From positions 1-64,000 of the forward strand of contig JAECRL010000002.1 in assembly GCA_016000265.1 (NCBI GenBank): 64,000 nt of DNA, written 5' to 3'. Below the pieces are notes generated by a model. It was given only the letters and a program-made list of their open reading frames with translations, was not told where the DNA came from and searched no databases. This DNA comes from Burkholderiales bacterium (GTDB lineage Bacteria > Pseudomonadota > Gammaproteobacteria > Burkholderiales > Burkholderiaceae_C). This document shows positions 1-64,000 of this stretch, piece by piece; positions within the stretch are counted from its first letter, which is position 1, and every line of letters begins with the position of its first letter. The translations under genes and the position numbers were made by a program.

Positions 1-819
1 GGCGGTGGCGGGGGCGGGGGTGTCGACGCCGTCTCCCGGGCTCAAGCGCGCCAGCTCGATCATCTCGACCTGCTCGGGGATGTAGCGAAAGTGCTCGGTC
101 AGGTAGGCGAAGGGCGCGTCGCAGAGCCCGACGAGGTCCAGGTTGCACTGGTAGCAGTCGGCCACCTCCAGCGCGGGCCAGGCGTGCTGCGTGCCGACGT
201 CCAGGTGCTTGAGGGCCGGGGCCTGTCGCGCCATCAGCCAGGGGTCTTCGCCCTTGAAGAAGCACTCCGGCTCCGGCCGGTAGCGCCAGGCGGTGGCTTC
301 GGGGTGGGCCAGGCGCAGCTCGGCGGGCACGCGGCTCAACCAGTCGGGGGCGGGCAAGGGGGGCGCGGCGCTGGCTTGGGTGGCCAGGGGATCGCCCGGG
401 GCGCCGCCTGCCTCGCTGGGCGGGGCCGCCGCGGTGAGTTGCGCCCGCAGGGCCGTGGCCAGGGCGTGAGAGCGCCCTTCGGCGGCGGGGTCGATGCGCC
501 CGCTTTGCTCGATTTCATCGATCATCTGGGCGGTGAAGTCCATGGCTTCCAGCAGGGCGTCGGCCATGTGGTTGCCGTAGCTCAGGGTGCCGTTGCGCAC
601 CCGGTCGAGCAGGTCTTCGCCGGCGTGCACGACGCGCTCCAGCGGCTTGAACTCGAACAGGCCGCAGTTGCCTTTGAGGGTGTGCACCTGGCGGAACAGG
701 TCGTTGAGCAGCTCCGTGTCGGTGGGGCGCTTCTCCACTTCCAGCAGGCGTCGCGACACCTGCTCCAGGCAGTCGCGGGCTTCCAGGATGAACTGGTCCA
801 GCAGCTCGGTCTGATTCAT
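1..819 (-). CDS. cheA: Chemotaxis histidine kinase CheA, N-terminal part (cut by window edge)
   Basis: Only the first 273 codons are visible and no stop occurs before the left edge. Residues 1-105 form an Hpt (P1) domain with the phospho-acceptor motif HTLKGNCGLF near residue 46. An Ala/Pro-rich linker follows (about 130-165). A second domain (about 165-255) carries the sequence CFFKGEDPW and several cysteines; it resembles the P2-like regions of CheA proteins from non-flagellar-type clusters, although this match is from memory. The dimerisation, ATPase and CheW-like domains must lie outside the window. The ATG has a GAAGGAG ribosome site and overlaps the cheY1 stop by 4 bp, so the two genes are translationally coupled. 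It should phosphorylate the CheY proteins and CheB of this operon. Confidence 0.9.
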   Translation of the reverse strand, partial: MNQTELLDQFILEARDCLEQVSRRLLEVEKRPTDTELLNDLFRQVHTLKGNCGLFEFKPLERVVHAGEDLLDRVRNGTLSYGNHMADALLEAMDFTAQMIDEIEQSGRIDPAAEGRSHALATALRAQLTAAAPPSEAGGAPGDPLATQASAAPPLPAPDWLSRVPAELRLAHPEATAWRYRPEPECFFKGEDPWLMARQAPALKHLDVGTQHAWPALEVADCYQCNLDLVGLCDAPFAYLTEHFRYIPEQVEMIELARLSPGDGVDTPAPATA

Positions 820-1232
820 GCGCGCACTCCTTCGGCGGCCTTGATGGCGGCGGGGCCGTCGCCCAGCAACAAGGCGGCGGTCAACACCAGCTCCTGGGGC
901 TTGGCGGGTTTGATCAGGTAGCAATTGGCGCCGGCCTCGAAGGCGACGCTGGTGTCGTGGCTCTGCGATTCGGTGGAGACCATCATCACCGGCGTTTGCT
1001 GGGCGCTGGCGTGGCGGCGCAGTTCGCGCACGAAGGTGTAGCCGTCCATCTTGGGCATGTTGATGTCGACCACGTAGAGGTCGAACGGCGTGTCGCTCGG
1101 CTGGTTGCCGATCTTCTCCAGGGCTTCGAGTCCGTTGATGGCTTCGTCGGTCTGCCAGCCGGCGTCGCCGAGGATCTTGCGGTGGTACATGCGCACGGTC
1201 GCGGCGTCATCGATCACGAGGATGCGGTTCAT
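816..1232 (-). CDS. cheY: CheY-like single-domain response regulator
   Basis: This 138-residue receiver-only protein has the acidic pair D8-D9, phospho-acceptor D56 in VVDINMPKMDG, the switch Ser/Thr 86-87 and K108, so it is a complete CheY-type output protein. It lies between cheR and cheA with 4-bp overlaps on both sides, and a GGAGG ribosome site sits inside the end of cheR. The C-terminus is extended by an Ala-rich tail of about 15 residues. It is one of two stand-alone receivers in the operon; the other is cheY2 at the promoter-proximal end. Whether it binds flagellar switch protein or another effector cannot be told from the sequence. Confidence 0.93.
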   Translation of the reverse strand: MNRILVIDDAATVRMYHRKILGDAGWQTDEAINGLEALEKIGNQPSDTPFDLYVVDINMPKMDGYTFVRELRRHASAQQTPVMMVSTESQSHDTSVAFEAGANCYLIKPAKPQELVLTAALLLGDGPAAIKAAEGVRA

Positions 1233-2092
1233 CGCTTGGCCTCCATGGGTTTCTCATAGACCATCGCATCGGGGAAGCGGCGGACGTCGAAGAGGGACGA
1301 GATGCGGCTCATGGACTCGGAGTGGCCCAGGCAGACGAAGCCGCCGGGTCGCAAGGCGTCGAACATGGCCTCCGCGGCGATGCGCCGCGAGATGTCGTCG
1401 AAATAGATCAGCAGGTTGCGACAGAAGATCACGTCGATGTCGCGAAAGCGCCGCGTGTCGTTGGGGTCGCTGAGGTTGACGCGGCTGAACTCGACCGCAT
1501 CGACGATGTCGCGCGACAGGGCCCAGTCGCCTTCGGCGCGCGGCTTGAAGTACTTGGCCAGGTAGGGCTTGGGCAGGTTGGCCACGGAGCGGGGCGAGTA
1601 GATGCCCCGCTGGGCCGACTGCAGCACCGCGGTGTCGATGTCGGAGGACAGGATCTCGACTTCGAATTCGTCGATGCGCGCCCAGCGCTCCAGCAGGTAG
1701 ATGGCGATGGAGTAGGGCTCTTCGCCGGTGGACGAGGGGATCGACCAGATGCGGATGCGCGAGCCCGGCTTGCGCTTCTTGACGATGTCGTCGAGCATGC
1801 TGTTGACCAGGCAGTCGAACTGGTAGGCCTCGCGAAAGAAGTAGGTCTCGTTGACCGTCATCGCGTTGACCAGGGCCTGCATCTCGGCGCCGTCGGTCTC
1901 GAAGCGCAGCTTGACGAAGTAGTCGCGGAAGTTCTCCGACGCCGTGAGCTCGATGCGCTCGATGAGGCGCTTGTCCACGAAGTAGCGCTTGGTGGTGTCG
2001 AACTGGATCCCTGTTTTTCGATAGAAGAACTCGCGGAATTTTTCGAAGTCCGCTTCGGTGATCGTGGGCTTGTCGACAGCCGCGGCTTTCAT
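1229..2092 (-). CDS. cheR: Chemoreceptor glutamate methyltransferase CheR
   Basis: This 287-residue enzyme uses S-adenosylmethionine to methylate glutamates on receptor helices. The N-terminal helical domain (about 1-80) is followed by the methyltransferase domain with SAM motif IWSIPSSTGEEPYSIA (canonical CheR has AACSTGEEP) and the later motif VIFCRNLLIYFD. The frame is open far upstream, but the true start is the ATG at 2092. That ATG overlaps the stop of the HEAT gene as ATGA, and everything before it reads as an out-of-frame HEAT sequence. No C-terminal TPR or other fusion is present. It pairs with cheB and should adapt the soluble receptors of this operon. Confidence 0.93.
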   Translation of the reverse strand: MKAAAVDKPTITEADFEKFREFFYRKTGIQFDTTKRYFVDKRLIERIELTASENFRDYFVKLRFETDGAEMQALVNAMTVNETYFFREAYQFDCLVNSMLDDIVKKRKPGSRIRIWSIPSSTGEEPYSIAIYLLERWARIDEFEVEILSSDIDTAVLQSAQRGIYSPRSVANLPKPYLAKYFKPRAEGDWALSRDIVDAVEFSRVNLSDPNDTRRFRDIDVIFCRNLLIYFDDISRRIAAEAMFDALRPGGFVCLGHSESMSRISSLFDVRRFPDAMVYEKPMEAKR

Positions 2093-2715
2093 GAGGCCTC
2101 GATTCTTTGTTGCGCCAGGTCGGCGGCGAAGCCAATGAAGGCGTCGTCGGCGAAACGCTGTCGGGCCATCTTCAACGCCGGCAGGCAGGCGTCGGTGCCG
2201 ACCTCGGCGAGCAACTCCAGGGCGGCGGCCACCACGTTGACGTGGGGCTCCTGGGTGAGCACGCTCGTCAGCCACTGGTTGACATCGGGGTGCTTGAGGT
2301 CGGTCATGAGGTTGAGGGTGAAGATGCGCACGTCGACATCGGGGTCGTTGAGCAGCGCCTGGATGTGGGGGGCGACTTCTTCGGGCAATTCGCTGAGCGC
2401 CTCGATGGCGCCGTTGCGCAACCCCGGGTCGTCGCTGCGCAGCAGGGGGATGAGGCCCTCGGCCACGTCGGGGCCGCCCAGGCAACCCAGGGTCGTGAAG
2501 ATGACTTCGCGCACGCTGTGGTCGGGCTCGTGCGCCAGGTGGGCACACAGTGGGCCCACGGCCTGGGGGTGGATGGTCAGGTCGCGCGCGGCCCAGCGAC
2601 GCACCGAGGCATCGGGGTCCTGCAGTTGCTCGATCAGGCCCTCCGTGTCGCGGGGGTACTCGCGAGGCTCGACCCGGCGCAGGCCACCGCTTTCAGTGAC
2701 TCTTCGCAATCCCAT
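2089..2715 (-). CDS. HEAT-repeat protein inside the chemosensory operon
   Basis: The 208-residue protein is built of helical PBS-lyase/HEAT-type repeats of about 31 residues. Recurring motifs such as DPDASVRRWAARDL, DHSVREVIFTTLG, DPGLRNGAIEAL and DPDVDVRIFTLNL are visible from residue 30 to about 190. There is no catalytic signature, signal peptide or membrane segment, so it is probably a scaffold or partner-binding protein. The ATG at 2715 has an AAAGGA site and lies inside cheB (23-bp overlap); the stop overlaps cheR by 4 bp. HEAT-repeat genes occur in some alternative chemosensory clusters (Myxococcus Che7 carries one), but its role here is unknown. Confidence 0.85.
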   Translation of the reverse strand: MGLRRVTESGGLRRVEPREYPRDTEGLIEQLQDPDASVRRWAARDLTIHPQAVGPLCAHLAHEPDHSVREVIFTTLGCLGGPDVAEGLIPLLRSDDPGLRNGAIEALSELPEEVAPHIQALLNDPDVDVRIFTLNLMTDLKHPDVNQWLTSVLTQEPHVNVVAAALELLAEVGTDACLPALKMARQRFADDAFIGFAADLAQQRIEAS

Positions 2716-3850
2716 GGGGGGTCCTTTCGGGGCGGTTCAACCAGCCGATCAGCTGGTTGGCGATGTCGTGGCAGGGCAGCACCACGCTGGCGCCGCCCTT
2801 TTGAATGAGTTCCTGCGGCATGCCGAAGACCACGGCGGTGGACTCGGACTCCGCGATCGTGCGCCCGCCTTGTCGCTTGAGCTGGGTCATGGCCGTGGCG
2901 CCGTCGTTGCCCATGCCGGTCAGCAGCACGCCGGTGACGCGCTCGGGGGCGAGGTGGCGCAGGGCGCTGTCGACCAGCACGTCGGCCGAGGGGTGCCAGG
3001 GGTGCCCGGGCGTTTCGGGTTTGCTCGCCACGACCAGCCGCCCCAGCCGCTCCATCACGATCACGTCCGTGCCGCCTTTGCCGATGTAGACGTGGCCGGG
3101 CTCCAGCGGCATCGGGGCGTTGACCTCGCGCACGGTCAGGGCGCACAGGCGGTCCATGCGGCGCGCGAAGGCGTCGGTGAAATTGGGGGGCATGTGCTGG
3201 GCCACGATCACCGGGCAGGGGAAATCGGCGGGCAGCTTGGGCAGGATGTCTTCCAGTGTGCGAGGCCCGCCCGTGGACACGCCGATGATGACCAGGCGCA
3301 GCTCGCTGGCCACGGACGTGCGTGACGGGGGACGCGGCTCGGCCTGGCTCGCAGCCGTGGGGGACGTGGCGCGCTGGGGGCGTTGCAGGGGGGGCTGAGG
3401 GCTGTGCTGAACGGGCCGTTGGGGCGGGCGCTGCAAGGGCCGATTCGGCGAGGCCTTGGGGCGGGCCTTCAGCGCCCCCTTGACCTTGGTGAGCAGCTGC
3501 TGCTCGATTTCATCGATGCTCAGCGAGATGGTGCCGCCCGGCTTGGTGATGAAGTCGACCGCGCCGAGCGCGAGCGCCTCGAAGGTGGCCAGCGCGCCTT
3601 CTTCGGTCAGCGACGAGACCATCACCACCGGGGTGGGGCGGGCTGCCATCATCAGGGACAAGGCCGTCAGCCCGTCCATCTGCGGCATGTTGATGTCCAG
3701 CGTGACGACATCGGGTTCCCACTGCACCAGCTTTTCCACGCCTTCGGTGCCGTTGTGGGCGATCTGGATGTCGTAGCCCGCGGCGCCCAGCACGCCCGTG
3801 ATCAGGCGGCGCATGAGGGCGGAGTCATCGACGACAAGCACCTTGGGCAT
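2693..3850 (-). CDS. cheB: Chemoreceptor methylesterase/deamidase CheB
   Basis: This 385-residue protein has the usual order: receiver domain (1-120, acidic D8-D9, phospho-acceptor D52, K103), linker, then the esterase domain (about 184-385). The catalytic triad is visible as S192 in GVSTGGP, H219 in VAQHMP and D316 in GMGNDGA. The linker (130-180) is unusually long and rich in Pro, Gln and Arg. The enzyme removes methyl groups placed by CheR and is activated by CheA phosphorylation. It lies 20 bp downstream of the triple-CheW gene and overlaps the HEAT gene by 23 bp. The start has a GGAG site. Confidence 0.95.
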   Translation of the reverse strand: MPKVLVVDDSALMRRLITGVLGAAGYDIQIAHNGTEGVEKLVQWEPDVVTLDINMPQMDGLTALSLMMAARPTPVVMVSSLTEEGALATFEALALGAVDFITKPGGTISLSIDEIEQQLLTKVKGALKARPKASPNRPLQRPPQRPVQHSPQPPLQRPQRATSPTAASQAEPRPPSRTSVASELRLVIIGVSTGGPRTLEDILPKLPADFPCPVIVAQHMPPNFTDAFARRMDRLCALTVREVNAPMPLEPGHVYIGKGGTDVIVMERLGRLVVASKPETPGHPWHPSADVLVDSALRHLAPERVTGVLLTGMGNDGATAMTQLKRQGGRTIAESESTAVVFGMPQELIQKGGASVVLPCHDIANQLIGWLNRPERTPHGIAKSH

Positions 3851-3870
3851 GTGGTGGGGCTCCGGTGGGG

Positions 3871-5532
3871 TCAGGCGGCACGGGCGAGTGCGTCGGCGGG
3901 CTCGTCGGTGGGCGAGTCGGTCAGGGCGCGGCTCATGGCCTGCATCTCGCGGCCCTGCAGCAGGTGATTGGGGTCGAGCAGCATCACCAGGCGTTGGTCG
4001 CCGTCGAGTTTGGCCACCTGGCTGATGAGTCGGCTTTGTTCGTCGGAGAGGTCGGGGGCGGCGGCGATCTGGTGGCGCGGGATGCGCAGCACCTCGGCCA
4101 CGGAGTCAACGATGAAGCCGGTGCGCAAGCCACCCAGCAGGTAGACCATGATGCGCTGGCCGTCGTTGCGCTCGATCGCGTTGAGCCCCAGCCGGGTGCG
4201 CTGGTCGATGACGGGCAGCACGGTGCCGCGCAGGTTGATGACGCCTTCGATGAAGTGCGGTGTCTTGGGCACCTTGGTCAGCACATCGGGCACGCGCACG
4301 ATCTCTTGCACGCTCATGATGGGCACGGCGAACTCTTCGGCGCCGAGGCGGAAGATCACCACCTGGGTGTCGTCGTCGTTGCTGTCGGGTTCGATCTCGG
4401 AGCGGTGGGTTGTCACGGCGGTGTTCTCCTGATGGGCCGCGTCGTGCGAGGCCATGGCCGAGAGGGCGTCGCGCATGCCCGACAGGCCCAGCAGGCGGTC
4501 GGTGGCGATGATCGAGACGAGTCGTTTGCCCTCGTCGAGGCGGCAGATGGAGGAGAACTCCTGCATCTGGCTGTCGGCGGCCAGGATGCCGGGCATGGCA
4601 TCGGCCTGGCTGCGCGGGATGCTCAGCACCTCCTTGACCGCATCCGTGACGAGGCCCACCTGGCCGCCCGCGGGCAGGGCGATGACCACGATGCGGTGGT
4701 GCTCGCTCGGGTCCTCGTCGGGCAGGCCGAACAGGCCGCGCAAGCTCACCAGCGGCAGCAGGCGCTGGCGCAGGGAGATCAGGCCCAGCACGTGGTGGGC
4801 GACGTTGGGCAGCGCGGTGATGTGCTCGGGCAGCTGCACGATTTCCTGCACGTCGGCGATGTCGATGCCGTACTCCTGGCCAGCCACGGAGAAGGAGACC
4901 AGGCGCAGCTCGTCGCTGCCGGCGTCGTCCTGCGCGTCCGCCGCGTCCGAGCCGTCTTCGCCGCTGCGTGCGCCGCGACCGTCGTCTCGGCCCAGGCGGT
5001 CGATGGCGGCGAAGTGGCTGTCGACGAGTCGGCCGAAGTCCAGCGTCATCAGCAGGTCCAGGCCGCCGTCGCTGCGCGGCCGCTTGATGACGCCCGTGAG
5101 GTAGTCGGCCGAGACGATGCTCTGGATGGCGCTGGCGGGCTCGATCTCGTGCGGCTCGACGCTGAGCACGCTGGCCACGCGGTCCACCACGAAGCCCAGG
5201 GGCTGCCCCAGGTTGATGACGACCGCGCGGGTGGCGTCGTCGTGCGCCTGCGGCTCGCATTGAAACAGCCGGCGCAGGTTGATGATGGGCAGCACCCGCC
5301 CGCGCAGGTTGGCCAGGCCGTCCAGCACGGCCGGTGCCAGCGGCAGGCGCGCCACCTCGGGCACGCGGATGATCTCTTGCACCGGCCCCATGGGCACGGC
5401 GAACATCTCGCCGGCCACCGAGAAGGTCACGAACTGGTTGTCGTGGCGGGTGAAGCCGGCGTCATCGCCGTCGTCGGTGTCGCTGCCCGCGCCAAGGGCG
5501 GCGCGCGGCGGGGTGAGGGTGGGGTCGCTCAT
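3871..5532 (-). CDS. cheW: Three-domain CheW coupling protein
   Basis: This 553-residue protein contains three successive CheW domains, at roughly 33-180, 205-350 and 388-535. Each has the hallmark pattern of a VQEI(I/V) helix followed by a glycine-rich INLR/SLRG-type loop and a VLPVI/LLPLV strand. Acidic low-complexity linkers separate them. Normal CheW is about 160 residues with one domain, so one chain supplies three receptor/kinase contact modules. The middle domain has ISLRQRLLPLV where the others have LRGRVLP or LRGTVLP, so its binding face may differ. The ATG at 5532 has an AGGAGG site. The gene lies between the tandem receptor and cheB. Confidence 0.92.
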   Translation of the reverse strand: MSDPTLTPPRAALGAGSDTDDGDDAGFTRHDNQFVTFSVAGEMFAVPMGPVQEIIRVPEVARLPLAPAVLDGLANLRGRVLPIINLRRLFQCEPQAHDDATRAVVINLGQPLGFVVDRVASVLSVEPHEIEPASAIQSIVSADYLTGVIKRPRSDGGLDLLMTLDFGRLVDSHFAAIDRLGRDDGRGARSGEDGSDAADAQDDAGSDELRLVSFSVAGQEYGIDIADVQEIVQLPEHITALPNVAHHVLGLISLRQRLLPLVSLRGLFGLPDEDPSEHHRIVVIALPAGGQVGLVTDAVKEVLSIPRSQADAMPGILAADSQMQEFSSICRLDEGKRLVSIIATDRLLGLSGMRDALSAMASHDAAHQENTAVTTHRSEIEPDSNDDDTQVVIFRLGAEEFAVPIMSVQEIVRVPDVLTKVPKTPHFIEGVINLRGTVLPVIDQRTRLGLNAIERNDGQRIMVYLLGGLRTGFIVDSVAEVLRIPRHQIAAAPDLSDEQSRLISQVAKLDGDQRLVMLLDPNHLLQGREMQAMSRALTDSPTDEPADALARAA

Positions 5533-5570
5533 GGCGCGCCTCCTGTGCGGTCAGGTCGTCTCAAAAGACA

Positions 5571-5590
5571 AGGGGCGGTCACCCGCCCCT
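5571..5590 (-). terminator. Hairpin between tandem receptor and triple-CheW genes
   Basis: Perfect 8-bp arms (5571-5578 and 5583-5590, AGGGGCGG/CCGCCCCT) enclose a 4-nt loop. On the minus strand a short T-rich run (TTGTCTTTTG) follows. It lies just after the receptor stop and before the cheW ribosome site, so it may act as a partial terminator that makes receptor mRNA more abundant than downstream che mRNA. The T-run is weak, so readthrough is expected. Confidence 0.5.
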
Positions 5591-5593
5591 GGC

Positions 5594-7519
5594 TCAGTTG
5601 CTTTGCAGCTCGTCGGCCAGCGAGGCGATTTCCTCGATGGCCGCCGACAGCTCCTCGGCGCCCTGCGACTGCTGACGGGCCGCGGCGGCGGCCTGCTCGG
5701 CGGCCTTCTCGGCTTGTTCGGCGGCCGACGACACCTGCTCCACGCCCACCTTGATCTGGGCCAGCGCGGCGGCGATTTCCTGCGCCGCCGAGACGGCCTC
5801 GCGGTTGCCCTGCTCCACCTGGGTGACGTTGCCTTCGATCTGATTGAGGTTGGCCGTGATCGAGCGGGCCTTCTCCACCTCGTTGACGGCGGTGCTCATG
5901 ATCTCGCCCAGGTCCCGGCCCACCAGCGTGATCTGGTCCTGGATGGACTTGACCATGTCCTTGATGCGATCGGCGTTCTCGGCCGAGTCGTGCGCCAGGT
6001 TGCGGATGTCCGTGGCCACGACCACGAAGCCCTTGCCGTACTCGCCGGCGCGCGCGGCCTCGATGCTGCCGTTGACGGCCAGCATGTTGGTCTGGATGGA
6101 GACCTGGGTGATGGCGTCGACGATCTTGTCGATCTTGCGGCTGACCAGCTCGAGGTCCTTGATCTGGCGCATGCTCTCGCGGGTGGCCCCCACGCCGGCG
6201 TTGATGCTGCCGATGAGCGAGTCGATGTTGCGCTTGTTGTCGTTCATCAGCTCGCGGATGACGGCGGCGCGCTCGTTGGCGTTGCTGGCGCGCTGCTCGG
6301 CGACCTGGGCGCCGTTCTCGATCTGGGTCACGGCGGCGGCGGATTCGGTGGTGGCGGCGGCCTGGCCTTGCGCGCCTTTGCGGATCTGCTCCAGCGCCAC
6401 CATGATCTGGCTGGCCGAGCGCGAGATCTCCTGCACCGCCGACGAGAGCTCTTCGGCCGAGCTGGCCACCTCTTCGGCGCTCTTGGAGATGTCGGTCGAA
6501 TTCTTCAGGTCGTCGGCCAGCTCCGACAGGCTCTGCGAGGTCTGCTCGCACTCGGCGAGGGCGACGGTCTGCTCGGCCACCGTCTTGTTGGCTTCTTCGC
6601 AAGCCGAGGACTGCTCCGCGGCGGCGGAGGCGATTTGCTCGGCGCCCTTGAGCGCCTGCTGCGCCGCGACGTTGCTTTGCGCAGCGGCCGAGGCGATCTC
6701 GGCGGCACCGGCGGCGATCTCGGCGGCGTCGTTGCGGATGCGATCGAGCTGGTCGGTGATCACGGAGCTGCGCTCGACTTCGGCCTTCACGCTCTCGGCG
6801 GCGTCGTTGATGCCGTCGGCGATGACCTTGACCTCGCCCTGGATCTGCCCGACCAGCTCCTGGATCTGCTTGGCGCTCTTCTCCGAGGTCTCGGCCAGCG
6901 TGCGCACCTCGTCGGCCACGACCGCGAAGCCCTTGCCGTGCTTGCCGGCGCGGGCGGCCTCGATGGCGGCGTTCAGCGCCAGCAGGTTGGTCTGGTCCGC
7001 GATGCGCGCCACCGCCTTGACGATGTCACCGATGTTGGCGGCCTGGCGCTCCAGCTCCCCCACCATCTTGACCGAGTCGGCCTGACGGTCCGCGGCCACC
7101 GAGACGTTGTGGATGGTGGCGCGCACCTCCTCGGTGATCACCCCGGCCAGGTTGCGCATGCCATCGGCCATGTGTTGAGCCTGGCTCACGGCGGCCAGCT
7201 GCCGGTTGATGGCCCCGCCGACCTGGTTGATGGCGGCCAGGGACTCCTGTGCGGCGCCCGAGGCCTCCTCCGCGCCGGTGGCGATCTGAGCGGCCGCGCG
7301 CTTGAGCTCCTCCGCGGCCGAGGCCGCCTCGTTGATGCCCGCCGACAGCTCGCTGGACGCCGAGGCCACGCGCTCCGACGCCTGCTGCTGCTTGGCCAGG
7401 GTGCGCGCTCGCTTGCGCTGGGCATCGGCGTCGCGCGCCACGGTGCGGCTCACGCCCGCCGGAACGGCGTGCAGGGACTGGGGCTCTTCTGCGCTGCGGG
7501 TCTTTCTGATCAGGGCCAT
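5594..7519 (-). CDS. Soluble tandem chemoreceptor with two signalling tips
   Basis: This 641-residue protein has no hydrophobic segment and no recognisable sensor domain; it is almost entirely heptad-patterned Ala/Glu/Gln-rich helix. Two complete MCP hairpin tips are visible. Tip 1 (about 170-205) reads [20 protein letters not shown]; tip 2 (about 470-505) contains [17 protein letters not shown] and then [12 protein letters not shown]. Tip 2 departs from the consensus at ALNAA (AVNGS) and ADEVR (ATDIR). Two antiparallel MCP bundles in one chain therefore lie next to a three-CheW protein. The open frame continues upstream, but the ATG at 7519 has an AAAGGA site seven bases away and the preceding residues look non-coding. 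It probably senses a cytoplasmic state or partner. Confidence 0.88.
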
Positions 7520-7655
7520 GGGGTGTCCTTTGGGGCGAGGGTCTGAAGGAGGGCGCGGGTGTGTTTCGTGTGTGGGCTCTAGCTGAACACAACTCGATTC
7601 GCGCAGGGGGCTTGGGCGGTGCGAAGAGGCCGGCCCAAGTGATAAATCTGCGAAA

Positions 7656-8780
7656 TCAGAACATTTCGATGCGGGGCACCGCGGGCGGCGCGCCCGTGGC
7701 TTGTGCACTCTGCACGCCGCCCTCGGCGGCGCCCAGCACGGCCGCGTGCGCCTCGCGCTGATCGGCCATCACGTAGGCCGTGTGCCACTGCTGCATCAGG
7801 TCCTGCAGCGCCCGCGGCGTGTGCGGGTTGAGCTGGCCTTCGGGCGATTGCGCCTGGATCGACTCGCAGTGCTGCGACAGGTCGTCCAGCGCCAGGCTGA
7901 CGCGCTCCAGCAGCTGGCGGCTGACGTCCTGAAACTGCATGTGGCCCAGCACGTCGACCAGGTCGACGCGAACGGCCCGCATGCTGTCTTCCATGTCCGT
8001 GGACAGCGCCTTGAGCTGGCAGGCCACCACGCCCGGGCGCGTGCCCATCTCGCGGATCTCGGCGCCGATCTCCGCCAGCGCACTCATGTCGACCTGGCCG
8101 GTGTCGGCCGAGCCCGCAGCCAGGCGGTGGGTGTCGGAGATGGTCTCGATCCCCTTGGCGATGTTGCGGGCCGCCTCGGCCGTCTGGTGAGACAGGCGGC
8201 GCACCTCGTCGGCCACCACCTTGAAGCCCGCCCCTTCCCGTCCGGCGCGGGCGGCCTCGATGGCCGCGTTGATGGCCAGCAGGTTGGTCTGGCGGGCGAC
8301 CTCGGCGATCAGGGCCGCCGCGGGCGTCAGCGACTGAACCTCGCTGAGCAGGCGGTTGACCATGTCGACGTGGGCCTGCTGGGCCGCCATGAACTTGCCT
8401 TCCTGCAGGCTCAGGCACTCCAGCGCGTGGCTCTGCGCCGCGGCCTGCTTGACGGTGTCGTCCGACAGGTGGCGAGATTGGTCTGCGGCCGAGCCCAGCT
8501 CCTGCTGCAGCGCGTTGCAACGCTCGTGGATGCGCTGCAGCCGCGCCACCATCTCGACGACGGCGTCCTGGCTGGAGCGGTCGGCGGCCTGCACCTGCGC
8601 GCTGAGGATCTGAAAGCACTGCTGCATCACCTGCAGCTGCGCCAGCACCGCGCGGTCGGTGGTGGCGCGAGACGGCCTCATGACGCCCTGAAACAGCGAC
8701 CTGATGCGCCCGATCCAGCCCGGTGGGCCGAACCAGGGGGACGGGGGTTGGGGCGCCAGCGAAGAGGGGGGCGTGACCAT
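7656..8780 (-). CDS. Small soluble methyl-accepting chemotaxis-type protein
   Basis: This 374-residue protein has one MCP tip near residues 155-195 ([21 protein letters not shown], then [10 protein letters not shown]) flanked by short helices. It has no membrane segment, only a proline-rich N-terminus. Downstream (about residue 283) it carries [14 protein letters not shown], a motif found at the end of a family of short cytosolic MCP-like proteins. The bundle is much shorter than in normal receptors, so it may not fit a standard hexagonal array. The start at 8780 was chosen because earlier codons overlap the end of cheY2, 7 bp upstream. A 136-bp gap separates it from the tandem receptor. Confidence 0.85.
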
Positions 8781-8787
8781 GGCGCCC

Positions 8788-9156
8788 TCACGCGGCTTGC
8801 AGGAACACCTGGCTGAGCACCTTGAGCAGCTCACCGCCACCCACCGGCTTGATCAGCCAGCCCGTGGCGCCGAACTGCCGGGCCTGATCGCGTCGGGCCT
8901 GCTGGCCGTCGGTGGTCAAGGCGAGGATGGGGGTGAAGCGCAGGGTGCGCCGGGCCTGGCGGATGAACTCGATGCCGTCCATCTTGGGCATGTGGATGTC
9001 CGTGATGATCAGGTCCGGCTTCAGCCCCGACTGCAGCAGCGACATGGCCTGTTCGCCGTCGTGCGCCACCTCGACGCGGTAGCCGCTGATTTCCAGCCCG
9101 GCCTTCATGCTCATCAGCATGGTGGTGGAGTCATCCACGAGAAGCACGGTTTTCAT
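8788..9156 (-). CDS. cheY: CheY-like response regulator, first gene of the che operon
   Basis: This 122-residue receiver-only protein has D8-D9, phospho-acceptor D53 in [12 protein letters not shown] and the conserved LIKPVGG lysine. The open frame extends 29 codons further up, but the ATG at 9156 has an AAGGAC ribosome site and begins the beta-1 strand (KTVLLVDD) directly, as CheY proteins do. It is the promoter-proximal gene, followed after 7 bp by the small MCP. With cheY1 it gives the system two competing receivers; one may be a phosphate sink, but sequence alone does not say which. Confidence 0.93.
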
Positions 9157-9426
9157 GCACTGTCCTTGGTGTTGACCTCGGTGCCCGGTGTGACCGCCAG
9201 GGGCGGGCGATCCGGGGGGAGTGCAATCAGTATCGTGTTCCATCCCCTGATGCGGGTGGGGTCAGCGCGCGCGCCGCCGCCCTTGGTGGATTCCTGCTCG
9301 AATGTTTTTTCATTCAGCGGAAACGACGAAGATTCGTCAATGACACGGGGTCGACAAAAAAGCGATGCTTTCGCAGTTCGCGCGCTGATTTTTCAGTTTT
9401 GCTTGGACAAAACCGGGTCGACGGGC
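9157..9426. other. Intergenic region upstream of the che operon
   Basis: This 270-bp gap has no plausible gene and is clearly more AT-rich than its surroundings between 9290 and 9420. On the minus strand a TTGACG (9335-9340) stands 17 bp from CTGAAT (9312-9317), a weak sigma-70-like pair that could drive the che operon. I found no good match to the FliA (sigma-28) pattern here, unlike upstream of several transmembrane receptors in the window. Confidence 0.3.
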
Positions 9427-9885
9427 TCAGTTCGAGGGGGCGTCGTCCACCGCGTAGGGGTCGTCAAAACCCAGCGCGGCCAGGATCTCGCGCTCCCGCG
9501 CTTCCATGGCCTCGGCTTCCTTTTTCTTGAGGTGATCCCAGCCCTGGGCGTGCAAGGTGCCGTGCACCAGCATGTGGGCGTAATGGGCCTCCAGCGTCTT
9601 GCCCTGCTCCTGCGCTTCCCGCTCGATCACGGGGGCGCAGAGGATCAGGTCGGCCATCACCACGGGCTCTTGGGCGTAGTCGAAGGTCAGCACGTTGGTG
9701 GCGTAATCCTTCTTGCGGAAGTCGCGGTTGAGGGCCTGCCCCTCTTCGGCGTCCACCAGGCGCACGGCGATCTCGGCGTCGGCCTCGAGCGTGGCCTTGA
9801 TCCAGCGCGCCACCTTGTGACGCGGCAGGGTGTCGCGGTGGCTTTTGTCGGCGAACTGCAGGCTCAGGGAGAGGGTGGGCTTCAT
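9427..9885 (-). CDS. ybeY: Endoribonuclease YbeY (rRNA maturation factor)
   Basis: This 152-residue zinc-dependent RNase matures the 16S rRNA 3' end and takes part in ribosome quality control. The UPF0054 signature is visible in the C-terminal half as [11 protein letters not shown] (H-x3-H-x5-H), giving the three zinc histidines. The conserved core [18 protein letters not shown] lies near residues 53-70. Length matches the family. It overlaps the upstream ybeZ gene by 4 bp (ATGA), the usual ybeZ-ybeY arrangement. Confidence 0.96.
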
Positions 9886-10967
9886 GCGGATTTCTTGCGG
9901 GCGGCGTGGGGGGCGGGTTGGGGGGCTTGCGGGTGGGTGGGCTCGCTGGCCTGATCGGCGTCGTAGGCCGCCACGATGCGCGCGACCAGGGGGTGGCGCA
10001 CCACGTCGGTGGTCGTGAAGCGCGTGAAGGCCACGCCCTTGACGCGCTTGAGGATGCGCTCGGCCTCGATCAGCCCGCTCTTGCTGCCGCGCGGCAGGTC
10101 GATCTGGCTGACGTCCCCCGTGACCACCGCGCGCGAGCCGAAGCCGATGCGGGTGAGGAACATCTTCATCTGCTCGGGCGTGGTGTTCTGCGCCTCGTCC
10201 AGGATGATGAAGGCGTGGTTGAGCGTGCGCCCGCGCATGAAGGCCAGCGGCGCGATCTCGATGAGGCCTTTCTCGAAGGCCTTGGTGACGCGGTCGAAGC
10301 CCATGAGGTCGTAGAGCGCGTCGTAGAGCGGGCGCAGGTAGGGGTCGACCTTTTGCGTGAGGTCGCCGGGCAGGAAGCCCAGGCGCTCGCCGGCCTCCAC
10401 CGCGGGGCGCGTCAGGATGATGCGCTGCACGGTGCTGCGCTCCAGAGCGTCGACGGCGCAGGCCACGGCCAGGAAGGTCTTGCCCGTGCCCGCCGGCCCG
10501 ATGCCCAGCGTCAGGTCGTTGCCCAGGATCTGCTGCAGGTACTGGACCTGGTTGGGCGTGCGGCCTTGCAGGTCGGCGCGGCGGGTGTGCAGCGTGGGGC
10601 CCTGGGCGGCGGCGGCCTCGTCCTCATCGAGCGCCAGCGCCGCCGCCTCGCCGCGGGCCGTGCGGCGGCGCGCGGGCGAGGCCGCGCCGCTCACACCGCT
10701 TCCGGCGGCGTCGCGCTGTGCCGAAACCACCGCCAGCTGCACCACCTCGGCGCTCAGGGGGCGGTCGCTGCGGGCATAGAGGGTGTCGAGCAGGTCGGCG
10801 ACCTGTTGCGGCACGCCGCGCGCGCCTTCGATGCGGAATCGCTCGCCGCGGCGGTGCACGGTGACGTGAAATGCCGCTTCGATGGTGCGCAGGTGCTCGT
10901 CCAGCGGGCCGCACAGGTGCGCCAGCCGGGAGTTGTCTGCAGGAGAAAGGCTGTGGCGGAGTTGCAT
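9882..10967 (-). CDS. ybeZ: PhoH-family ATPase YbeZ
   Basis: This 361-residue PhoH-like NTPase has Walker A GPAGTGKT near residue 155 and Walker B IILDEAQN near 255, with a KH-like N-terminal region (1-90). An Ala/Glu-rich insertion lies near 105-135. It is the genetic and probable physical partner of YbeY in rRNA processing. The frame is open for another 97 codons upstream, but these would code an Arg/His repeat that is the reverse of the GCCGAT repeat in the divergent kinase gene. The ATG at 10967 (MQLRHSLS) is therefore preferred. The C-terminus is Pro/His-rich. Confidence 0.94.
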
Positions 10968-11086
10968 GGGGGCCCGAAGCGTTCTGAAAGGCTGCACAAA
11001 TTGTCGCTTGTCCGGGGACCGCGGGCGTGACTTCTCTTGCGAAAATGCGCTGCTGATGGTGCGCGCAACCTGCGCGAGCCGGGCTT

Positions 11087-13231
11087 GTGGAGTCCTCCTT
11101 GAACTTGACGAATCTCTGGCGGTCGCTGCGCGGGCGCCTCCTTCCGCGGGAACAAGCCGCCGCGGAGCCCCCCCTGGTCGCCGATGCCGATGCCGATGCC
11201 GATGCCGGCGCCGGCGCCGGCGCCGGCGCCGACGTGAGCGCCGACATGTCTTCGGCATCCCACGCCCCCGGCATGCTGCGGCTGTGGATCGTGCTCGGCC
11301 TGACGCTGGCCCTGGTGGTGGCCCTGGCCCTGGTGGCCATCAACCGCGAGGCCTCGCGCCTGAGCCAGCCCGGCGCCCGCCAGGTGCTGGGCGGCGCGCT
11401 GCAGTCCCTGCCCCAGGCCTGGGCCGTGCGAGACGGCGGCGCGCACTACCCCGTGGGCGTGCCGGGCAGCCTCGTCACCCTGCCCGATGAGTGGTCCCGC
11501 TCTCAGCCCGGTCACAAGGGCTCGGTCTGGTATCGCTTTCATTTCGACCTGGCCTCGGTGCCGCGCGCCGGCGAGGTGCTGGGGGCGCTCATCGACCGCG
11601 CCTGCTCCAGCGTCGAGGTCCACCTCAATGGCGTGCTGCTGTTTCGCAGCGGCCGCATGAGCGACCCCTTTGCCCGCCAGTGCTTCAGCACCCACGTGGT
11701 GCCCCTGACGGCGACCCTGCTGCGCGAGCGCGACAACATGCTGGACGTGCGCGTGGCCGGCTACCCCATCGGCCACGTCAGCTCGCGCCAGCGCGCCGGG
11801 GGGCTGTCGTCGGTGCAGGTCGGCCCGCTCGCCGAGGTGCAGGAAGCCGCCGAGATCCAGACCTTCTGGACGCTGACGCTGTCGCAGATCCTGGGCGGCG
11901 TGCTCATCGTCATGGGCGTGTTCGCCCTCGGCCTGGCCTGGGTGCGCAAGCTCAACTACCTGCTTTACTTCGGCCTGCTGACCATCGGCTGGGCGGTCAT
12001 GACCGGGCGCTTCTGGCGCGGCGACCTGCCGGTGCCCAACGACGCCATGGAGGTCTTCATCGCCATCATGATGGCGCCGATGACCGCGTTTGCCGTGAAG
12101 TTCCTGCTGGGCTACGCCGGCACCGGGCTGCGCCACGGCGGCCAGCGCATCTGGCTGGAGCGCATCAACCTGGTGCTGTGGGCGCAGTGCCTGCTGCTGC
12201 CGCTGAGCCTGCTGCTGCTGGGCGACTCGGGCATCTTCCTGGGCTCGCGCCTGTGGTTCGTGCTGTTCACGCTGGAGCTGTTCCTGGCCATCGGCTACTT
12301 CCTGTGGCTGGCCGCGCGCGCGCGCCGCGCCGAGTTCTGGATGATGAGCGCGGCCCTGGGTGTGGTGGCGGCGGTGCTGGGCATCGAGCTGTCGTATCAG
12401 AACGGCCTCTTGCAAAGCGGCGGCCTGCACATCACCCACTTCGTGATGCCGCTGCTGTACGCGGCCGTGGGCGTGCGCCTGATCCAGGTCTACGTGCGCG
12501 CGCTGCAGTCTGCCGAAGGCGCGCGCCTGCACCTGGAGCGCCGCGTGCAGGAGATCAGCGTCGAGATCGAGCGCAACTTCAACCAGATCGCGGAGCTGCG
12601 CGTCGAGCAGATCGCCGAGCGCGAGCGCAAGCGCATCGCCGGGGACCTGCACGACGACCTGGGCGCCAAGCTGCTGACCATCGTGCACACCTCCGACAAC
12701 GACCGCATCTCCAGCCTGGCGCGCGAGGCGCTGGAAGAGATGCGCCTGTCGGTGCGGGGCCTCACGGGCCGCCCGATGGTGCTGTCGGACTCCCTGGCCG
12801 ACTGGCGCAGCGAGGTGGTCTCCCGCCTGGGGCAAGCCGGCATCGAGTGCGAATGGCACAACCCCAACGACATCATCGAAGAGCCCCTGTCGTCGCGCAC
12901 CTACGTTCAGACCACGCGCATCGTGCGCGAGGCGGTCAGCAACATCATCAAGCACAGCGGGGCGTCGCACGTGGTCATCTCGGCCGGGGTCGACCTGGAG
13001 AACCACGTCTTCACGCTGGCCATCAAGGACAACGGCAAAGGCATCCCCATGGAGCTCGACGGCCGGCTGGACCGCGGCCATGGCATGACGAGCATGAAGC
13101 ACCGCGCCAAGCAGCTCAGCGGGCAGTGCCTGGTCGAGTCCGGGCCGGGCTTCGGCACCGTCATCCGCCTGACGCTGCCGCTGGAAATCGCCGCGATGCA
13201 ACAGGTTTTACCGGGCCGCCCTGCGTCTTGA
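11087..13231 (+). CDS. 7TM-DISM type sensor histidine kinase
   Basis: The protein has about 714 residues. After a cytoplasmic N-terminus come a first membrane helix (about 64-86), a periplasmic all-beta domain of the 7TMR-DISMED2 type (90-255), seven membrane helices (265-465), a coiled coil, and a HisKA_3/NarL-type kinase core. The phospho-accepting His is H522 in [16 protein letters not shown]. The N box is [11 protein letters not shown] and the G box DNGKGIPM. The start is uncertain: GTG at 11087, or TTG at 11099, which has GGAG just upstream. Its partner is the LuxR-type regulator 88 bp downstream. The N-terminus carries an in-frame hexanucleotide repeat (separate entry). The ligand is unknown. 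Confidence 0.88.
11180..11233 (+). repeat. Hexanucleotide tandem repeat in kinase N-terminus
   Basis: Nine consecutive 6-bp units lie here: four GCCGAT, four GCCGGC and one GCCGAC. They code alternating Ala-Asp then Ala-Gly dipeptides just before the first membrane helix. Slippage would add or remove two residues without shifting the frame. Confidence 0.95.
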
Positions 13232-13319
13232 GCCCCCGTGGCTGGCGCACGACGCGGTTCGCGTGGACAATGATCAACAAAGTAATTTTTCGCTTGAAGC
13301 GTAGTGAGGCCCGTCCAAC

Positions 13320-13982
13320 ATGAAGCAAATCCTCCTTCTCGAAGACCTGCCTGAAATCCGGGCCTGGCTGAAGACGCTGGCGCTGCAGGTGTTTCCGGGG
13401 GCCCAGATCAGCGAGAGCGCGCGCATCCACGACGCCCTGGAGCTGGTCAACGCCGTGCGCTTCGATGTCGCCATGATCGACCTGGGCCTGCCCGATGGCT
13501 CCGGCGTCGAGGTGGTGCAGGCCTTGCGTGAAAAGCAGCCCGATGTGCAGTCGGTCGTGGTCACCATCCACGACGACGACGACCACCTGTTCCCCGCGCT
13601 GCAGGCCGGTGCCTTCGGCTACCTGCTCAAGGAGCAGCCGCGCGAGCAGCTCGCCGAGCAGCTGCACCGCATCAGCCAGGGCGAGCCGCCGCTGTCGCCC
13701 TCGATCGCGCGCCGCGTGATCCAGTACTTCACCGCCCAGGCCCGCCTCAAGCCCGTGCAGGAGCCCGACACCGTCACCCCGCACGTGCAGCTGACCGACC
13801 GCGAAAACGAGGTCCTGCTGCGCGTGGCCAAGGGCTTCACGCTGCCCGAGATCGGCGTGCAGCTCAACCTGTCGCGCCACACCATCGCCGACTACGTCAA
13901 GCAGATCTACCGCAAGCTCAACGTGTCCTCGCGCGCCGAAGCCGCGCTGGAAGCGCAGCGCCTGGGCCTGTTCCGTCGCTGA
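13320..13982 (+). CDS. NarL/FixJ-family response regulator
   Basis: This 220-residue regulator has a receiver domain (1-120) with acidic E8-D9, phospho-acceptor D54 in MIDLGLPDGSG and the usual lysine in YLLKEQP. A LuxR-type helix-turn-helix follows (about 155-215) with LTDRENEVLLRVAKGFTLPEIGVQLNLS-style spacing, split here as LTDRENEVLLRVAKGFT and NLSRHTIADYVKQIYRKL. It lies directly downstream of the DISM kinase on the same strand and is its probable phosphorylation target. DNA targets are unknown. It ends 20 bp before ruvA. Confidence 0.93.
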   Translation: MKQILLLEDLPEIRAWLKTLALQVFPGAQISESARIHDALELVNAVRFDVAMIDLGLPDGSGVEVVQALREKQPDVQSVVVTIHDDDDHLFPALQAGAFGYLLKEQPREQLAEQLHRISQGEPPLSPSIARRVIQYFTAQARLKPVQEPDTVTPHVQLTDRENEVLLRVAKGFTLPEIGVQLNLSRHTIADYVKQIYRKLNVSSRAEAALEAQRLGLFRR

Positions 13983-14002
13983 TCCGCCCCTGACCTGACC
14001 CG

Positions 14003-14578
14003 ATGATTTCCCGCCTCGCCGGCGAGCTCGCCGGCAAAGCCCCGCCCCACGTCCTGATCGACGTGCACGGCGTGGGCTACGAAGTCCAGGTGCCCATGAG
14101 CACCTTCTACAACCTCCCCGAGCTGGGCGCCAAGGTGACGCTGCTGACGCAGTTCATCGTGCGCGAAGACGCGCAACAGCTCTTCGGCTTCCTCACGGCC
14201 GGCGAGCGCGAGTCCTTTCGCGAGCTCATCAAGATCAGCGGCGTGGGCCCGCGCATCGCGCTGGCCTTGCTGTCGGGCCTGAACACCGATGAGCTGGCCC
14301 AGGCCGTGGCCGCGCAGGACGCGTCCCGCCTGGTCAAGGTGCCCGGCGTCGGCAAGAAAACGGCCGAGCGCCTGCTGCTGGAGCTCAAGGGCAAGCTGGC
14401 CCCCGCCCTGGTGGCGCCGGGCTGGGCCGCGGCCAGCGACTCGCAGGGCGACATCCTGCAGGCGCTGATTGCCTTGGGCTACTCCGACAAGGAGGCCCAG
14501 GCGGCGCTCAAGCAGCTGCCCGCCGACGTGTCGGTGAGCGACGGCATCAAGCAGGCACTCAAGTCCCTGGCGCGCTGA
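14003..14578 (+). CDS. ruvA: Holliday junction branch migration protein RuvA
   Basis: This 191-residue protein has the N-terminal OB-fold (1-62), two helix-hairpin-helix motifs ([15 protein letters not shown] and [16 protein letters not shown]) and the C-terminal RuvB-contact domain (about 145-191, [15 protein letters not shown]). It binds four-way junctions as tetramers and loads the RuvB motor. ruvB is not next to it here; an M14 peptidase gene follows, so ruvB must be elsewhere, as happens in some Burkholderiales. The ATG lies 20 bp after the response regulator stop. Confidence 0.97.
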
Positions 14579-14592
14579 CGTTTCGCGGCATC

Positions 14593-15495
14593 ATGCGGGG
14601 CATGTGGACGCCTCGCCTCGACTCCTTTTCCGCCTGCCGACCCGCTTGCTCCCCGACCCGGGCGCTGATGTGGGCGCTGACTTGGTCGCTCCTGGCCGGC
14701 GGGGCGCACGCCTCCGCGCCGCGCCCCGTGCCCGCGCCGCATTCCCTGGCCGCCTTGTGCGAGCAGATGGCGCGCCGCCTGCCCAACGTCTCGAAGGCGC
14801 AGTGCGCGGCCGCGGGGCTGGCACCCGGGCCGGGCGCGTCGTTCAAGGGGCTGCCGCTGTTCCAGCGCGACGTGGTCTCCCCCAACCCGCTGCTGCGCGT
14901 GCTGGTGGTCGGCGGCATCCACGGGGACGAGCCCTCGTCGACCTCGCTGGTCATGCACTGGATCGAGCACGCCGTGCAGACGCCGTCGAACATCCACTGG
15001 CGCTTCGTGCCGGTCATGAACCCCGATGGCATGTTCAAGGACAAGCCCACGCGCACCAACGCCCGCGGCGTCGACCTCAACCGCAACTTCCCCACGCCCG
15101 GCTGGGACAAGGAGGCCGCGCATTACTGGGCCAAGCGCACCCGCAGCGACCCGCGGCGCTACCCCGGCCCTCAGCCGCTGTCGGAGCCCGAGTCCCGCTG
15201 GTTGCACGACGAGATGGCGCGCTGGAAGCCCGACCTGATCGTGGCCGTGCACGCGCCGTATGGGGTGCTGGACTTCGACGGCCCGCACGTGCCGCCACAG
15301 CGCCTGGGGCGCCTGTACCTGGATCAGGTCGGCATCTTCCCCGGCAGCCTGGGCAACTACGGCGGCGTGCACAAGAAGATGCCGGTGGTGACCATCGAGC
15401 TCAACAGCGCGCTGCGCACCCCGCAGGCCGCCGAGATGCGCCAGATGTGGCTGGACCTGCTGCGCTGGACGGCCGAGCGACTGGGCGCGGACTGA
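14593..15495 (+). CDS. M14-family zinc carboxypeptidase/amidase, exported
   Basis: The protein has about 300 residues. A hydrophobic stretch (MWALTWSLLAGGAHA) ending in an AxA site suggests a signal peptide. Zinc ligands H and E lie in GGIHGDEPSS near 109-112, and the third histidine in VAVHAPYG. The substrate motif NARGVDLNRNFP and the catalytic glutamate in VTIELNSA are present. This pattern fits the MpaA-like murein peptide amidase branch of M14. A second ATG nine bases downstream (14602) is an equally possible start. It converges on the hybrid kinase gene. Confidence 0.82.
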   Translation: MRGMWTPRLDSFSACRPACSPTRALMWALTWSLLAGGAHASAPRPVPAPHSLAALCEQMARRLPNVSKAQCAAAGLAPGPGASFKGLPLFQRDVVSPNPLLRVLVVGGIHGDEPSSTSLVMHWIEHAVQTPSNIHWRFVPVMNPDGMFKDKPTRTNARGVDLNRNFPTPGWDKEAAHYWAKRTRSDPRRYPGPQPLSEPESRWLHDEMARWKPDLIVAVHAPYGVLDFDGPHVPPQRLGRLYLDQVGIFPGSLGNYGGVHKKMPVVTIELNSALRTPQAAEMRQMWLDLLRWTAERLGAD

Positions 15496-15522
15496 CGGTC
15501 AGCGGGGCAGCAGGGCCGCGGC

Positions 15523-17232
15523 TCAGCGCGTGGGCGGTGCCGCCTGCGTGCTGGGCATGCTCGCCAGGATGCCCAGCAGGCGCGGGATCTGCAGCGGCTT
15601 GACCAGGTAGTGATTGAAGCCGGTTTGCAGCGCGCGCGCGATGTGGTCGGGCAGGGCGTCGGCGCTCAGGGCGATCAGCGGCAGCTTGCGGAAGTCGGTC
15701 TGCGCGCGCAGGCGGCGGCACAGGTCCAGGCCGGAGCCGTCGGGCAGGTTGATGTCGATGAGCGCCACATCGGGCCGGATGGACTCGATGGCCGCCATGC
15801 CCTCGGCGGCGTTCTCCGCGGAGAACAGCCGCACCTGCGGGTACGCCGCGAACACGGCCTCCACCAGGCTGCGGTTGAGCGCGTTGTCTTCGATGTGCAC
15901 CACGCGCAGCGGCGGCAGCGCCACGGCGGGCTCCTGGCCGCGCCCGACGGGGCGGCCCACGCCGTGCGCTTCGGCCAGCGGCAGGCGCAGCGCGAAGGTG
16001 GTGCCGTGGCCCAGGGTGCTGGCCACGTCGATGCGGCCGTGCATCAGCTCGGCCAGGCGCTGCGAGACCGCCAGGCCCAGGCCGTGGCCGTGGCTGTTGC
16101 CGCGCGCCGAGTCCAGCCGCGTGAAGGGCTGGAAGAGGCGCGGCAGGTCGCCCTGGTCGATGCCGAAGCCCTGGTCGCGGATCTCGATGACGCCCACGCG
16201 CTCGTCGGGCGAGGGCTTGCCGGTCAGCCACACGGTCGAGCCCTCGGGGCTGTACTGGATGGCGTTGCGCACCAGATTCGTCAGGATGGCCCGGGTGTGT
16301 TGCGGGTCGGCCCAGGCGGTCATGGGCGGGCAGTCGATGACCACGGTGATCGACTGCGCGGCGGCGTCGTCTTCGAGTGCGGCGCGGATCTCCTTGAGCA
16401 TCACCGTCAGCTCCAGGCGCTGCGGGCGGATGCCCACGGCCCGGTCGTCGAGCTGGGCGAAGTCCAGGGCCTGGTCGAGCAGCGAGAGCATCTGCTGGCC
16501 GGCTGTGGCGATGTGCTGCAGGTGGCGCTGCTGCGGCTCGGGCAGGTCGGTGCCGGCCATCTCCAGCAGCTGCGAGAAGCCCAGGATGGCGTTGAGCGGC
16601 GAGCGCATGCTGTGGCTCATGCGGGCCAGGAAGTCGACCTTGGCGGCCAGCGCCACCTCGGCCTCCAGGCGGCGGGCGTGTTCGGCGTCGGCGCGGCGCG
16701 GCTCGGAGATGTCGGTCAGCACCTCGATGTAGCGGCTGACCTGCCCGTCGGGGCCGTGCACGGGCTGCACCGAGCGGCGCACCCAGAAGGGCTCGCCGTC
16801 CTTGCGGTGGTGGCAGACCTCCAGGCGCTCCACGCTGGCGCCCTGGGCCAGGCTCTGGTTGACCTGGGCAACGGTGGCCGCGTCGGTGTGCGGGCCGCTG
16901 AGCAGCTCCTCGGGCAGCTGACCGTGGCACTCGGTCAGCGTGAAGCCGGTCAGGCGCGTGAAGGCGGGGTTGACCCAGCTGATGCAGCGGTGCGTGTCGC
17001 AGATGAGGATGGCGTCGGTGACGCGGTCGGCCACCAGCGCGAGTTCCTGGTTCGTGCCCTGCGAGCGCTGCAGCGCGGTCTGCAGCTGCCGCACCAGCTG
17101 GGCCTGCTGCTCGAAAGCGTCCTGGCGGGCGTGCAGCTCTTCGAGCAGGCGGTGGGCGTCGTCGGACATGGACTCCGAGATCCCGACGGGCAGGGTCCTT
17201 CGGGGGCTGTCGGTCGCGTGGGGCTGGGTCAT
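15523..17232 (-). CDS. PAS-containing hybrid sensor histidine kinase
   Basis: This 569-residue protein has a coiled-coil N-terminus, a PAS domain (about 70-190), HisKA with the H box FLARMSHSMRSPLNAILGFS (the usual HELRTPLN is altered to HSMRSPLN), HATPase_c with N box LVRNAIQYS and G boxes DQGFGI and GHGLGLA, then a C-terminal receiver with phospho-acceptor D in ALIDINLPDGSG. There are no membrane helices, so it is cytosolic. The glutamate normally following the phospho-histidine in this family is serine here, which may change phosphatase or kinase behaviour. The ATG at 17232 has a GAGGAG site. No separate partner regulator is adjacent. Confidence 0.9.
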   Translation of the reverse strand: MTQPHATDSPRRTLPVGISESMSDDAHRLLEELHARQDAFEQQAQLVRQLQTALQRSQGTNQELALVADRVTDAILICDTHRCISWVNPAFTRLTGFTLTECHGQLPEELLSGPHTDAATVAQVNQSLAQGASVERLEVCHHRKDGEPFWVRRSVQPVHGPDGQVSRYIEVLTDISEPRRADAEHARRLEAEVALAAKVDFLARMSHSMRSPLNAILGFSQLLEMAGTDLPEPQQRHLQHIATAGQQMLSLLDQALDFAQLDDRAVGIRPQRLELTVMLKEIRAALEDDAAAQSITVVIDCPPMTAWADPQHTRAILTNLVRNAIQYSPEGSTVWLTGKPSPDERVGVIEIRDQGFGIDQGDLPRLFQPFTRLDSARGNSHGHGLGLAVSQRLAELMHGRIDVASTLGHGTTFALRLPLAEAHGVGRPVGRGQEPAVALPPLRVVHIEDNALNRSLVEAVFAAYPQVRLFSAENAAEGMAAIESIRPDVALIDINLPDGSGLDLCRRLRAQTDFRKLPLIALSADALPDHIARALQTGFNHYLVKPLQIPRLLGILASMPSTQAAPPTR

Positions 17233-17425
17233 GTCGGCGCTCCTCTTGGTGTGTTCTCCCCCGTTGGCGGGGTGATTTTCTGAGCGGTTCAGTGTAGGCA
17301 TTTCCAGTGTGCTTGACCACCCGTGCCAGCCTGCGGGGATTCCCGGCTTTCACCCTGATGACGTCGGGGTGGCTACGATGTGGTCCATCCTGCAGCCTTC
17401 GCTCCATCCCACCCCATCTCATCCC

Positions 17426-17911
17426 ATGAGCACCCTCTTTGATTTCGACGCCACCTCCATCACCGGCCAGCCCGTCAAGCTCGACCAGTACCGTGGCCAG
17501 GTCATCCTCATCGTCAACACCGCCAGCAAGTGCGGCTTCACGCCCCAGTTCGAGGGCCTGGAAAAACTCTGGCAGGCCCACAAGGACAAGGGGCTGGTCG
17601 TGCTGGGTTTCCCGTGCAACCAGTTCGGCTCGCAGGACCCGGGCAGCGAGGACCAGATCGCGTCGTTCTGCCAGCTCAACTACGGCGTGAGCTTCCCGAT
17701 GATGGCCAAGGTCGATGTCAACGGCCCGGCCGCGCACCCGCTGTACCAGTGGCTGGTCAAGGAGGCCCCGGGCATCCTGGGCACCAAGGCCATCAAGTGG
17801 AACTTCACCAAGTTCCTCATCGGCCGCGACGGCCAGGTGCTGGGCCGCTACGCCCCGACCGACACGCCCAAATCCCTCAACGACGACGTGCTCAAGGCCC
17901 TGGGCGCCTGA
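17426..17911 (+). CDS. Glutathione peroxidase, cysteine type
   Basis: This 161-residue thiol peroxidase has the catalytic cysteine C36 in NTASKCGFTPQ, the glutamine Q70 in GFPCNQFGSQ and the tryptophan/asparagine motif KWNFTKFL, which complete the GPx active site. It reduces hydroperoxides using glutathione or thioredoxin. No signal peptide is seen. It is divergent from the hybrid kinase (193-bp gap) and 77 bp upstream of the dienelactone hydrolase, with katG further on, so it belongs to a peroxide-defence neighbourhood. The open frame extends upstream, but homology begins at the ATG at 17426. Confidence 0.95.
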   Translation: MSTLFDFDATSITGQPVKLDQYRGQVILIVNTASKCGFTPQFEGLEKLWQAHKDKGLVVLGFPCNQFGSQDPGSEDQIASFCQLNYGVSFPMMAKVDVNGPAAHPLYQWLVKEAPGILGTKAIKWNFTKFLIGRDGQVLGRYAPTDTPKSLNDDVLKALGA

Positions 17912-17988
17912 GCGCGCTGGCGCAGCGCAGGGCCCCCCTTTCCTTCCTTTTCCTTCTTTCCTCCACCCACCCACCCACAAGGACACCC

Positions 17989-18906
17989 ATGAAGCTGATG
18001 GACTACGGCACCCGGCCGATCGATTTCCAGAACCCCGTTCAAGCCGCTGTGGCCGATGGCTTTTCCTCGGGCCTGTCTGCTGGCCTGTCCCGCCGCGCCT
18101 TCGTGATGACCACCCTGGCCAGCGGCTTCGCCGTGGCCTCGCAGCCGGTGCTGGCCCAGGCCATCACCACCGACAGCCAGGGCCTCATCGCCGGCGAGGT
18201 GAAGGTGCCCGTGGCCGACGGCCACATCCCGGCCTACCGCGCCGTGCCCAAGAAGCCGGGCAAGTACCCGGTGGTGCTGGTGGTGCAGGAGATTTTCGGC
18301 GTGCACGAGCACATCAAGGACATGTGCCGCCGCTACGCCAAGATGGGCTACTACGCCATCGCACCGGAGATGTTCGCGCGCCAGGGGGACGTCTCCAAGC
18401 TCAGCGACATCGGCCAGATCCTGTCGACCGTGGTCTCCAAGGTGCCCGACGCGCAGGTGTGCGCCGACCTGGACGCCGCCGTCGCGTTCGCCGGGGCCAG
18501 CAAGCAGGCCGACGTCAAGCGCGTGGGCCTGGTGGGCTACTGCTGGGGCGGGCGCACGGCCTGGATTTACGCCAAGCACAACCCCCGCCTCAAGGCCGCG
18601 GTGGCCTACTACGGCCTGCTCAGCGGCATGAAGTCCGACATCAAGCCGCAGGACCCGGTCGAGTTCGCCGAGCAGATCAAGGTGCCGGTGCTGGGCCTGT
18701 ACTCGGGCATCGACGCCTTCATCCCGATGAACGTGGTCGACCAGATGCGCGCCGGCATCGCCAAGTCGGGCAGCGGCTCCGAGATCGTCGTGTTCCCCAA
18801 CGTGAACCACGGCTTCAACGCCGATTACCGGCCGACCTACGACAAGAACGCGGCCACCTACGCGCAAAAGCTGGCCTTCGACTGGCTCAAGGACCACGGG
18901 GTTTGA
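17989..18906 (+). CDS. Dienelactone hydrolase family protein with Tat signal
   Basis: This 305-residue alpha/beta hydrolase has nucleophile C185 in GYCWGG, an Asp in YSGIDAFIP and H274 in NVNHGFN, the Cys-Asp-His triad typical of dienelactone hydrolase. Residues 34-57 form a twin-arginine signal (SRRAFVMTTLASG, then an Ala-rich end QPVLAQA), so the enzyme is probably exported folded. The RR pair lies unusually far (35-36) from the first Met. The ATG has an AAGGAC site. The physiological substrate is not clear; no chlorocatechol genes are nearby. Confidence 0.88.
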   Translation: MKLMDYGTRPIDFQNPVQAAVADGFSSGLSAGLSRRAFVMTTLASGFAVASQPVLAQAITTDSQGLIAGEVKVPVADGHIPAYRAVPKKPGKYPVVLVVQEIFGVHEHIKDMCRRYAKMGYYAIAPEMFARQGDVSKLSDIGQILSTVVSKVPDAQVCADLDAAVAFAGASKQADVKRVGLVGYCWGGRTAWIYAKHNPRLKAAVAYYGLLSGMKSDIKPQDPVEFAEQIKVPVLGLYSGIDAFIPMNVVDQMRAGIAKSGSGSEIVVFPNVNHGFNADYRPTYDKNAATYAQKLAFDWLKDHGV

Positions 18907-18936
18907 GGCCAGGGCTCGGCGACGGCCCCCTGGGGC

Positions 18937-18951
18937 CTATCGCCGGCATAG
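18937..18951 (+). promoter_or_regulatory. OxyR-core-like site upstream of katG
   Basis: CTATCGCCGGCATAG has CTAT and ATAG separated by 7 bp, the central part of the OxyR consensus (ATAG-N7-CTAT-N7-ATAG-N7-CTAT). The outer quarter-sites are not conserved, so this is a weak candidate. It lies 81 bp before the katG start, a plausible place for peroxide control. Confidence 0.3.
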
Positions 18952-18989
18952 AGATTTACAGCTTGAGCGAAGGGGCGCAAGCTTCTTAG

Positions 18990-21242
<2,253 letters not shown>

Positions 21243-21308
21243 GGCCCTGGGACGGCGGGAGCGAGGGGCTGGGAACGCCGCCCTCGCCCACCCCTTGTGT
21301 TGGTTGAG

Positions 21309-21338
21309 AAACGGTGCAGGACGCTCCTGCACCGTTTT
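21309..21338. terminator. Bidirectional terminator between katG and copD-like gene
   Basis: The 13-bp perfect arms AAACGGTGCAGGA and TCCTGCACCGTTT surround a 3-nt loop. A/T runs on both outer sides give a T-tract for either strand. The position between convergent genes fits a shared rho-independent terminator. Confidence 0.9.
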
Positions 21339-21353
21339 CACGCGTGCTCAAGC

Positions 21354-21830
21354 TCAGGCGGGCCAGCGCATCAAAGCCACGATCACGACGATCACCCCCA
21401 GGCCGAGGTTGACCGAGACCCACGTGCGGATCTGCGCCAGCGCCACGCCGCCGGCGGCCCAATCGGATGCCGCCACGGCCCGGGCAAGGCGCTTGTGAAG
21501 CGCGAAGCGGATGTGCATGAAGATCGCCACCATCGCGATGCCGAGCGCCGCCATCACGCTCCAGGCCAGCGGCATCTCGAATTGGCCGCCGCTTTGCACC
21601 ACCTGCTTGGCGACGCGCCCCAGCATCCACACGCCACTGACCAGCGTCAGCAAGGACGCCACCAGCACCGCCTGGAAGAAGCGGCCGAGCACGTCGTGCA
21701 TGAGCCGAAGCCGAGCGGGCGCCTCCAGCTGTGCGACCGCGGGACGCAGGAAGAAATGCGAAAAGACCATGCCACCGATCCACACGATGATGGACAGCAG
21801 GTGCAGGGTCTTGAGGATCGCGTAAATCAT
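21354..21830 (-). CDS. CopD-family integral membrane protein
   Basis: This 158-residue protein has four predicted membrane helices (about 5-25, 50-75, 85-105 and 135-155). The motif LKTLHLLSIIVWIGGMVF near the N-terminus matches the CopD/YeaQ-like domain found in copper resistance membrane proteins and related haem- or copper-handling proteins. No clear copper ligands beyond the conserved histidine are visible. It lies 45 bp downstream of terC on the same strand and may be cotranscribed with it. Confidence 0.75.
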   Translation of the reverse strand: MIYAILKTLHLLSIIVWIGGMVFSHFFLRPAVAQLEAPARLRLMHDVLGRFFQAVLVASLLTLVSGVWMLGRVAKQVVQSGGQFEMPLAWSVMAALGIAMVAIFMHIRFALHKRLARAVAASDWAAGGVALAQIRTWVSVNLGLGVIVVIVALMRWPA

Positions 21831-21875
21831 CGAAATTGCCTTTCAAATGCATGCCCCGCATTGGCAGCCCTGCGA

Positions 21876-22868
21876 TCAGCTGGACTGTGCCACATCGGGC
21901 GCTTGGCGCGTCTTCCACAACGAGACCAGCACGCCGCCTGCGATCAGGCCGAAGGTCACGCTCAAGGAGATCACCGCCGGGATCTTTCCGATGATGCCGA
22001 CCAGGAAGATCTTGCTGCCGATGAACACCAGCACCAGAGCCAGCGCGTACTTCAGGTACTTGAAGCGGTGAATCATCGCTGCCAGCGCGAAGTACAGCGC
22101 CCGCAAGCCCAGGATCGCGAAGATGTTGCTGGTGTAGACGATGAAGGGATCGGTGGTGATCGCAAAGATCGCAGGCACCGAGTCGACCGCGAAGACCAGG
22201 TCCACGAATTCCACCAGCACCAACGCCAGGAGCAGGGGCGTTGCGAAGCGCTCCAGCTTGCCCGTTTTGGGGTCGACCTCGCGCACCCAGAAGGCGTTGC
22301 CACGCAGGCCGTCGGTGACGCGCATGTGCCGTTTCAGGAACTTCAGAAGCGGGTTGTTTTCGATGTCCGGCAGGTGGTCGGCGATGACCCACATCTTGAT
22401 GCCGGTGAAGATCAGGAAGGCGCCGAACAGGTACAGCACCCAGCTGAACTGGCTGACCAGCGTGGCGCCCAGCGCGATCATGATGGCGCGCAGCACGATC
22501 ACGCCCAGGATGCCCCAGAAGAGAACGCGGTGCTGGTATTGCCGCGGGATCGCGAAGAAGCCGAAGATCAGCGCGATGACGAACACGTTGTCCATCGACA
22601 GCGACTTCTCGATCAGGAAGCCTGTGTAGTAATCCATGCCGCTTTGCGCGCCCAGGTACCACCACACCCAGGCGCCGAAGATCAGCGCCACGCTGATGTA
22701 GCCGGCCGACAGCAGCAGGCTCTCGCGCACGCCGATCTCCTTGTCGTCCTTGTGAAGAACGCCCAGGTCGAAGGCGAGCAAAGCCACCACGATGCCGACG
22801 AAGGCAAGCCAGATCCACGCCGGCTTGCCGAGGAAGTCGGACACAAGGAAGGGGAGCCAGGATTCCAT
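21876..22868 (-). CDS. TerC/Alx-family membrane protein
   Basis: This 330-residue protein has about nine membrane helices. The TerC family signatures are two acidic intramembrane motifs, SMDNVFVIALIFGFFAI (about 92-108) and VDLVFAVDSVPAIFAIT (about 225-241). Members such as Alx and MeeF/MeeY act in manganese export and metal loading of secreted proteins; others are linked to tellurite resistance. A cytoplasmic loop near residues 170-205 carries KLERFATP. No yybP-ykoY riboswitch could be recognised in the short leader. A small membrane ORF lies 18 bp upstream and a divergent NhaR-like regulator further up. Confidence 0.9.
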   Translation of the reverse strand: MESWLPFLVSDFLGKPAWIWLAFVGIVVALLAFDLGVLHKDDKEIGVRESLLLSAGYISVALIFGAWVWWYLGAQSGMDYYTGFLIEKSLSMDNVFVIALIFGFFAIPRQYQHRVLFWGILGVIVLRAIMIALGATLVSQFSWVLYLFGAFLIFTGIKMWVIADHLPDIENNPLLKFLKRHMRVTDGLRGNAFWVREVDPKTGKLERFATPLLLALVLVEFVDLVFAVDSVPAIFAITTDPFIVYTSNIFAILGLRALYFALAAMIHRFKYLKYALALVLVFIGSKIFLVGIIGKIPAVISLSVTFGLIAGGVLVSLWKTRQAPDVAQSS

Positions 22869-22886
22869 GTTTGTTCGCCTTTCGCG

Positions 22887-23045
22887 TCAGAGGATCGCCG
22901 AGATGGCCGTGCCCGAGCCCATCAGGCCGCTGAAGACGCCCAGCAGCATGACGTCGCGCCGTTCATTGCCAAGGCGTCTGGCGTGCAGGGTGGCGCCAAC
23001 CAGGCAAAAGGTCAGTGCGGCGAGCATGAGGGTGCTGGTGTCCAT
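22887..23045 (-). CDS. Small membrane protein upstream of terC
   Basis: This 52-residue hypothetical protein starts MDTSTLMLAALTF and contains two hydrophobic segments (about 5-18 and 34-50) separated by a charged loop with RRLGNERRD. It lies between the regulator promoter and terC on the terC strand. No convincing ribosome site precedes the ATG, and a longer frame exists upstream, so the start is uncertain. Both membrane-like segments and the operon position suggest it is real, but function is unknown. Confidence 0.5.
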   Translation of the reverse strand: MDTSTLMLAALTFCLVGATLHARRLGNERRDVMLLGVFSGLMGSGTAISAIL

Positions 23046-23126
23046 GGTGCGGATGCGGTTGTGGGTGGAAGGGGCGGGTGTGGGCTGTTGACGTTCGAAT
23101 GAGCGGAGTGTGGGCATCAAACGGAT

Positions 23127-23171
23127 TCGGAAAAACAAGGATTATTCGCATATAGACTTCGGTTTTTCCGA
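23127..23171. promoter_or_regulatory. Inverted repeat between terC operon and nhaR-like gene
   Basis: Perfect 10-bp arms TCGGAAAAAC (23127-23136) and GTTTTTCCGA (23162-23171) are centred 35 bp apart in an AT-rich divergent intergenic region, 13 bp before the LysR-type start codon. GATTCGG also repeats directly beside each arm. It is a likely operator for the adjacent LysR-type protein. Confidence 0.6.
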
Positions 23172-23183
23172 TTCGGAGCACGC

Positions 23184-24065
23184 ATGCTGAACTACCGCCA
23201 CCTGCACTACTTCTGGGTCGTCACCAAGGAAGGCGGCTTTGCGCGCGCGGCGGAGCGGCTGGACATGGCGGTGCAGACCATCAGCGCGCAGGTGCGTGAG
23301 CTGGAGAAGTCGCTGGGCCACCAGTTGCTCAAGCCCTCGGGGCGGGGGGTGGCGCTCACCGAAGCAGGTCAGGCGGCCTTTGCCCGCGCTGAGGAGATCT
23401 TCCAGCTCGGCCAGGGCATCGCAGATGAGGTGCGCGAGGCGGCCAGTGGCAAGGTCGCGCGCCTGGCGGTCGGGTTCTCGGACGGCATCTCCAAGCTCGC
23501 GGCTCACGCCCTCCTGGAGCCGGTGCTCGCCACGCCGAATTTGCGCCTGGTTTGTCATGAGGGCGAGTTCGAGCAGCTTTTGAGCGAACTGGCGTTGCAT
23601 CACCTGGACCTGGTCCTGGCTGGGCAAGCTGCGCCGCGCAACCCGAACCTGCGCTTGTCCAGCGAGCGGCTTGTCGAGTCGCCCGTCGAGTGGTTTGGTC
23701 CGGCGCGACTGGTCGGCAAGGCCGAGCGCGAACGATTCCCGCAATGCCTCAATGACCTGCCGGTGCTGCTGCCGACAGGCCACTCTGCTTTGCGCCCCGC
23801 GCTGGACCAGTGGTTCGTGTCCCAGGGCTTGCGACCCCGCATCGTCGGGGAGTTCGAGGACAGCGCGCTGCTCGCCGTCTTTGCGGCACGGGGCCTGGGC
23901 GTGTTCCCCGTCAGCCGACTGGGCGCCGAAGACGTCGGCCTGATGCGCGGGCTGCGCTTGCTCGGTGGCAGCGACGGCGTCAAGGAGGAGATTCACGCCA
24001 TCCGATCACGCCGCGGACAGCATCACCCGCTGGTGATGCAGGTGCTGGACGCGGCGTTGCCGTGA
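23184..24065 (+). CDS. LysR-type transcriptional regulator, NhaR-like
   Basis: This 293-residue regulator has an N-terminal winged HTH (residues 2-62: NYRHLHYFWVVTKEGGFARA, then RLDMAVQTISAQVRELE) and a C-terminal periplasmic-binding-like effector domain (about 90-290). The opening MLNYRHLHYFWVV is characteristic of NhaR, which activates sodium/proton antiporter genes in other bacteria. Here no nhaA is adjacent; the divergent partner is the terC locus, so cation homeostasis through TerC is a reasonable inference. A dyad lies directly upstream. Confidence 0.88.
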   Translation: MLNYRHLHYFWVVTKEGGFARAAERLDMAVQTISAQVRELEKSLGHQLLKPSGRGVALTEAGQAAFARAEEIFQLGQGIADEVREAASGKVARLAVGFSDGISKLAAHALLEPVLATPNLRLVCHEGEFEQLLSELALHHLDLVLAGQAAPRNPNLRLSSERLVESPVEWFGPARLVGKAERERFPQCLNDLPVLLPTGHSALRPALDQWFVSQGLRPRIVGEFEDSALLAVFAARGLGVFPVSRLGAEDVGLMRGLRLLGGSDGVKEEIHAIRSRRGQHHPLVMQVLDAALP

Positions 24066-24195
24066 TGGCGCAGCGAACGCCTGACGCATCACCTTCGTTC
24101 AGGTTTATCCGATGTTCGGTTCACACAAATTCTGCTTTTTCGCGGCGGGACATCGCGTCACATTCGATCCATCCCACAACCGATGGAGATCGCAG

Positions 24196-24537
24196 ATGAA
24201 AGTCCTCTTCAAGTCCCGCCACCCTGAGGCCACGGAACTGCGCGACCTCGCCGAGCGCCGCGTTCGCTTCGTGCTGCGTCGCCTGGGGTGGCTGGTGCCG
24301 CGCGCCGATGTGCAGATGTCCGACGTCAATGGCCCCCGTGGCGGCATAGACAAGCGCTGTCAGGTGGAGCTTCGAACGGACGGCTCAGGATCGGTTGTCG
24401 TCACCGCCGTGGCCAGCGACTGGCGCACCGCGCTGGACAGCGCCTTGGCGCGTGCGGCGCGGTTCCTGATGCGCCTGTGGCGGCGTGAACATGATTCGCG
24501 TCGAATGCGCCAGCGCCTCATCAATCACGAAGGTTGA
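24196..24537 (+). CDS. HPF/RaiA-like ribosome-associated protein
   Basis: This 113-residue protein has the beta-alpha-beta-beta-beta-alpha pattern of the sigma-54 modulation/HPF family (strand VLFKSRHPEATELRDLAERRV, split here as VLFKSRHPEA and ELRDLAERRV, then RADVQMSDVNGPRGG, CQVELRTDGSGSVVVTA). A basic C-terminal helix contains RRMRQRL. Family members bind the 30S decoding centre and hibernate ribosomes. The Gly/Arg motif is typical of a cytosolic stress variant rather than the long HPF with a dimerisation tail. The ATG at 24196 has GGAGAT upstream. A zinc-finger gene follows 60 bp later. Confidence 0.8.
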   Translation: MKVLFKSRHPEATELRDLAERRVRFVLRRLGWLVPRADVQMSDVNGPRGGIDKRCQVELRTDGSGSVVVTAVASDWRTALDSALARAARFLMRLWRREHDSRRMRQRLINHEG

Positions 24538-24597
24538 CGCCGAACGACCAAGGGACGCGCTCACCCTGTGCCCCCTGACCCTCACCAGGAGATCACC

Positions 24598-24864
24598 ATG
24601 AAATGCCCCGTTTGCACCGACACCACGCTGCTCATGAGCGATCGCCAAGGCGTCGAGATCGACCACTGCCCCCGATGCCGCGGCGTGTGGCTGGACCGCG
24701 GGGAGCTCGACAAGCTGATCGAGCGCTCGGCCGCGATGGTGCCGCCCCCGGCCGCCAGCGCGCCCAACCGATCGCGGCCCGACTTCGTCGACTCCGACCA
24801 CGGGCACGGTCGCAGCACGCAGGGCCGTCGCAAGCGGTCCTGGCTGGACAGCATCTTCGATTGA
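24598..24864 (+). CDS. TFIIB-type zinc-ribbon protein
   Basis: The 88-residue protein starts with a zinc ribbon: CPVC at residues 3-6 and CPRC (about 25-28) followed by RGVWLDRGELDKL, the zf-TFIIB (PF13453-like) pattern. The C-terminal half is low-complexity with His and Arg (DHGHGRS, GRRKR) and ends WLDSIFD. Function in bacteria is not established. The ribosome site AGGAGATCACC is strong. It is probably cotranscribed with the HPF-like gene. Confidence 0.85.
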   Translation: MKCPVCTDTTLLMSDRQGVEIDHCPRCRGVWLDRGELDKLIERSAAMVPPPAASAPNRSRPDFVDSDHGHGRSTQGRRKRSWLDSIFD

Positions 24865-24962
24865 GCCGCGGGCCACAGCTGGCGCCGCCCGGCTCACTTG
24901 TGGTGCGCTCGCCGGTCGGAGAGGCGTCTCGGGCGGGGTCGGGCGGGCCGACGGCCTGACGC

Positions 24963-25823
24963 TCAGGCGCCCAACGCTCGCGCATGGTGCGCGATGTGGT
25001 CCCCCACGAAGCTCTGGATGAAGTAGTAGCCGTGGTCGTGGCCGGCGTGGCGGCGCAGCGTCAGCGGCTGGCCGAGCTGTTTGCACGCGGCCTCGAAGGC
25101 CTCGGGGTGCAGCTGGGTGGGCAGGAACTTGTCGGCCAGGCCCTGGTCGATCAGGACGCCCTCGGGGTAGGGCGCCATCGGGTGCTGGCTGATCAGCTCG
25201 GTGGCGTCGTGGGCCAGCCAGGTGCCGCGGTCTGCGCCCAGGTAGCCCGCAAACGCCTTCTGCCCCCAGGGGCAGTTCACCGGGTTGGCGATCGGCGCGA
25301 AGGCCGAGACGCTGCGGTACTGGCCGGGGCGGCGCAGCGCCAGCGTCAGCGCGCCGTGGCCGCCCATGGAGTGTCCGAAGATGCCCGCGCGCGCCAGGTC
25401 CACCGGCAGGTGCTTGCCCACCAGCTGGTGCAGCTCCTCACTCACGTAGGTCTCCATCTGCCAGGCCGCCGACCAGGGGCGCTCGGTGGCGTCCAGGTAG
25501 AAGCCGGCGCCCACGCCGAAGTCCCAGCTGTCGGCCTGGCCGGGCAGCTCGGTGCCCCTCGGGCTGGTGTCGGGCGTGACGATGGCCAGGCCGTGCCGAG
25601 CCGCGTGCTGCTGCGCCCCCGCCTTGATGGCGAAGGTCTCTTCCGTGCAGGTCAGCCCCGCCAGGTAGAACAGCACGGGCACCTGGGCGTCGGGCAAGAG
25701 GGCCTGCGGCGGCAGGTAGACCCCGAACTGCATCGGCAGGCCGATGGCGCCCGAGGCGTGGCGGTAGAAGCGCTGCACGCCGCCGAAGCAGGCGTGTTCG
25801 CTGAGGAGTTCCAGCGTGCTCAT
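24963..25823 (-). CDS. fghA: S-formylglutathione hydrolase
   Basis: This 286-residue esterase-D family enzyme hydrolyses S-formylglutathione to formate and glutathione, the second step of glutathione-dependent formaldehyde oxidation. The nucleophile Ser lies in IFGHSMGGHGAL and the catalytic His in HAGHDHGYYFI. The oxyanion-region motif YLAGLTCTEETF is intact. It starts 13 bp downstream of adhC, whose product is its substrate donor. The ATG at 25823 has CGGAGAT upstream, and N-terminal homology begins at MSTLELLSEHA. Confidence 0.96.
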   Translation of the reverse strand: MSTLELLSEHACFGGVQRFYRHASGAIGLPMQFGVYLPPQALLPDAQVPVLFYLAGLTCTEETFAIKAGAQQHAARHGLAIVTPDTSPRGTELPGQADSWDFGVGAGFYLDATERPWSAAWQMETYVSEELHQLVGKHLPVDLARAGIFGHSMGGHGALTLALRRPGQYRSVSAFAPIANPVNCPWGQKAFAGYLGADRGTWLAHDATELISQHPMAPYPEGVLIDQGLADKFLPTQLHPEAFEAACKQLGQPLTLRRHAGHDHGYYFIQSFVGDHIAHHARALGA

Positions 25824-25836
25824 GCCCGATCTCCGT

Positions 25837-26955
<1,119 letters not shown>

Positions 26956-27002
26956 GATGAGGGGGGCTCCGTTGGTGTGTTGCGCCACACGATACCGGCA
27001 AA

Positions 27003-29390
27003 TCAGCGCGTCGTCGCGCTCGGGGCCTTCTCTGGCGAGTCGGCGATGCACAGCCGGTTGCGCCCGCCGTCCTTGGCCGCGTAGAGCGCCCGGTCGGCCT
27101 GCGCCAGCCAGGCGTCGGGCGAGCTCAGCTCCTCTCGCCATTCGCTCAGGCCGATGCTCACGGTGACGCGCGCCGAGTGGCCGCCGAACTCGATCACCCG
27201 GTTGGCCAGCAGCTGGCGGATGCGCTCCAGCGGCACCCGGGCTTCTTCTGCGGTGGTGGAGGGCAGCAGCACCGCGAACTCCTCGCCGCCCACGCGGGCC
27301 GGCAGGTCGCTTTCTCGCAGCACCTCCAGCAAGACGCTGGCGAAGGCCTTCAGCACCGCGTCGCCCATGGCGTGGCCGTGCCGGTCGTTGACTTGTTTGA
27401 AGTGATCCAGGTCCATCAGGGCCACGGTGGCGGGGGTGCCGTAGCGGCGGCATTGCGACAGCAGGCTGTCGGTCACGTCGAAGAAGCGGCGGCGGTTGGC
27501 CAGCCCGGTGAGGGCGTCCACCGTGGCCTGAACCACCAGCTGCCGCTCGGCCCGGGCGCGCTCTTCTTCCACCGCGCGGGCGTGGATGAGGGTGCCCAGG
27601 GTCAGGGTCAGGGGCTCCAGCATCTGCACCATGGCGGGCTCGTAGCCTTCCTGGCGGTTGCCCAGCGCGATGAGGCCCACCACGCGGCCGTCGTGGCGCA
27701 GGGGCACGCCCAGGAAGGTCTGCAGCTCGGGGATGCCGGGCAGGCTGCTGCCGTTGGCGGGGTGGTTGAACGCGTCGTTGGTGCACAGCACCGCGTTGCG
27801 GGTGACGACGTGGCCGAACAGGTTGTCCATCTGGGTGAACCGCACGCCGGTGCCTGCGTGCTTGTGGCGCTGGTGCCAGTGGTGGCTGGAGGTGTCCCAG
27901 CTGATGTTGGCGACGGAGGGCACGCGCAGCACCAACTGGCCGCCTTCGCCCGGCTCGACGAGGCCAATGAAGCCGAATCGGCTTTCGGTGAGTTGCAGCA
28001 GCGGCTCGAACAGCGCCTCACAGGCCGCCGTCAGGCTCTTGTCTTGCAGAAAAGTGCGCTGGGTGGCGTTGACCAGGGACAGCAGGCGCTGTTGGCGGCT
28101 GCGCAGTTGCTCGGCGGCCTTGGCGTCGGTGATGTCGATGAGGGTGCCAACGATGCGGGCCGGGCGGCCCATGGGGTCGCGCGAGACCAGTCTGGCGCAG
28201 CTCTGCACCCAGATGTGGTGGCCTTGCTTGTGGCGCAGGCGGTACTCGACGGAGAACAGCTCCCGCTGGGCGGCCATTTCTTCATCGCTCATGGCCAGCC
28301 GGGTGGCGACTTTCTCCATCAGACCGGGGCGGTCGAAGGGGTGAACCAGGGCCATCCACTCGTCCAGGGTGAGCTCCAGTTCCTCGTGGCGCAGGCCGAT
28401 CATGCTGGCCACGCGGGGGCTGCACAGCCGCTTCTGGGCGACCAGGTCCATGTCCCAGGAGCCGATGCGGGCCGACTCCATGGCCAGGTGCAAACGCTCC
28501 TTGGTGGACTCGATGGTGGCTTCCAGTTGCTTTTGCCGGGTGACGTCGCTGAGGTAGCCGCGGATGCGCTGAAGGCCGCCCTCGGCGTCGTGGTCCCCGA
28601 AGGTGAGGAGCTGGATCCAGCGGCCGTCCACGTTCAGGCGAAAGCGGGTCTGGTTCTGCGGCAGGCGCGAGCGGCTGTGGCTGAGCAGGGCCAGGCGCAC
28701 GTCGGCGGCGTCGCGCGGGTCCACGCAGGATTCCAGGGTGGCGCCGGCGGTCAGCGCGATGGCCACCTCCGGCCCCATGACCTTGGCGAGGTTTTCCGAG
28801 CGGTGCTGGAGCCTCGGCTGACTGGGGTGCTCGCTCCAGACCAGCGCGGCCACGGGGCCGTCTGCGAACAGGGCGCGTTCGCGCTGGGCCTGCAACTTGA
28901 TCAGCCGCGCGCGGATGGCGTCGCACACGATCTGGCCGAAGTCGGCCAGCAGGGCCTGGCTGTCGGCGCCGAAGTCGGGGCGGGGGCGAGGGTCCATCAC
29001 GCACAGGGTGCCGACCACCTGCTCGCTGAAACACAAGGGCACGCCCGCGTAGAAACGCACGGGGCCGGGCCCTTGTCCCTGCCGGCCCCGCGCGTGGTCG
29101 GCGAAGCGGGCGTCGAGGGCGAGGTCGGCGCAGGTCAGCGGCAGGCGGCTGTCCACCACGTGGGCGCAGGGGCTGCCGTGGCGAGGGGCTTGCGGCACGT
29201 CGCAGCCCACGCGGGATTTGAACCACATGCGGTGGCCGTCAACCAGGGAGATCAGGCAGATGGGGCTGTCCAGGCTCGCGGCGATGGCCCTCGTCAGGCG
29301 ATCGAGCTCGGGGTCGGTGGGCGTCTCCAGCAGCTCCAGTCGCTGCAGTGCCCGCAGTCGGGCGGACTCGTCTTGGCCAGGATGGGTCAT
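27003..29390 (-). CDS. Multi-sensor diguanylate cyclase (GAF-PAS-PAS-GAF-GGDEF)
   Basis: This 795-residue cytosolic protein has an N-terminal GAF domain (about 20-165; LDSPICLISLVDGHRMWFKS), two PAS regions (about 185-310 and 315-450, the second with a PAC motif IVGTLIDITDAKAAE), a second GAF (about 470-620) and a GGDEF domain (about 635-780). The active-site signature is GGEEF within RVGGEEFAVLLPS, preceded by DALTGLANRRRFF and MDLDHFKQVND, so it should make c-di-GMP. No EAL domain or membrane helix is present. The RxxD inhibitory site is not obvious. The start at 29390 (MTHPGQDES) gives a compact N-terminus. It lies 47 bp upstream of adhC with no obvious link in function. Confidence 0.9.
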   Translation of the reverse strand: MTHPGQDESARLRALQRLELLETPTDPELDRLTRAIAASLDSPICLISLVDGHRMWFKSRVGCDVPQAPRHGSPCAHVVDSRLPLTCADLALDARFADHARGRQGQGPGPVRFYAGVPLCFSEQVVGTLCVMDPRPRPDFGADSQALLADFGQIVCDAIRARLIKLQAQRERALFADGPVAALVWSEHPSQPRLQHRSENLAKVMGPEVAIALTAGATLESCVDPRDAADVRLALLSHSRSRLPQNQTRFRLNVDGRWIQLLTFGDHDAEGGLQRIRGYLSDVTRQKQLEATIESTKERLHLAMESARIGSWDMDLVAQKRLCSPRVASMIGLRHEELELTLDEWMALVHPFDRPGLMEKVATRLAMSDEEMAAQRELFSVEYRLRHKQGHHIWVQSCARLVSRDPMGRPARIVGTLIDITDAKAAEQLRSRQQRLLSLVNATQRTFLQDKSLTAACEALFEPLLQLTESRFGFIGLVEPGEGGQLVLRVPSVANISWDTSSHHWHQRHKHAGTGVRFTQMDNLFGHVVTRNAVLCTNDAFNHPANGSSLPGIPELQTFLGVPLRHDGRVVGLIALGNRQEGYEPAMVQMLEPLTLTLGTLIHARAVEEERARAERQLVVQATVDALTGLANRRRFFDVTDSLLSQCRRYGTPATVALMDLDHFKQVNDRHGHAMGDAVLKAFASVLLEVLRESDLPARVGGEEFAVLLPSTTAEEARVPLERIRQLLANRVIEFGGHSARVTVSIGLSEWREELSSPDAWLAQADRALYAAKDGGRNRLCIADSPEKAPSATTR

Positions 29391-29509
29391 GGTGCGCGCC
29401 TCGTGGTGGGACGCAGTGACTCCGGTGAGGCCGCCCCCTGTCTGCAGGATCGGCTGCTTCGGCGTCGAACTGAAGGGGCGCGCGTCACGGATGGGCGACG
29501 AGGCCGTTC

Positions 29510-29515
29510 GATAAT
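29510..29515 (+). promoter_or_regulatory. Candidate -10 element for the aminotransferase gene
   Basis: GATAAT lies 57 bp before the ATG at 29572, in the 181-bp divergent gap. No good -35 hexamer is present at 17 bp, so the call is tentative. Confidence 0.3.
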
Positions 29516-29571
29516 GGGGCCTCGCGGCGTTTCGCCCCCTCCGGACCCCCAGGATCCCCACAGGAGCCCCC

Positions 29572-30774
29572 ATGTTTCTGCACGTTGACGCCTACCCCGG
29601 CGACCCCATCCTCACGCTGAACGAAGATTTCCAGAAGGACCCCCGTCAGGACAAGATCAACCTGTCCATCGGCATCTACTTCGACAACGAAGGCCGCTTG
29701 CCGGTGATGGGCGCGGTGCGCGAGGCCGAGTCGGCCCTGCTGTCGAACATCGGCCCCAAGCCCTACCTGCCGATGACGGGGCACGTGGGCTACCGCCAGG
29801 CCGTGCAGGAGTTGCTGTTCGGCGCCGACCACGAGGCGGTGAAGGGCGGGCGCATCGCCACGATCCAGACCCTGGGGGGCTCGGGCGGCCTGAAGGTCGG
29901 GGGGGACTTCCTCAAGCGCTACTTCCCCGACTCGCAGGTGTGGGTGAGCGACCCGACCTGGGACAACCACCGCGCCATGTTCGAAGGCGCGGGTTTCCAG
30001 GTCAACACCTACCCGTATTACGACGCGGCCACCAAGGGCCTGAAGTTCGACGCCATGCTGGCCGCCATCGACGCGCTGCCGGCCCAGAGCATCGTGCTGC
30101 TGCACGCCTGCTGCCACAACCCCACCGGCGTGGACCTCAACAACGCGCAATGGACGCAGCTCATCGAGGTGCTGAAAAAGCGCCGGCTGTTGCCCTACCT
30201 CGACATCGCCTACCAGGGCTTCGGTGACGGCATCGAGGAAGACGCTTTCGCCCTGCGCGCGCTGGCCGATGCGGGCGTGAGCTTCTTCGTGGCCAACTCG
30301 TTTTCCAAGAGCTTTTCCTTGTACGGCGAACGCGTGGGCGGCCTCAGCGTCGTCTGCCCGGACAAGGCGCAGGCCCAGCTGGTGCTGGGTCAATTGATGG
30401 CAGCGGTGCGCCGCAACTACTCCAGCCCGCCCACGCATGGTGCGCAGATCGTGGCCCGCGTGCTGCAGTCGGCCGAGCTGCGCCAGCTGTGGTCCGACGA
30501 GCTGAGTGAGATGCGCCAGCGCATCCAGGTGATGCGCCAGCGGCTGCACGACGGCGTGGTGGCGAAGCTGGCGCACCGCAAGCCGGGGCTGGATGTGCGC
30601 TACTTCATCGACCAGCGCGGCATGTTCAGCTACACGGGGGTGTCGCCCGAGCAGGCCGACGCGCTGCGCACCGAGCACGGCGTGTACGTGCTGCGCTCGG
30701 GCCGCATGTGCGCCGCGGGCCTGAACGCGAACAACGTGGACCGCGTGGCCGCGGCCTTCGCTGCTGTGCTCTGA
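29572..30774 (+). CDS. Aromatic amino acid aminotransferase (TyrB/AspC family)
   Basis: This 400-residue class I PLP-dependent aminotransferase has the Schiff-base lysine K246 in [15 protein letters not shown]. The substrate and cofactor motifs [14 protein letters not shown] and [14 protein letters not shown] fit the aspartate/tyrosine aminotransferase subgroup. The carboxylate-binding arginine is in [10 protein letters not shown]. It interconverts aromatic (and probably dicarboxylic) amino acids and 2-oxoacids in the cytosol. It stands alone, divergent from the diguanylate cyclase and convergent with the EAL gene. Confidence 0.95.
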
Positions 30775-30814
30775 CGCTGCTGCGGGGTGTTTGGGCCCCC
30801 GCCTCAGCACCCGC

Positions 30815-31675
30815 TCATGGCCGCCTCAGGAGGGCCGGGTTCACGGTGGCCCGCGCTTTGAACGCCGGCTTGGCAAACAGGTAGCCCTGCATGAGGTGGA
30901 TGCCGGCGTCCATCAGGAAGTCTCGCTCCGAGGTCGTCTCCACGCCCTCGGCGATCACCTCGATCTGCATCTCGGCGCACAGGCGCGTGAGGTGCTTGAC
31001 GATGGCCTGCCTGGGGGCGGACCGCTCCACGCCCCGGATCAGGTCCATGTCGATCTTGATCAGGTCGGGCTGGAAGTCCACCAGCAGCCGCAGCCCGGCG
31101 TAGCCCGCGCCGAAGTCATCGATGGCGGTCTTGAAGCCGATGCGCTTGTATTCGCGCAGGATCTGGGCGAACCAGGGGCCGTCCTCCACGCGCTCGCCCT
31201 CGGTCACCTCGAAGATGATCCGCTCGACCGGGAAGCCGTGGGCCCGGGCCGCGGCCAGGGTGGTGCGGATGCACAGCTCCGGTTTGTAGATGGCGTTGGG
31301 CAGGAAGTTGATGGAGACGTGCTCGGTGATGCCCAGCTCGGCGGCGCCCTTGATGGCCTTGACGCGGCAGGCCTGGTCGAAGCGGTAGCGGTTGTCCTCG
31401 GTCACCTGGGCCAGCACCGACGCGGCGCTTTCCCCGCCCGGGCCGCGCACCAGCGCCTCGTGGGCGAAGACGAGGCCGCTCTCCAGGTTCACGATGGGCT
31501 GGAAGGCGTACTCGAAATCGAAGCCCACGCGCTCGCCTCGCCCACAATCCAGGCAGTCTCGGGCCGAGCCTTCCAGGGCGACGAAGTCACTCGGGAAGCC
31601 GCTGGGCCCATGGGGGTGGATTGCGACGGGTTGGGGCACGTGGATCGCCTCTTGAGTTGGAGCCTGCAGGGTCAT
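30815..31675 (-). CDS. EAL-domain c-di-GMP phosphodiesterase
   Basis: This 286-residue protein is nearly all EAL domain (about 45-285). The catalytic residues look intact: EALVRG, NFLPNAIY, the glutamate of EVTEGE, the DDFGAGYAGL aspartates, KIDMDLIRG and the late EGVET. Upstream is a short cysteine motif CLDCGRGE (about 40-47) that could bind metal or act as a redox switch. No membrane segment is present. It starts 48 bp downstream of the Cache chemoreceptor on the same strand, which suggests cotranscription and a link between taxis signalling and c-di-GMP breakdown. Confidence 0.92.
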   Translation of the reverse strand: MTLQAPTQEAIHVPQPVAIHPHGPSGFPSDFVALEGSARDCLDCGRGERVGFDFEYAFQPIVNLESGLVFAHEALVRGPGGESAASVLAQVTEDNRYRFDQACRVKAIKGAAELGITEHVSINFLPNAIYKPELCIRTTLAAARAHGFPVERIIFEVTEGERVEDGPWFAQILREYKRIGFKTAIDDFGAGYAGLRLLVDFQPDLIKIDMDLIRGVERSAPRQAIVKHLTRLCAEMQIEVIAEGVETTSERDFLMDAGIHLMQGYLFAKPAFKARATVNPALLRRP

Positions 31676-31723
31676 CGGCCGTTGCCCGGCGCAACTTGAG
31701 CAGGCTCAGCCCAATCAAATCAA

Positions 31724-33295
31724 TCAGCTCACTTGGGCCAGCTTGAAGCGGCCCACCACCCGCGCCAGGGACTCGGCCTGATCTTTCAAGCTGCCGGCGG
31801 CCGCCGCCGACTGCTCGACCAGGGCCGCGTTCTGTTGCGTCATCTCGTCGAGCTGCGTCACCGCCGAGTGGATGGTGCCCACACCCTGGCTTTGCTCCTG
31901 CGTGGCGTGGGCGATGCCGTGGATCAGGCCGGCCACCCGGTCGACCGAGGCCACGATGGACTGCATGGTCTGGCCGGCGTCGTGCACCAGGGCCGCGCCC
32001 GACTCGACGTGCTCGGTGGAGGCCTGGATCAGGCTCTTGATCTCGCGCGCGGCGTTGGCCGAACGCTGCGCCAGGGTGCGCACCTCGCCAGCCACGACCG
32101 CGAAGCCGCGTCCTTGTTCGCCCGCCCGCGCGGCCTCCACCGCGGCGTTGAGCGCCAGGATGTTGGTCTGGAAGGCGATGCCGTCGATGACGGTGATGAT
32201 GTCCGTGATCTTGCGCGCGCTGCCGTGGATGGCCTCCATGGTGTTGACCACCTGGGCCACGACCTCGCCGCCGCGGCGCGCCTGGTTGGCGGCGTCGGAG
32301 GCCATCTCCTGCGCGGACGTCGAGGACTGCGCGTTGAGCGTCACCGTGCCGCTGAGCTGCTCCATCGACGAGGCGGTGTGCTGCAGGCGGGAGGCCGCTT
32401 GCTCCGTGCGGTGGTTGAGGTCCTGGTTGCCCACGGCGATCTGGTGGCTGGCCAGCGCGACGTTGTCGACGCTGTCGCGCACCTGGCCGAGGGTGAGGCT
32501 GAGCTGCTGGCCCATGCGGTCCATGGCCTTGAGCAGGCGCGAGATCTCGTTGTCGCCCTGCGCCAGGGGGTGGGCCTCGCTGGAGACGCCGAGGTCCCCC
32601 TGCGCGATGGCCTCGGCCCGGTCGACGGCTTCGTGCACGCCGCGGCTGAGTTCGCGGGCGGTCCACTCGCTGGCGCCCCACACGATCAGGGCGATCAACA
32701 GGGTGAACGCCACGCTGCCGATCACCTGGGCGCGGAAGGCGTTTTCCAGGTCGTCGATGTAGAGCCCGGAGCCGACGACCCAGCGCCACGGCGCGAAGGC
32801 CTTGACGTAGGAGACCTTGTCGACCGGCGCCTCCACGCCGGGCTTGGGCCACTGGTAGGACACGAAGCCCGCACCGGCCTGGCGGGCCACGTCGTTGAAG
32901 CGCTGGAAGAGGTAGACCCCGTTGGGGTCCTTCATCTCGTTGACGTTCTGGCCGTTGAGCTGGGGCTTGATCGGGTGGTGGATCATGCGACCGTCGAGGT
33001 CGTTGACCCAGAAGTACTCGGTCTTGCCGTAGCGCAGGCGGTCGATGGCCGAGAGGGCCTGCTGCTGGGCGGCTTCGGGGCTGAGCTTGCCGGCTTCGGC
33101 CTGGGCGTGCGCCCATTGCACGACGGCGTGCGCGACCTCCACGGTCTGCTGCACGGCCGTGCGCCGGTCATCGAGTTTTTGTTGGTAGGCCGTCCACATC
33201 AGTCCCAGGGACACGGCCAGCAGGCCGAAGACGGAGAAGAAGGCGAGCATGCGCAGGCGCGCTGCCACGCTGAGTTGTTGGAACCAGGTCAACAT
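31724..33295 (-). CDS. Transmembrane chemoreceptor with single Cache domain
   Basis: This 523-residue receptor has TM1 (about 14-34), a periplasmic sCache_2-type domain (35-185) with the hallmark [18 protein letters not shown] and [19 protein letters not shown]2 (about 190-212), HAMP, and an MA signalling domain. The tip is the standard [20 protein letters not shown]. It ends FKLAQVS and lacks the CheR pentapeptide. sCache_2 domains usually bind small organic acids; the ligand here is unknown. A longer frame exists upstream, but MLTWFQQLS at 33295 starts just before TM1. No strong ribosome site is visible. The EAL gene follows 48 bp downstream. Confidence 0.9.
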
Positions 33296-33535
33296 GTGCT
33301 TGTGATACCCATCGAGGAGGAACAAAGCCTCGGTCGGATGCCTCACCGGTCCGCCCGGTGAACGCGTGGCTGGTGCCGCCCCGTGATGAGGTGACACGCC
33401 CGTCCGAGGCGGCTGCCAGCGGGGCGCACATGTGCCCCCTGGTTTGCCCATGTTGATCGAAGGGGTGTTAACCGAAGCCCGGAAATGAACGGGTTTACCC
33501 GCCCAAGTTCGACGCCAGTCCCACTCAGGCCACGC

Positions 33536-34096
33536 TCACGCCTCGGGGCCCATCAGCTTGAGCGGCGCGATCTCGACGGTTTCTTCGCCGTCGTTGACCC
33601 ACACGGTGCCGTCCTGCACGGTGAACTGCAGCTGCATGCTGCGCGTGGCCAGCTTGGCCAGGGCCTGGCTCTGCTCGTGCGGCACCTGCCAGACGGTCAG
33701 GTTCTGCGCCCGGGTGAGCTTGTTGGCGATGCCGCTCCACCACACCGGGGTGCTGCTCTGGAAGGCGTAAAGGCTGACCTTGCGCGCGCGTCCGGCGGCC
33801 TTCATCAGGCGCTTGTCGTCGGGCTGGCCGACTTCCACCCAATGCAGGATCTCGTCGGAGAAGTTCTTGTGCCACAGCGCCGGCTCGTCGGGCTCCCACA
33901 TGTCCTTGGCGAGCTCCAGCGTGCCCTCCGAGGTGTCGGCCGGCCAGTTCAGGGCCAGGGCCAGCACGCGGATCATCATGCGCTCGTCGGCTTCGGAGGG
34001 GTGGCGCGCGATGGTCATGGCCGTGTCGGCGTAGACGTGGCGGTCCATGTCGGCCAGCTGAATCTGGGCCTTGTAGATGGTGGCTTTGAGTGCCAT
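33536..34096 (-). CDS. YaeQ family protein
   Basis: This 186-residue protein begins MALKATIYKAQIQLADMDRH and carries the YaeQ features YADTAMTIARHPSEADERMM, WVEVGQPDDKRLMKA and the conserved late segment LQFTVQDGTVWV. The fold belongs to the PD-(D/E)XK nuclease-like superfamily, but the biochemical role is not settled. Its E. coli relative was described as a suppressor of rfaH defects. Length is as expected. It is the third gene of a run with the isomerase-like and lipase-like genes (gaps 24 and 61 bp). The 240-bp gap downstream to the receptor start holds no gene. Confidence 0.92.
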   Translation of the reverse strand: MALKATIYKAQIQLADMDRHVYADTAMTIARHPSEADERMMIRVLALALNWPADTSEGTLELAKDMWEPDEPALWHKNFSDEILHWVEVGQPDDKRLMKAAGRARKVSLYAFQSSTPVWWSGIANKLTRAQNLTVWQVPHEQSQALAKLATRSMQLQFTVQDGTVWVNDGEETVEIAPLKLMGPEA

Positions 34097-34157
34097 GGGG
34101 TGCTTGAGGAGGAGGCAAAAGGGCGGCGACATGCCAACCCTCGATCATCCTCCTTTT

Positions 34158-35036
34158 TCAGCGGCCCACGTGCTGGGCCAGCCAGTCGCTGAGGGCCTGC
34201 AGCACCTCGCCTTGTTCGACCTCGTTGAAGATCTCGTGCGACAGCGTGGGCCAGGGGCGGTGTTGCACCACGCTGGCGGGGGCGCTGCGGGCGAACTCGG
34301 CCGAGCCCTCGGGCCGCACGCAGCGGTCCTGGCCGCCCCACATGATGAGCGTGGGCGTGGCCCACTGGGGGGCGCGCTGGCGCACGACCTCGCCGGCTTC
34401 CAGCAGCCACGAGCTCAGGCGGCCGGTGACGCGGTCGTGCACGAGCGGGTCCGCCAGGTAGGCGGCCACGGTGGCGGGGTTGTGGCAGATCCAGGCGGGC
34501 TGCAGGCCGTTGGAGACGGCCACGTCCGGGGTGAGCTGGCCGATGGTGGCCAGCAGCAGCTTTTGCACCTGGCTGATCGGGATGGCCAGCGCGGGGGACG
34601 ACAGCACCAGGGCGTCCACCGGTCGGGCCCAGGTGACGGCCTCGGTTGAGGGGGTCGGCTGGGCCAGGGCCGCCACGAATCGCGCCGCGATGGCGCCGCC
34701 CAGGCTGTGGCCCAGCAGCACCAGCGGGCGCCCGGGGTAGGCGCGCCGGGTGGCGTCGACCACCGCAGCGAGGTCATGCAGGAAGTCGTGGTGGTCCTGG
34801 AGGGCGCCGCGTTTGCCTGGGGAGCGACCGTGTCCTCGGTGGTCGAAGGCCGCCACCGCCCAGCCGTGCTGGTTGAGGTGCTTGGCCACGTGTGCGTAGC
34901 GCCCGCCGTGTTCGCCCAGGCCGTGCACGATCAGCACGACCCCGGGGGCCGGGCGGGCACCGGCCAGCGGCCAGTGGTGGGTGACGAGGTCCAGGCCGTC
35001 GCGGGTGCGGACGGTGGAGGGGAAGTCGACCAGCAT
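34158..35036 (-). CDS. Monoacylglycerol lipase-like alpha/beta hydrolase
   Basis: This 292-residue hydrolase of the serine aminopeptidase S33/lysophospholipase type has the oxyanion motif VHGLGEHGGRY, nucleophile Ser in LLGHSLGGAIAARF, catalytic Asp in MWGGQDRCVRP and His in LSHEIFNE. It should cleave monoacylglycerols or lysophospholipids in the cytosol. An ATG six codons further up exists, but AAAGGAG lies eight bases before the ATG at 35036, so that start is chosen. It follows the isomerase-like gene by 24 bp. Confidence 0.85.
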   Translation of the reverse strand: MLVDFPSTVRTRDGLDLVTHHWPLAGARPAPGVVLIVHGLGEHGGRYAHVAKHLNQHGWAVAAFDHRGHGRSPGKRGALQDHHDFLHDLAAVVDATRRAYPGRPLVLLGHSLGGAIAARFVAALAQPTPSTEAVTWARPVDALVLSSPALAIPISQVQKLLLATIGQLTPDVAVSNGLQPAWICHNPATVAAYLADPLVHDRVTGRLSSWLLEAGEVVRQRAPQWATPTLIMWGGQDRCVRPEGSAEFARSAPASVVQHRPWPTLSHEIFNEVEQGEVLQALSDWLAQHVGR

Positions 35037-35060
35037 GACGTGTACTCCTTTCATGGCGGA

Positions 35061-35933
35061 TCAAGGTGCGCGGTTCGCTGCGCGCAACCAGCCCAGTCCG
35101 GCCGTGGTGGCCTGACCGGGGGCATCGGCTTGGGGTGCGCGGCGCGGGCGGTACTCGCAGCCGATCCAGCCGGCCCAGCCCAGCCGCCTGAGTTCGGCGA
35201 AGACCCAGGGGTGGCTGAGTTCGCCTTCGTCGGGTTCGCCCCGGTCGGGCACGGCGGCGATCTGCAGGTGACCCACCTGGCCGGATGGCAGCCAGCGCCG
35301 CAGGTTCATGCTCACGTCGCCTTCGACGATCTGGCAATGGTATAGGTCCATCTGGACCTGCAGGTGCGGCGAGCCGATGCGCTGGATCAACCCGTGTGCC
35401 TGCGCCTGGTGGGTCAGCAGGTAGCCGGGCATGTCGCGCGGGTTGATGGGCTCGATGGTCAGGTGGCGCCCCGCGGCGGCGGCCTGCTCGGCGGCCCAGC
35501 GCAGGTTGGCTTCATAGGTGCGCCAGGAGGTGGCGAGGGCGGCCTGGGCGTCGGCCCGCGCGGTGGGGGCCGATGGCGCGCACAAGCCGGCCATGACGTG
35601 GATGCGGGGGCAGCCCAGCGCCTCGGCCCGATCGAGGGCGGACAGCAGGTGGGTGCGGAAGTCGGCCTCGCGGCCCGGCACGCCGGCCAGGCCGCGCTCG
35701 CCCGCGGCCCAGTCGCCCGGCTCGGCGTTGAAGAGCACCAGCGCCAGGCCGTTGTCGGCCAGGCGGGCGCGGAGCTCGCCGGTGGGGTGCTCGTGCGGGA
35801 AGAGGCATTCCACGCCGGTGAAGCCGTCGCGGGCGGCCGCATCGAGGCGCGCCAGGAAGGGCAGGTCGGTGTAGAGCCAGGAGAGGTTGGCGGCGAAACG
35901 CAAGGGGTCGGGCCGGGCGAGGGGGGGTGACAT
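35061..35933 (-). CDS. Hydroxypyruvate isomerase-like TIM-barrel protein
   Basis: This 290-residue xylose-isomerase-like TIM barrel has RFAANLSWLYTDLPFLARLD at the N-terminus, GFTGVECLFPHE, the catalytic glutamate region LTIEPINPRDMPGYLL and the metal-site segments MDLYHCQIVEGD and VGHLQIAAVPDRGEPDEGEL. This pattern matches the Hyi/OtnI family (hydroxypyruvate or 2-oxo-tetronate isomerase). No glyoxylate carboligase or tartronate reductase gene is adjacent, so the exact substrate is open. The start at 35933 (MSPPLARPD) is inferred from homology. Confidence 0.87.
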   Translation of the reverse strand: MSPPLARPDPLRFAANLSWLYTDLPFLARLDAAARDGFTGVECLFPHEHPTGELRARLADNGLALVLFNAEPGDWAAGERGLAGVPGREADFRTHLLSALDRAEALGCPRIHVMAGLCAPSAPTARADAQAALATSWRTYEANLRWAAEQAAAAGRHLTIEPINPRDMPGYLLTHQAQAHGLIQRIGSPHLQVQMDLYHCQIVEGDVSMNLRRWLPSGQVGHLQIAAVPDRGEPDEGELSHPWVFAELRRLGWAGWIGCEYRPRRAPQADAPGQATTAGLGWLRAANRAP

Positions 35934-35994
35934 GGGGCGGGTGCACGTCGACTGAAGCAGGCGGCAGCAGCCTAGCACCTTGAGCGGGTGAGGC

Positions 35995-36021
35995 AAAAAA
36001 AAGGCGCCGTCTCGCGGCGCC
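35995..36021 (-). terminator. Rho-independent terminator downstream of DWETF receptor
   Basis: On the minus strand a GGCGCCG/CGGCGCC hairpin (arms 36003-36009 and 36015-36021, 5-nt loop) is followed by eight T (35995-36002). It lies about 43 bp after the receptor stop. Confidence 0.9.
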
Positions 36022-36063
36022 CTGTGTGCAGGCCTGTTTGCTGGCCTGTGCCCACGAGGGGGC

Positions 36064-37989
36064 TCAGAAGGTTTCCCAGTCTCCGTCGTCGTGCGCGGTG
36101 GTGGCCGGGGTGAAGCTGGCGGGCGTGGCCGCGGCGGTGGCGCCCGCGGTGGCGGCGGGTTTGGCCGGCTTGCTTGTGTTGGCGGAGGCGTGGGCAGGGG
36201 CGTTGGCAGGTGGGCTGGCCTTGGCGCTGGCCTGGGGCGCCACCTTGGCGGCCGCGGCGATCGGGGTCGGCGCGTGGGGGCGCGATGGGGACGATGGCGA
36301 GGACGACGGCGAGGACAGCGCAGATGAGGTCGAAGCGGTGGAGGCGAGGGCCGCCTTGGCGCCGTGGCCGCCCGCGGCCTTGGCCGTCACCTCGGGTGCG
36401 TCGTGCGCAGCCGACGAGGAGGCGGGTTCGGTCGCGGCCTTGGGCGCGGGTGCCTGCGTGTGGTTGTGCGTGTTGGCGTGCGAACCCAGCTTGAAGGCCG
36501 ACACCGCCGAGGCCAGGCGCGTGGCCTGCTCCTTGAGGCTCTCGGCCGCCGCGGCGGACTGCTCCACCAGCGCGGCGTTTTGCTGCGTCATCTGGTCGAG
36601 CTGCGTCACCGACACGTTGACCGTGCCGATGCCCTGGCTCTGCTCGGTCGACGCCGCGCTGATCTCGCCGATGATGTCCGACACGCGCTGCACGCTGGTC
36701 AGGATCTCGACCATCGAGTGGCCGGCGTCCTGCACCAGCTTCGAGCCGGACTCGACCTTCTCGCTGGAGGCGTTGATCAGCGTCTTGATTTCCTTGGCGG
36801 CGTTGGCCGAGCGCTGCGCCAGGGTGCGCACCTCGCCGGCCACGACCGCGAAGCCGCGGCCTTGTTCACCCGCGCGGGCGGCTTCGACGGCGGCGTTCAG
36901 CGCCAGGATGTTGGTCTGGAAGGCGATGCCATCGATGACGGTGATGATGTCCGTGATCTTGCGGCTGGCGCCGTCGATCTCCGACATGTTGGCCACGACC
37001 TGCGAGACGATCTGCTCACCGCGCTGAGCGGCGGTGGCCGCACCCGAAGCCAGCTGGTTGGCCTGGCGGGCGGCGTCGGCGCTCTGGCGCACGGTGCCGG
37101 TCAGCTCCTCCATGGAACTGGCGGTTTGCTGCAGGTTCGAGGCGGTGTGCTCGGTGCGGCTGGAGAGGTCCTGGTTGCCCGTGGCGATCTCGCTGGAGGC
37201 CGTCGAGATCGAGTCGGTGGCCTGGCGGATGACGCTGATGGTGTCGCGCAGCTTGTGCGTCATCGACACCACCGAGGCGCGCAGCGAGTCGGTGTCGCCC
37301 GCCTGGTGGTGCAGTTGCATGTCCAGGTGGCCGTCGGCGATGCGGCTGACCATGTCGCGCAGGGTGCTGGGCTCGTCGCCCAGGTCCTTCCAGACGGAGG
37401 ACACGATGGCCGCAGACGCCACACCCAGCACGCCCAGCACGATCACGCCGGTCAGCAGGGTCACCCACAGGTTGGTGTCCACCCCCGCGCGGGCCGAGGC
37501 TTGCGAGGCGTCGATGGCCCCCTTGGCCGAGGCCTTGTGCTCATCCAGCAGCTTTTGCAGCGTGCCCAGCGAGCTTTGCATCTTGGTGAGCTGCTCGCCC
37601 GGGGGCTGCTGCGTCAGCAGGGCGCGCGTGGCGCCGATGGCCGACGACTGGTAGTCCTCGAAGGCCGAGCCCAGCGCCTTGGCCACCTCGGCCTTCTCGG
37701 GCAGCTTGCCCATCTCGGCGAGGGCCTGCTTGGCGGCCGAGACCATGGCGTCGGTTTCTTTGAGCTTGTCGGCTTCGCCTTCGGCGGCGGCGGTCTGCAG
37801 GGTCAGGCGCAGCTGCTCGGCGCTGCGGTCCACGGTCTGGACGTGGGCCATGTGCGGGTTGTCGACCTGGTGCAGGCGCTCCAGCACCCCCGAGGTGCGT
37901 TCACCGACCACGAAACTGACGGTGATGCCAACCACGAAGACGGCCGCTGCGCTGATGGGCAGCATCCAGATTTTGGTGCGAAAGTTCAT
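36064..37989 (-). CDS. Transmembrane chemoreceptor ending in CheR-tethering DWETF
   Basis: This 641-residue receptor has TM1 (about 8-30), a four-helix-bundle periplasmic domain (31-190), TM2 (about 190-212), HAMP, and an MA domain with tip [21 protein letters not shown] roughly 105-residue tail rich in Ala, Pro, Ser and Thr follows, and the last five residues are DWETF. This matches the xWExF pentapeptide that in Tsr and Tar (NWETF) binds the CheR beta-subdomain; the long tail would be the flexible tether. AGGAGTCAAG precedes the ATG at 37989. A sigma-28-like -10 lies 59 bp upstream and a terminator follows. Confidence 0.93.
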
Positions 37990-38047
37990 CTTGACTCCTG
38001 CGAGGGGGACGGGCACGCAGACAGATCCACGGGCCATCACGGAGAGG

Positions 38048-38055
38048 CTATCGGC
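38048..38055 (-). promoter_or_regulatory. Candidate FliA (sigma-28) -10 for the DWETF receptor
   Basis: The minus strand reads GCCGATAG, seven of eight matches to the sigma-28 -10 GCCGATAA, 59 bp before the receptor ATG. The -35 region (TCAG at N15) is poor, so this is supported mainly by the -10 and by the same distance being seen upstream of the receptor at 42855. Confidence 0.45.
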
Positions 38056-38127
38056 ATGATGGCCGACCCTCTGAAGCGCAAAGGTGCAAAAAAGTCCGCC
38101 TTCCCCCGGCCTTTCCAAGGGCATTCC

Positions 38128-38133
38128 TACAAT
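38128..38133 (+). promoter_or_regulatory. -10 element directly before the AmpG-like start
   Basis: TACAAT is followed by only seven bases and then the ATG at 38141. Initiation at the usual distance would begin at or next to the start codon, giving a leaderless or nearly leaderless mRNA. No Shine-Dalgarno sequence is present. Confidence 0.4.
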
Positions 38134-38140
38134 CGGGGCC

Positions 38141-39667
38141 ATGTCACCTGCTCCCGTTGCCGACGCCAATCGGCCCGCCACCACCCGACGCCTGATGTTC
38201 TGGGTGGCCCTGCTGTACTTCTCCGAGGGCCTGCCCCTGGGGCTGTTCTATGACCTGCTTCCGGTGCACATGCGCCAGGCGGGGGTGGGCACGGCGGAGA
38301 TCGGCCTGCTCAGCCTGCTGGGCCTGGCCTGGACGGTGAAGTTCCTGTGGGCGCCCCTGGTGGACGCCTGGCGCCACCACAAGTTCTGGATGGCGGGGGC
38401 CAACGCCGGCATGGCCGCCGTGTTGCTGGCCTTGTCGACCCAGCCCGAGGCGCTGGGGCAGGGCGCGACCTGGCCCTGGGTGCTGCTGGCCGCTTTCACG
38501 GTGCTGTCGGCCACCAACGACATCGCCACCGACGGCTACACCATCGAGCTGCTGGCCAAGGGCCAGTACGGCGTGGCCAACGGGCTGCGCATCGGCTTCT
38601 ACCGCGTGGGCATGCTGGCCGCCGGCGGCATGCTGGTGCTGGCGGGCTGGATGGGCACCGCAACGCAGCCGGCCTGGTCGGTGGCCTACGCCGCGGGCGC
38701 CGCCCTGATGCTGCTCAACGCCGCCCTGATCCTGCTGGCGCCGCCCCAGCCCCCGGCGCCCCAGCGGCCGGCGGGGGCCGCGGCCGCCGAGTGGCTGGCC
38801 TTGCGGGCGCAGCCGCTGTGGCTGGTGGCGCTGGGGCTGGTCATGGTGGGGCTGCTGTGGCCGGTGCTGGGCCCGGTGGCCAAGGCGCTGCAGTGGTCGC
38901 CCGTGCTGGCCGTCAGCGGCACCTGGTGGTTCAAGGGCGCCGTGCCCGTGGGGCTGATGCTGCTGGGCGCCAGCCTGATGGTGAGCGCCGCGCGCAGCCC
39001 GCGCGCCCAGGCCCTGGCCGACGGCCCGGTCTTTGGCGCCTGGGTCGGCCTGCTGGCGCGCCCGGGCATGCTGGCCGTGCTCGTCTTCATCCTGCTCTTC
39101 AAGCTGGGCGACGCGGCCATGGGCTTCATGGTCAAACCCTTCTGGGTCGACGCCGGCTTCACGCCCGCCCAGATCGGTCTGGTCAGCGTCAACGTGGGCC
39201 TCATTTTGTCTATCGTGGGGGGGCTGATCGGCGGGATTTACGTGGACCGCGCCGGCATCTTCAAGGGCCTGTGGGTGCTGGGGCTGGCGCAGGCGCTGTC
39301 CAACCTGGCCTACGCCTGGGCGGCCTGGCAGGTCCCACACACCGAGCCTGGCATGCAAGTGAGTGCCTACTATCAAGGGGTGGTCTACGCCGCCAGCGCG
39401 CTGGAGAGCTTCACCGGCGGCCTGGGCACGGGCGCCTTCCTGGCCTTCCTGATGGGCATCACCCACAAGGCGCGGGCCACCACGGAGTACGCCATCCTGT
39501 CGTCGATCTTCGCGTTCTCGCGGGCGGTGGCGGGCTGGGCGGGCGGCCTGGGCGTCGAGCAGATGGGCTACCCGGTCTTCTTCCTGCTGACCTTTTTCCT
39601 GTCGTTTCCGGCTTACCTGCTGCTGCCGGCGGTTCGGCGTATGCTGGATCGCGCCGAGCCGCGTTGA
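38141..39667 (+). CDS. AmpG-like MFS transporter
   Basis: This 508-residue inner-membrane protein has about 12-14 hydrophobic helices. The N-terminal motif [24 protein letters not shown] and the segment [15 protein letters not shown] are typical of the AmpG/acetyl-CoA transporter (PAT) branch of the major facilitator superfamily; AmpG imports anhydro-muropeptides for wall recycling. Substrate is not provable here, and no ampD/ampR genes are adjacent. A larger frame starts at 38084, but homology begins near residue 10 of the chosen start, which follows a TACAAT box. The M48 protease gene lies 76 bp downstream. Confidence 0.85.
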
Positions 39668-39743
39668 GTGAAGACGAGTGACGTCGCGTGACGCCGAGTG
39701 ACAGGTGTCCCGTCCAAGCCGCCCAGTTGAGTTGAGCCCCACC

Positions 39744-40787
39744 ATGAGTTTTCGCACCCGCCCCGACCGCCCCGACCGCCTTGACCGCCTTGACCGCCCC
39801 GCGCGATTGAGTGCCCCCCTCCAGCGCCTGGCTGCCGCCCTGGCGCTGGGCGGGGCGCTGGCCCTGTCCGCTTCACCCGCGCTGGCCCGCGAGGGCGTGG
39901 AGGTGGGCAACCCCTCCGTGCTGGCTCGCCTGGTGCCGGCCGAGCAGCTGGAGCAGGCCGCCACCCAGCAGTACGGGCAGATGGTTCAGCAGGCGCGTCA
40001 GCAAAACGCCCTGCTGCCCGACCAGCACCCCCAGGTCGTGCGCCTGCGCACCATCGCCAAACGCATCATCCCGCACAGCCTGGCGTGGAACAAACGCGCG
40101 CCGCAATGGCAGTGGCAGGTCATCGTCATCCACTCCAAAGAGCTCAACGCCTTCTGCATGCCGGGCGGCAAGATCGCCTTCTACACCGGCATCCTGGAGC
40201 AGCTCAAGCTGACGGACGACGAGGTCGCGATGATCATGGGCCACGAGGTGGCGCACGCCCTGCGCGAGCACGCCCGCGAGCGCATCGGCAAGCAGACCGG
40301 GGTGCGCCTGGGCGCCAACGTGATCTCGGGCCTGCTGGGCCTGGGGGGCCTGGGGGACTCGCTGCTGAACATGGGCGGCCAGCTGCTGACGCTGACCTTC
40401 AGCCGCCAGGACGAGTCCGAAGCCGACCTCATCGGCATGGAGCTGGCCGCGCGCGCGGGCTACAACCCGCAGGCCGGCGTCACGCTGTGGCAGAAGATGG
40501 CGGCTGCGTCCAAGGGCGCGCCCCCGCAGTTCCTCTCCACCCACCCGTCGAGCGCCACCCGCATCCAGGACATCCAGGCCTCTTTGCCCAAGGTGATGCC
40601 GCTGTTCGAGCGCGCACCCAAGCCGCAGCAGCGCTGGGACGCGCCGGCGCGATCCGGCCTGAACGCGCTGGACCCGCTGCAGCTGTCGTTCTGGGGGCGT
40701 GGCGAGGCCCGGTTGGGGATGCCTCGCGTTGCGGGTCAGGTGCCTGGTCACGCGGCTGGCCACGCCCACGACCACGACCACGACTGA
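39744..40787 (+). CDS. Periplasmic M48-family zinc metalloprotease
   Basis: This 347-residue protein has a signal peptide (hydrophobic LAAALALGGALALSASPALA ending about residue 49) and a protease domain with zinc motif HEVAH (H167, E168, H171) and a third ligand in SEAD of DESEADLIGM. It resembles the BepA/LoiP/YggG group of outer-membrane quality-control proteases, without the TPR half of BepA. The C-terminus is His-rich (HAAGHAHDHDHD), a possible metal-holding tail. The N-terminus contains a nine-base tandem repeat coding DRP/DRL units. It converges on the MocR gene with a 29-bp gap. Confidence 0.9.
   Translation: MSFRTRPDRPDRLDRLDRPARLSAPLQRLAAALALGGALALSASPALAREGVEVGNPSVLARLVPAEQLEQAATQQYGQMVQQARQQNALLPDQHPQVVRLRTIAKRIIPHSLAWNKRAPQWQWQVIVIHSKELNAFCMPGGKIAFYTGILEQLKLTDDEVAMIMGHEVAHALREHARERIGKQTGVRLGANVISGLLGLGGLGDSLLNMGGQLLTLTFSRQDESEADLIGMELAARAGYNPQAGVTLWQKMAAASKGAPPQFLSTHPSSATRIQDIQASLPKVMPLFERAPKPQQRWDAPARSGLNALDPLQLSFWGRGEARLGMPRVAGQVPGHAAGHAHDHDHD
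39759..39800 (+). repeat. 9-bp tandem repeat in protease signal region
   Basis: About 4.7 copies of CGCC(CC/TT)GAC lie in the first 20 codons of the M48 gene and code Asp-Arg-Pro or Asp-Arg-Leu triplets in the positively charged region before the hydrophobic signal core. Copy changes stay in frame. Confidence 0.85.
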
Positions 40788-40793
40788 GCCGGG

Positions 40794-40832
40794 ATCAGCC
40801 CCGCATCAGCCCCACATCAGCCCTGCATCAGG
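40794..40832. repeat. 11-bp tandem repeat at convergent gene ends
   Basis: Three and a half copies of ATCAGCCC(C/T)(G/A)C span the gap between the M48 and MocR genes and include the MocR stop codon at 40817-40819. Each unit holds a minus-strand TGA. Confidence 0.85.
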
Positions 40833-42256
40833 CCGGCTGCCAGCTTGCCCACCCGGGCCAATGCGCGGCGCTCGGCCTCGCCCCACTTGCCGCCCAGGCC
40901 CAGTCGCATGCAGTGGCGAAAGCGGTCGTTGGCGCTGAACAGGCCGCCCGGGGCGATGCAGATGTGCTCGTCCAGGCAGGCCTCGAACAGCGCGATGGTG
41001 TCGACCTCCCCGGGCAGCTCCAGCCACAGGATGTAGCCGCCGGAAGGCGAGGTCATGCGCGTGCCTTTGGGGAAGTGGCGCGAGATCACGGCGCGCGCCT
41101 CGTCCATGCGCGCGGCCACCACGGCGCGCAGCTGGCGGTAGCCGGCCTCGATGCCGGGCTGCGTCAGCAAGTCGGCCAGGGCGCGCTGCAGCATCACGGT
41201 TTCGCTGCCGGAGGTGGCGGCTTTCAGGCGCTGCAGGCGTTGCAGCCGCTCGCTGCGCCCGGGTGCGGCGATCCAGCCCAGGCGCAGTCCCGGCGCGATG
41301 GTCTTGCTGAACGAGCCGCACAGCATCACCTGCCCGCCGGTGTCGAAGGACTGCACCGCGCGGCGGCGGTCGTCGTCTTCGCAGAGGTCGTTGTAGAGCA
41401 CGTCTTCGATCAGCGGCACCTGGTGGCGCGCGACCATCTGCGCCAGGCGCTTGCGCTCGGCCAGCGGCATGCTGCAGCCCAGCGGGTTCGACAGCGTCGG
41501 CACCACCAGGATGGCCTTGACGGGCTGGGTGTCGAGCGCCAGCTGCAGCGCGTCGAGCGACAGGCCGGTGCGCGGGTGCGTGGGGATCTCCAGCGCGCGC
41601 AGGCCCAGGCTTTCGAGGATTTCCAGGAAGCCGTAGTAGGTGGGCGACTCCAGCGCCACCACGTCGCCCGGCTGCGTCACGGTGCGCAGGCACAGCGTGA
41701 TCGACTCCAGGCAGCTGCTGGTGACGATGACGTCGTCGGCGTCGACGTGGCTGCCCATGCGCAGGGCGTGGCGCGCGATGGCCTGGCGCAGCAACCCGTC
41801 TCCGGGGCCGAAGGGGTACTGGCAGAGGGTGGCGCGGTGGCGTTGCGTGGCGCGGCTGACGGCGCGGCGCACGCGCTCCTGGGCGAAGAGGGCCGCGTCG
41901 GGGCAGGCCGCGCCGAAGGAGACGTAGTCGGGGTGGTGGGCCAGGCTCATCATCTTGCCGGCCATCTCGCTGATGCCCACGGGCACGGAGCGGCGCGGCG
42001 GGCGCGAGGTGTCGGGCTCGGGCAGCTGGGGCGGGCGCGCGGCCACGAAGTAGCCCGAGCGCGGACGGGCCTCGATGAGTCGGGCGTCTTCGAGCGTGCG
42101 GTAGGCCTGCACGACGGTGGACTGCGACACGCCGTGCTGGTGGGCCAGGTTGCGCACCGAGGGGATGCGCTCGCCGCGTGGCAGCGTGCCGGTGCGGATC
42201 TGGCGCGCCATGGCGTCGGCGATCTTGAGGTAGAGGGTGTCGGCCTGCGGGTGCAT
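40817..42256 (-). CDS. MocR-type regulator (GntR HTH fused to aminotransferase)
   Basis: This 479-residue protein has an N-terminal GntR winged HTH (about 5-75; LYLKIADAMARQIRTGTLPR, RIPSVRNLAHQHGVSQSTV) and a class I aminotransferase-like domain (about 110-470). The PLP lysine is in CGSFSKTIAPGLRLGW, so cofactor binding is likely kept. MocR proteins usually sense PLP or an amino-donor metabolite and control a neighbouring gene. Here the divergent neighbour is a DUF2917 gene, an association I know from other Burkholderiales. Confidence 0.93.
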   Translation of the reverse strand: MHPQADTLYLKIADAMARQIRTGTLPRGERIPSVRNLAHQHGVSQSTVVQAYRTLEDARLIEARPRSGYFVAARPPQLPEPDTSRPPRRSVPVGISEMAGKMMSLAHHPDYVSFGAACPDAALFAQERVRRAVSRATQRHRATLCQYPFGPGDGLLRQAIARHALRMGSHVDADDVIVTSSCLESITLCLRTVTQPGDVVALESPTYYGFLEILESLGLRALEIPTHPRTGLSLDALQLALDTQPVKAILVVPTLSNPLGCSMPLAERKRLAQMVARHQVPLIEDVLYNDLCEDDDRRRAVQSFDTGGQVMLCGSFSKTIAPGLRLGWIAAPGRSERLQRLQRLKAATSGSETVMLQRALADLLTQPGIEAGYRQLRAVVAARMDEARAVISRHFPKGTRMTSPSGGYILWLELPGEVDTIALFEACLDEHICIAPGGLFSANDRFRHCMRLGLGGKWGEAERRALARVGKLAAGLMQG

Positions 42257-42441
42257 GGGGTCATTCTGTATGGAATGCGCGCGAGTTGACCAGCACAGAT
42301 GAGCATGCACCCGACCGACACAGCCCGATCGACACAGCCGGGGGCGCTGCGGCCTGTGTGGGTGACATTGGCCGGCGGCTGATGCGGTCGACCCGAGCAG
42401 TTGGGTCCTAAGGTGGGGGGCCATTCACACCAGGGCTTGCC

Positions 42442-42795
42442 ATGTTCAATTGGATCCGGGGGCGGGGCCCCACCCATCCGCGTCCGCTGCCTCGCGGGCC
42501 CGTTGACCAGCCCGTTGAGCTGCCCGCCGGTTCGGTCCACCGGCTGCGGTTGCGTGCCGGCGATGCGTTGCTGGTGCGTCGCGGGCGGGTGTGGATGACC
42601 CGCTCGGGTGACCTGCGTGACCACCTGCTCACCCCCGGCCAGGGGCACGTGGCGCCCCGATCGGAAGACGTGGTGCTGGAGTCCGTCGCGCAGGGCGGCA
42701 GCGTGTACGAATGCCAGGCATCGCTTCGGACAGGGAATGTTTCACGGGTGCTGGGCCGGCTGTGGTCATCAAGATTGCCCGCAGCCAACCGATGA
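42442..42795 (+). CDS. DUF2917 family protein
   Basis: This 117-residue protein has the DUF2917 core: [20 protein letters not shown], then [20 protein letters not shown], in residues 27-70. It looks like a small all-beta, cupin-like module. Function is unknown; such genes often sit beside MocR or LysR regulators in betaproteobacteria, as here (185-bp divergent gap). The last 27 bp of the gene overlap a sigma-28-like promoter for the following chemoreceptor. Confidence 0.8.
42769..42795 (+). promoter_or_regulatory. Candidate FliA (sigma-28) promoter for the receptor at 42855
   Basis: TCAAGATT, an 11-bp spacer and ACCGATGA match the sigma-28 consensus TAAAGTTT-N11-GCCGATAA at six of eight positions in both boxes. 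The box ends 60 bp before the receptor ATG and lies in the 3' end of the DUF2917 gene. Confidence 0.6.
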
Positions 42796-42854
42796 CACAG
42801 GGGTCGCAGGTGTCGATGAGCACCGCGCTTTTTGATGACATCGAAGGACCCCAG

Positions 42855-44417
42855 ATGAGCAACCGTTCGAAAACCACCGTCGCCACCCGCCTGGCCCAGG
42901 GCTTCGGGGGTGTGACCTTCCTGGGGCTGCTGATCGCAGGGGTGGCCGTTTTCGTCATGCAGGACGTGAGCTCGAAGCTGGATTCGCTGGCCAAGGACCG
43001 CATGGTCAAGGTCGAGAAGTTCTCGGAGTTCAAGGGCAACCTCAGCCTGATCGCCGCGTTGGGTCGCGACATCCTGCTCAGCCAGGATCCGGCCTTCGAA
43101 GCGTCGGCTCAAGCCACCATCGCCAAGACCCGGGAGCGCAACACCGAGCTGCTGGGCGAGCTCGACAAGTTGATCCAGCTGCCGGAGGGGCGCCGGCTCT
43201 TGCAGGTGATCAACGACAACCGACCCGGCTACAACCAGCTGATCCAGCAAGCGATCGACGCCGACAAGAGCGGCGAACTTGAACAGGCCAAGCAGATCAT
43301 GCTGGGCCAGGCCCGCGAAAAGCGTCAGGCCATCTTCGATGCCGTGGACGAGTCCATTCGCATGCAGCAGAAGCTGGCCTACGGGTATGCCGAAGAGGCC
43401 ACTCAGGAAACGCGCAGCACCGTCATCGGCATGTCGGTGCTGGGCGCCTTGATGGCCCTCATCGGCGTGGGCGTGACCTGGGGCATCGGCCGCAACCTGC
43501 GCCATGCGCTGGGCGCCGAGCCCGATGAACTCGCTGCCGTGGCCCAGAAGGTGGCCGATGGCGACCTGCACCCGATCGACGGGGGCGTTCGGGCGCCGCG
43601 TGGCAGCGTGCTGGCGGCCTTGTCGGACATGCAGGTGCGGCTGGCCGGCATCGTCAGCCAGGTGCGCACCAGCAGCGAGAGCATCGCCACGGGGTCGTCG
43701 CAGATCGCCATGGGCAACGCCGACCTGAGCCAGCGCACCGAAGAGCAGGCTTCGAACCTGCAACAAACCGCCGCTTCGATGGAAGAGATTTCAGGCACGG
43801 TGCGTGGCAACGCGGAAACCGCCATGCAGGCCAGCCAGCTGGCCGGGCAGGCCGCCTCGACGGCGTCACGCGGCGGCGAGGTGATGGGCCACCTGGTCGG
43901 CACGATGAAGGAGATTTCACAGGCCTCGGGCAAGATCTCCGAGATCATCGGCGTGATCGATGGCATCGCCTTCCAGACCAACATCCTGGCGCTCAACGCC
44001 GCGGTGGAGGCCGCGCGGGCCGGTGAACAGGGCCGGGGTTTCGCCGTGGTGGCCAGCGAGGTGCGCACCCTGGCGCAGCGCTCGGCCAACGCCGCGCGCG
44101 AGATCAAATCCCTCATCCAGGCCAACGTCGAGAAGGTGCAGCAAGGCGAGACCCAAGCCGACCAGGCGGGGCAGTCCATTGGCGACATCGTCGACCAGGT
44201 GCAGCGCGTCAACGTGATGATCAGCGAGATCTCGCACGCCTCGGATCAGCAGTCCACTGGCATCGGTCAGGTGGGCGACGCCATCACCCAGCTCGACCAG
44301 GTGACCCAGCAGAACGCGGCCCTGGTCGAAGAAAGCGCCGCCGCCGCGGAAAGCCTGCGTGTGCAGGCCGACAAGCTCGCCGAGATGGTGGGGGTGTTCA
44401 AGCTGGCGCGCGTTTGA
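42855..44417 (+). CDS. Transmembrane chemoreceptor with four-helix-bundle sensor
   Basis: This 520-residue receptor has TM1 (about 15-36), a periplasmic helical domain (37-190) of the 4HB_MCP type, TM2 (about 193-214), HAMP and an MA domain with tip [20 protein letters not shown]. It ends FKLARV without a CheR-binding pentapeptide. AAGGACCCC lies directly upstream of the ATG. The cytoplasmic half is close to that of the DWETF receptor, so both should share one array. The ligand is unknown. Confidence 0.93.
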
Positions 44418-44428
44418 GTCCGTGAGGC

Positions 44429-44803
44429 TCAGCGAGGCTCGCGAGGGGGCGCCCCGGTGTCCCGCGCACACAGGGCGCCGCCCAGCACCTGCTTCTTCAT
44501 CAGGTAAGCCACCAGCTCGAAGATGGCCAGCGGCGCCAGGCCGAGCAGCACGACGTCGGTGAGCACCTCGCGCCAGGCTCGTCGCTGGAGGTTGACGCGC
44601 AGCAGGTGCCGGTGCGCCTGCTGGTGCAGCCTGGGGCAATCGACCACGATGTCGTGCGCGTGTCGAAAGTGCTGGTGAGCCGCTTCGAGCTGCCCCGTGC
44701 GTTCGCACTGCAGGCCGCTTTGCCAGGCGGCTTCGGCTTGCCTGGCGACGTCGTCGATGTGGGTCAAAGAGGTCGAGGAGGTCACGAGGGGCCGGGTGCT
44801 CAT
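44429..44803 (-). CDS. Hypothetical protein with TPR-like helices and one membrane segment
   Basis: This 124-residue protein is not recognised. Residues 15-75 are helical with a TPR-like pattern (AEAAWQSGLQCERTGQLEAA, HQHFRHAHDIVVDCPRLHQQ), and residues 84-103 are hydrophobic (LTDVVLLGLAPLAIFELVAY), which suggests a membrane anchor. The start overlaps the TetR stop by 4 bp and has a GGAG site, so it should be cotranslated with the regulator. It might be a membrane-linked accessory to the TetR locus, but no function can be given. Confidence 0.65.
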   Translation of the reverse strand: MSTRPLVTSSTSLTHIDDVARQAEAAWQSGLQCERTGQLEAAHQHFRHAHDIVVDCPRLHQQAHRHLLRVNLQRRAWREVLTDVVLLGLAPLAIFELVAYLMKKQVLGGALCARDTGAPPREPR

Positions 44804-45420
44804 GGTTGGCTCCGTGCGGTTGGGGGGTGTTGTGTCACCGTGCCCATCACGAGGATGGCCAGCAGTTCTTCGGACTCTGCCAGCAGCGCATCGCGCTGCT
44901 CCGGGCCTTCCAGGTAGCGCACCACCAGGGCGTACACGGCACGGCCGTAGACGGCCAGCACGCGCAGCCACACCTCGTCGTGCCCCTCGGGCAGCAGCTT
45001 CATGGCGCGCTGCTCGCGCAGCATGTCGCGCCTGAGCTCATCCAGGCAGCGTTGCAGTCCCAGCCGCCCTTCGCTGGGCGGGCCGTGCAGCGTGCGGTAA
45101 GCCACCAGGAACAGGTCGCGGTGCCCGGCTGCGAAGTCGAACAACCAGCCCACCACCCGGCGCACCACCGAGGGGTCGCGAGCCACGTCGGCGCGGGCCG
45201 CGCGGGTGCCCTCACGCAGTTGCGCGGTGAACTCGTCCAGCAACTGCACCTGCAATTGCCCCAGGCTGTCGAAGTGCCGGTAAAAGGTGTTGTGGTTGAG
45301 CCCGGCCTCGCGAGCGAGTTCGCGCAGCGACAGCGTCTCCGCCTGCTGCTGGCGCGCCAGCAGGCGCAGGGCGGCGTCCATCAGCGCGCGCTTGCCCGCG
45401 GCCATCTCCGGGTTTTGCAT
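44800..45420 (-). CDS. TetR-family transcriptional regulator
   Basis: The regulator has about 206 residues, with an N-terminal HTH (LSLRELAREAGLNHNTFYRHF, read here as SLRELAREAGLNHNTFYRHF) around residues 30-50 and a helical ligand domain whose sequence is not assignable to a substrate. The chosen start, ATG at 45420 (MQNPEMAAG), leaves the normal short arm before the HTH. An alternative ATG at 45441 would place the start codon inside an operator. It is divergent from an FAH-family gene, and two palindromes lie between them, so it probably represses both directions. Confidence 0.85.
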   Translation of the reverse strand: MQNPEMAAGKRALMDAALRLLARQQQAETLSLRELAREAGLNHNTFYRHFDSLGQLQVQLLDEFTAQLREGTRAARADVARDPSVVRRVVGWLFDFAAGHRDLFLVAYRTLHGPPSEGRLGLQRCLDELRRDMLREQRAMKLLPEGHDEVWLRVLAVYGRAVYALVVRYLEGPEQRDALLAESEELLAILVMGTVTQHPPTARSQP

Positions 45421-45433
45421 GTTTGACGAAGGG

Positions 45434-45468
45434 GTATCCATTTGGCTACATTGTATCCATCTGGATAC
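45434..45468. promoter_or_regulatory. Two tandem palindromic operators of the TetR locus
   Basis: Site 2 (45453-45468) is a perfect palindrome, GTATCCA-TC-TGGATAC. Site 1 (45434-45449), GTATCCA-TT-TGGCTAC, differs at one position. Their centres are 19 bp apart, close to two helical turns. They lie between the tetR and FAH-gene start codons and overlap the probable promoters. Confidence 0.8.
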
Positions 45469-45481
45469 TTTGGGGTCAAAC

Positions 45482-46360
45482 ATGCGCTGGCGTCGGATGA
45501 AATCAACCGCGGCTCACGAGCCGGCGTGGCACGTCGAGGAGGCGCGAGGCTGGCGTTTGGCCACGCCCGCCGAGTGCGCCACGCGCGCCTGGTTGCCCGA
45601 GCCCATGCCGGGTGTGGCCTTGCCCTTTCAGCCCCGGTCCTTTCGCGACTGCAGCCTGTACGAGCGGCACTGGGTGCAGGCCTCGCGGGGCTACGTCAGG
45701 CGCTTCATGCCGATGGCCGGCCTGTTCACGTGCGCGTACGAGCGACTGTTGCGCAGGCCGTTTCCGGCCTTCCAGCCCCACCCGCTGGCCGTGCAGCAGC
45801 CCGTGTACTACTTCGGCAACCACCTCAGCTTCGTGCCCAGCGGCACGCCCATGAGGGCCCCCCGTTTCACCCAGGCGCTGGATTACGAGCTGGAGCTGGG
45901 GGCGGTGCTGGCCAAGCCTTTGCACAACGCCACGCCCGAGCAGGCGCTCGACGCCATCGGCGGCTTCGTGGTCGTCAACGACTGGAGTGCGCGCGACGTC
46001 CAGCGCCGCGAAATGGGCACGGGCCTGGGGCCGCAAAAGAGCAAGCACTTCTGCAACTCCATGTCCGACGAGGTCGTGGACGCCGCCGATGTCTGGCCGC
46101 ACATCGAGCAATTGCAGGCGCGGGTCGAGGTCAACGGCGTGACGGTGGCGCGCACCAGCACGGCCGGCATGCTGCACGATTGGGGGCGCACCTTGAGCCA
46201 CCTGTCGATGGACGAGCCCCTGTGGCCGGGCGAGCTCATCGCCACGGGCACGCTGCCCCACGGCTGCGCCATGGAAAACGGGCGTTGGCTGCGCCCGGGT
46301 GACACCCTCCACCTGGTGATCGAGGGCGTGGGCGAGATCCGTCACCGGCTGGAGGCCTGA
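45482..46360 (+). CDS. Fumarylacetoacetate hydrolase family protein
   Basis: The protein has about 292 residues. Its C-terminal FAH fold is recognised from the metal-binding segment ALDYELELGAVL, the motif FVVVNDWSARDVQRRE and the late segment ELIATGTLPHG. It should hydrolyse or decarboxylate a 2-oxo or 1,3-diketo acid in a ring-cleavage pathway, but the substrate is not defined. Another ATG at 45497 is possible. It forms an operon with the following metallo-beta-lactamase-fold gene (2-bp gap) under the divergent TetR regulator. Confidence 0.85.
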   Translation: MRWRRMKSTAAHEPAWHVEEARGWRLATPAECATRAWLPEPMPGVALPFQPRSFRDCSLYERHWVQASRGYVRRFMPMAGLFTCAYERLLRRPFPAFQPHPLAVQQPVYYFGNHLSFVPSGTPMRAPRFTQALDYELELGAVLAKPLHNATPEQALDAIGGFVVVNDWSARDVQRREMGTGLGPQKSKHFCNSMSDEVVDAADVWPHIEQLQARVEVNGVTVARTSTAGMLHDWGRTLSHLSMDEPLWPGELIATGTLPHGCAMENGRWLRPGDTLHLVIEGVGEIRHRLEA

Positions 46361-46362
46361 GC

Positions 46363-47427
46363 ATGAGCCGCTTGATCGCGGGCACGGGCCGCAAGCGAAC
46401 CCGCCTGGGTGACGCGACCCTGTTCGCCGAGGGCCTGCACGAGGTGGCGCCCAACACCTTTGCCTGGATGGTGCCCAACGGCAGCTGGGGTGAAACCAAC
46501 CTGGGCCTGGTGCGTTGTGGCGACCAGTCGGTGTTGATCGACACCTGCTGGGACCTGCACTTCATGCGCGAGGTGCTGCAACACGCCCAGCCCGTGCTGC
46601 GGCACGCCCCCATCCGACACGTGATCAACACGCACGCCGATGGTGACCACTGGTGGGGCAACCAGTTGTTTGCCCAGGTGCCCATCACGGCGACCCAGGC
46701 GAGCGCCGACCAGGTTCATCGGCACCCCCCAGCGCAACTGCGCGCCTTGCAACTCGGCGCGACCTTGATGCAGCGCCTGCCCGTGGCCCAGGTGGACGCC
46801 CTGGGCCGCTACATGGGCGACATGCTGCGCCCCTACCGCTTCCAAGGCGTGAAGGTGCAAGCGCCGACCCACACGTTTTCGGGTGAGACCACGCTGGATG
46901 TGGGGGGCGTGGTGCTGCACCTCACCGAGGTGGGGCCGGGGCACACCGATGGCGATTGCATCGTGCACCTGCCTCAGCGCGGCGTGGTCTACACGGGCGA
47001 CATCCTTTTCGTGGGCGTGACGCCTGTGGCCTGGGCCGGGCCGGTCTCGGGCATCGTTGCGGCGCTCGAGCGGGTGCTGGCCCTGCGCCCCGAGGTCATC
47101 GTGCCGGGGCACGGCTGGCTGGCCTCCCCGGCCGATGTTCAGCTGCAGATCGACTACTGGGACTGGGCGCAAAGCGCCCTGCATCCGCTGGCCCGCACCG
47201 GCATGGCGCCTTTGCAGGCCAGCCGTGAAGCCCTGGCATCTCGCACCTTCAATGCGTCGCCGTTTGCCGGGTGGATCGCGCCCGAGCGCCTGTTCACCTC
47301 GGCCTGCACGCTGTGGCGCGAGTGGGGCGTGGACACCGGCGCCCTGGCTGGCCCCATGGCCGCGCTGGGCGCGCTGGACCACTTTCGCAAGCAGGCCAGC
47401 CTGGTCAGCGCCGCAAGAACGGGTTGA
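46363..47427 (+). CDS. Metallo-beta-lactamase fold hydrolase
   Basis: This 354-residue MBL-fold protein has the zinc motif INTHADGDHWWGN (HxHxDH reads HADGDH, with Asp in place of the first inner His), later ligands in GPGHTDGD and TGDILF, and VPGHGWL. A C-terminal helical extension spans about 255-354. The Asn-Thr-His-Ala-Asp-Gly-Asp-His form is typical of SoxH/quinoprotein-relay-like hydrolases acting on unknown esters or thioesters. It is coupled to the FAH gene. The last 23 bp overlap the 3' end of the convergent gene on the other strand. Confidence 0.85.
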   Translation: MSRLIAGTGRKRTRLGDATLFAEGLHEVAPNTFAWMVPNGSWGETNLGLVRCGDQSVLIDTCWDLHFMREVLQHAQPVLRHAPIRHVINTHADGDHWWGNQLFAQVPITATQASADQVHRHPPAQLRALQLGATLMQRLPVAQVDALGRYMGDMLRPYRFQGVKVQAPTHTFSGETTLDVGGVVLHLTEVGPGHTDGDCIVHLPQRGVVYTGDILFVGVTPVAWAGPVSGIVAALERVLALRPEVIVPGHGWLASPADVQLQIDYWDWAQSALHPLARTGMAPLQASREALASRTFNASPFAGWIAPERLFTSACTLWREWGVDTGALAGPMAALGALDHFRKQASLVSAARTG

Positions 47428-48040
47428 AGCGCCGCTCCTCACCGAAGGTGCTCTCGGGCCCGTGCCCCGGCGTGAAGGTGATGTCGTCGCCCAGCGGCAG
47501 CAGGTGCTGCGTGATGGCACGGATCAGGTCGGCGTGGTTGCCTTGCGGGAAGTCGGTGCGGCCGATGCCCCCGGCAAACAGCACGTCGCCCACGAAGGCG
47601 TGGCGCGTGCCCTCGTGGAAGAACACGACGTGGCCTGGGGTGTGCCCAGGGCAGTGCAGCACCTTCAGCGTCTGTTTGCCGATGCCGACCTCGTCGCCAT
47701 CGTGCAGCCAGCGCGTGGGCGCGAAGGCCTCGGCCTGCGGGAAGCCGAACATCTGGCTTTGCTGGGGCAGGGCGTCGATCCAGAACTGATCGCCCTCGTG
47801 CGGCCCGACGATGGGCAGCCCCAGCGTGCGCGCCAGCGTGCCGGTGCCCCCGGCGTGGTCGATGTGGGCGTGGGTGAGCCACAGGGCCTTGAGCGTCAGG
47901 CCGCGCTCTTCCACGGCTTGCAGCAGCGTGCCGATGTCGCCGCCCGGGTCGATCAAGGCGGCTTCGCTCGTCTCGTCGCACCAGACGAGGGAGCAGTTCT
48001 GTTCGAAGGCGGTGACGGGGAGGGTGAGTCGGTGGAGCAT
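47405..48040 (-). CDS. Glyoxalase II-like metallo-hydrolase
   Basis: This 211-residue MBL-fold protein has motif LTHAHIDHAGG (HxHxDH), CPGHTPGHVVF, the bridging aspartate in FVGDVLF and a terminal TPGHGP histidine. The short length without the glyoxalase II substrate domain fits the YcbL-like group. It should hydrolyse a thioester such as S-lactoylglutathione, which is not proven. The start at 48040 (MLHRLTLPV) is chosen over an upstream ATG because family members begin with this strand. Confidence 0.88.
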   Translation of the reverse strand: MLHRLTLPVTAFEQNCSLVWCDETSEAALIDPGGDIGTLLQAVEERGLTLKALWLTHAHIDHAGGTGTLARTLGLPIVGPHEGDQFWIDALPQQSQMFGFPQAEAFAPTRWLHDGDEVGIGKQTLKVLHCPGHTPGHVVFFHEGTRHAFVGDVLFAGGIGRTDFPQGNHADLIRAITQHLLPLGDDITFTPGHGPESTFGEERRFNPFLRR

Positions 48041-48125
48041 GGGGAAAGTATGGGCGTCGGATGCCAAAGTTTCAAACGGCGCATGCGGCGTGGGCGGGCT
48101 GGCTCAGCTTGAATCACGCAGCCGG

Positions 48126-48148
48126 TTTTGCATTACATTACTGTAAAA
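48126..48148. promoter_or_regulatory. AT-rich dyad before the HAD-SDR operon
   Basis: TTACA-TTAC-TGTAA (48133-48146) is a perfect short palindrome inside a longer near-palindrome (TTTTGCA...TGTAAAA, 48126-48148), in a strongly AT-rich patch about 95 bp before the HAD gene. It could be an operator for the operon or for the divergent hydrolase. Confidence 0.5.
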
Positions 48149-48242
48149 TTAATTTGCGATCCTGATCTTCGAAGCGAGTTGAACACACGGTGCTCGCGCG
48201 GGCGGTCCCAGGGGTGAGCACGTTGAAGAGCAAGGGCCCATG

Positions 48243-49199
48243 ATGGACGGTTCGTTGAATGTCACGGTGATCGGTGGTGGTTTGATCGGCGCCTCCTGGG
48301 CCGCCCTGTTTTTGGCCCACGGACACAAGGTGTGCGTTCACGACGTCGCGCCGGATGTGGGGGTGAGGGTGCGAAAGGAACTGCATCGCATCCTGCCCAC
48401 GATGCAGGAGCTGGGCCTGTGGCTTGACCCTGAGTCCCTTGCGCTCACGTTTGACGCGAACCTGGTCAGCGCGGTGCGCAATGCGGACGTCGTGCAGGAG
48501 TGCGGCCCGGAGCGCCTTGGCTTCAAACAGGCGTTGTGGGCGAGCATCGAAGGCAGCTGCCGTGCAGGTGCGTTGCTGTTGTCATCCAGCTCCGGCATCA
48601 CCGCAAGCATGCAGGCGCGCAAGATGAAAACACCGCACCGCATGTTGGTCGGACACCCATTCAATCCGCCGCACTTGATCCCTTTGGTCGAGGTGGTCCC
48701 AGGGCGCAAGACCAGTCCAGAGTCGGCCCGTCGCGCACGGGATTTCTATGTGGCACTGGGGAAGCGAGCCGTTGTGCTCAACAAGGAAATTCCTGGATTC
48801 GTCGCCAACCGAATCCAGGCTGCGGTGATCCGAGAAAGCGTGTCGCTGGTCAGGCAAGGCGTGGTGTCCCTGGAGGACCTGGATGTCGCTGTGCAGTCCT
48901 CCTTGGGGCTGCGATGGGCAACGGGGGGGCCTTTTCTTTCCGCGCACCTGGGTGGGGGCGCCGGAGGGGTCAAAGGGTTCTTCAAGCAGTTTGCCGGCGG
49001 TCTCCAGTTGTTGTGGTTGCACATGAGGCTGAGGCCCGTGCTGCTGACATCCAGAACCCAGGCCAGTTTGATTGACGGGGTGGGCCTTGCGTATGGCGGC
49101 CGGTCCATTGACGAATGGGCATCTGTCCGAGATGGGCAGCAAGTGGCCATCCTGCAGGCATTGGCGGCGGCAGAAGCGGGCGAGGAGGCAAATGGATGA
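48243..49199 (+). CDS. 3-hydroxyacyl-CoA dehydrogenase family protein
   Basis: This 318-residue NAD-binding dehydrogenase has Rossmann motif VIGGGLIGASWAALF at residues 8-22 and the family segment MLVGHPFNPPHLIPLVEVV, which occurs in the lambda-crystallin/L-carnitine dehydrogenase/short HAD group. A C-terminal helical domain (about 190-318) contains VANRIQAAVIRE. The GTG/ATG context is weak; ATG at 48243 is favoured over 48240. GC content and codon usage appear lower than in flanking genes. It overlaps the downstream SDR gene by 4 bp. The substrate is unknown. Confidence 0.85.
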   Translation: MDGSLNVTVIGGGLIGASWAALFLAHGHKVCVHDVAPDVGVRVRKELHRILPTMQELGLWLDPESLALTFDANLVSAVRNADVVQECGPERLGFKQALWASIEGSCRAGALLLSSSSGITASMQARKMKTPHRMLVGHPFNPPHLIPLVEVVPGRKTSPESARRARDFYVALGKRAVVLNKEIPGFVANRIQAAVIRESVSLVRQGVVSLEDLDVAVQSSLGLRWATGGPFLSAHLGGGAGGVKGFFKQFAGGLQLLWLHMRLRPVLLTSRTQASLIDGVGLAYGGRSIDEWASVRDGQQVAILQALAAAEAGEEANG

Positions 49200-50035
49200 A
49201 ACAACACCGTGCGAATGAGGTGGTTCTGATCACGGGATGTGGATCGGGCATCGGCAAGGCTTTGGCGCTGGCGTTCCACCAACGTGGGCACCGGGTGTGC
49301 GCCACCGCGCGCCGTCTCCAGTCGATGGAAGACCTGGCCGCCAGGGGCATCCACACCCTCAGCTTGGACGTCACTCAGGAATCCGATGTGCATCGGGTGC
49401 TGGAAGACTTGTGCTCTCGTGGGGAGAGCGTGGGGGTGTTGGTCAACAACGCAGGCTATGGCGCCATGGGGCCGCTGTTCGACGTGCCGGCATCCGAGTG
49501 GCAGAAACAGTTTGACGTCAACCTGTTCGCCCCCATGGCCCTGACCCGCGCGGTTCTGCCCGGGATGGTCCAGCGTCGCAAGGGCCTGATCGTCAACATC
49601 AGCAGCGTGTCGGGCGTCATGACCACGCCTTTCGCCGGAGCCTACTGCGCCAGCAAGGCCGCGCTGAATGCCGCCTCGGACGCCTTGCGCATGGAGCTTC
49701 GTCCTCTGGGCATCCGTGTCGTGACGGTGCAGCCGGGGGGCATCCAGTCCGCTTTTGGGGATCGAGCCGCAGATGACGTCAACCTGAGCCCTGATTCACC
49801 ATACCAGGCCGTTCGCGAGGGGGTTCTGTCCAGGGCCAACGAGAGCCAGGCCGACGCGATGCCTGCCGCTCGGTTTGCCCGCGAGGTGGTGGCCAGCCTG
49901 GATCGACCCCATCCACCCGCCCTGATCCGATTGGGGCCGAAGAGCACCTTGTTGCCGGTGATCAAGCGTGTGCTGCCAACAGGTTGGCTTGATCGCATCT
50001 TGATCACGAGATTCAAGCTGGATCTCCTCAAGTGA
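49196..50035 (+). CDS. Short-chain dehydrogenase/reductase
   Basis: This 279-residue classical SDR has cofactor motif TGCGSGIGKAL, the NNAGYG motif, catalytic Ser in NISSVSG and the YCASK tetrad (Tyr-x-x-x-Lys). The RR pair after beta-2 (ATARRLQ) favours NADP(H). A C-terminal basic extension (ILITRFKLDLLK) may be peripheral-membrane. ATGA overlap with the upstream HAD gene and a GAGGAGG site show coupling. It probably oxidises or reduces a hydrophobic alcohol or ketone, which is an inference from family only. Confidence 0.9.
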   Translation: MKQHRANEVVLITGCGSGIGKALALAFHQRGHRVCATARRLQSMEDLAARGIHTLSLDVTQESDVHRVLEDLCSRGESVGVLVNNAGYGAMGPLFDVPASEWQKQFDVNLFAPMALTRAVLPGMVQRRKGLIVNISSVSGVMTTPFAGAYCASKAALNAASDALRMELRPLGIRVVTVQPGGIQSAFGDRAADDVNLSPDSPYQAVREGVLSRANESQADAMPAARFAREVVASLDRPHPPALIRLGPKSTLLPVIKRVLPTGWLDRILITRFKLDLLK

Positions 50036-50054
50036 GGCCTGGAGTCGTGAACAC

Positions 50055-50555
50055 ATGAACCGTCGAAAGTGGATGCGCCGCACAGCGGGTGCATCCGTCG
50101 GGCTGGTCGCCGCTGGCGCCCTGGGGCACATGTGGGTGATCCGGGGAACCGATGCCGAGGGCTTGACGCCCGCGGGCAGGGCCATCCTGGGGCACCTGTC
50201 GCGTGGGGTGCTGGCCGGCTTCCTGATCGTGAATGCCGCTCAGCGGCAGCTGATCCTCAGCCAGGCCATGCGCAGCATTGAGGCCGGTGCCAGGAACCTG
50301 CCCAAACTCGTGAAGCTGCAACTGGGCGCTTTGCTGGCGGCAGCGGACAGCCCCCCCAGTCGCCTCCTGTTGACGGGCGTTTCCCGCTCGTGGTCCGAAC
50401 TGTCGGACCTGGAGGTCGCGCACGCACTGGACCGCATGCGAACCTCTTGCGACCTGCCCACGCTGGTGGCCTATGCCTCGCCGCTTGCGGAGCGCGCCAT
50501 GCAAATCCTGCGCGAACACAGCCACCACCAGGGCGAAACCATTTTGGCCGAGTGA
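50055..50555 (+). CDS. Tat-signal hypothetical protein, third gene of HAD-SDR operon
   Basis: This 166-residue protein starts with RRKWMRRTAGASVGLVAAGA, a plausible twin-arginine signal (RRT followed by a hydrophobic stretch). The mature part is helical with no motif I recognise (LIVNAAQRQLILSQAMRSIE, then DLEVAHALDRM). In other gene clusters such short Tat proteins act as partner subunits of a GMC-type oxidoreductase, but no such gene is present here, so this remains a guess. It begins 19 bp after the SDR gene and ends 8 bp before the efflux remnant on the other strand. Confidence 0.65.
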   Translation: MNRRKWMRRTAGASVGLVAAGALGHMWVIRGTDAEGLTPAGRAILGHLSRGVLAGFLIVNAAQRQLILSQAMRSIEAGARNLPKLVKLQLGALLAAADSPPSRLLLTGVSRSWSELSDLEVAHALDRMRTSCDLPTLVAYASPLAERAMQILREHSHHQGETILAE

Positions 50556-50563
50556 TCAAGCGA

Positions 50564-51210
50564 TCAGGGCTGGAGGGGGCAGGTCAATCGATCGCGTGGA
50601 TCGGCATGCGAGCCAACGTCTGTGACTCCAGCGAGCTGCAATACAGCCATCCTCCCGCCTCCATCGCCTGCGTGATGAAATGGAAGCCGTCTTTTCGATG
50701 AGACTGATCGCGGCTGTCGCCGCGGTCGTGGGCGTGTCCTGCCATCCGCCACCCAGTGCCGTGGCAAGTTGGACGGTGTTCAGCGCCAGTTGGGTTTGGC
50801 CATCGATGGCCGACAGTTCCGCGGCGAGCACGGCGCGTTGCGCGTCGAGCAGCTGGAGCAGGTCGATCTGGCCTTCTCGGTGAAGCGATTCGGCATGCCG
50901 CAAGCCCGTGTGCCTTTGATGTGTGGCGGTGGCCAGGGCCGCCGAGCGGTCCCTCTCCTGGGCCAGGGCCACGAGGCTGTCGTCGACGTCTTTGATGGCG
51001 CCAAGCACGGCCTTCTCATACTGCAGGGTGGCCATGCGCTCTTTGGCGGATTGCCGCTCAACAGCCGCGCGCAAGCGACCGGCGTCGAACAGCGGCATCG
51101 TGAAGGCCAGGGCTGCGCTGCTGTATCGCACCGGAGACAGATCCAGCGCATTGAGGCGCAAGTCCTGGCGTCCGAACGCCGCGGCCAGGAAGAACTTGGG
51201 CCATCGGTCG
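50564..51210 (-). pseudogene. Remnant of an RND outer-membrane efflux lipoprotein (C-terminal part)
   Basis: About 215 codons of the C-terminal half of a NodT/OprM-type outer-membrane factor remain: WPKFFLAAAFGRQDLRLNAL, MPLFDAGRLRAAVERQSAK, RHAESLHREGQIDLLQLLDA and a family-type end LATALGGGW. There is no N-terminus, signal peptide or start; the frame begins abruptly at the junction with the molybdopterin oxidoreductase on the same strand. The extra tail after ALGGGW (about 50 residues) is basic and may be read-through. The adaptor and pump genes expected beside it are absent, so this is a deletion remnant. Confidence 0.85.
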
Positions 51211-52045
51211 GCTTGATGTTGCTCAGGCCGTCGACCAGCTTGTCGAAGTCTTTGACTCGGCGATTGACATAGGCCTCATCGTGCAGCTTTTCGCGCAAGA
51301 TCGTGGACACCATGCCCATCAGCAGGTAGACGTCGCACCCCGGTCGGATGCGGATGTGCCGGTCTGCGCGCTTGGCGGTTTCCGAGACCCGCGGGTCCAC
51401 CACCACCAGCTTGCGCGTCGAGTCGCCCGCGAGCTCCTTGAAGACCTCGGTGGCGTTGCGCCCGCGGTTGCTGATCAGGGGGTTGGTGCCCATCAGCAGC
51501 ATGTAGTCGCTGGTCTCTTCTTCGGCGTGCAGGTAGACGTCGGGCAGGGCGCGGTACAAGCGACGCCACACGAGCGCGTGCTGCGTCTTTTCCTGGCTCA
51601 GCGCGTTGAAGAACATGGGCGAGTTCAAGCTGAACATGAACGGCAAGCTCCCAAACCCGGCCATGTGGTTGCCTTGCCCGCCAATCCCGACGAGGGCAAT
51701 CGATCGCGGTGCGTGCGCCTTGTGAATCTTGTTCAGCTTTGCGGCAATCTCGGTAATGGCCTGATCCCAGCTGATGCGCTCGAACGTCCCATCGGGCATG
51801 CGCTTGCGTGGGTACTGCAAGCGTTGGGCGTGTTGCACGTAGTTGGGGATGGCCCGCGCTTTGTTGCAGGTGTAGCCCCGGGTGTTGGGGTTGGTTTCGT
51901 CGCCACGAACGGCCACGATCGCGTTGTCTTTGACGTCGACGCGCAGGCTGCAGTTGTGTGTGCACAGCACACAGACCGTGGGCAGGTCGTTCGCGTCATG
52001 CGCAACCTGGGCGGGGCCATCAACGATCTTGGGGATGCGGGACAT
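51205..52045 (-). pseudogene. Truncated molybdopterin oxidoreductase (N-terminal part)
   Basis: About 279 codons of a formate-dehydrogenase-type molybdopterin enzyme are intact: the 4Fe-4S ligands C25, C28, C32 and C60 (VCVLCTHNC and GYTCNKA), then the molybdopterin domain with LLMGTNPLISNRG and VVDPRVSETAKRADRHI. Relatives are about 700 residues. Near 51205 the sequence switches to the efflux-protein remnant in another frame, and translation would continue for about 140 unrelated residues to a stop at 50780. The cofactor-binding C-terminal half is lost, so a working enzyme is unlikely. A DUF2306 gene lies 42 bp upstream. Confidence 0.85.
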
Positions 52046-52087
52046 GTCAACTCCTGTTTGAGGCGGCGCGGGGGCCCCCGGTTTCTT

Positions 52088-53671
52088 TCACCGTGCCAAC
52101 CTGGTGTGGGTGGCCTCGCTGTAGCTGGCGTAAACGAACGCCCCGATCAAAGCCAGCCACTGCCCGTACTGGGACATCCGAAAGACATGCCCGGTCTGCA
52201 CGAACTGGGGATCGATCTCCAGCAAGCCGAAGCCAGCGAGGTACCAGTAGAACGAGGGGGTGGCCACCAGGCAGGCGATCACGAACAGGGACCACTCCTT
52301 GACCCACTCAGGTCGGCGGCTCAGCAAGGCGGTCATCAGCAGCACCGAGAACACCAGCGTGATGGAGCCCCCGAAGGCCGCGGAGGCGCCCCCCGAGAGG
52401 GTCTCGAAGCTGGGCATGCCCATGCTCAGCCCCCAGTTCAGCAAGATCGAGCCCGTCACGACGCCGCTTGCCGCCAGCAACCACGCCCCACGCCCCATGA
52501 ATCGCGAGGGGGCCGGCTGTTTGAGGAAGGCCTGCCACATGAGGCGTGCGCCAGCCAGCAGGCCCAAGAGGGTGGCCAAGGCAAAGGCCCATCGGCCCGC
52601 GGCGTGGTCGGCGATCACGGCGTCTTCCATCTGGATCACGCCTGCGGGAATCAGCTTCGGTGCCAGCTCGGATGCCTGGGCGAGGCCCGGCGTCAGCACC
52701 ATGTGCTGCACGGTGGTGAGCGCCGCGGCGGCCAGCACCAGCAGGCCGGGTGCGACGAGGGCGCGACCGATCCGCCCATGCCGATCGAACGCCTGGGCGA
52801 TCTTGGCGCGCGCAGGCGCCGAACGCTCCGACTGAGTCCAGCGGTTGAGGGTGAACAGCGCGTAGCCCAGCATGGCGCACAGCGGAACCAGCATGGCGGT
52901 CACGCCGTAGTTGCCCACGATCTGGCGCATCTCAGGGTCGGCGGCACCGAACGCCATCCAGCCAAAGCGCTGGATGGGCGCGGTCAGCAACATGCCGTAG
53001 TTGATGCACATCCACGCCTGGTGCTGGGCGATCTGTTTGCGCAGCATCGAGTAGACGGCCATCCACAGGCTCACTGTCACGCCGATGGCCAGCCCCCACA
53101 GCCCCACATAAAACGTGAGCTGGTCGTAGATGTTGGCGATGGGCGTGCGAACCAGGTAGATCATCGAGGCGATCATCGCGACCTGTGCCGCCACCAGGTA
53201 GATGCCGCCGAAGGTGCGATGCCAGATCGGGAAGCGACGCCGAAAGGCAGGCCAGAACTGCATCGCGCCAAACAGCATGCAGGTGCCGCCCAGCACGTTG
53301 TGCAAGGACAGCACGATGCCGTTGCCCCGGGGCATGCTGGCGTAGAAGAGGGAGGCTTCGCTCAGGCCATCCTTGCCGAAGGCGTAGGTGGCGGAGCTCA
53401 CCTTGTTGAGCGCGGTCACCATGACACCCAGGTGTTCGGTGATCTCCTCATCGGTGCCGATGGGGCGGCCCGATTCTGCGTTCGCCTGCATCTCCAGGCG
53501 CTTGGCCACCGCCTCGCTGCTGCCCGCATCGCGGAAGTTGACGATGCCCGCATCGATGGCGGTCAGGCCGTACAGCATCAAGGCGAAGGCCATCGCGATG
53601 GCCAGTGCTCGCATCAACCAGACGCCGAAGGTGGCGTCAGGGGCGGGCGGCGAGGAGGGGGTGGGGCGCAT
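52088..53671 (-). CDS. DUF2306-type polytopic membrane protein
   Basis: This 527-residue protein has about 12 hydrophobic segments. After TM1 comes a periplasmic stretch (about 45-115), then the DUF2306-like core LHNVLGGTCMLFGAMQFWPA with FPIWHRTFGGIYLVAAQVAM, and further helices to the end. Histidines in LHNV, WHRT and QHQAW could bind haem or metal, as in other membrane redox proteins, but this is inference. It is directly upstream of the broken molybdopterin gene and may have been its membrane partner. Confidence 0.75.
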   Translation of the reverse strand: MRPTPSSPPAPDATFGVWLMRALAIAMAFALMLYGLTAIDAGIVNFRDAGSSEAVAKRLEMQANAESGRPIGTDEEITEHLGVMVTALNKVSSATYAFGKDGLSEASLFYASMPRGNGIVLSLHNVLGGTCMLFGAMQFWPAFRRRFPIWHRTFGGIYLVAAQVAMIASMIYLVRTPIANIYDQLTFYVGLWGLAIGVTVSLWMAVYSMLRKQIAQHQAWMCINYGMLLTAPIQRFGWMAFGAADPEMRQIVGNYGVTAMLVPLCAMLGYALFTLNRWTQSERSAPARAKIAQAFDRHGRIGRALVAPGLLVLAAAALTTVQHMVLTPGLAQASELAPKLIPAGVIQMEDAVIADHAAGRWAFALATLLGLLAGARLMWQAFLKQPAPSRFMGRGAWLLAASGVVTGSILLNWGLSMGMPSFETLSGGASAAFGGSITLVFSVLLMTALLSRRPEWVKEWSLFVIACLVATPSFYWYLAGFGLLEIDPQFVQTGHVFRMSQYGQWLALIGAFVYASYSEATHTRLAR

Positions 53672-53780
53672 GGTGATGGCTTTCTGACAAAGACATCGCC
53701 GATGCTATGCAAGGTGCCTTGGCTGGATGCGCCGATGCTGTGCACCGCTCGCCAAGTTGTGCTGCGCCCTCCTGCTCTCC

Positions 53781-54425
53781 TCAGAGCTTCACGAAGTGGT
53801 GCGCCGACAGCGCGCCGAAGGGCAGCGACGCGAGGTGCCCTCCCACCTCCAGCGACCCCAGGTCGACGGGGAAAAAGCCGGTCGACTCGATCAGTTGCCG
53901 GACCTGGGCCTTCGCGGCTGCGTCATCCCCCGAGTAGAAGAGCACGCGCTTGCCACCCGCGACCTCGGGCTGCTGCAGCACGTTCACATCGAGGTGGTTG
54001 AACGCCTTGACCACGTGCGCCCCCGGGGCGCATTGCCGGATGATGTCGCTGGACGGCCGTCCGCCCAAGTCCACGGCCTTGATGCCATAGGCCGCCAGCG
54101 GGTTGTTGGGGTCTTGCGCGTCGGGGGAGCCGGGTTCGATGAACTCCACCGGGTTGGTGGCGTCGATGAGCACCCGACCACGCCAGTGCGGCAGTCCCCG
54201 CAGCACGCGCTCCGCATCGACCCAGCGGATGGCCGCCAGGACGATGTCGGCGCGGGCGGCCTCTTCGAGCGTGCCGGCTCGGATGTGGGGGCCCAGTTCC
54301 CGCACGAGTTCCTGCAGCGACGCCGGGCCTCGGCTGTTGGAGATGACGGCCGACAGGCCGTTCCTGGCCAGGATGCGAGCGAAGTTGGCGCCCAGTGCGC
54401 CGGAGCCGATGATGCCGATGTTCAT
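53781..54425 (-). CDS. NADP oxidoreductase, F420-dependent-like (NPD fold)
   Basis: This 214-residue protein has N-terminal dinucleotide-binding motif IGIIGSGALGANFARIL and the family segments VLIDATNPVEF and VVKAFNHLDVNVL, typical of the NADPH-dependent F420 reductase family. Betaproteobacteria generally lack F420, so such homologues are thought to reduce other acceptors. No signal peptide is seen. A 23-bp dyad lies 83-105 bp upstream, matching one before the adjacent Rrf2 gene, so Rrf2 control is likely. Confidence 0.88.
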   Translation of the reverse strand: MNIGIIGSGALGANFARILARNGLSAVISNSRGPASLQELVRELGPHIRAGTLEEAARADIVLAAIRWVDAERVLRGLPHWRGRVLIDATNPVEFIEPGSPDAQDPNNPLAAYGIKAVDLGGRPSSDIIRQCAPGAHVVKAFNHLDVNVLQQPEVAGGKRVLFYSGDDAAAKAQVRQLIESTGFFPVDLGSLEVGGHLASLPFGALSAHHFVKL

Positions 54426-54507
54426 GATGGATGTCCTGTGGGTTCGGGCTGGGGAGCGGGGTCTGGATCGTCAGCGCCCGTTGAGCGACGACCGCGTTAA
54501 GTGATTG

Positions 54508-54530
54508 TGTGTCGAAGACTCATCGACACA
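54508..54530. promoter_or_regulatory. Rrf2-type operator candidate upstream of F420-like reductase
   Basis: Perfect 8-bp arms TGTGTCGA and TCGACACA surround a 7-bp centre. The overall form TGTGT-N13-ACACA is the same length as the site before the Rrf2 gene. It lies between the Rrf2 stop and the reductase start. No T-tract follows on the transcribed strand, so it is not a normal terminator. Confidence 0.6.
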
Positions 54531-54543
54531 TTGGAGCAAAAAA

Positions 54544-54990
54544 TCACCCACCGAGGGGGATCGAGAAGCCCCCCAGGCGAGCGACCTCTTCGGCCATGGT
54601 GGCGATCGTTGACTCGCCCAGTGAGGCTTCGAGGGCGGCCTGAGCTTTGCCCAGGACGGGTTGAATCGCGCTCAGGATGTTGCCGCCCACAGGGCAGGCT
54701 TCGCAGGGCGGCATCCGATGCACCGCGAACAGCTCCGGTGCCTCCACCGCCCGGTAAACGTCCAGCAGCCTGATGTCGCTGGCGGGCCTGGCCAGCAACG
54801 CCCCGCCGCCTGCACCGAGTTGTGAGCGCGTCAGCCCGGCCTCATTGAGCCGGGTCATCAACCCCCGGATCACGACCGCCCCCGTGTTCGCCGAGCGCGC
54901 CAGGTCCTCTGATCGAAGCGGCCTGCCGCCCGTCACAGCGAGGGCGGTCAGCACGTGAACGGCGACAACAAAACGGCTGCTCGTGGTCAT
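54544..54990 (-). CDS. Rrf2-family transcriptional regulator
   Basis: This 148-residue winged-HTH protein starts TSSRFVVAVHVLTALAVTGG, has a recognition-helix region TGAVVIRGLMTRLNEAGL, the conserved wing GAGGGALLARPA and the typical C-terminal cysteine cluster CEACPVGG. With only two of the three cysteines of IscR it resembles YwnA-like redox- or electrophile-sensing members. The start is the ATG at 54990; longer frames upstream run through the operator. It probably represses itself and the reductase through the two matching dyads. Confidence 0.9.
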   Translation of the reverse strand: MTTSSRFVVAVHVLTALAVTGGRPLRSEDLARSANTGAVVIRGLMTRLNEAGLTRSQLGAGGGALLARPASDIRLLDVYRAVEAPELFAVHRMPPCEACPVGGNILSAIQPVLGKAQAALEASLGESTIATMAEEVARLGGFSIPLGG

Positions 54991-55006
54991 GGGCTCGATG
55001 TGAATG

Positions 55007-55029
55007 TGTGTTTGCGTCACAATAACACA
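55007..55029. promoter_or_regulatory. Rrf2-type operator candidate upstream of the Rrf2 gene
   Basis: GTGTGTT (55006-55012) and AACACAC (55024-55030) form 7-bp perfect arms; the 23-bp core TGTGT-N13-ACACA equals the site at 54508-54530. It lies 17 bp before the Rrf2 ATG, overlapping the likely promoter, and also upstream of the divergent AraC-family gene. Confidence 0.65.
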
Positions 55030-55159
55030 CTTTGGTGACTGGGCGTCGATTCCCCGATGTTTTGGCGGATCGGGCATGGCAATGGCGGGCAGGGCCGATG
55101 TTATTTTCGTAACATTCGTGGAACATCAACTCGCCCGATCCGCCACCGGGCAGTCGCGC

Positions 55160-56224
55160 ATGGCGAAATCACCCCCCCACATCGCAAGCCTGACCTTCCC
55201 CATTCAATACCTGGAGGTGGGGGAGTCGCTGGCTCGGGAGCTCCATCGGCCCCCGGACGCGCTGCTGCGCCACTGTGGCGTGCACCTGCCTCGGCCGTTC
55301 TTGCCTTGGCAGACCATGAACGGCCGGCAGATGCAGCTCGCGCTGGGGCACTTCCTGAGCGCGTGTCCACCAGGTGTGCCGCCGCTGGTCACCTTCATGG
55401 CCCACTTCCCCGTCACGGCGCACGGGCCGGTGGGGCTGCTGGCCATCACCTCGGCCAACCTGGGCGAGGCGCTCCAGGGCGCCCTCACGTACTCCGCCCT
55501 GGTGATGCCCGCTTACGTGATGAGGCGGCAGGACCTGGGCGATGAGGTGCACCTGATCGTCGACCCGCTCTATGACTTCGGCGACGTCAGCGACTTGTTC
55601 ACCGAGACGGTGGTGGCCGCGCCCTTGAAAATCATGCCGTTCCTGAGTCGCCCGGTGACGGACGTCGTGGTGCACCTGATGCACGGGCCCATCGGGGACC
55701 CGGCTGCTTACGAGGCGGCGTTCGGCCTCAAGTTCGTCTTCCATGCTCGCCAGAACAAGCTGGTGCTGCCCAAACACGCCCTCGGCATCCCGCTGATCGC
55801 CCCCAGTCGGGCGTCTCACCTGCTGATGAGGGCCACGCTGGAGCAGCAAAGCCAGGCGCGCGGTGACGCTCGGCCCATCTCGCAAGAGGTTCGCCGCCGC
55901 CTGCAATCGGCGATCCGGCAGAACCGCGTCCTCGACGTGGAGGCGCTGACGCAGGCCATCGCGCTGTCACCCCGAACCTTGAGTCGGCGCCTGAAGGACG
56001 AGGGGACGAGCTTTCCTCAGCTGCGGGCCGAAGTCGGCGTGGAGTACGCCGAGATCCTGCTGCTGGAGACCGACAAACCCATTTCGCAGATCGGGCAGGC
56101 GGCCGGCTTCACGGATGCCGCGGCCTTCACCCGCGCCTTCAAACGCGTGACGGGGCTGACGCCGTCACAGCGGCGCGCCAGACCCGGCGGCATGGCACCG
56201 GAGGGCCTCCCCCGTGAGCCGTGA
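55160..56224 (+). CDS. AraC-family regulator, arabinose-binding-type N-domain
   Basis: This 354-residue regulator has an N-terminal Arabinose_bd-type domain (about 20-210; FMAHFPVTAHGPVGLLAITS, MPAYVMRRQDL) and a C-terminal AraC HTH pair (about 250-345) with LDVEALTQAIALSPRTLSRR and ETDKPISQIGQAAGFTDAAA, FTRAFKRVTGLTPSQRR. This type (like OruR/ArgR-like regulators) often controls adjacent lipid or amine genes. Earlier in-frame starts exist, but the ATG at 55160 begins the conserved region. It is divergent from the Rrf2 gene across 169 bp. Confidence 0.85.
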   Translation: MAKSPPHIASLTFPIQYLEVGESLARELHRPPDALLRHCGVHLPRPFLPWQTMNGRQMQLALGHFLSACPPGVPPLVTFMAHFPVTAHGPVGLLAITSANLGEALQGALTYSALVMPAYVMRRQDLGDEVHLIVDPLYDFGDVSDLFTETVVAAPLKIMPFLSRPVTDVVVHLMHGPIGDPAAYEAAFGLKFVFHARQNKLVLPKHALGIPLIAPSRASHLLMRATLEQQSQARGDARPISQEVRRRLQSAIRQNRVLDVEALTQAIALSPRTLSRRLKDEGTSFPQLRAEVGVEYAEILLLETDKPISQIGQAAGFTDAAAFTRAFKRVTGLTPSQRRARPGGMAPEGLPREP

Positions 56225-56277
56225 ATCGGCCTGTCCCTGGTGGCGGGGGATGACCCTGAGCTGCGCTGGATACGCCT

Positions 56278-56303
56278 TAATGTTTACAGCGGTGTGACGA
56301 TAT
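56278..56303 (+). promoter_or_regulatory. Candidate FliA promoter for the Cache-protein/receptor pair
   Basis: TAATGTTT (seven of eight matches to TAAAGTTT), a 10-bp spacer and GACGATAT (six of eight to GCCGATAA) lie 40 bp before the Cache-protein ATG. The spacer is one base shorter than consensus. Confidence 0.5.
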
Positions 56304-56343
56304 GTGGTGGGCACCCTGTTCAACTCAACGCAAGAGGTTCACC

Positions 56344-56805
56344 ATGCCATTCACCCGACGCGCACTCGTCCTGGCCTCGGTCCTGTCCCTGATGTCCGGC
56401 CTGGGCCTGGCGCAGGATCGCGGCAGCCGCGACGAAGCCAAGGCCATGACCGAGGCGGCGTACGCACACATCAAGAAGGTCGGCCCGGAAAAGGCGTACA
56501 GCGACTTCACCCACGACAAGGCCAACTGGAACAAGAAGGACTTGTACGTCATGGTCTACAACAACGCCGCCATCAACCAGGCCCATGGCGCCAACCCCAA
56601 GCTGGTTGGCAAGGACATGAGCAACGTCCGGGACGTCAATGGCGTCAACCTGATCCCCGACATGATCAAAGCGGCCGCCAAGGGAGGCGGCTGGGTGGAC
56701 TACGACTGGCCCGATCCGGTGACCCAGAAGGTCATGCCCAAGTCAACCTACGCGCGCAAGCAGCCCAATGGCGAGGGGTTCGTGGGCGTCGGCGTCTACC
56801 GCTGA
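56344..56805 (+). CDS. Secreted single-Cache-domain protein
   Basis: This 153-residue protein has a signal peptide (RRALVLASVLSLMSGLGLAQ) cleaved near residue 23, then an sCache-like domain: MTEAAYAHIKKVGPEKAYSD, KKDLYVMVYNNAAINQAHGA, PKLVGKDMSNVRDVNG and a terminal GFVGVGVYR. It has no membrane anchor or signalling part, so it should be a free periplasmic ligand-binding protein. The next gene, 51 bp downstream, is a four-helix-bundle chemoreceptor, which makes it a candidate indirect-sensing partner. Confidence 0.85.
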   Translation: MPFTRRALVLASVLSLMSGLGLAQDRGSRDEAKAMTEAAYAHIKKVGPEKAYSDFTHDKANWNKKDLYVMVYNNAAINQAHGANPKLVGKDMSNVRDVNGVNLIPDMIKAAAKGGGWVDYDWPDPVTQKVMPKSTYARKQPNGEGFVGVGVYR

Positions 56806-56856
56806 CCCGCGCGTGCTCACCCGTTTGATCGCTCCCCACCTCGTCAGGAGATCCGC

Positions 56857-58419
56857 ATGCAACTCACCCGGCCTCGAGACTGGCCTGTTTCCTTCAAGGT
56901 GCTGCTTGCGCCTTTGATGGCGTTGTTGGCCTTGGTGGCCGTGGGCGGCACCAGTTGGTGGTCGTCGCAGCAGTTGACCCGGGCGCTGACCCATTTGGGG
57001 CAAAACGGCGTCTCCGACCTGCTGCAGGCCGAGGCCCTGGCCAACCGGGTCGGAGACCTCCACCAGGACATGTACCAAAGCCTGGTCTGGGAGGCGATCG
57101 GTCAGCGACCCGATCGGATCGCTGCGCTGGATGAGGCCCTCGTGCGGTCGATCGCATCCCTCGGCAGGCACGTGGACGAATTGAGCGCAGCGCCGAACTT
57201 GCCACCCGAGCGGCAGCAGGTCCTGGCGGCGTTGAAGAAGAAGGTCGGCATCTACGCCAAGGTGGCCACCGACACGCTCGACATGAAAAGCGCGGGCGTG
57301 GCCAGCGCAGCGACCTACGTGCCCGCGCTGGATGTGGAGCACAAAGAGCTGGCCGGTCTGGTTCAGGGCCTGGTCGAGCAGCAGGTGGAGGCCACGCGCA
57401 GGGATGCCCTGGCGGCGCAAGACGAGGCGAGGAGCCTGACGCAATGGAGCACGTTGTTGATCGCGTTGGTCAGCGTCACCTGTGCCGCCTTGGCGTGGCG
57501 TGCGGGGGTGCTCATCACCCAGCCGCTGGATGAGGCGGCCAGGCTGGCTCGGGCCCTGTCGGAGGGGGACTTGACCATCCAGGGGCGCTCGTTGAGCCGG
57601 GACGCCACCGGGCAACTGGTGGCGGCCATCGGCACCGTCGCTCGCAAGTTGCGAGGGGTCGTCGACGAGATCCGCCACACGTCGCAGGACATCCAGCGGG
57701 AGTCCGATGGCATGTCGGCGGGCAACGAGCTGCTGGCGCAACGCACCGAGGCCACCGCCAGCAGCATTCGTTCTGCGGCCAGCGCCATCGAGCAGCTCGC
57801 CGGGGGCATCCAGTCCAATGCCGAGCAGAGCCACGCGGCGGCCGAGCAGGCCAAGCAGTCATCGCTGGCCGCGCGTCGCGGGGGCGACCTGGTTCGGGAG
57901 GTGGTCGACACGATGGCGTCGATCAACGCTCAGGCCCAGAAGATCGGGGACATCATCAAGACCATCGATGGCATTTCATTTCAAACCAACATCCTGGCTT
58001 TGAACGCCGCCGTCGAGGCCGCGCGAGCGGGTGAGCAGGGCCGCGGCTTCGCGGTGGTCGCCAGCGAGGTCCGACAGCTGGCGGGACGCAGCGCCGACGC
58101 CGCCAAGGAGGTCCGGTTGTTGATCGGGGCGTCCATCGACGGCATCGGCCAGGGCGCCGAGCGTGCGGCCAAAGCGGGGGACTCCATGGAGGAGATCGTG
58201 AAGGCGATCCTGCAGGTGTCTCAGGCCATCGACACCGTGGCGTGTGCGGCGCGCGAGCAGGCGCAATGCGTGACGGAGGTCAGCCGCTCCGTGCACGAGG
58301 TGGACGCCGCCACGCAGCAAAACGCCCGCATGGTGGGCGAGGTGTCGGCGTCCACGCGATCGCTGGCGTCGCAGTCCGACCGACTCGCCGAATTGCTGGG
58401 GCGGTTCAAAGTGGCTTGA
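56857..58419 (+). CDS. Transmembrane chemoreceptor paired with Cache protein
   Basis: This 520-residue receptor has TM1 (about 15-36), a helical periplasmic domain (37-190), TM2 (about 192-212), HAMP (LDEAARLARALSEGDL) and MA domain with tip [20 protein letters not shown]. After the tip the adaptation helices diverge from the other receptors (VASEVRQLAGRSADAAKEVR, then IDTVACAAREQAQCVTE with two cysteines). It lacks the pentapeptide, ending LLGRFKVA. It may receive signal from the upstream secreted Cache protein. It lies 109 bp before a diguanylate cyclase. Confidence 0.92.
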   Translation: MQLTRPRDWPVSFKVLLAPLMALLALVAVGGTSWWSSQQLTRALTHLGQNGVSDLLQAEALANRVGDLHQDMYQSLVWEAIGQRPDRIAALDEALVRSIASLGRHVDELSAAPNLPPERQQVLAALKKKVGIYAKVATDTLDMKSAGVASAATYVPALDVEHKELAGLVQGLVEQQVEATRRDALAAQDEARSLTQWSTLLIALVSVTCAALAWRAGVLITQPLDEAARLARALSEGDLTIQGRSLSRDATGQLVAAIGTVARKLRGVVDEIRHTSQDIQRESDGMSAGNELLAQRTEATASSIRSAASAIEQLAGGIQSNAEQSHAAAEQAKQSSLAARRGGDLVREVVDTMASINAQAQKIGDIIKTIDGISFQTNILALNAAVEAARAGEQGRGFAVVASEVRQLAGRSADAAKEVRLLIGASIDGIGQGAERAAKAGDSMEEIVKAILQVSQAIDTVACAAREQAQCVTEVSRSVHEVDAATQQNARMVGEVSASTRSLASQSDRLAELLGRFKVA

Positions 58420-58484
58420 TGGGCGCGCAGGGGCTCCGTGTTTGTCCTGATTCTAGGCAAGGGCGTTCCGCTTAACCTGATTTG

Positions 58485-58500
58485 GTTACATCAATGTAAC
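58485..58500. promoter_or_regulatory. Perfect palindrome upstream of diguanylate cyclase
   Basis: GTTACAT-CA-ATGTAAC is a perfect 7+7 palindrome 28 bp before the ATG at 58529, in an AT-rich patch. The form suits a TetR- or GntR-type operator; no such regulator gene is adjacent. Confidence 0.6.
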
Positions 58501-58528
58501 GAAAACAAGGGTCGAGCAGGAGGTCCAA

Positions 58529-59731
58529 ATGCCGTCTGTTTCGGGCATGAAAAGCAGGGGTTGGCAGGTGGTCCTGGATCCATGGCGGGTGCCGCCCGAG
58601 TGGCGCTCGCTCTACCAGGTACACCGCATCAGCGAGTTCCGCCGCCTGGTCGATCAATGGTGGCCCGTGCCCCTGCTGGTCCACCTGGCCTTCACCCTCG
58701 TGACGGTGTTGACCCGCTGGGACGTTCAACCGGGTCCCGACGAAATGTGGCACCTGGGCCTGGCCGCCTGCACCGGTGTCTTGCTGGCGCTGGCCGCCTG
58801 GCTGGCGCGCCGATCCACCCGCCTGCAGGTCGACGGGGACCGCTGGATGCCGTGGGTGATGGCGGCCGTGGTGTGGCTCAACGGCGCCAGTGCCTGGGGC
58901 TTCAGTCGACAGGGCATGTCCGACCACATGCTGCTGATGAACTCCCTGTCCGTCATGGGCTGTTTCTGCTCGATGAGGCTGTCGTTTGCCGGTGCGGTCA
59001 AGTCGACGGCTTTGGGCGCGGGGGCTGGCGCCATCATCTGGTCGGCAGGCCGGCCGGATCTGGCCCTGCAGTTCAGTGGGCAGTTCCTGATGGCCTGTGG
59101 CCTCGGCTTGTTGTGCGTCTTTTTGAGAGAAGACCTGGAGCGGGAGAATTTCCTCAACGCCGTCAAGCTGGCACAGGCCGAATCCCGGTTGCGGGCGGTG
59201 AACGAGCGGCTCCATGAGCTCGCCCACCAGGACGCCTTAACGGGCTTGCCCAACCGACGGTCTCTGGATCAATGCATGAAGCGAGAGTGGCAGCGTGCCG
59301 TGCGAAACCGCTCGGAGCTGGCTTTGCTCATGATCGACGTCGACCATTTCAAGCGCTACAACGACCGACACGGGCACCTCGATGGCGATGCGTGCCTGAT
59401 CACCGTGGCGCAGGCCTTGAGGGGGGCGCTGCAGCGCCCAGCGGACGTGATCGCGCGTTATGGTGGCGAGGAGTTCGTGGTCCTGCTGCCGGACACCGAC
59501 CTGGCGGGGGCGTGGTCGGTCGCGCAGCGCCTGATGTCGCGCGTCGATGAGTTGGGCTTGCCCCATCAGGGCTCCGATGTCGCGTCCCACGTGACCGTCA
59601 GCGTGGGCGGTTGCGTCTTCGCCGGCACCGGCCACGAGCGCGGGGGCACCTTGCTGAGGCTGGCTGATGAGGCTTTGTACAAAGCGAAGTCCAGCGGGCG
59701 TCATTGTGTTTCTCTGACGCAGCTCGATTGA
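58529..59731 (+). CDS. Membrane-bound diguanylate cyclase
   Basis: The protein has about 400 residues, with five to six predicted membrane helices in the N-terminal half (about 45-210, a MASE-like sensor without recognised motif), a short coiled coil (LAQAESRLRAVNERLHELAH) and a GGDEF domain (about 235-400). The signature is GGEEF within RYGGEEFVVLLPDTD; DALTGLPNRRSLD and IDVDHFKRYNDRHGH are intact, so it should be active. It lies after the Cache-linked chemoreceptor. A second ATG at residue 7 is possible. Confidence 0.9.
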   Translation: MPSVSGMKSRGWQVVLDPWRVPPEWRSLYQVHRISEFRRLVDQWWPVPLLVHLAFTLVTVLTRWDVQPGPDEMWHLGLAACTGVLLALAAWLARRSTRLQVDGDRWMPWVMAAVVWLNGASAWGFSRQGMSDHMLLMNSLSVMGCFCSMRLSFAGAVKSTALGAGAGAIIWSAGRPDLALQFSGQFLMACGLGLLCVFLREDLERENFLNAVKLAQAESRLRAVNERLHELAHQDALTGLPNRRSLDQCMKREWQRAVRNRSELALLMIDVDHFKRYNDRHGHLDGDACLITVAQALRGALQRPADVIARYGGEEFVVLLPDTDLAGAWSVAQRLMSRVDELGLPHQGSDVASHVTVSVGGCVFAGTGHERGGTLLRLADEALYKAKSSGRHCVSLTQLD

Positions 59732-59804
59732 GCGGCGCCACCCGGCGCCACCCTGGGGACGCCTGCGCGCTGTGGCCTGGACTTGTGCGAAGATCTGCGC
59801 ATCC

Positions 59805-60170
59805 ATGTGGCGCCGCTTCCTGCTCCTCCTGCTGTGTGCGTTCATCCCCCTGCAGTCCGTCAAGGCGGACATCGGGGCGTTGGCGCACGCTTGGGGCGGG
59901 GCCGAGGTGGTGGCGTTGGGGCACGGGGTCACCCCGCACCACCACCACCACGCGGAGGCGGCTGAGGGGGCGTTTCACCAAGACAACAGCCCGGCCTCGG
60001 CCGAGCACATGAGCGACCACTGCCTGTGCCCGCTGGGCTGGTTGCTGCCTTCGCTGCCTTCGGTGTTGCAGCGAGGGGCGTCGTCGCACGCGGTGCCGGA
60101 GTGGACGCCGCCGGCCTTGCCTGCGCCCACCCTGGCGGCGCCGCAGCGGCCGCCGCATCCGGCTGGCTGA
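59805..60170 (+). CDS. CzcI-like small secreted protein
   Basis: This 121-residue protein starts MWRRFLLLLLCAFIPLQSVKA, a clear signal peptide, and then has a histidine run (HHHHHAEAAEGAFH), a CLCP motif (about 78-81) and a hydrophobic patch. CzcI-type proteins of Cupriavidus begin in the same way and lie at the front of czc operons, where they modulate efflux. Position directly before czcC supports the call; sequence identity is loose, so I leave some doubt. The His cluster can bind Zn, Co or Cd. Confidence 0.65.
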   Translation: MWRRFLLLLLCAFIPLQSVKADIGALAHAWGGAEVVALGHGVTPHHHHHAEAAEGAFHQDNSPASAEHMSDHCLCPLGWLLPSLPSVLQRGASSHAVPEWTPPALPAPTLAAPQRPPHPAG

Positions 60171-60246
60171 CCGCCGGCTGACGCCCGATCCCCTCTGCGG
60201 CCCCGTGCCGCGCAAAGGGGCTCGCCTCTGAGCCGGCCGGTCTGTC

Positions 60247-61644
60247 ATGGACCCCGCCCGCTTCCCAGAGGATCAAGAGGACCCCTCCGTGCCCCCGACA
60301 CCCGCTCATCGCCAGCGGGCGCGCCGCCGCGTCGCGCCCCACCTCGCCTGCTCGCTCATCGCGTGCACGGCGTTCACCGCCGCCCTGGCCGCAACGCCTG
60401 CGCTGCGCCCATCGCCCTCCCTCCCCCCTCCCGCGCACCACGACGAGCTGCCCCAGGTCGACGACCTGGCCACCCTGGTGGACATGGCTTGGGCGCGCTC
60501 GCCCCAGGCGCGTCAGCTCGAAGGACAGGGCCTGGAGGCCCGCACGCAAGCCGACTCGGCCCGCGGCTGGTTCCCCGGGGCGCCCAGCGTCACTGTGGGC
60601 CAGCGCACGGGTGAGCGGCCGGGACAGCGCGCCTTGCGCGAGCAGGAGGTGGCGCTGGCCGCCCCGCTGTGGTCGCCCCGCCAGCGCGCGGCCAGCCAGC
60701 AGGCGGCCGACAGCAGCCAGGCCGCGGTGGACGCCGCCACGCGCACCTTGCGCCTGGAGCTGACTCGCCAGGTGCGCGAGCGCATCGACGCCCTGAGCCT
60801 GGGCGGCTTGATGGTGCGCCAGGCCCAGTCGCACGCCGAGGCGCTGGCCCGCCTGGAGGCCGAGGTGCGCCAGCGCGTGGCCGCGGGCGACCTGGCGCGG
60901 GTCGACGCGCTGCTGGTGCGCCAGGAGGCGCTGGCGGCGCTCTCCGAGGTGCGCCGCGCCCGCCTGGCCTTGCTGGAGGCGGAGCACGCTTTCCACGTCC
61001 TCGTGGGGGAGGTGCGACCGGCGCCGCAGGCCGCCCGCATGGGCCTGCCCGACCCGAGCCGCCTGAGTGACGCGGACCTGCAGCGCCTGCTGGAGACGGC
61101 CCACGAGGTGGTGGCCGCGCACCCGCGGCTGCGCGCCGCCGAGGCCGCGCGCCAACAGCAGGCGCACCGCGTGTCGTGGCTGGCCCAGTCTTCTCGCAGC
61201 CCCTGGGAGTTGGGCCTGGCCCACCGACGCGAGCAGGACGGTGACGCGCGCCGCACCAACGCCTCGTGGGGGCTGAGCCTGAAGGTGCCGCTGGCCGACG
61301 AGCCCCTGCAGCGTCAGACCCTGGCCGTGGCGCAGACCGCCGCGGACGTGGCCGCCGCCGAGGTGCGCCGCACGCACGACGTGCTGGTGAGCGACTTGCT
61401 GGAGGCCGTGCAGGCCGTGCGCCACCAGCGCGCTTTGCTGGCCGACGCGCGCGAGTCCACCGAGGCGGCGCAAGCGCGCGCCGACCTGATCCGCCGGGCC
61501 CACGCGCTGGGCGAAGTCAGCCTGGCCGAGCGGCTGCGCGCCGAGCAGGCCCTGCAGGCCGCAACGCTGCGCGTCACCCAACAAGACATGCTGCTGGCGC
61601 AGGCCCAGGCCCGCTTGCAGTTCGCTCAAGGAGCACAACCATGA
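60247..61644 (+). CDS. czcC: CzcC-type outer-membrane efflux protein
   Basis: This 465-residue TolC-family protein has a signal sequence (LACSLIACTAFTAALAAT after a long basic N-terminus), a long alpha-helical pattern and family segments such as ARGWFPGAPSVTVGQRTGE and ELTRQVRERIDALSLG. It forms the outer-membrane tunnel of an RND heavy-metal efflux pump. The initiator is uncertain: about 25 basic residues precede the signal core, so a later start is possible. It overlaps the adaptor gene by 4 bp (ATGA). Confidence 0.88.
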   Translation: MDPARFPEDQEDPSVPPTPAHRQRARRRVAPHLACSLIACTAFTAALAATPALRPSPSLPPPAHHDELPQVDDLATLVDMAWARSPQARQLEGQGLEARTQADSARGWFPGAPSVTVGQRTGERPGQRALREQEVALAAPLWSPRQRAASQQAADSSQAAVDAATRTLRLELTRQVRERIDALSLGGLMVRQAQSHAEALARLEAEVRQRVAAGDLARVDALLVRQEALAALSEVRRARLALLEAEHAFHVLVGEVRPAPQAARMGLPDPSRLSDADLQRLLETAHEVVAAHPRLRAAEAARQQQAHRVSWLAQSSRSPWELGLAHRREQDGDARRTNASWGLSLKVPLADEPLQRQTLAVAQTAADVAAAEVRRTHDVLVSDLLEAVQAVRHQRALLADARESTEAAQARADLIRRAHALGEVSLAERLRAEQALQAATLRVTQQDMLLAQAQARLQFAQGAQP

Positions 61645-63446
61645 AGAACCTCCTCTCGACGGCCGCGGTGTGCGGCTTCACCTGGTTGGCGCTCGCCTTG
61701 CCGGCGCCGAGCGCCTGGGCCCATGGCCCCGATGCGGGCCACGACCACGCGGCCCCCGCCGTTCCCACGGCCCTCACTTCCCCCGCTTCCCCCGCCACCT
61801 CGTCGGGGGCCTCTGCGCCCGGCGCGCCGGCCATCACCGAGGCCCGCTCTCAGGCCTTCGAGCTGGTGGCCAGCCTGGGCGGGGGCGAGCTGTCCGTGCT
61901 GATCGACCGCTTCGACACCAACGAGCCGGTGCTGGGCGCGACGGTGCGGGTGTCCTCGGGCGGCATCCAGGCCGCCGGCACCTTCCACGCCGACCACGGC
62001 GACTACGCCTTCACCGACGAGCGGCTGCTGGCGCGCCTGTCGCAGCCCGGTCGGCATGAGCTGGTCTTCACGGTGACGCAAGGTGAGGTCAGTGAGGCGG
62101 TGAGCGCCGCCGTGGAGGCGGCCGCCGCCGAGCCGGGGGCCCACGCGGATCACGGGGATCACGGAGGTCACGCCCACCCTCCCGCTCGCCCCGCGGGCGC
62201 CATGTGGGTCAACGCGGCCTGGGCCTTGTTGCTGGCGGCGGTCGCGACCGCCCTCGTGGCCTGGCTGTGGCGGCGGGGGCGGCACAAGCGTCAGCTTGCA
62301 CGCCTCGGGCCGCACGCGTGGGTGATCGCGTGTGTCGGCCTTTTGGCGGCGGCGGTGGGCGACACCCACGCCGGCCCCGGCGCCCACGGCCCCAATGGCG
62401 AGCACCTGGACGCCCCCGCGGCCTCCGGTGGGGCCTCGGGCCCCGGTGCCCTGATGCGCCTGCCCGATGGCAGCGTGCAGGTGCCCAAGCGGGCGCAGCG
62501 CAGCATGGGCATCCGCACCGTGCGGGCCGCCGCCGGGCAACACGCCACGACCCTCACGCTCAACGCCCGCGTGGTGCCGGACCCGCGCTCTGCGGGGCGG
62601 GTGCAGGCGCCGGTGGCCGGGCGCATCGAGGCGCCGCCGTCCGGCCTGCCGGTGGCGGGCCAGGCCGTGCGCCGCGGGCAGGTGCTGGCCCTCGTGTACC
62701 CGGTGCTGGGGGCGGCCGAGCGCACCGCCCAGCAAGCCAGCCTGGCCGAGTTGCGCGCCAATCGGCAGGTGGCGCAGCGCCGCGTCGAGCGCCTGGCGCA
62801 GCTCGACGGGGTGGTGCCCGCCAAGGACATCGAAGCCGCTCGCGTGGAGCTGCAAAGCCTGGTCGAGCGCGAGCGCCTGCTGGCGCGCTCGCTCGATGGC
62901 GCGCAGCCGCTGGTGGCGCCCGTCGGTGGGGTGCTGGCCAGCGCGCGCGCGCTGGCCGGTCAGGTGGTCGAGCCGCAAGCCGTGTTGTTCGAGGTGGTCG
63001 ACCCGCAGCGCCTGCGCGTCGAGGCCCACGTGAGCGACCCGGCGCAGGCCGCGCAGGTCACGGGTGGCGCCATCCCGGGGCGGCCCGATGTGACGCTGCA
63101 GGTGGTGGGCGCCGCGCGCGTCTTCCAGGACGGGGGGGTGCCGCTGACCTTCCAGGCCCGCTCCGAGGCCGCGGTGCTGGCCATCGGCCAGCCCCTGACG
63201 GTGGTGGCCACGTTGTCCGGTCCGGGGGCGCCGCTGCGGGCCGGGGTGGCCGTGCCGGCCGAGGCCGTGGTGCGCAACCCGGCCAACCAGGCCATCGCCT
63301 GGGTCAAGGCGTCGGCCGAGCGCTTCCAGCCGGTGGTGGTGCAAACGGTGCCGCTGGACGCCCAGCGCGTGCTCGTCACCCAGGGCCTGTCGGCCGACCA
63401 ACGCGTGGTGGTGCAAGGCGCCTCGCTGATCAACCAGGTTCGCTGA
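61641..63446 (+). CDS. czcB: CzcB-type periplasmic adaptor with extra N-terminal domain
   Basis: This 601-residue membrane-fusion protein has, after a signal peptide (1-30, ending SAWAHG), a histidine-rich stretch and a beta-sandwich-like domain (about 65-165). A membrane-like helix follows (about 190-212, WALLLAAVATALVAWLW), then a second hydrophobic stretch (about 225-245) with histidines (HAGPGAHGPNGEHL). The adaptor core spans about 265-600: RVQAPVAGRIEAPP, LVAPVGGVLAS, PAEAVVRN. The front 260 residues are additional to a normal adaptor and may bind metal. It overlaps czcC and is 7 bp before czcA. Confidence 0.85.
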   Translation: MKNLLSTAAVCGFTWLALALPAPSAWAHGPDAGHDHAAPAVPTALTSPASPATSSGASAPGAPAITEARSQAFELVASLGGGELSVLIDRFDTNEPVLGATVRVSSGGIQAAGTFHADHGDYAFTDERLLARLSQPGRHELVFTVTQGEVSEAVSAAVEAAAAEPGAHADHGDHGGHAHPPARPAGAMWVNAAWALLLAAVATALVAWLWRRGRHKRQLARLGPHAWVIACVGLLAAAVGDTHAGPGAHGPNGEHLDAPAASGGASGPGALMRLPDGSVQVPKRAQRSMGIRTVRAAAGQHATTLTLNARVVPDPRSAGRVQAPVAGRIEAPPSGLPVAGQAVRRGQVLALVYPVLGAAERTAQQASLAELRANRQVAQRRVERLAQLDGVVPAKDIEAARVELQSLVERERLLARSLDGAQPLVAPVGGVLASARALAGQVVEPQAVLFEVVDPQRLRVEAHVSDPAQAAQVTGGAIPGRPDVTLQVVGAARVFQDGGVPLTFQARSEAAVLAIGQPLTVVATLSGPGAPLRAGVAVPAEAVVRNPANQAIAWVKASAERFQPVVVQTVPLDAQRVLVTQGLSADQRVVVQGASLINQVR

Positions 63447-63453
63447 GGTCACC

Positions 63454-64000
63454 ATGTTCAACTGGATCGTTCGAAGCAGCCTGCAGCAGCGCCTGTTCGT
63501 GCTGGTGGGCGCCTTCATCCTGATGGCGCTCGGGGCGTGGACGGCGTCGCGCGCGCCGGTGGACGTGCTGCCCGACCTCAACAAGCCCATCGTCACCGTG
63601 CTGACCGAAGCCGGTGGCATGGCGCCCGAGGAGGTCGAGCAGCTCGTCACCTTCCCCATCGAGACGGCGCTCAACGGCATGCCCGGTGTCACGCGTGTGC
63701 GCTCGACCTCGGGCGTGGGCCTGTCCATCGTCTACGCCGAGTTCGACTGGGGCACCGACATCTACCGCAACCGCCAGCTGGTGGCCGAGCGCCTGGCGCT
63801 GGTCCAGGCGCGCATGCCCGAGCGGGTCACGCCGACCCTGGGGCCGGTGTCGTCCATCATGGGCGAGATCATGCTGGTGGCCGTGCCGATCGGGGCCGCG
63901 CCCGACGCGAAGGCCTCCGCCACCCCCGCCGCCACCCCCATGCAGGCCCGCGACCACGCCGAGTGGGTGATGCGGCCGCGCCTGCTGTCGATCCCCGGGG
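63454..64000 (+). CDS. czcA: CzcA-type RND heavy-metal efflux pump, N-terminal part
   Basis: Only the first 182 codons are present before the right edge. The start MFNWIVRSSLQQRLFVLVGA gives TM1; then RAPVDVLPDLNKPIVTVLTE, the family motif VTFPIETALNGMPGV and the substrate-groove segment VRSTSGVGLSIVYAEFDWG match heavy-metal RND pumps (CzcA/CusA group). A Pro/Ala-rich insert (about 148-163) follows the usual PVSSIMGEI segment. Later transmembrane helices and the metal-site residues are outside the window, so zinc/cobalt/cadmium versus copper/silver preference cannot be read here. Confidence 0.93.
   Translation, partial: MFNWIVRSSLQQRLFVLVGAFILMALGAWTASRAPVDVLPDLNKPIVTVLTEAGGMAPEEVEQLVTFPIETALNGMPGVTRVRSTSGVGLSIVYAEFDWGTDIYRNRQLVAERLALVQARMPERVTPTLGPVSSIMGEIMLVAVPIGAAPDAKASATPAATPMQARDHAEWVMRPRLLSIPG

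What the first reader, a model, noticed from the sequence alone, without database searches (positions are those of the whole stretch)
1..9156. Self-contained cytosolic chemosensory operon with multiplied modules
Nine adjacent genes encode two CheY, two soluble MCP-type proteins, a triple CheW, CheB, a HEAT protein, CheR and CheA, and none has a membrane segment. Receptor tips are doubled in one chain and CheW domains tripled in another. This suggests an array whose geometry is built by covalent linkage rather than by free CheW rings. The HEAT protein is an unassigned member. Gene overlaps and ribosome sites show tight co-expression. The signal and output are unknown.
Basis: partly seen in the sequence, partly recalled or inferred. 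Interest (0 to 1): 0.85.

Follow-up and report, generated by a model that had tools for sequence, protein, structure and literature searches.

The report
F9 cytosolic array operon, phosphatase-like receptors
This gene cluster is a member of a known class of bacterial signalling arrays that float inside the cell (class F9), and its small receptors seem to carry a built-in switch-off site for their partner messenger protein, something that could be tested directly in the test tube.

Summary
The nine genes are as described, but the system is known: a double-tipped receptor (DosM) plus a triple CheW marks chemosensory class F9, which forms double-layered cytoplasmic arrays in Vibrio cholerae. The window cuts the cluster: the rest of CheA starts contig C2, followed by a small STAS-like gene, a second CheY and a second short receptor, which has a hydrophobic anchor. 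"No membrane segment" therefore holds for the window only. HEAT is a regular member, fused to CheR in one genome.

The new part is the short receptors beside CheY. In 18 aligned modules the only invariant residues are Q, QD and Q of Q[FY]QDxxxQ and a terminal F; this is the CheZ active-site signature. 28 of 30 module genes adjoin a receiver-only gene, against 2 of 77 ordinary receptors. Of 23 F9 clusters 15 have the module, 7 CheC, 1 neither, none both. I propose that these, and McpA-like receptors of F7 clusters, are receptor–CheY-phosphatase hybrids. Similarity to CheZ rests on the motif alone, so they are not shown to be CheZ family members.

The parts
8788..9156 (-). CheY1, receiver-only response regulator paired with the short receptor
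   Evidence: Pfam Response_reg E 1e-25; 63% to the CheY on contig C2
7656..8780 (-). Short soluble MCP (374 aa) with one receptor tip and a CheZ-like C-terminal module
   Evidence: Pfam MCPsignal E 6e-23; no TM, KD max 1.19
7914..7937 (-). Codons of Q282-F-Q-D285-x-x-x-Q289, the CheZ-type active-site motif in the short MCP
   Evidence: Invariant columns in A1; in A5 Q, Q, D and Q invariant, F nearly so
7659..7670 (-). Conserved C-terminal tail IEMF of the short MCP
   Evidence: Terminal F invariant in 18 modules
5594..7519 (-). DosM: receptor with two signalling tips, 641 aa
   Evidence: Two MCPsignal stretches; tips 300 residues apart
6830..7009 (-). DosM tip 1 region
5930..6109 (-). DosM tip 2 region ([21 protein letters not shown])
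3871..5532 (-). CheW3, three CheW domains at 5017-5436, 4489-4902 and 3952-4365
   Evidence: Pfam CheW, three stretches, E 2e-98; for domain places
2693..3850 (-). CheB methylesterase with receiver
   Evidence: Pfam CheB_methylest E 6e-57
2089..2715 (-). HEAT-repeat protein of the F9 cluster, proposed partner of CheR
   Evidence: Pfam HEAT_2 E 8e-26; HEAT-CheR fusion in L070
1229..2092 (-). CheR methyltransferase
   Evidence: Pfam CheR E 7e-54
816..1232 (-). CheY2, receiver-only response regulator next to CheA
   Evidence: Pfam Response_reg E 2e-26
1..819 (-). CheA, N-terminal 273 aa only (Hpt and linker); the rest is on contig C2 (L031 1-1362)
   Evidence: Hpt E 1e-13; both fragments align to one CheA of Sphaerotilus and of Eleftheria; kinase domains on C2

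Best explanation
Shown: this is a full chemosensory cluster of class F9 (DosM, CheW3, CheB, HEAT, CheR, CheY2, CheA, STAS-like) flanked on both sides by a CheY1-plus-short-receptor pair. One receptor is soluble (window), one has a hydrophobic anchor (contig C2). Inferred from V. cholerae: DosM spans two CheA/CheW3 baseplates in a double-layered cytoplasmic array, with short receptors joining the trimers as input. Proposed: HEAT serves CheR, for example by bringing it to receptors. The C-terminal helix of the short receptors, 110-117 residues beyond the tip, carries an Asp-x3-Gln site that takes the phosphate off the neighbouring CheY1, so input and switch-off of one output sit in one molecule. 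The same would hold for McpA-like receptors of F7 clusters. Catalysis and the output of CheY1 are not shown.
For: F9 signature: two tips and three CheW domains; definition in PMC9321776 section 8. Core gene order the same in 7 of 7 plasmid clusters read. Phosphatase: Q, Q, D and Q of Q[FY]QDxxxQ and the terminal F are the only invariant columns of 18 modules; this is the AXXFQ-DXXXQ signature of CheZ (abstract and passages). The module profile finds stand-alone proteins, and 7 of 21 CheZ at E<0.01, ahead of any motif-less MCP (best 0.041) among 5,224 ORFs; on reversed ORFs it finds none at E<0.01. F9 and F7-type modules match each other by profile (hhalign probability 95.5%). 28 of 30 module genes adjoin a receiver-only gene, against 2 of 77 generic MCPs (Fisher p 4e-21). 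Module and CheC never occur together in 23 clusters: 15 module, 7 CheC, 1 neither (P 3e-5 if independent); three of these CheC proteins were scanned and match Pfam CheX and/or CheC. A stand-alone module sits beside CheY in an F9 cluster (L074). HEAT-CheR fusion.
Against: Similarity to CheZ is the motif only: with the motif columns masked, 0 of 21 CheZ are found at E<0.01 (best 0.91). Profile-profile comparison with CheZ (probability 7.5%) is within the range of 40 random sets of ordinary MCP C-termini (up to 32%). A direct Pfam scan of 8 module proteins listed no CheZ; the weak Pfam and NCBIfam CheZ scores lie far below cut-off. My own CheZ profile ranks a motif-less MCP (E 0.23) just above the window copy (0.25), and gives two hits at E<0.01 on reversed ORFs, so its weak scores mean little. 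The CheY-binding tail of CheZ (VDDLLSSLGF) is absent. The receptor model was too poor to judge the site (pLDDT 49.9). Adjacency to CheY may partly reflect lying in a che cluster. In the Methylosinus cluster the module receptor has no receiver-only neighbour, only an annotated response-regulator transcription factor. One F9 cluster (L075) has neither module nor CheC.
Confidence: 0.6

Rival explanations
1. The conserved C-terminal module of the short receptors only docks CheY (or CheR) at the array and does not catalyse dephosphorylation. The Asp and Gln are contact residues.
For: The tail [IV]E[LM]F ends in F like the CheR pentapeptide (recalled). The module shows no likeness to CheZ beyond the motif. 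McpA C-termini are conserved but of unknown role (PMC7184735 section 11).
Against: Stand-alone modules without receptor helices keep a similar tail (L033, L074, L120, L136), so it is unlikely to be a tether for receptor methylation. The Asp-x3-Gln pair is just the catalytic pair of CheZ. Exchange with CheC fits a phosphatase better.
Confidence: 0.28
2. One reading: a new, purely cytosolic system whose array geometry is set by covalently linked CheW and receptor units.
For: Two tips and three CheW domains are real. DosM tip spacing is fixed.
Against: Published as class F9. The second receptor of the cluster has a hydrophobic anchor. CheW3 linkers have low predicted confidence.
Confidence: 0.05
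3. The CheY-plus-short-receptor pairs belong to the flagellar system and only travel with the F9 cluster. The receptor then switches off the flagellar CheY.
For: McpA-like receptors were reported to associate with F6 arrays (PMC7184735 section 11). The genome has a CheZ on C15 with a CheY-like gene beside it (CheZ by Pfam; CheY read by eye).
Against: The adjacent CheY1 is the natural partner, and a true CheZ with its own neighbour already exists.
Confidence: 0.07

Closest known systems
F9 chemosensory class, Vibrio cholerae cluster I (DosM VC1403, CheW3 VC1402, CheA VC1397)
   Same: Double-tipped receptor, triple CheW and CheA in one cluster, with a short receptor encoded in it (VC1394)
   Different: Here the CheY-receptor pair is present twice, once soluble and once with a hydrophobic anchor, on both sides of the core. 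V. cholerae sequences were not compared here.
F9 cluster on Sphaerotilus sulfidivorans plasmid pSna507_unt10 (L156) and Eleftheria terrae plasmid unnamed2 (L155)
   Same: Same core order DosM-CheW3-CheB-HEAT-CheR-CheY-CheA-small gene; CheW3 64% and 67% identical
   Different: There the short receptor lies only downstream of CheA; here an extra pair lies upstream of DosM.
McpA-like/CttP receptors of F7 clusters
   Same: Short receptor next to cheY with a conserved C-terminus; the F7-like clusters L216 and L217 and the C5 cluster of this genome have QFQDRVxQ and end in FF
   Different: Tail TFF instead of ELF; part of F7-like clusters, not F9. P. aeruginosa McpA itself was not in the data, and the F7 label of these clusters rests on gene content, not on a CheA tree.
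CheZ
   Same: FQDxxxQ active-site signature, gene next to a cheY
   Different: No detectable similarity outside the motif; carried on a receptor; no VDDLLSSLGF tail.
Haloarchaeal HEAT_PBS chemotaxis protein OE2401F
   Same: A HEAT-repeat protein in a che region (passages of PMC2666748)
   Different: Reported to interact with CheD and the DUF439 protein OE2402F; homology beyond HEAT repeats was not tested here.

Membership tests
F9 chemosensory class | DosM: receptor with two signalling domains in tandem, no sensor domain | tested here: met
   Two MCPsignal stretches in 641 aa, no sensory domain listed; two tips 300 residues apart
F9 chemosensory class | CheW with three concatenated CheW domains | tested here: met
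F9 chemosensory class | Full gene set with cheA, cheB, cheR, cheY in the cluster | tested here: met
   CheA split over two contigs
F9 chemosensory class | CheA phylogeny placing it in F9 | not tested
   No CheA tree was made
F9 chemosensory class | 44H receptor class | not tested
   Heptads were not counted
F9 chemosensory class | Double-layered cytoplasmic array | not testable with these tools
   Needs electron cryotomography
CheZ family | DXXXQ active site | tested here: met
   [FY]QDxxxQ in all 16 F9 modules, YQD in one (Eleftheria)
CheZ family | AXXFQ upstream of the active site | tested here: inconclusive
   The FQ part is kept; the Ala is His in the window copy and varies among the others
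CheZ family | Score above the curated cut-off of Pfam PF04344 or NCBIfam NF041271 | tested here: not met
   13.2 bits against 30.7; 14.4 against 350; not listed at all in the direct Pfam scan
CheZ family | Homology beyond the motif | tested here: not met
   Masked profile finds 0 of 21 CheZ at E<0.01; hhalign not above null
CheZ family | C-terminal CheY-binding helix VDDLLSSLGF | tested here: not met
   Modules end in IELF-like tails
CheZ family | CheY~P phosphatase activity | not testable with these tools
   Needs biochemistry
McpA-like / VC1394-like short receptors | Transmembrane region plus short signalling domain beside an F7 or F9 cluster | tested here: inconclusive
   C2 copy has a hydrophobic segment, window copy none; VC1394 and CttP sequences were not compared

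The most novel reading that the evidence does not exclude
The short receptors encoded beside cheY in F9 and F7 chemosensory clusters are receptor-phosphatase hybrids: one chain plugs into the array through its tip and dephosphorylates its own CheY through a CheZ-like Asp-x3-Gln site, and stand-alone versions of the module (about 150-220 aa) are a second, unrecognised kind of CheZ. This would explain why McpA-like receptors are dispensable for the F7 array, why their C-terminus is so conserved, and why F7 and F9 clusters can lack cheZ.
Probability: 0.58. Interest if true: 0.72.

Novelty: new variant of a known kind. Interest (0 to 1): 0.55.

Why it matters
The physiological roles of the F9 and F7 systems of V. 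cholerae are called unclear, and McpA-like and VC1394-like receptors are described in print as outliers whose role is unclear (PMC7184735 section 11; PMC7534058 passages and section 8.1). A phosphatase site on the receptor gives these receptors a concrete biochemical job, names the CheY they act on (the adjacent gene), and can be tested with two purified proteins. It would also be a new way to wire a chemosensory array: the receptor could set the lifetime of CheY~P directly, besides setting kinase activity.

Tried and rejected
Novel system: rejected; it is class F9. CheZ homology of the whole domain: not supported (hhalign no better than random sets of MCP C-termini; masked profile). Structure of the short receptor: model too poor (pLDDT 49.9), so no fold search was run. 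HEAT as a query for named genomes: alignment too divergent. Viral contigs with CheW3: none. VC1394-like protein L071 against plasmids: none at E 1e-12. Paper searches for a receptor with a CheZ-like site showed no such report in their listings; the library holds open-licence papers only.

Limits of the counts. Of 26 F9 clusters, three were left out of the module/CheC count (L037 contig end, L040 core absent, L073 3.2-kb contig); L070 was fetched but not counted (no DosM or CheW3 in the 18 kb read). Among the 23, L039 and L069 lack the upstream end of the cluster and L160 starts at the end of its record, so a gene beyond those ends could be missed. The profile that scored the module was built from those same sequences, so their positives are circular; the zeros in CheC clusters are not. 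The 30 loci are those returned for higher-scoring matches (75 of 150 genomes matched; E 1e-4); they include F9 loci used to build the profile and one of this genome; weaker matches were not examined, and the picker required a motif-bearing ORF. The 18 modules of A5 include four (L032, L033, L152, L185) chosen partly by motif or CheZ score. Three DosM homologues (L041, L043, L044) did not show both tips by the pattern used and are not in the spacing count.
Full report
The observation. The nine genes exist at the stated place, all on the minus strand, with clear Pfam matches. The window begins at the end of contig C18 of a 3.56-Mb genome. CheA is therefore cut: 273 residues with the Hpt domain are in the window. 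Contig C2 opens with a 453-residue frame holding the CheA dimerisation, ATPase and CheW domains. The two fragments align to different parts of one CheA of Sphaerotilus (1-257 and 344-804 of 804) and of Eleftheria (1-269 and 325-756 of 756), so the break lies in the variable linker. No exact overlap of the contig ends was found, so the adjacency of the two contigs is inferred.

The full cluster. On C2 CheA is followed by a 77-residue protein (L031 1362-1592), a CheY (63% to CheY1) and a second short receptor of 441 residues. The 77-residue protein itself has no Pfam match; two of the three homologues scanned match STAS_2 below cut-off. The second receptor has a hydrophobic segment (KD 2.06) where the window copy has none (1.19). 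It is closer to the receptor of the Sphaerotilus plasmid (50.5%) than to the window copy (41%), so the copy beside CheA is the positional counterpart and the window pair is the extra one.

What it is. Two tips in one receptor and three CheW domains in one protein are given in print as the unusual architectures unique to class F9 (PMC9321776, section 8 read). That section reports full F9 clusters in 64 of 2,781 species. In V. cholerae the class forms double-layered cytoplasmic arrays: two baseplates of CheA and a concatenated triple CheW, spanned by DosM, with other receptors needed (PMC7534058, passages and section 8.1). I collected 26 F9 clusters, some of them fragments: the window with C2, 10 from the order search, 8 from the phylum and genome-contig searches, 7 from plasmids. 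The 7 plasmid clusters are those I read of 24 plasmid records with a CheW3 match; in all 7 the annotated core order is DosM, CheW3, CheB, HEAT, CheR, CheY, CheA, small hypothetical. The distance between the two DosM tips is exactly 300 residues in 14 of 15 proteins where both were located (Azospirillum B510 gives 304).

HEAT. The HEAT gene lies between cheB and cheR. In one genome (L070 8142-9611) HEAT and CheR are one protein, confirmed by Pfam, though the 18 kb read there showed no DosM or CheW3. Microvirga (L077) showed no HEAT hit and has CheB directly followed by CheR. I infer that HEAT serves CheR; nothing more is shown.

The short receptors. Beside CheY1 sits a short receptor with one tip. 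In an alignment of eight, the only block invariant outside the tip is QFQDxxxQ, with a few single residues (V252, G315, Y336, H345, F374). In 18 modules, with stand-alone and F7-type ones added, the only invariant columns are Q, Q, D and Q of Q[FY]QDxxxQ and the last residue, F. CheZ has AXXFQ next to its catalytic DXXXQ (PMC7750401, abstract and passages). The distance from tip to the Asp is 110-117 residues in all 16 receptors where a tip was located, and 111 in two F7-type receptors from plasmids. NCBIfam's CheZ model hits the C2 copy at E 9.5e-5, the window copy at 0.02 and L035 at 0.031, far under its cut-off, and does not list L032 or L033. A direct Pfam scan of 8 module proteins lists no CheZ; the whole-genome scan with the Pfam CheZ model gave the window copy 13.2 bits against a cut-off of 30.7.

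Controls. A profile of 16 F9 modules, built without CheZ, was run over 5,224 ORFs. Behind the module family itself it finds CheZ proteins (7 of 21 at E<0.01, best 1.5e-4) before any MCP lacking the motif (best 0.041); on reversed ORFs it finds nothing at E<0.01 (best 0.027). The reverse search is weak: my CheZ profile gives L185 8e-6 and the Eleftheria receptor 0.017, but a motif-less MCP (0.23) ranks just above the window copy (0.25), and two reversed ORFs score below 0.01. With the motif columns masked the module profile finds no CheZ at E<0.01 (best 0.91), and profile-profile comparison with CheZ is not above random MCP sets. So the likeness is the active-site motif, not the domain. It works like CheZ, if at all; it is not shown to be a CheZ.

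Genomic association. 28 of 30 module genes have a receiver-only gene next to them on the same strand within 400 bp, against 2 of 77 ordinary MCPs (p 4e-21). One of those two (L136) is followed by a stand-alone module (QFYDRLVQ, tail SVELF). In this genome the window receptor, the C2 receptor, the C5 receptor, the 169-residue C6 protein and the true CheZ on C15 each adjoin a cheY (the C15 CheY was read by eye). An exception is the Methylosinus cluster, where the receptor's neighbour is annotated as a response-regulator transcription factor. Among 23 F9 clusters, 15 have the module, 7 have CheC, one (L075) has neither and none has both (3e-5 if independent, which related clusters are not). CheC lies beside a response regulator in six of the seven, and one PAS gene away in A. 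thermophilum. Two A. brasilense CheC proteins and the L043 one were scanned and match Pfam CheX and/or CheC; CheC is called a CheY-P phosphatase in PMC2666748 (passages). One F9 cluster (L074) has the module as a stand-alone 157-residue protein next to CheY.

Link to F7. The C5 cluster of this genome and the F7-like plasmid clusters of Aeromonas sp. BC14 and Pseudomonas sp. HR96 have the same receptor-CheY pair, with QFQDRVxQ and an FF tail, followed in the plasmids by STAS and CheA. The F9 and these other modules match each other by profile (probability 95.5%). PMC7184735 (section 11 read; [quoted passage not shown] A phosphatase on the receptor would account for all of this. I did not have the sequences of VC1394 or P. 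aeruginosa McpA; the link to them is by description and position.

Mechanism proposed. CheA in the double-layered array phosphorylates CheY1 and CheY2. Short receptors plug into the baseplate by their tip. Their Asp-x3-Gln site, 110-117 residues (about 16-17 nm of helix, by arithmetic) away, dephosphorylates CheY1. Having a soluble and an anchored copy would allow both cytosolic and membrane-side input. Shown: genes, motif, association. Inferred: array, catalysis, partner choice. Unknown: signal and output.

Models. AlphaFold for the short receptor was poor (pLDDT 49.9). For CheW3 (pLDDT 66) three CheW folds are joined by low-confidence linkers.

Noticed in passing
window 7502-7519 and 2698-2715; L035-L044, L071, L072, L155-L161: Many DosM and HEAT proteins of F9 clusters share a short N-terminal peptide (such as MALVKK). 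It may vary together: MALKK in DosM and MGLKK in HEAT of L071 and L072; the M. currus HEAT lacks it. Perhaps a common binding tag.
   Followed up: partly
DosM of the window and 14 relatives: Tip-to-tip distance is exactly 300 residues in 14 of 15 DosM proteins where both tips were located, like a molecular ruler. A continuous helix of that length would be about 45 nm by arithmetic, longer than the published 35-nm array height.
   Followed up: no
window 5571-5590, minus strand: A terminator-like hairpin (8 pairs) lies directly after the dosM stop codon, between dosM and cheW3; it could set a higher level of DosM than of the rest.
   Followed up: no
L157 17445-18296, L158 17520-18281: Methylosinus and Methylobacterium plasmid F9 clusters encode a ParA-family protein right after the small STAS-like gene, which suggests active positioning of the cytosolic array.
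   Followed up: no
L120 11635-12087, L131 8906-9577, L136 11015-11584, L033 6172-6681: Stand-alone proteins of 150-223 aa with QF[QHY]DxxxQ and a tail such as GSVELF. In two of four a receiver-only gene adjoins (L033, L136), in L131 a longer receiver protein, in L120 none within 500 bp. A possible second kind of CheZ.
   Followed up: partly
L070 8142-9611: HEAT-CheR fusion protein in a stretch without DosM or CheW3, beside a hybrid histidine kinase and a PAS receptor.
   Followed up: partly
window 9430-11258; L031 3381-8489: The cluster lies beside ybeY and phoH, so it is probably chromosomal here, while close relatives are on plasmids. None of the 8 same-family genomes listed has the HEAT marker, which suggests horizontal gain or frequent loss.
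   Followed up: partly
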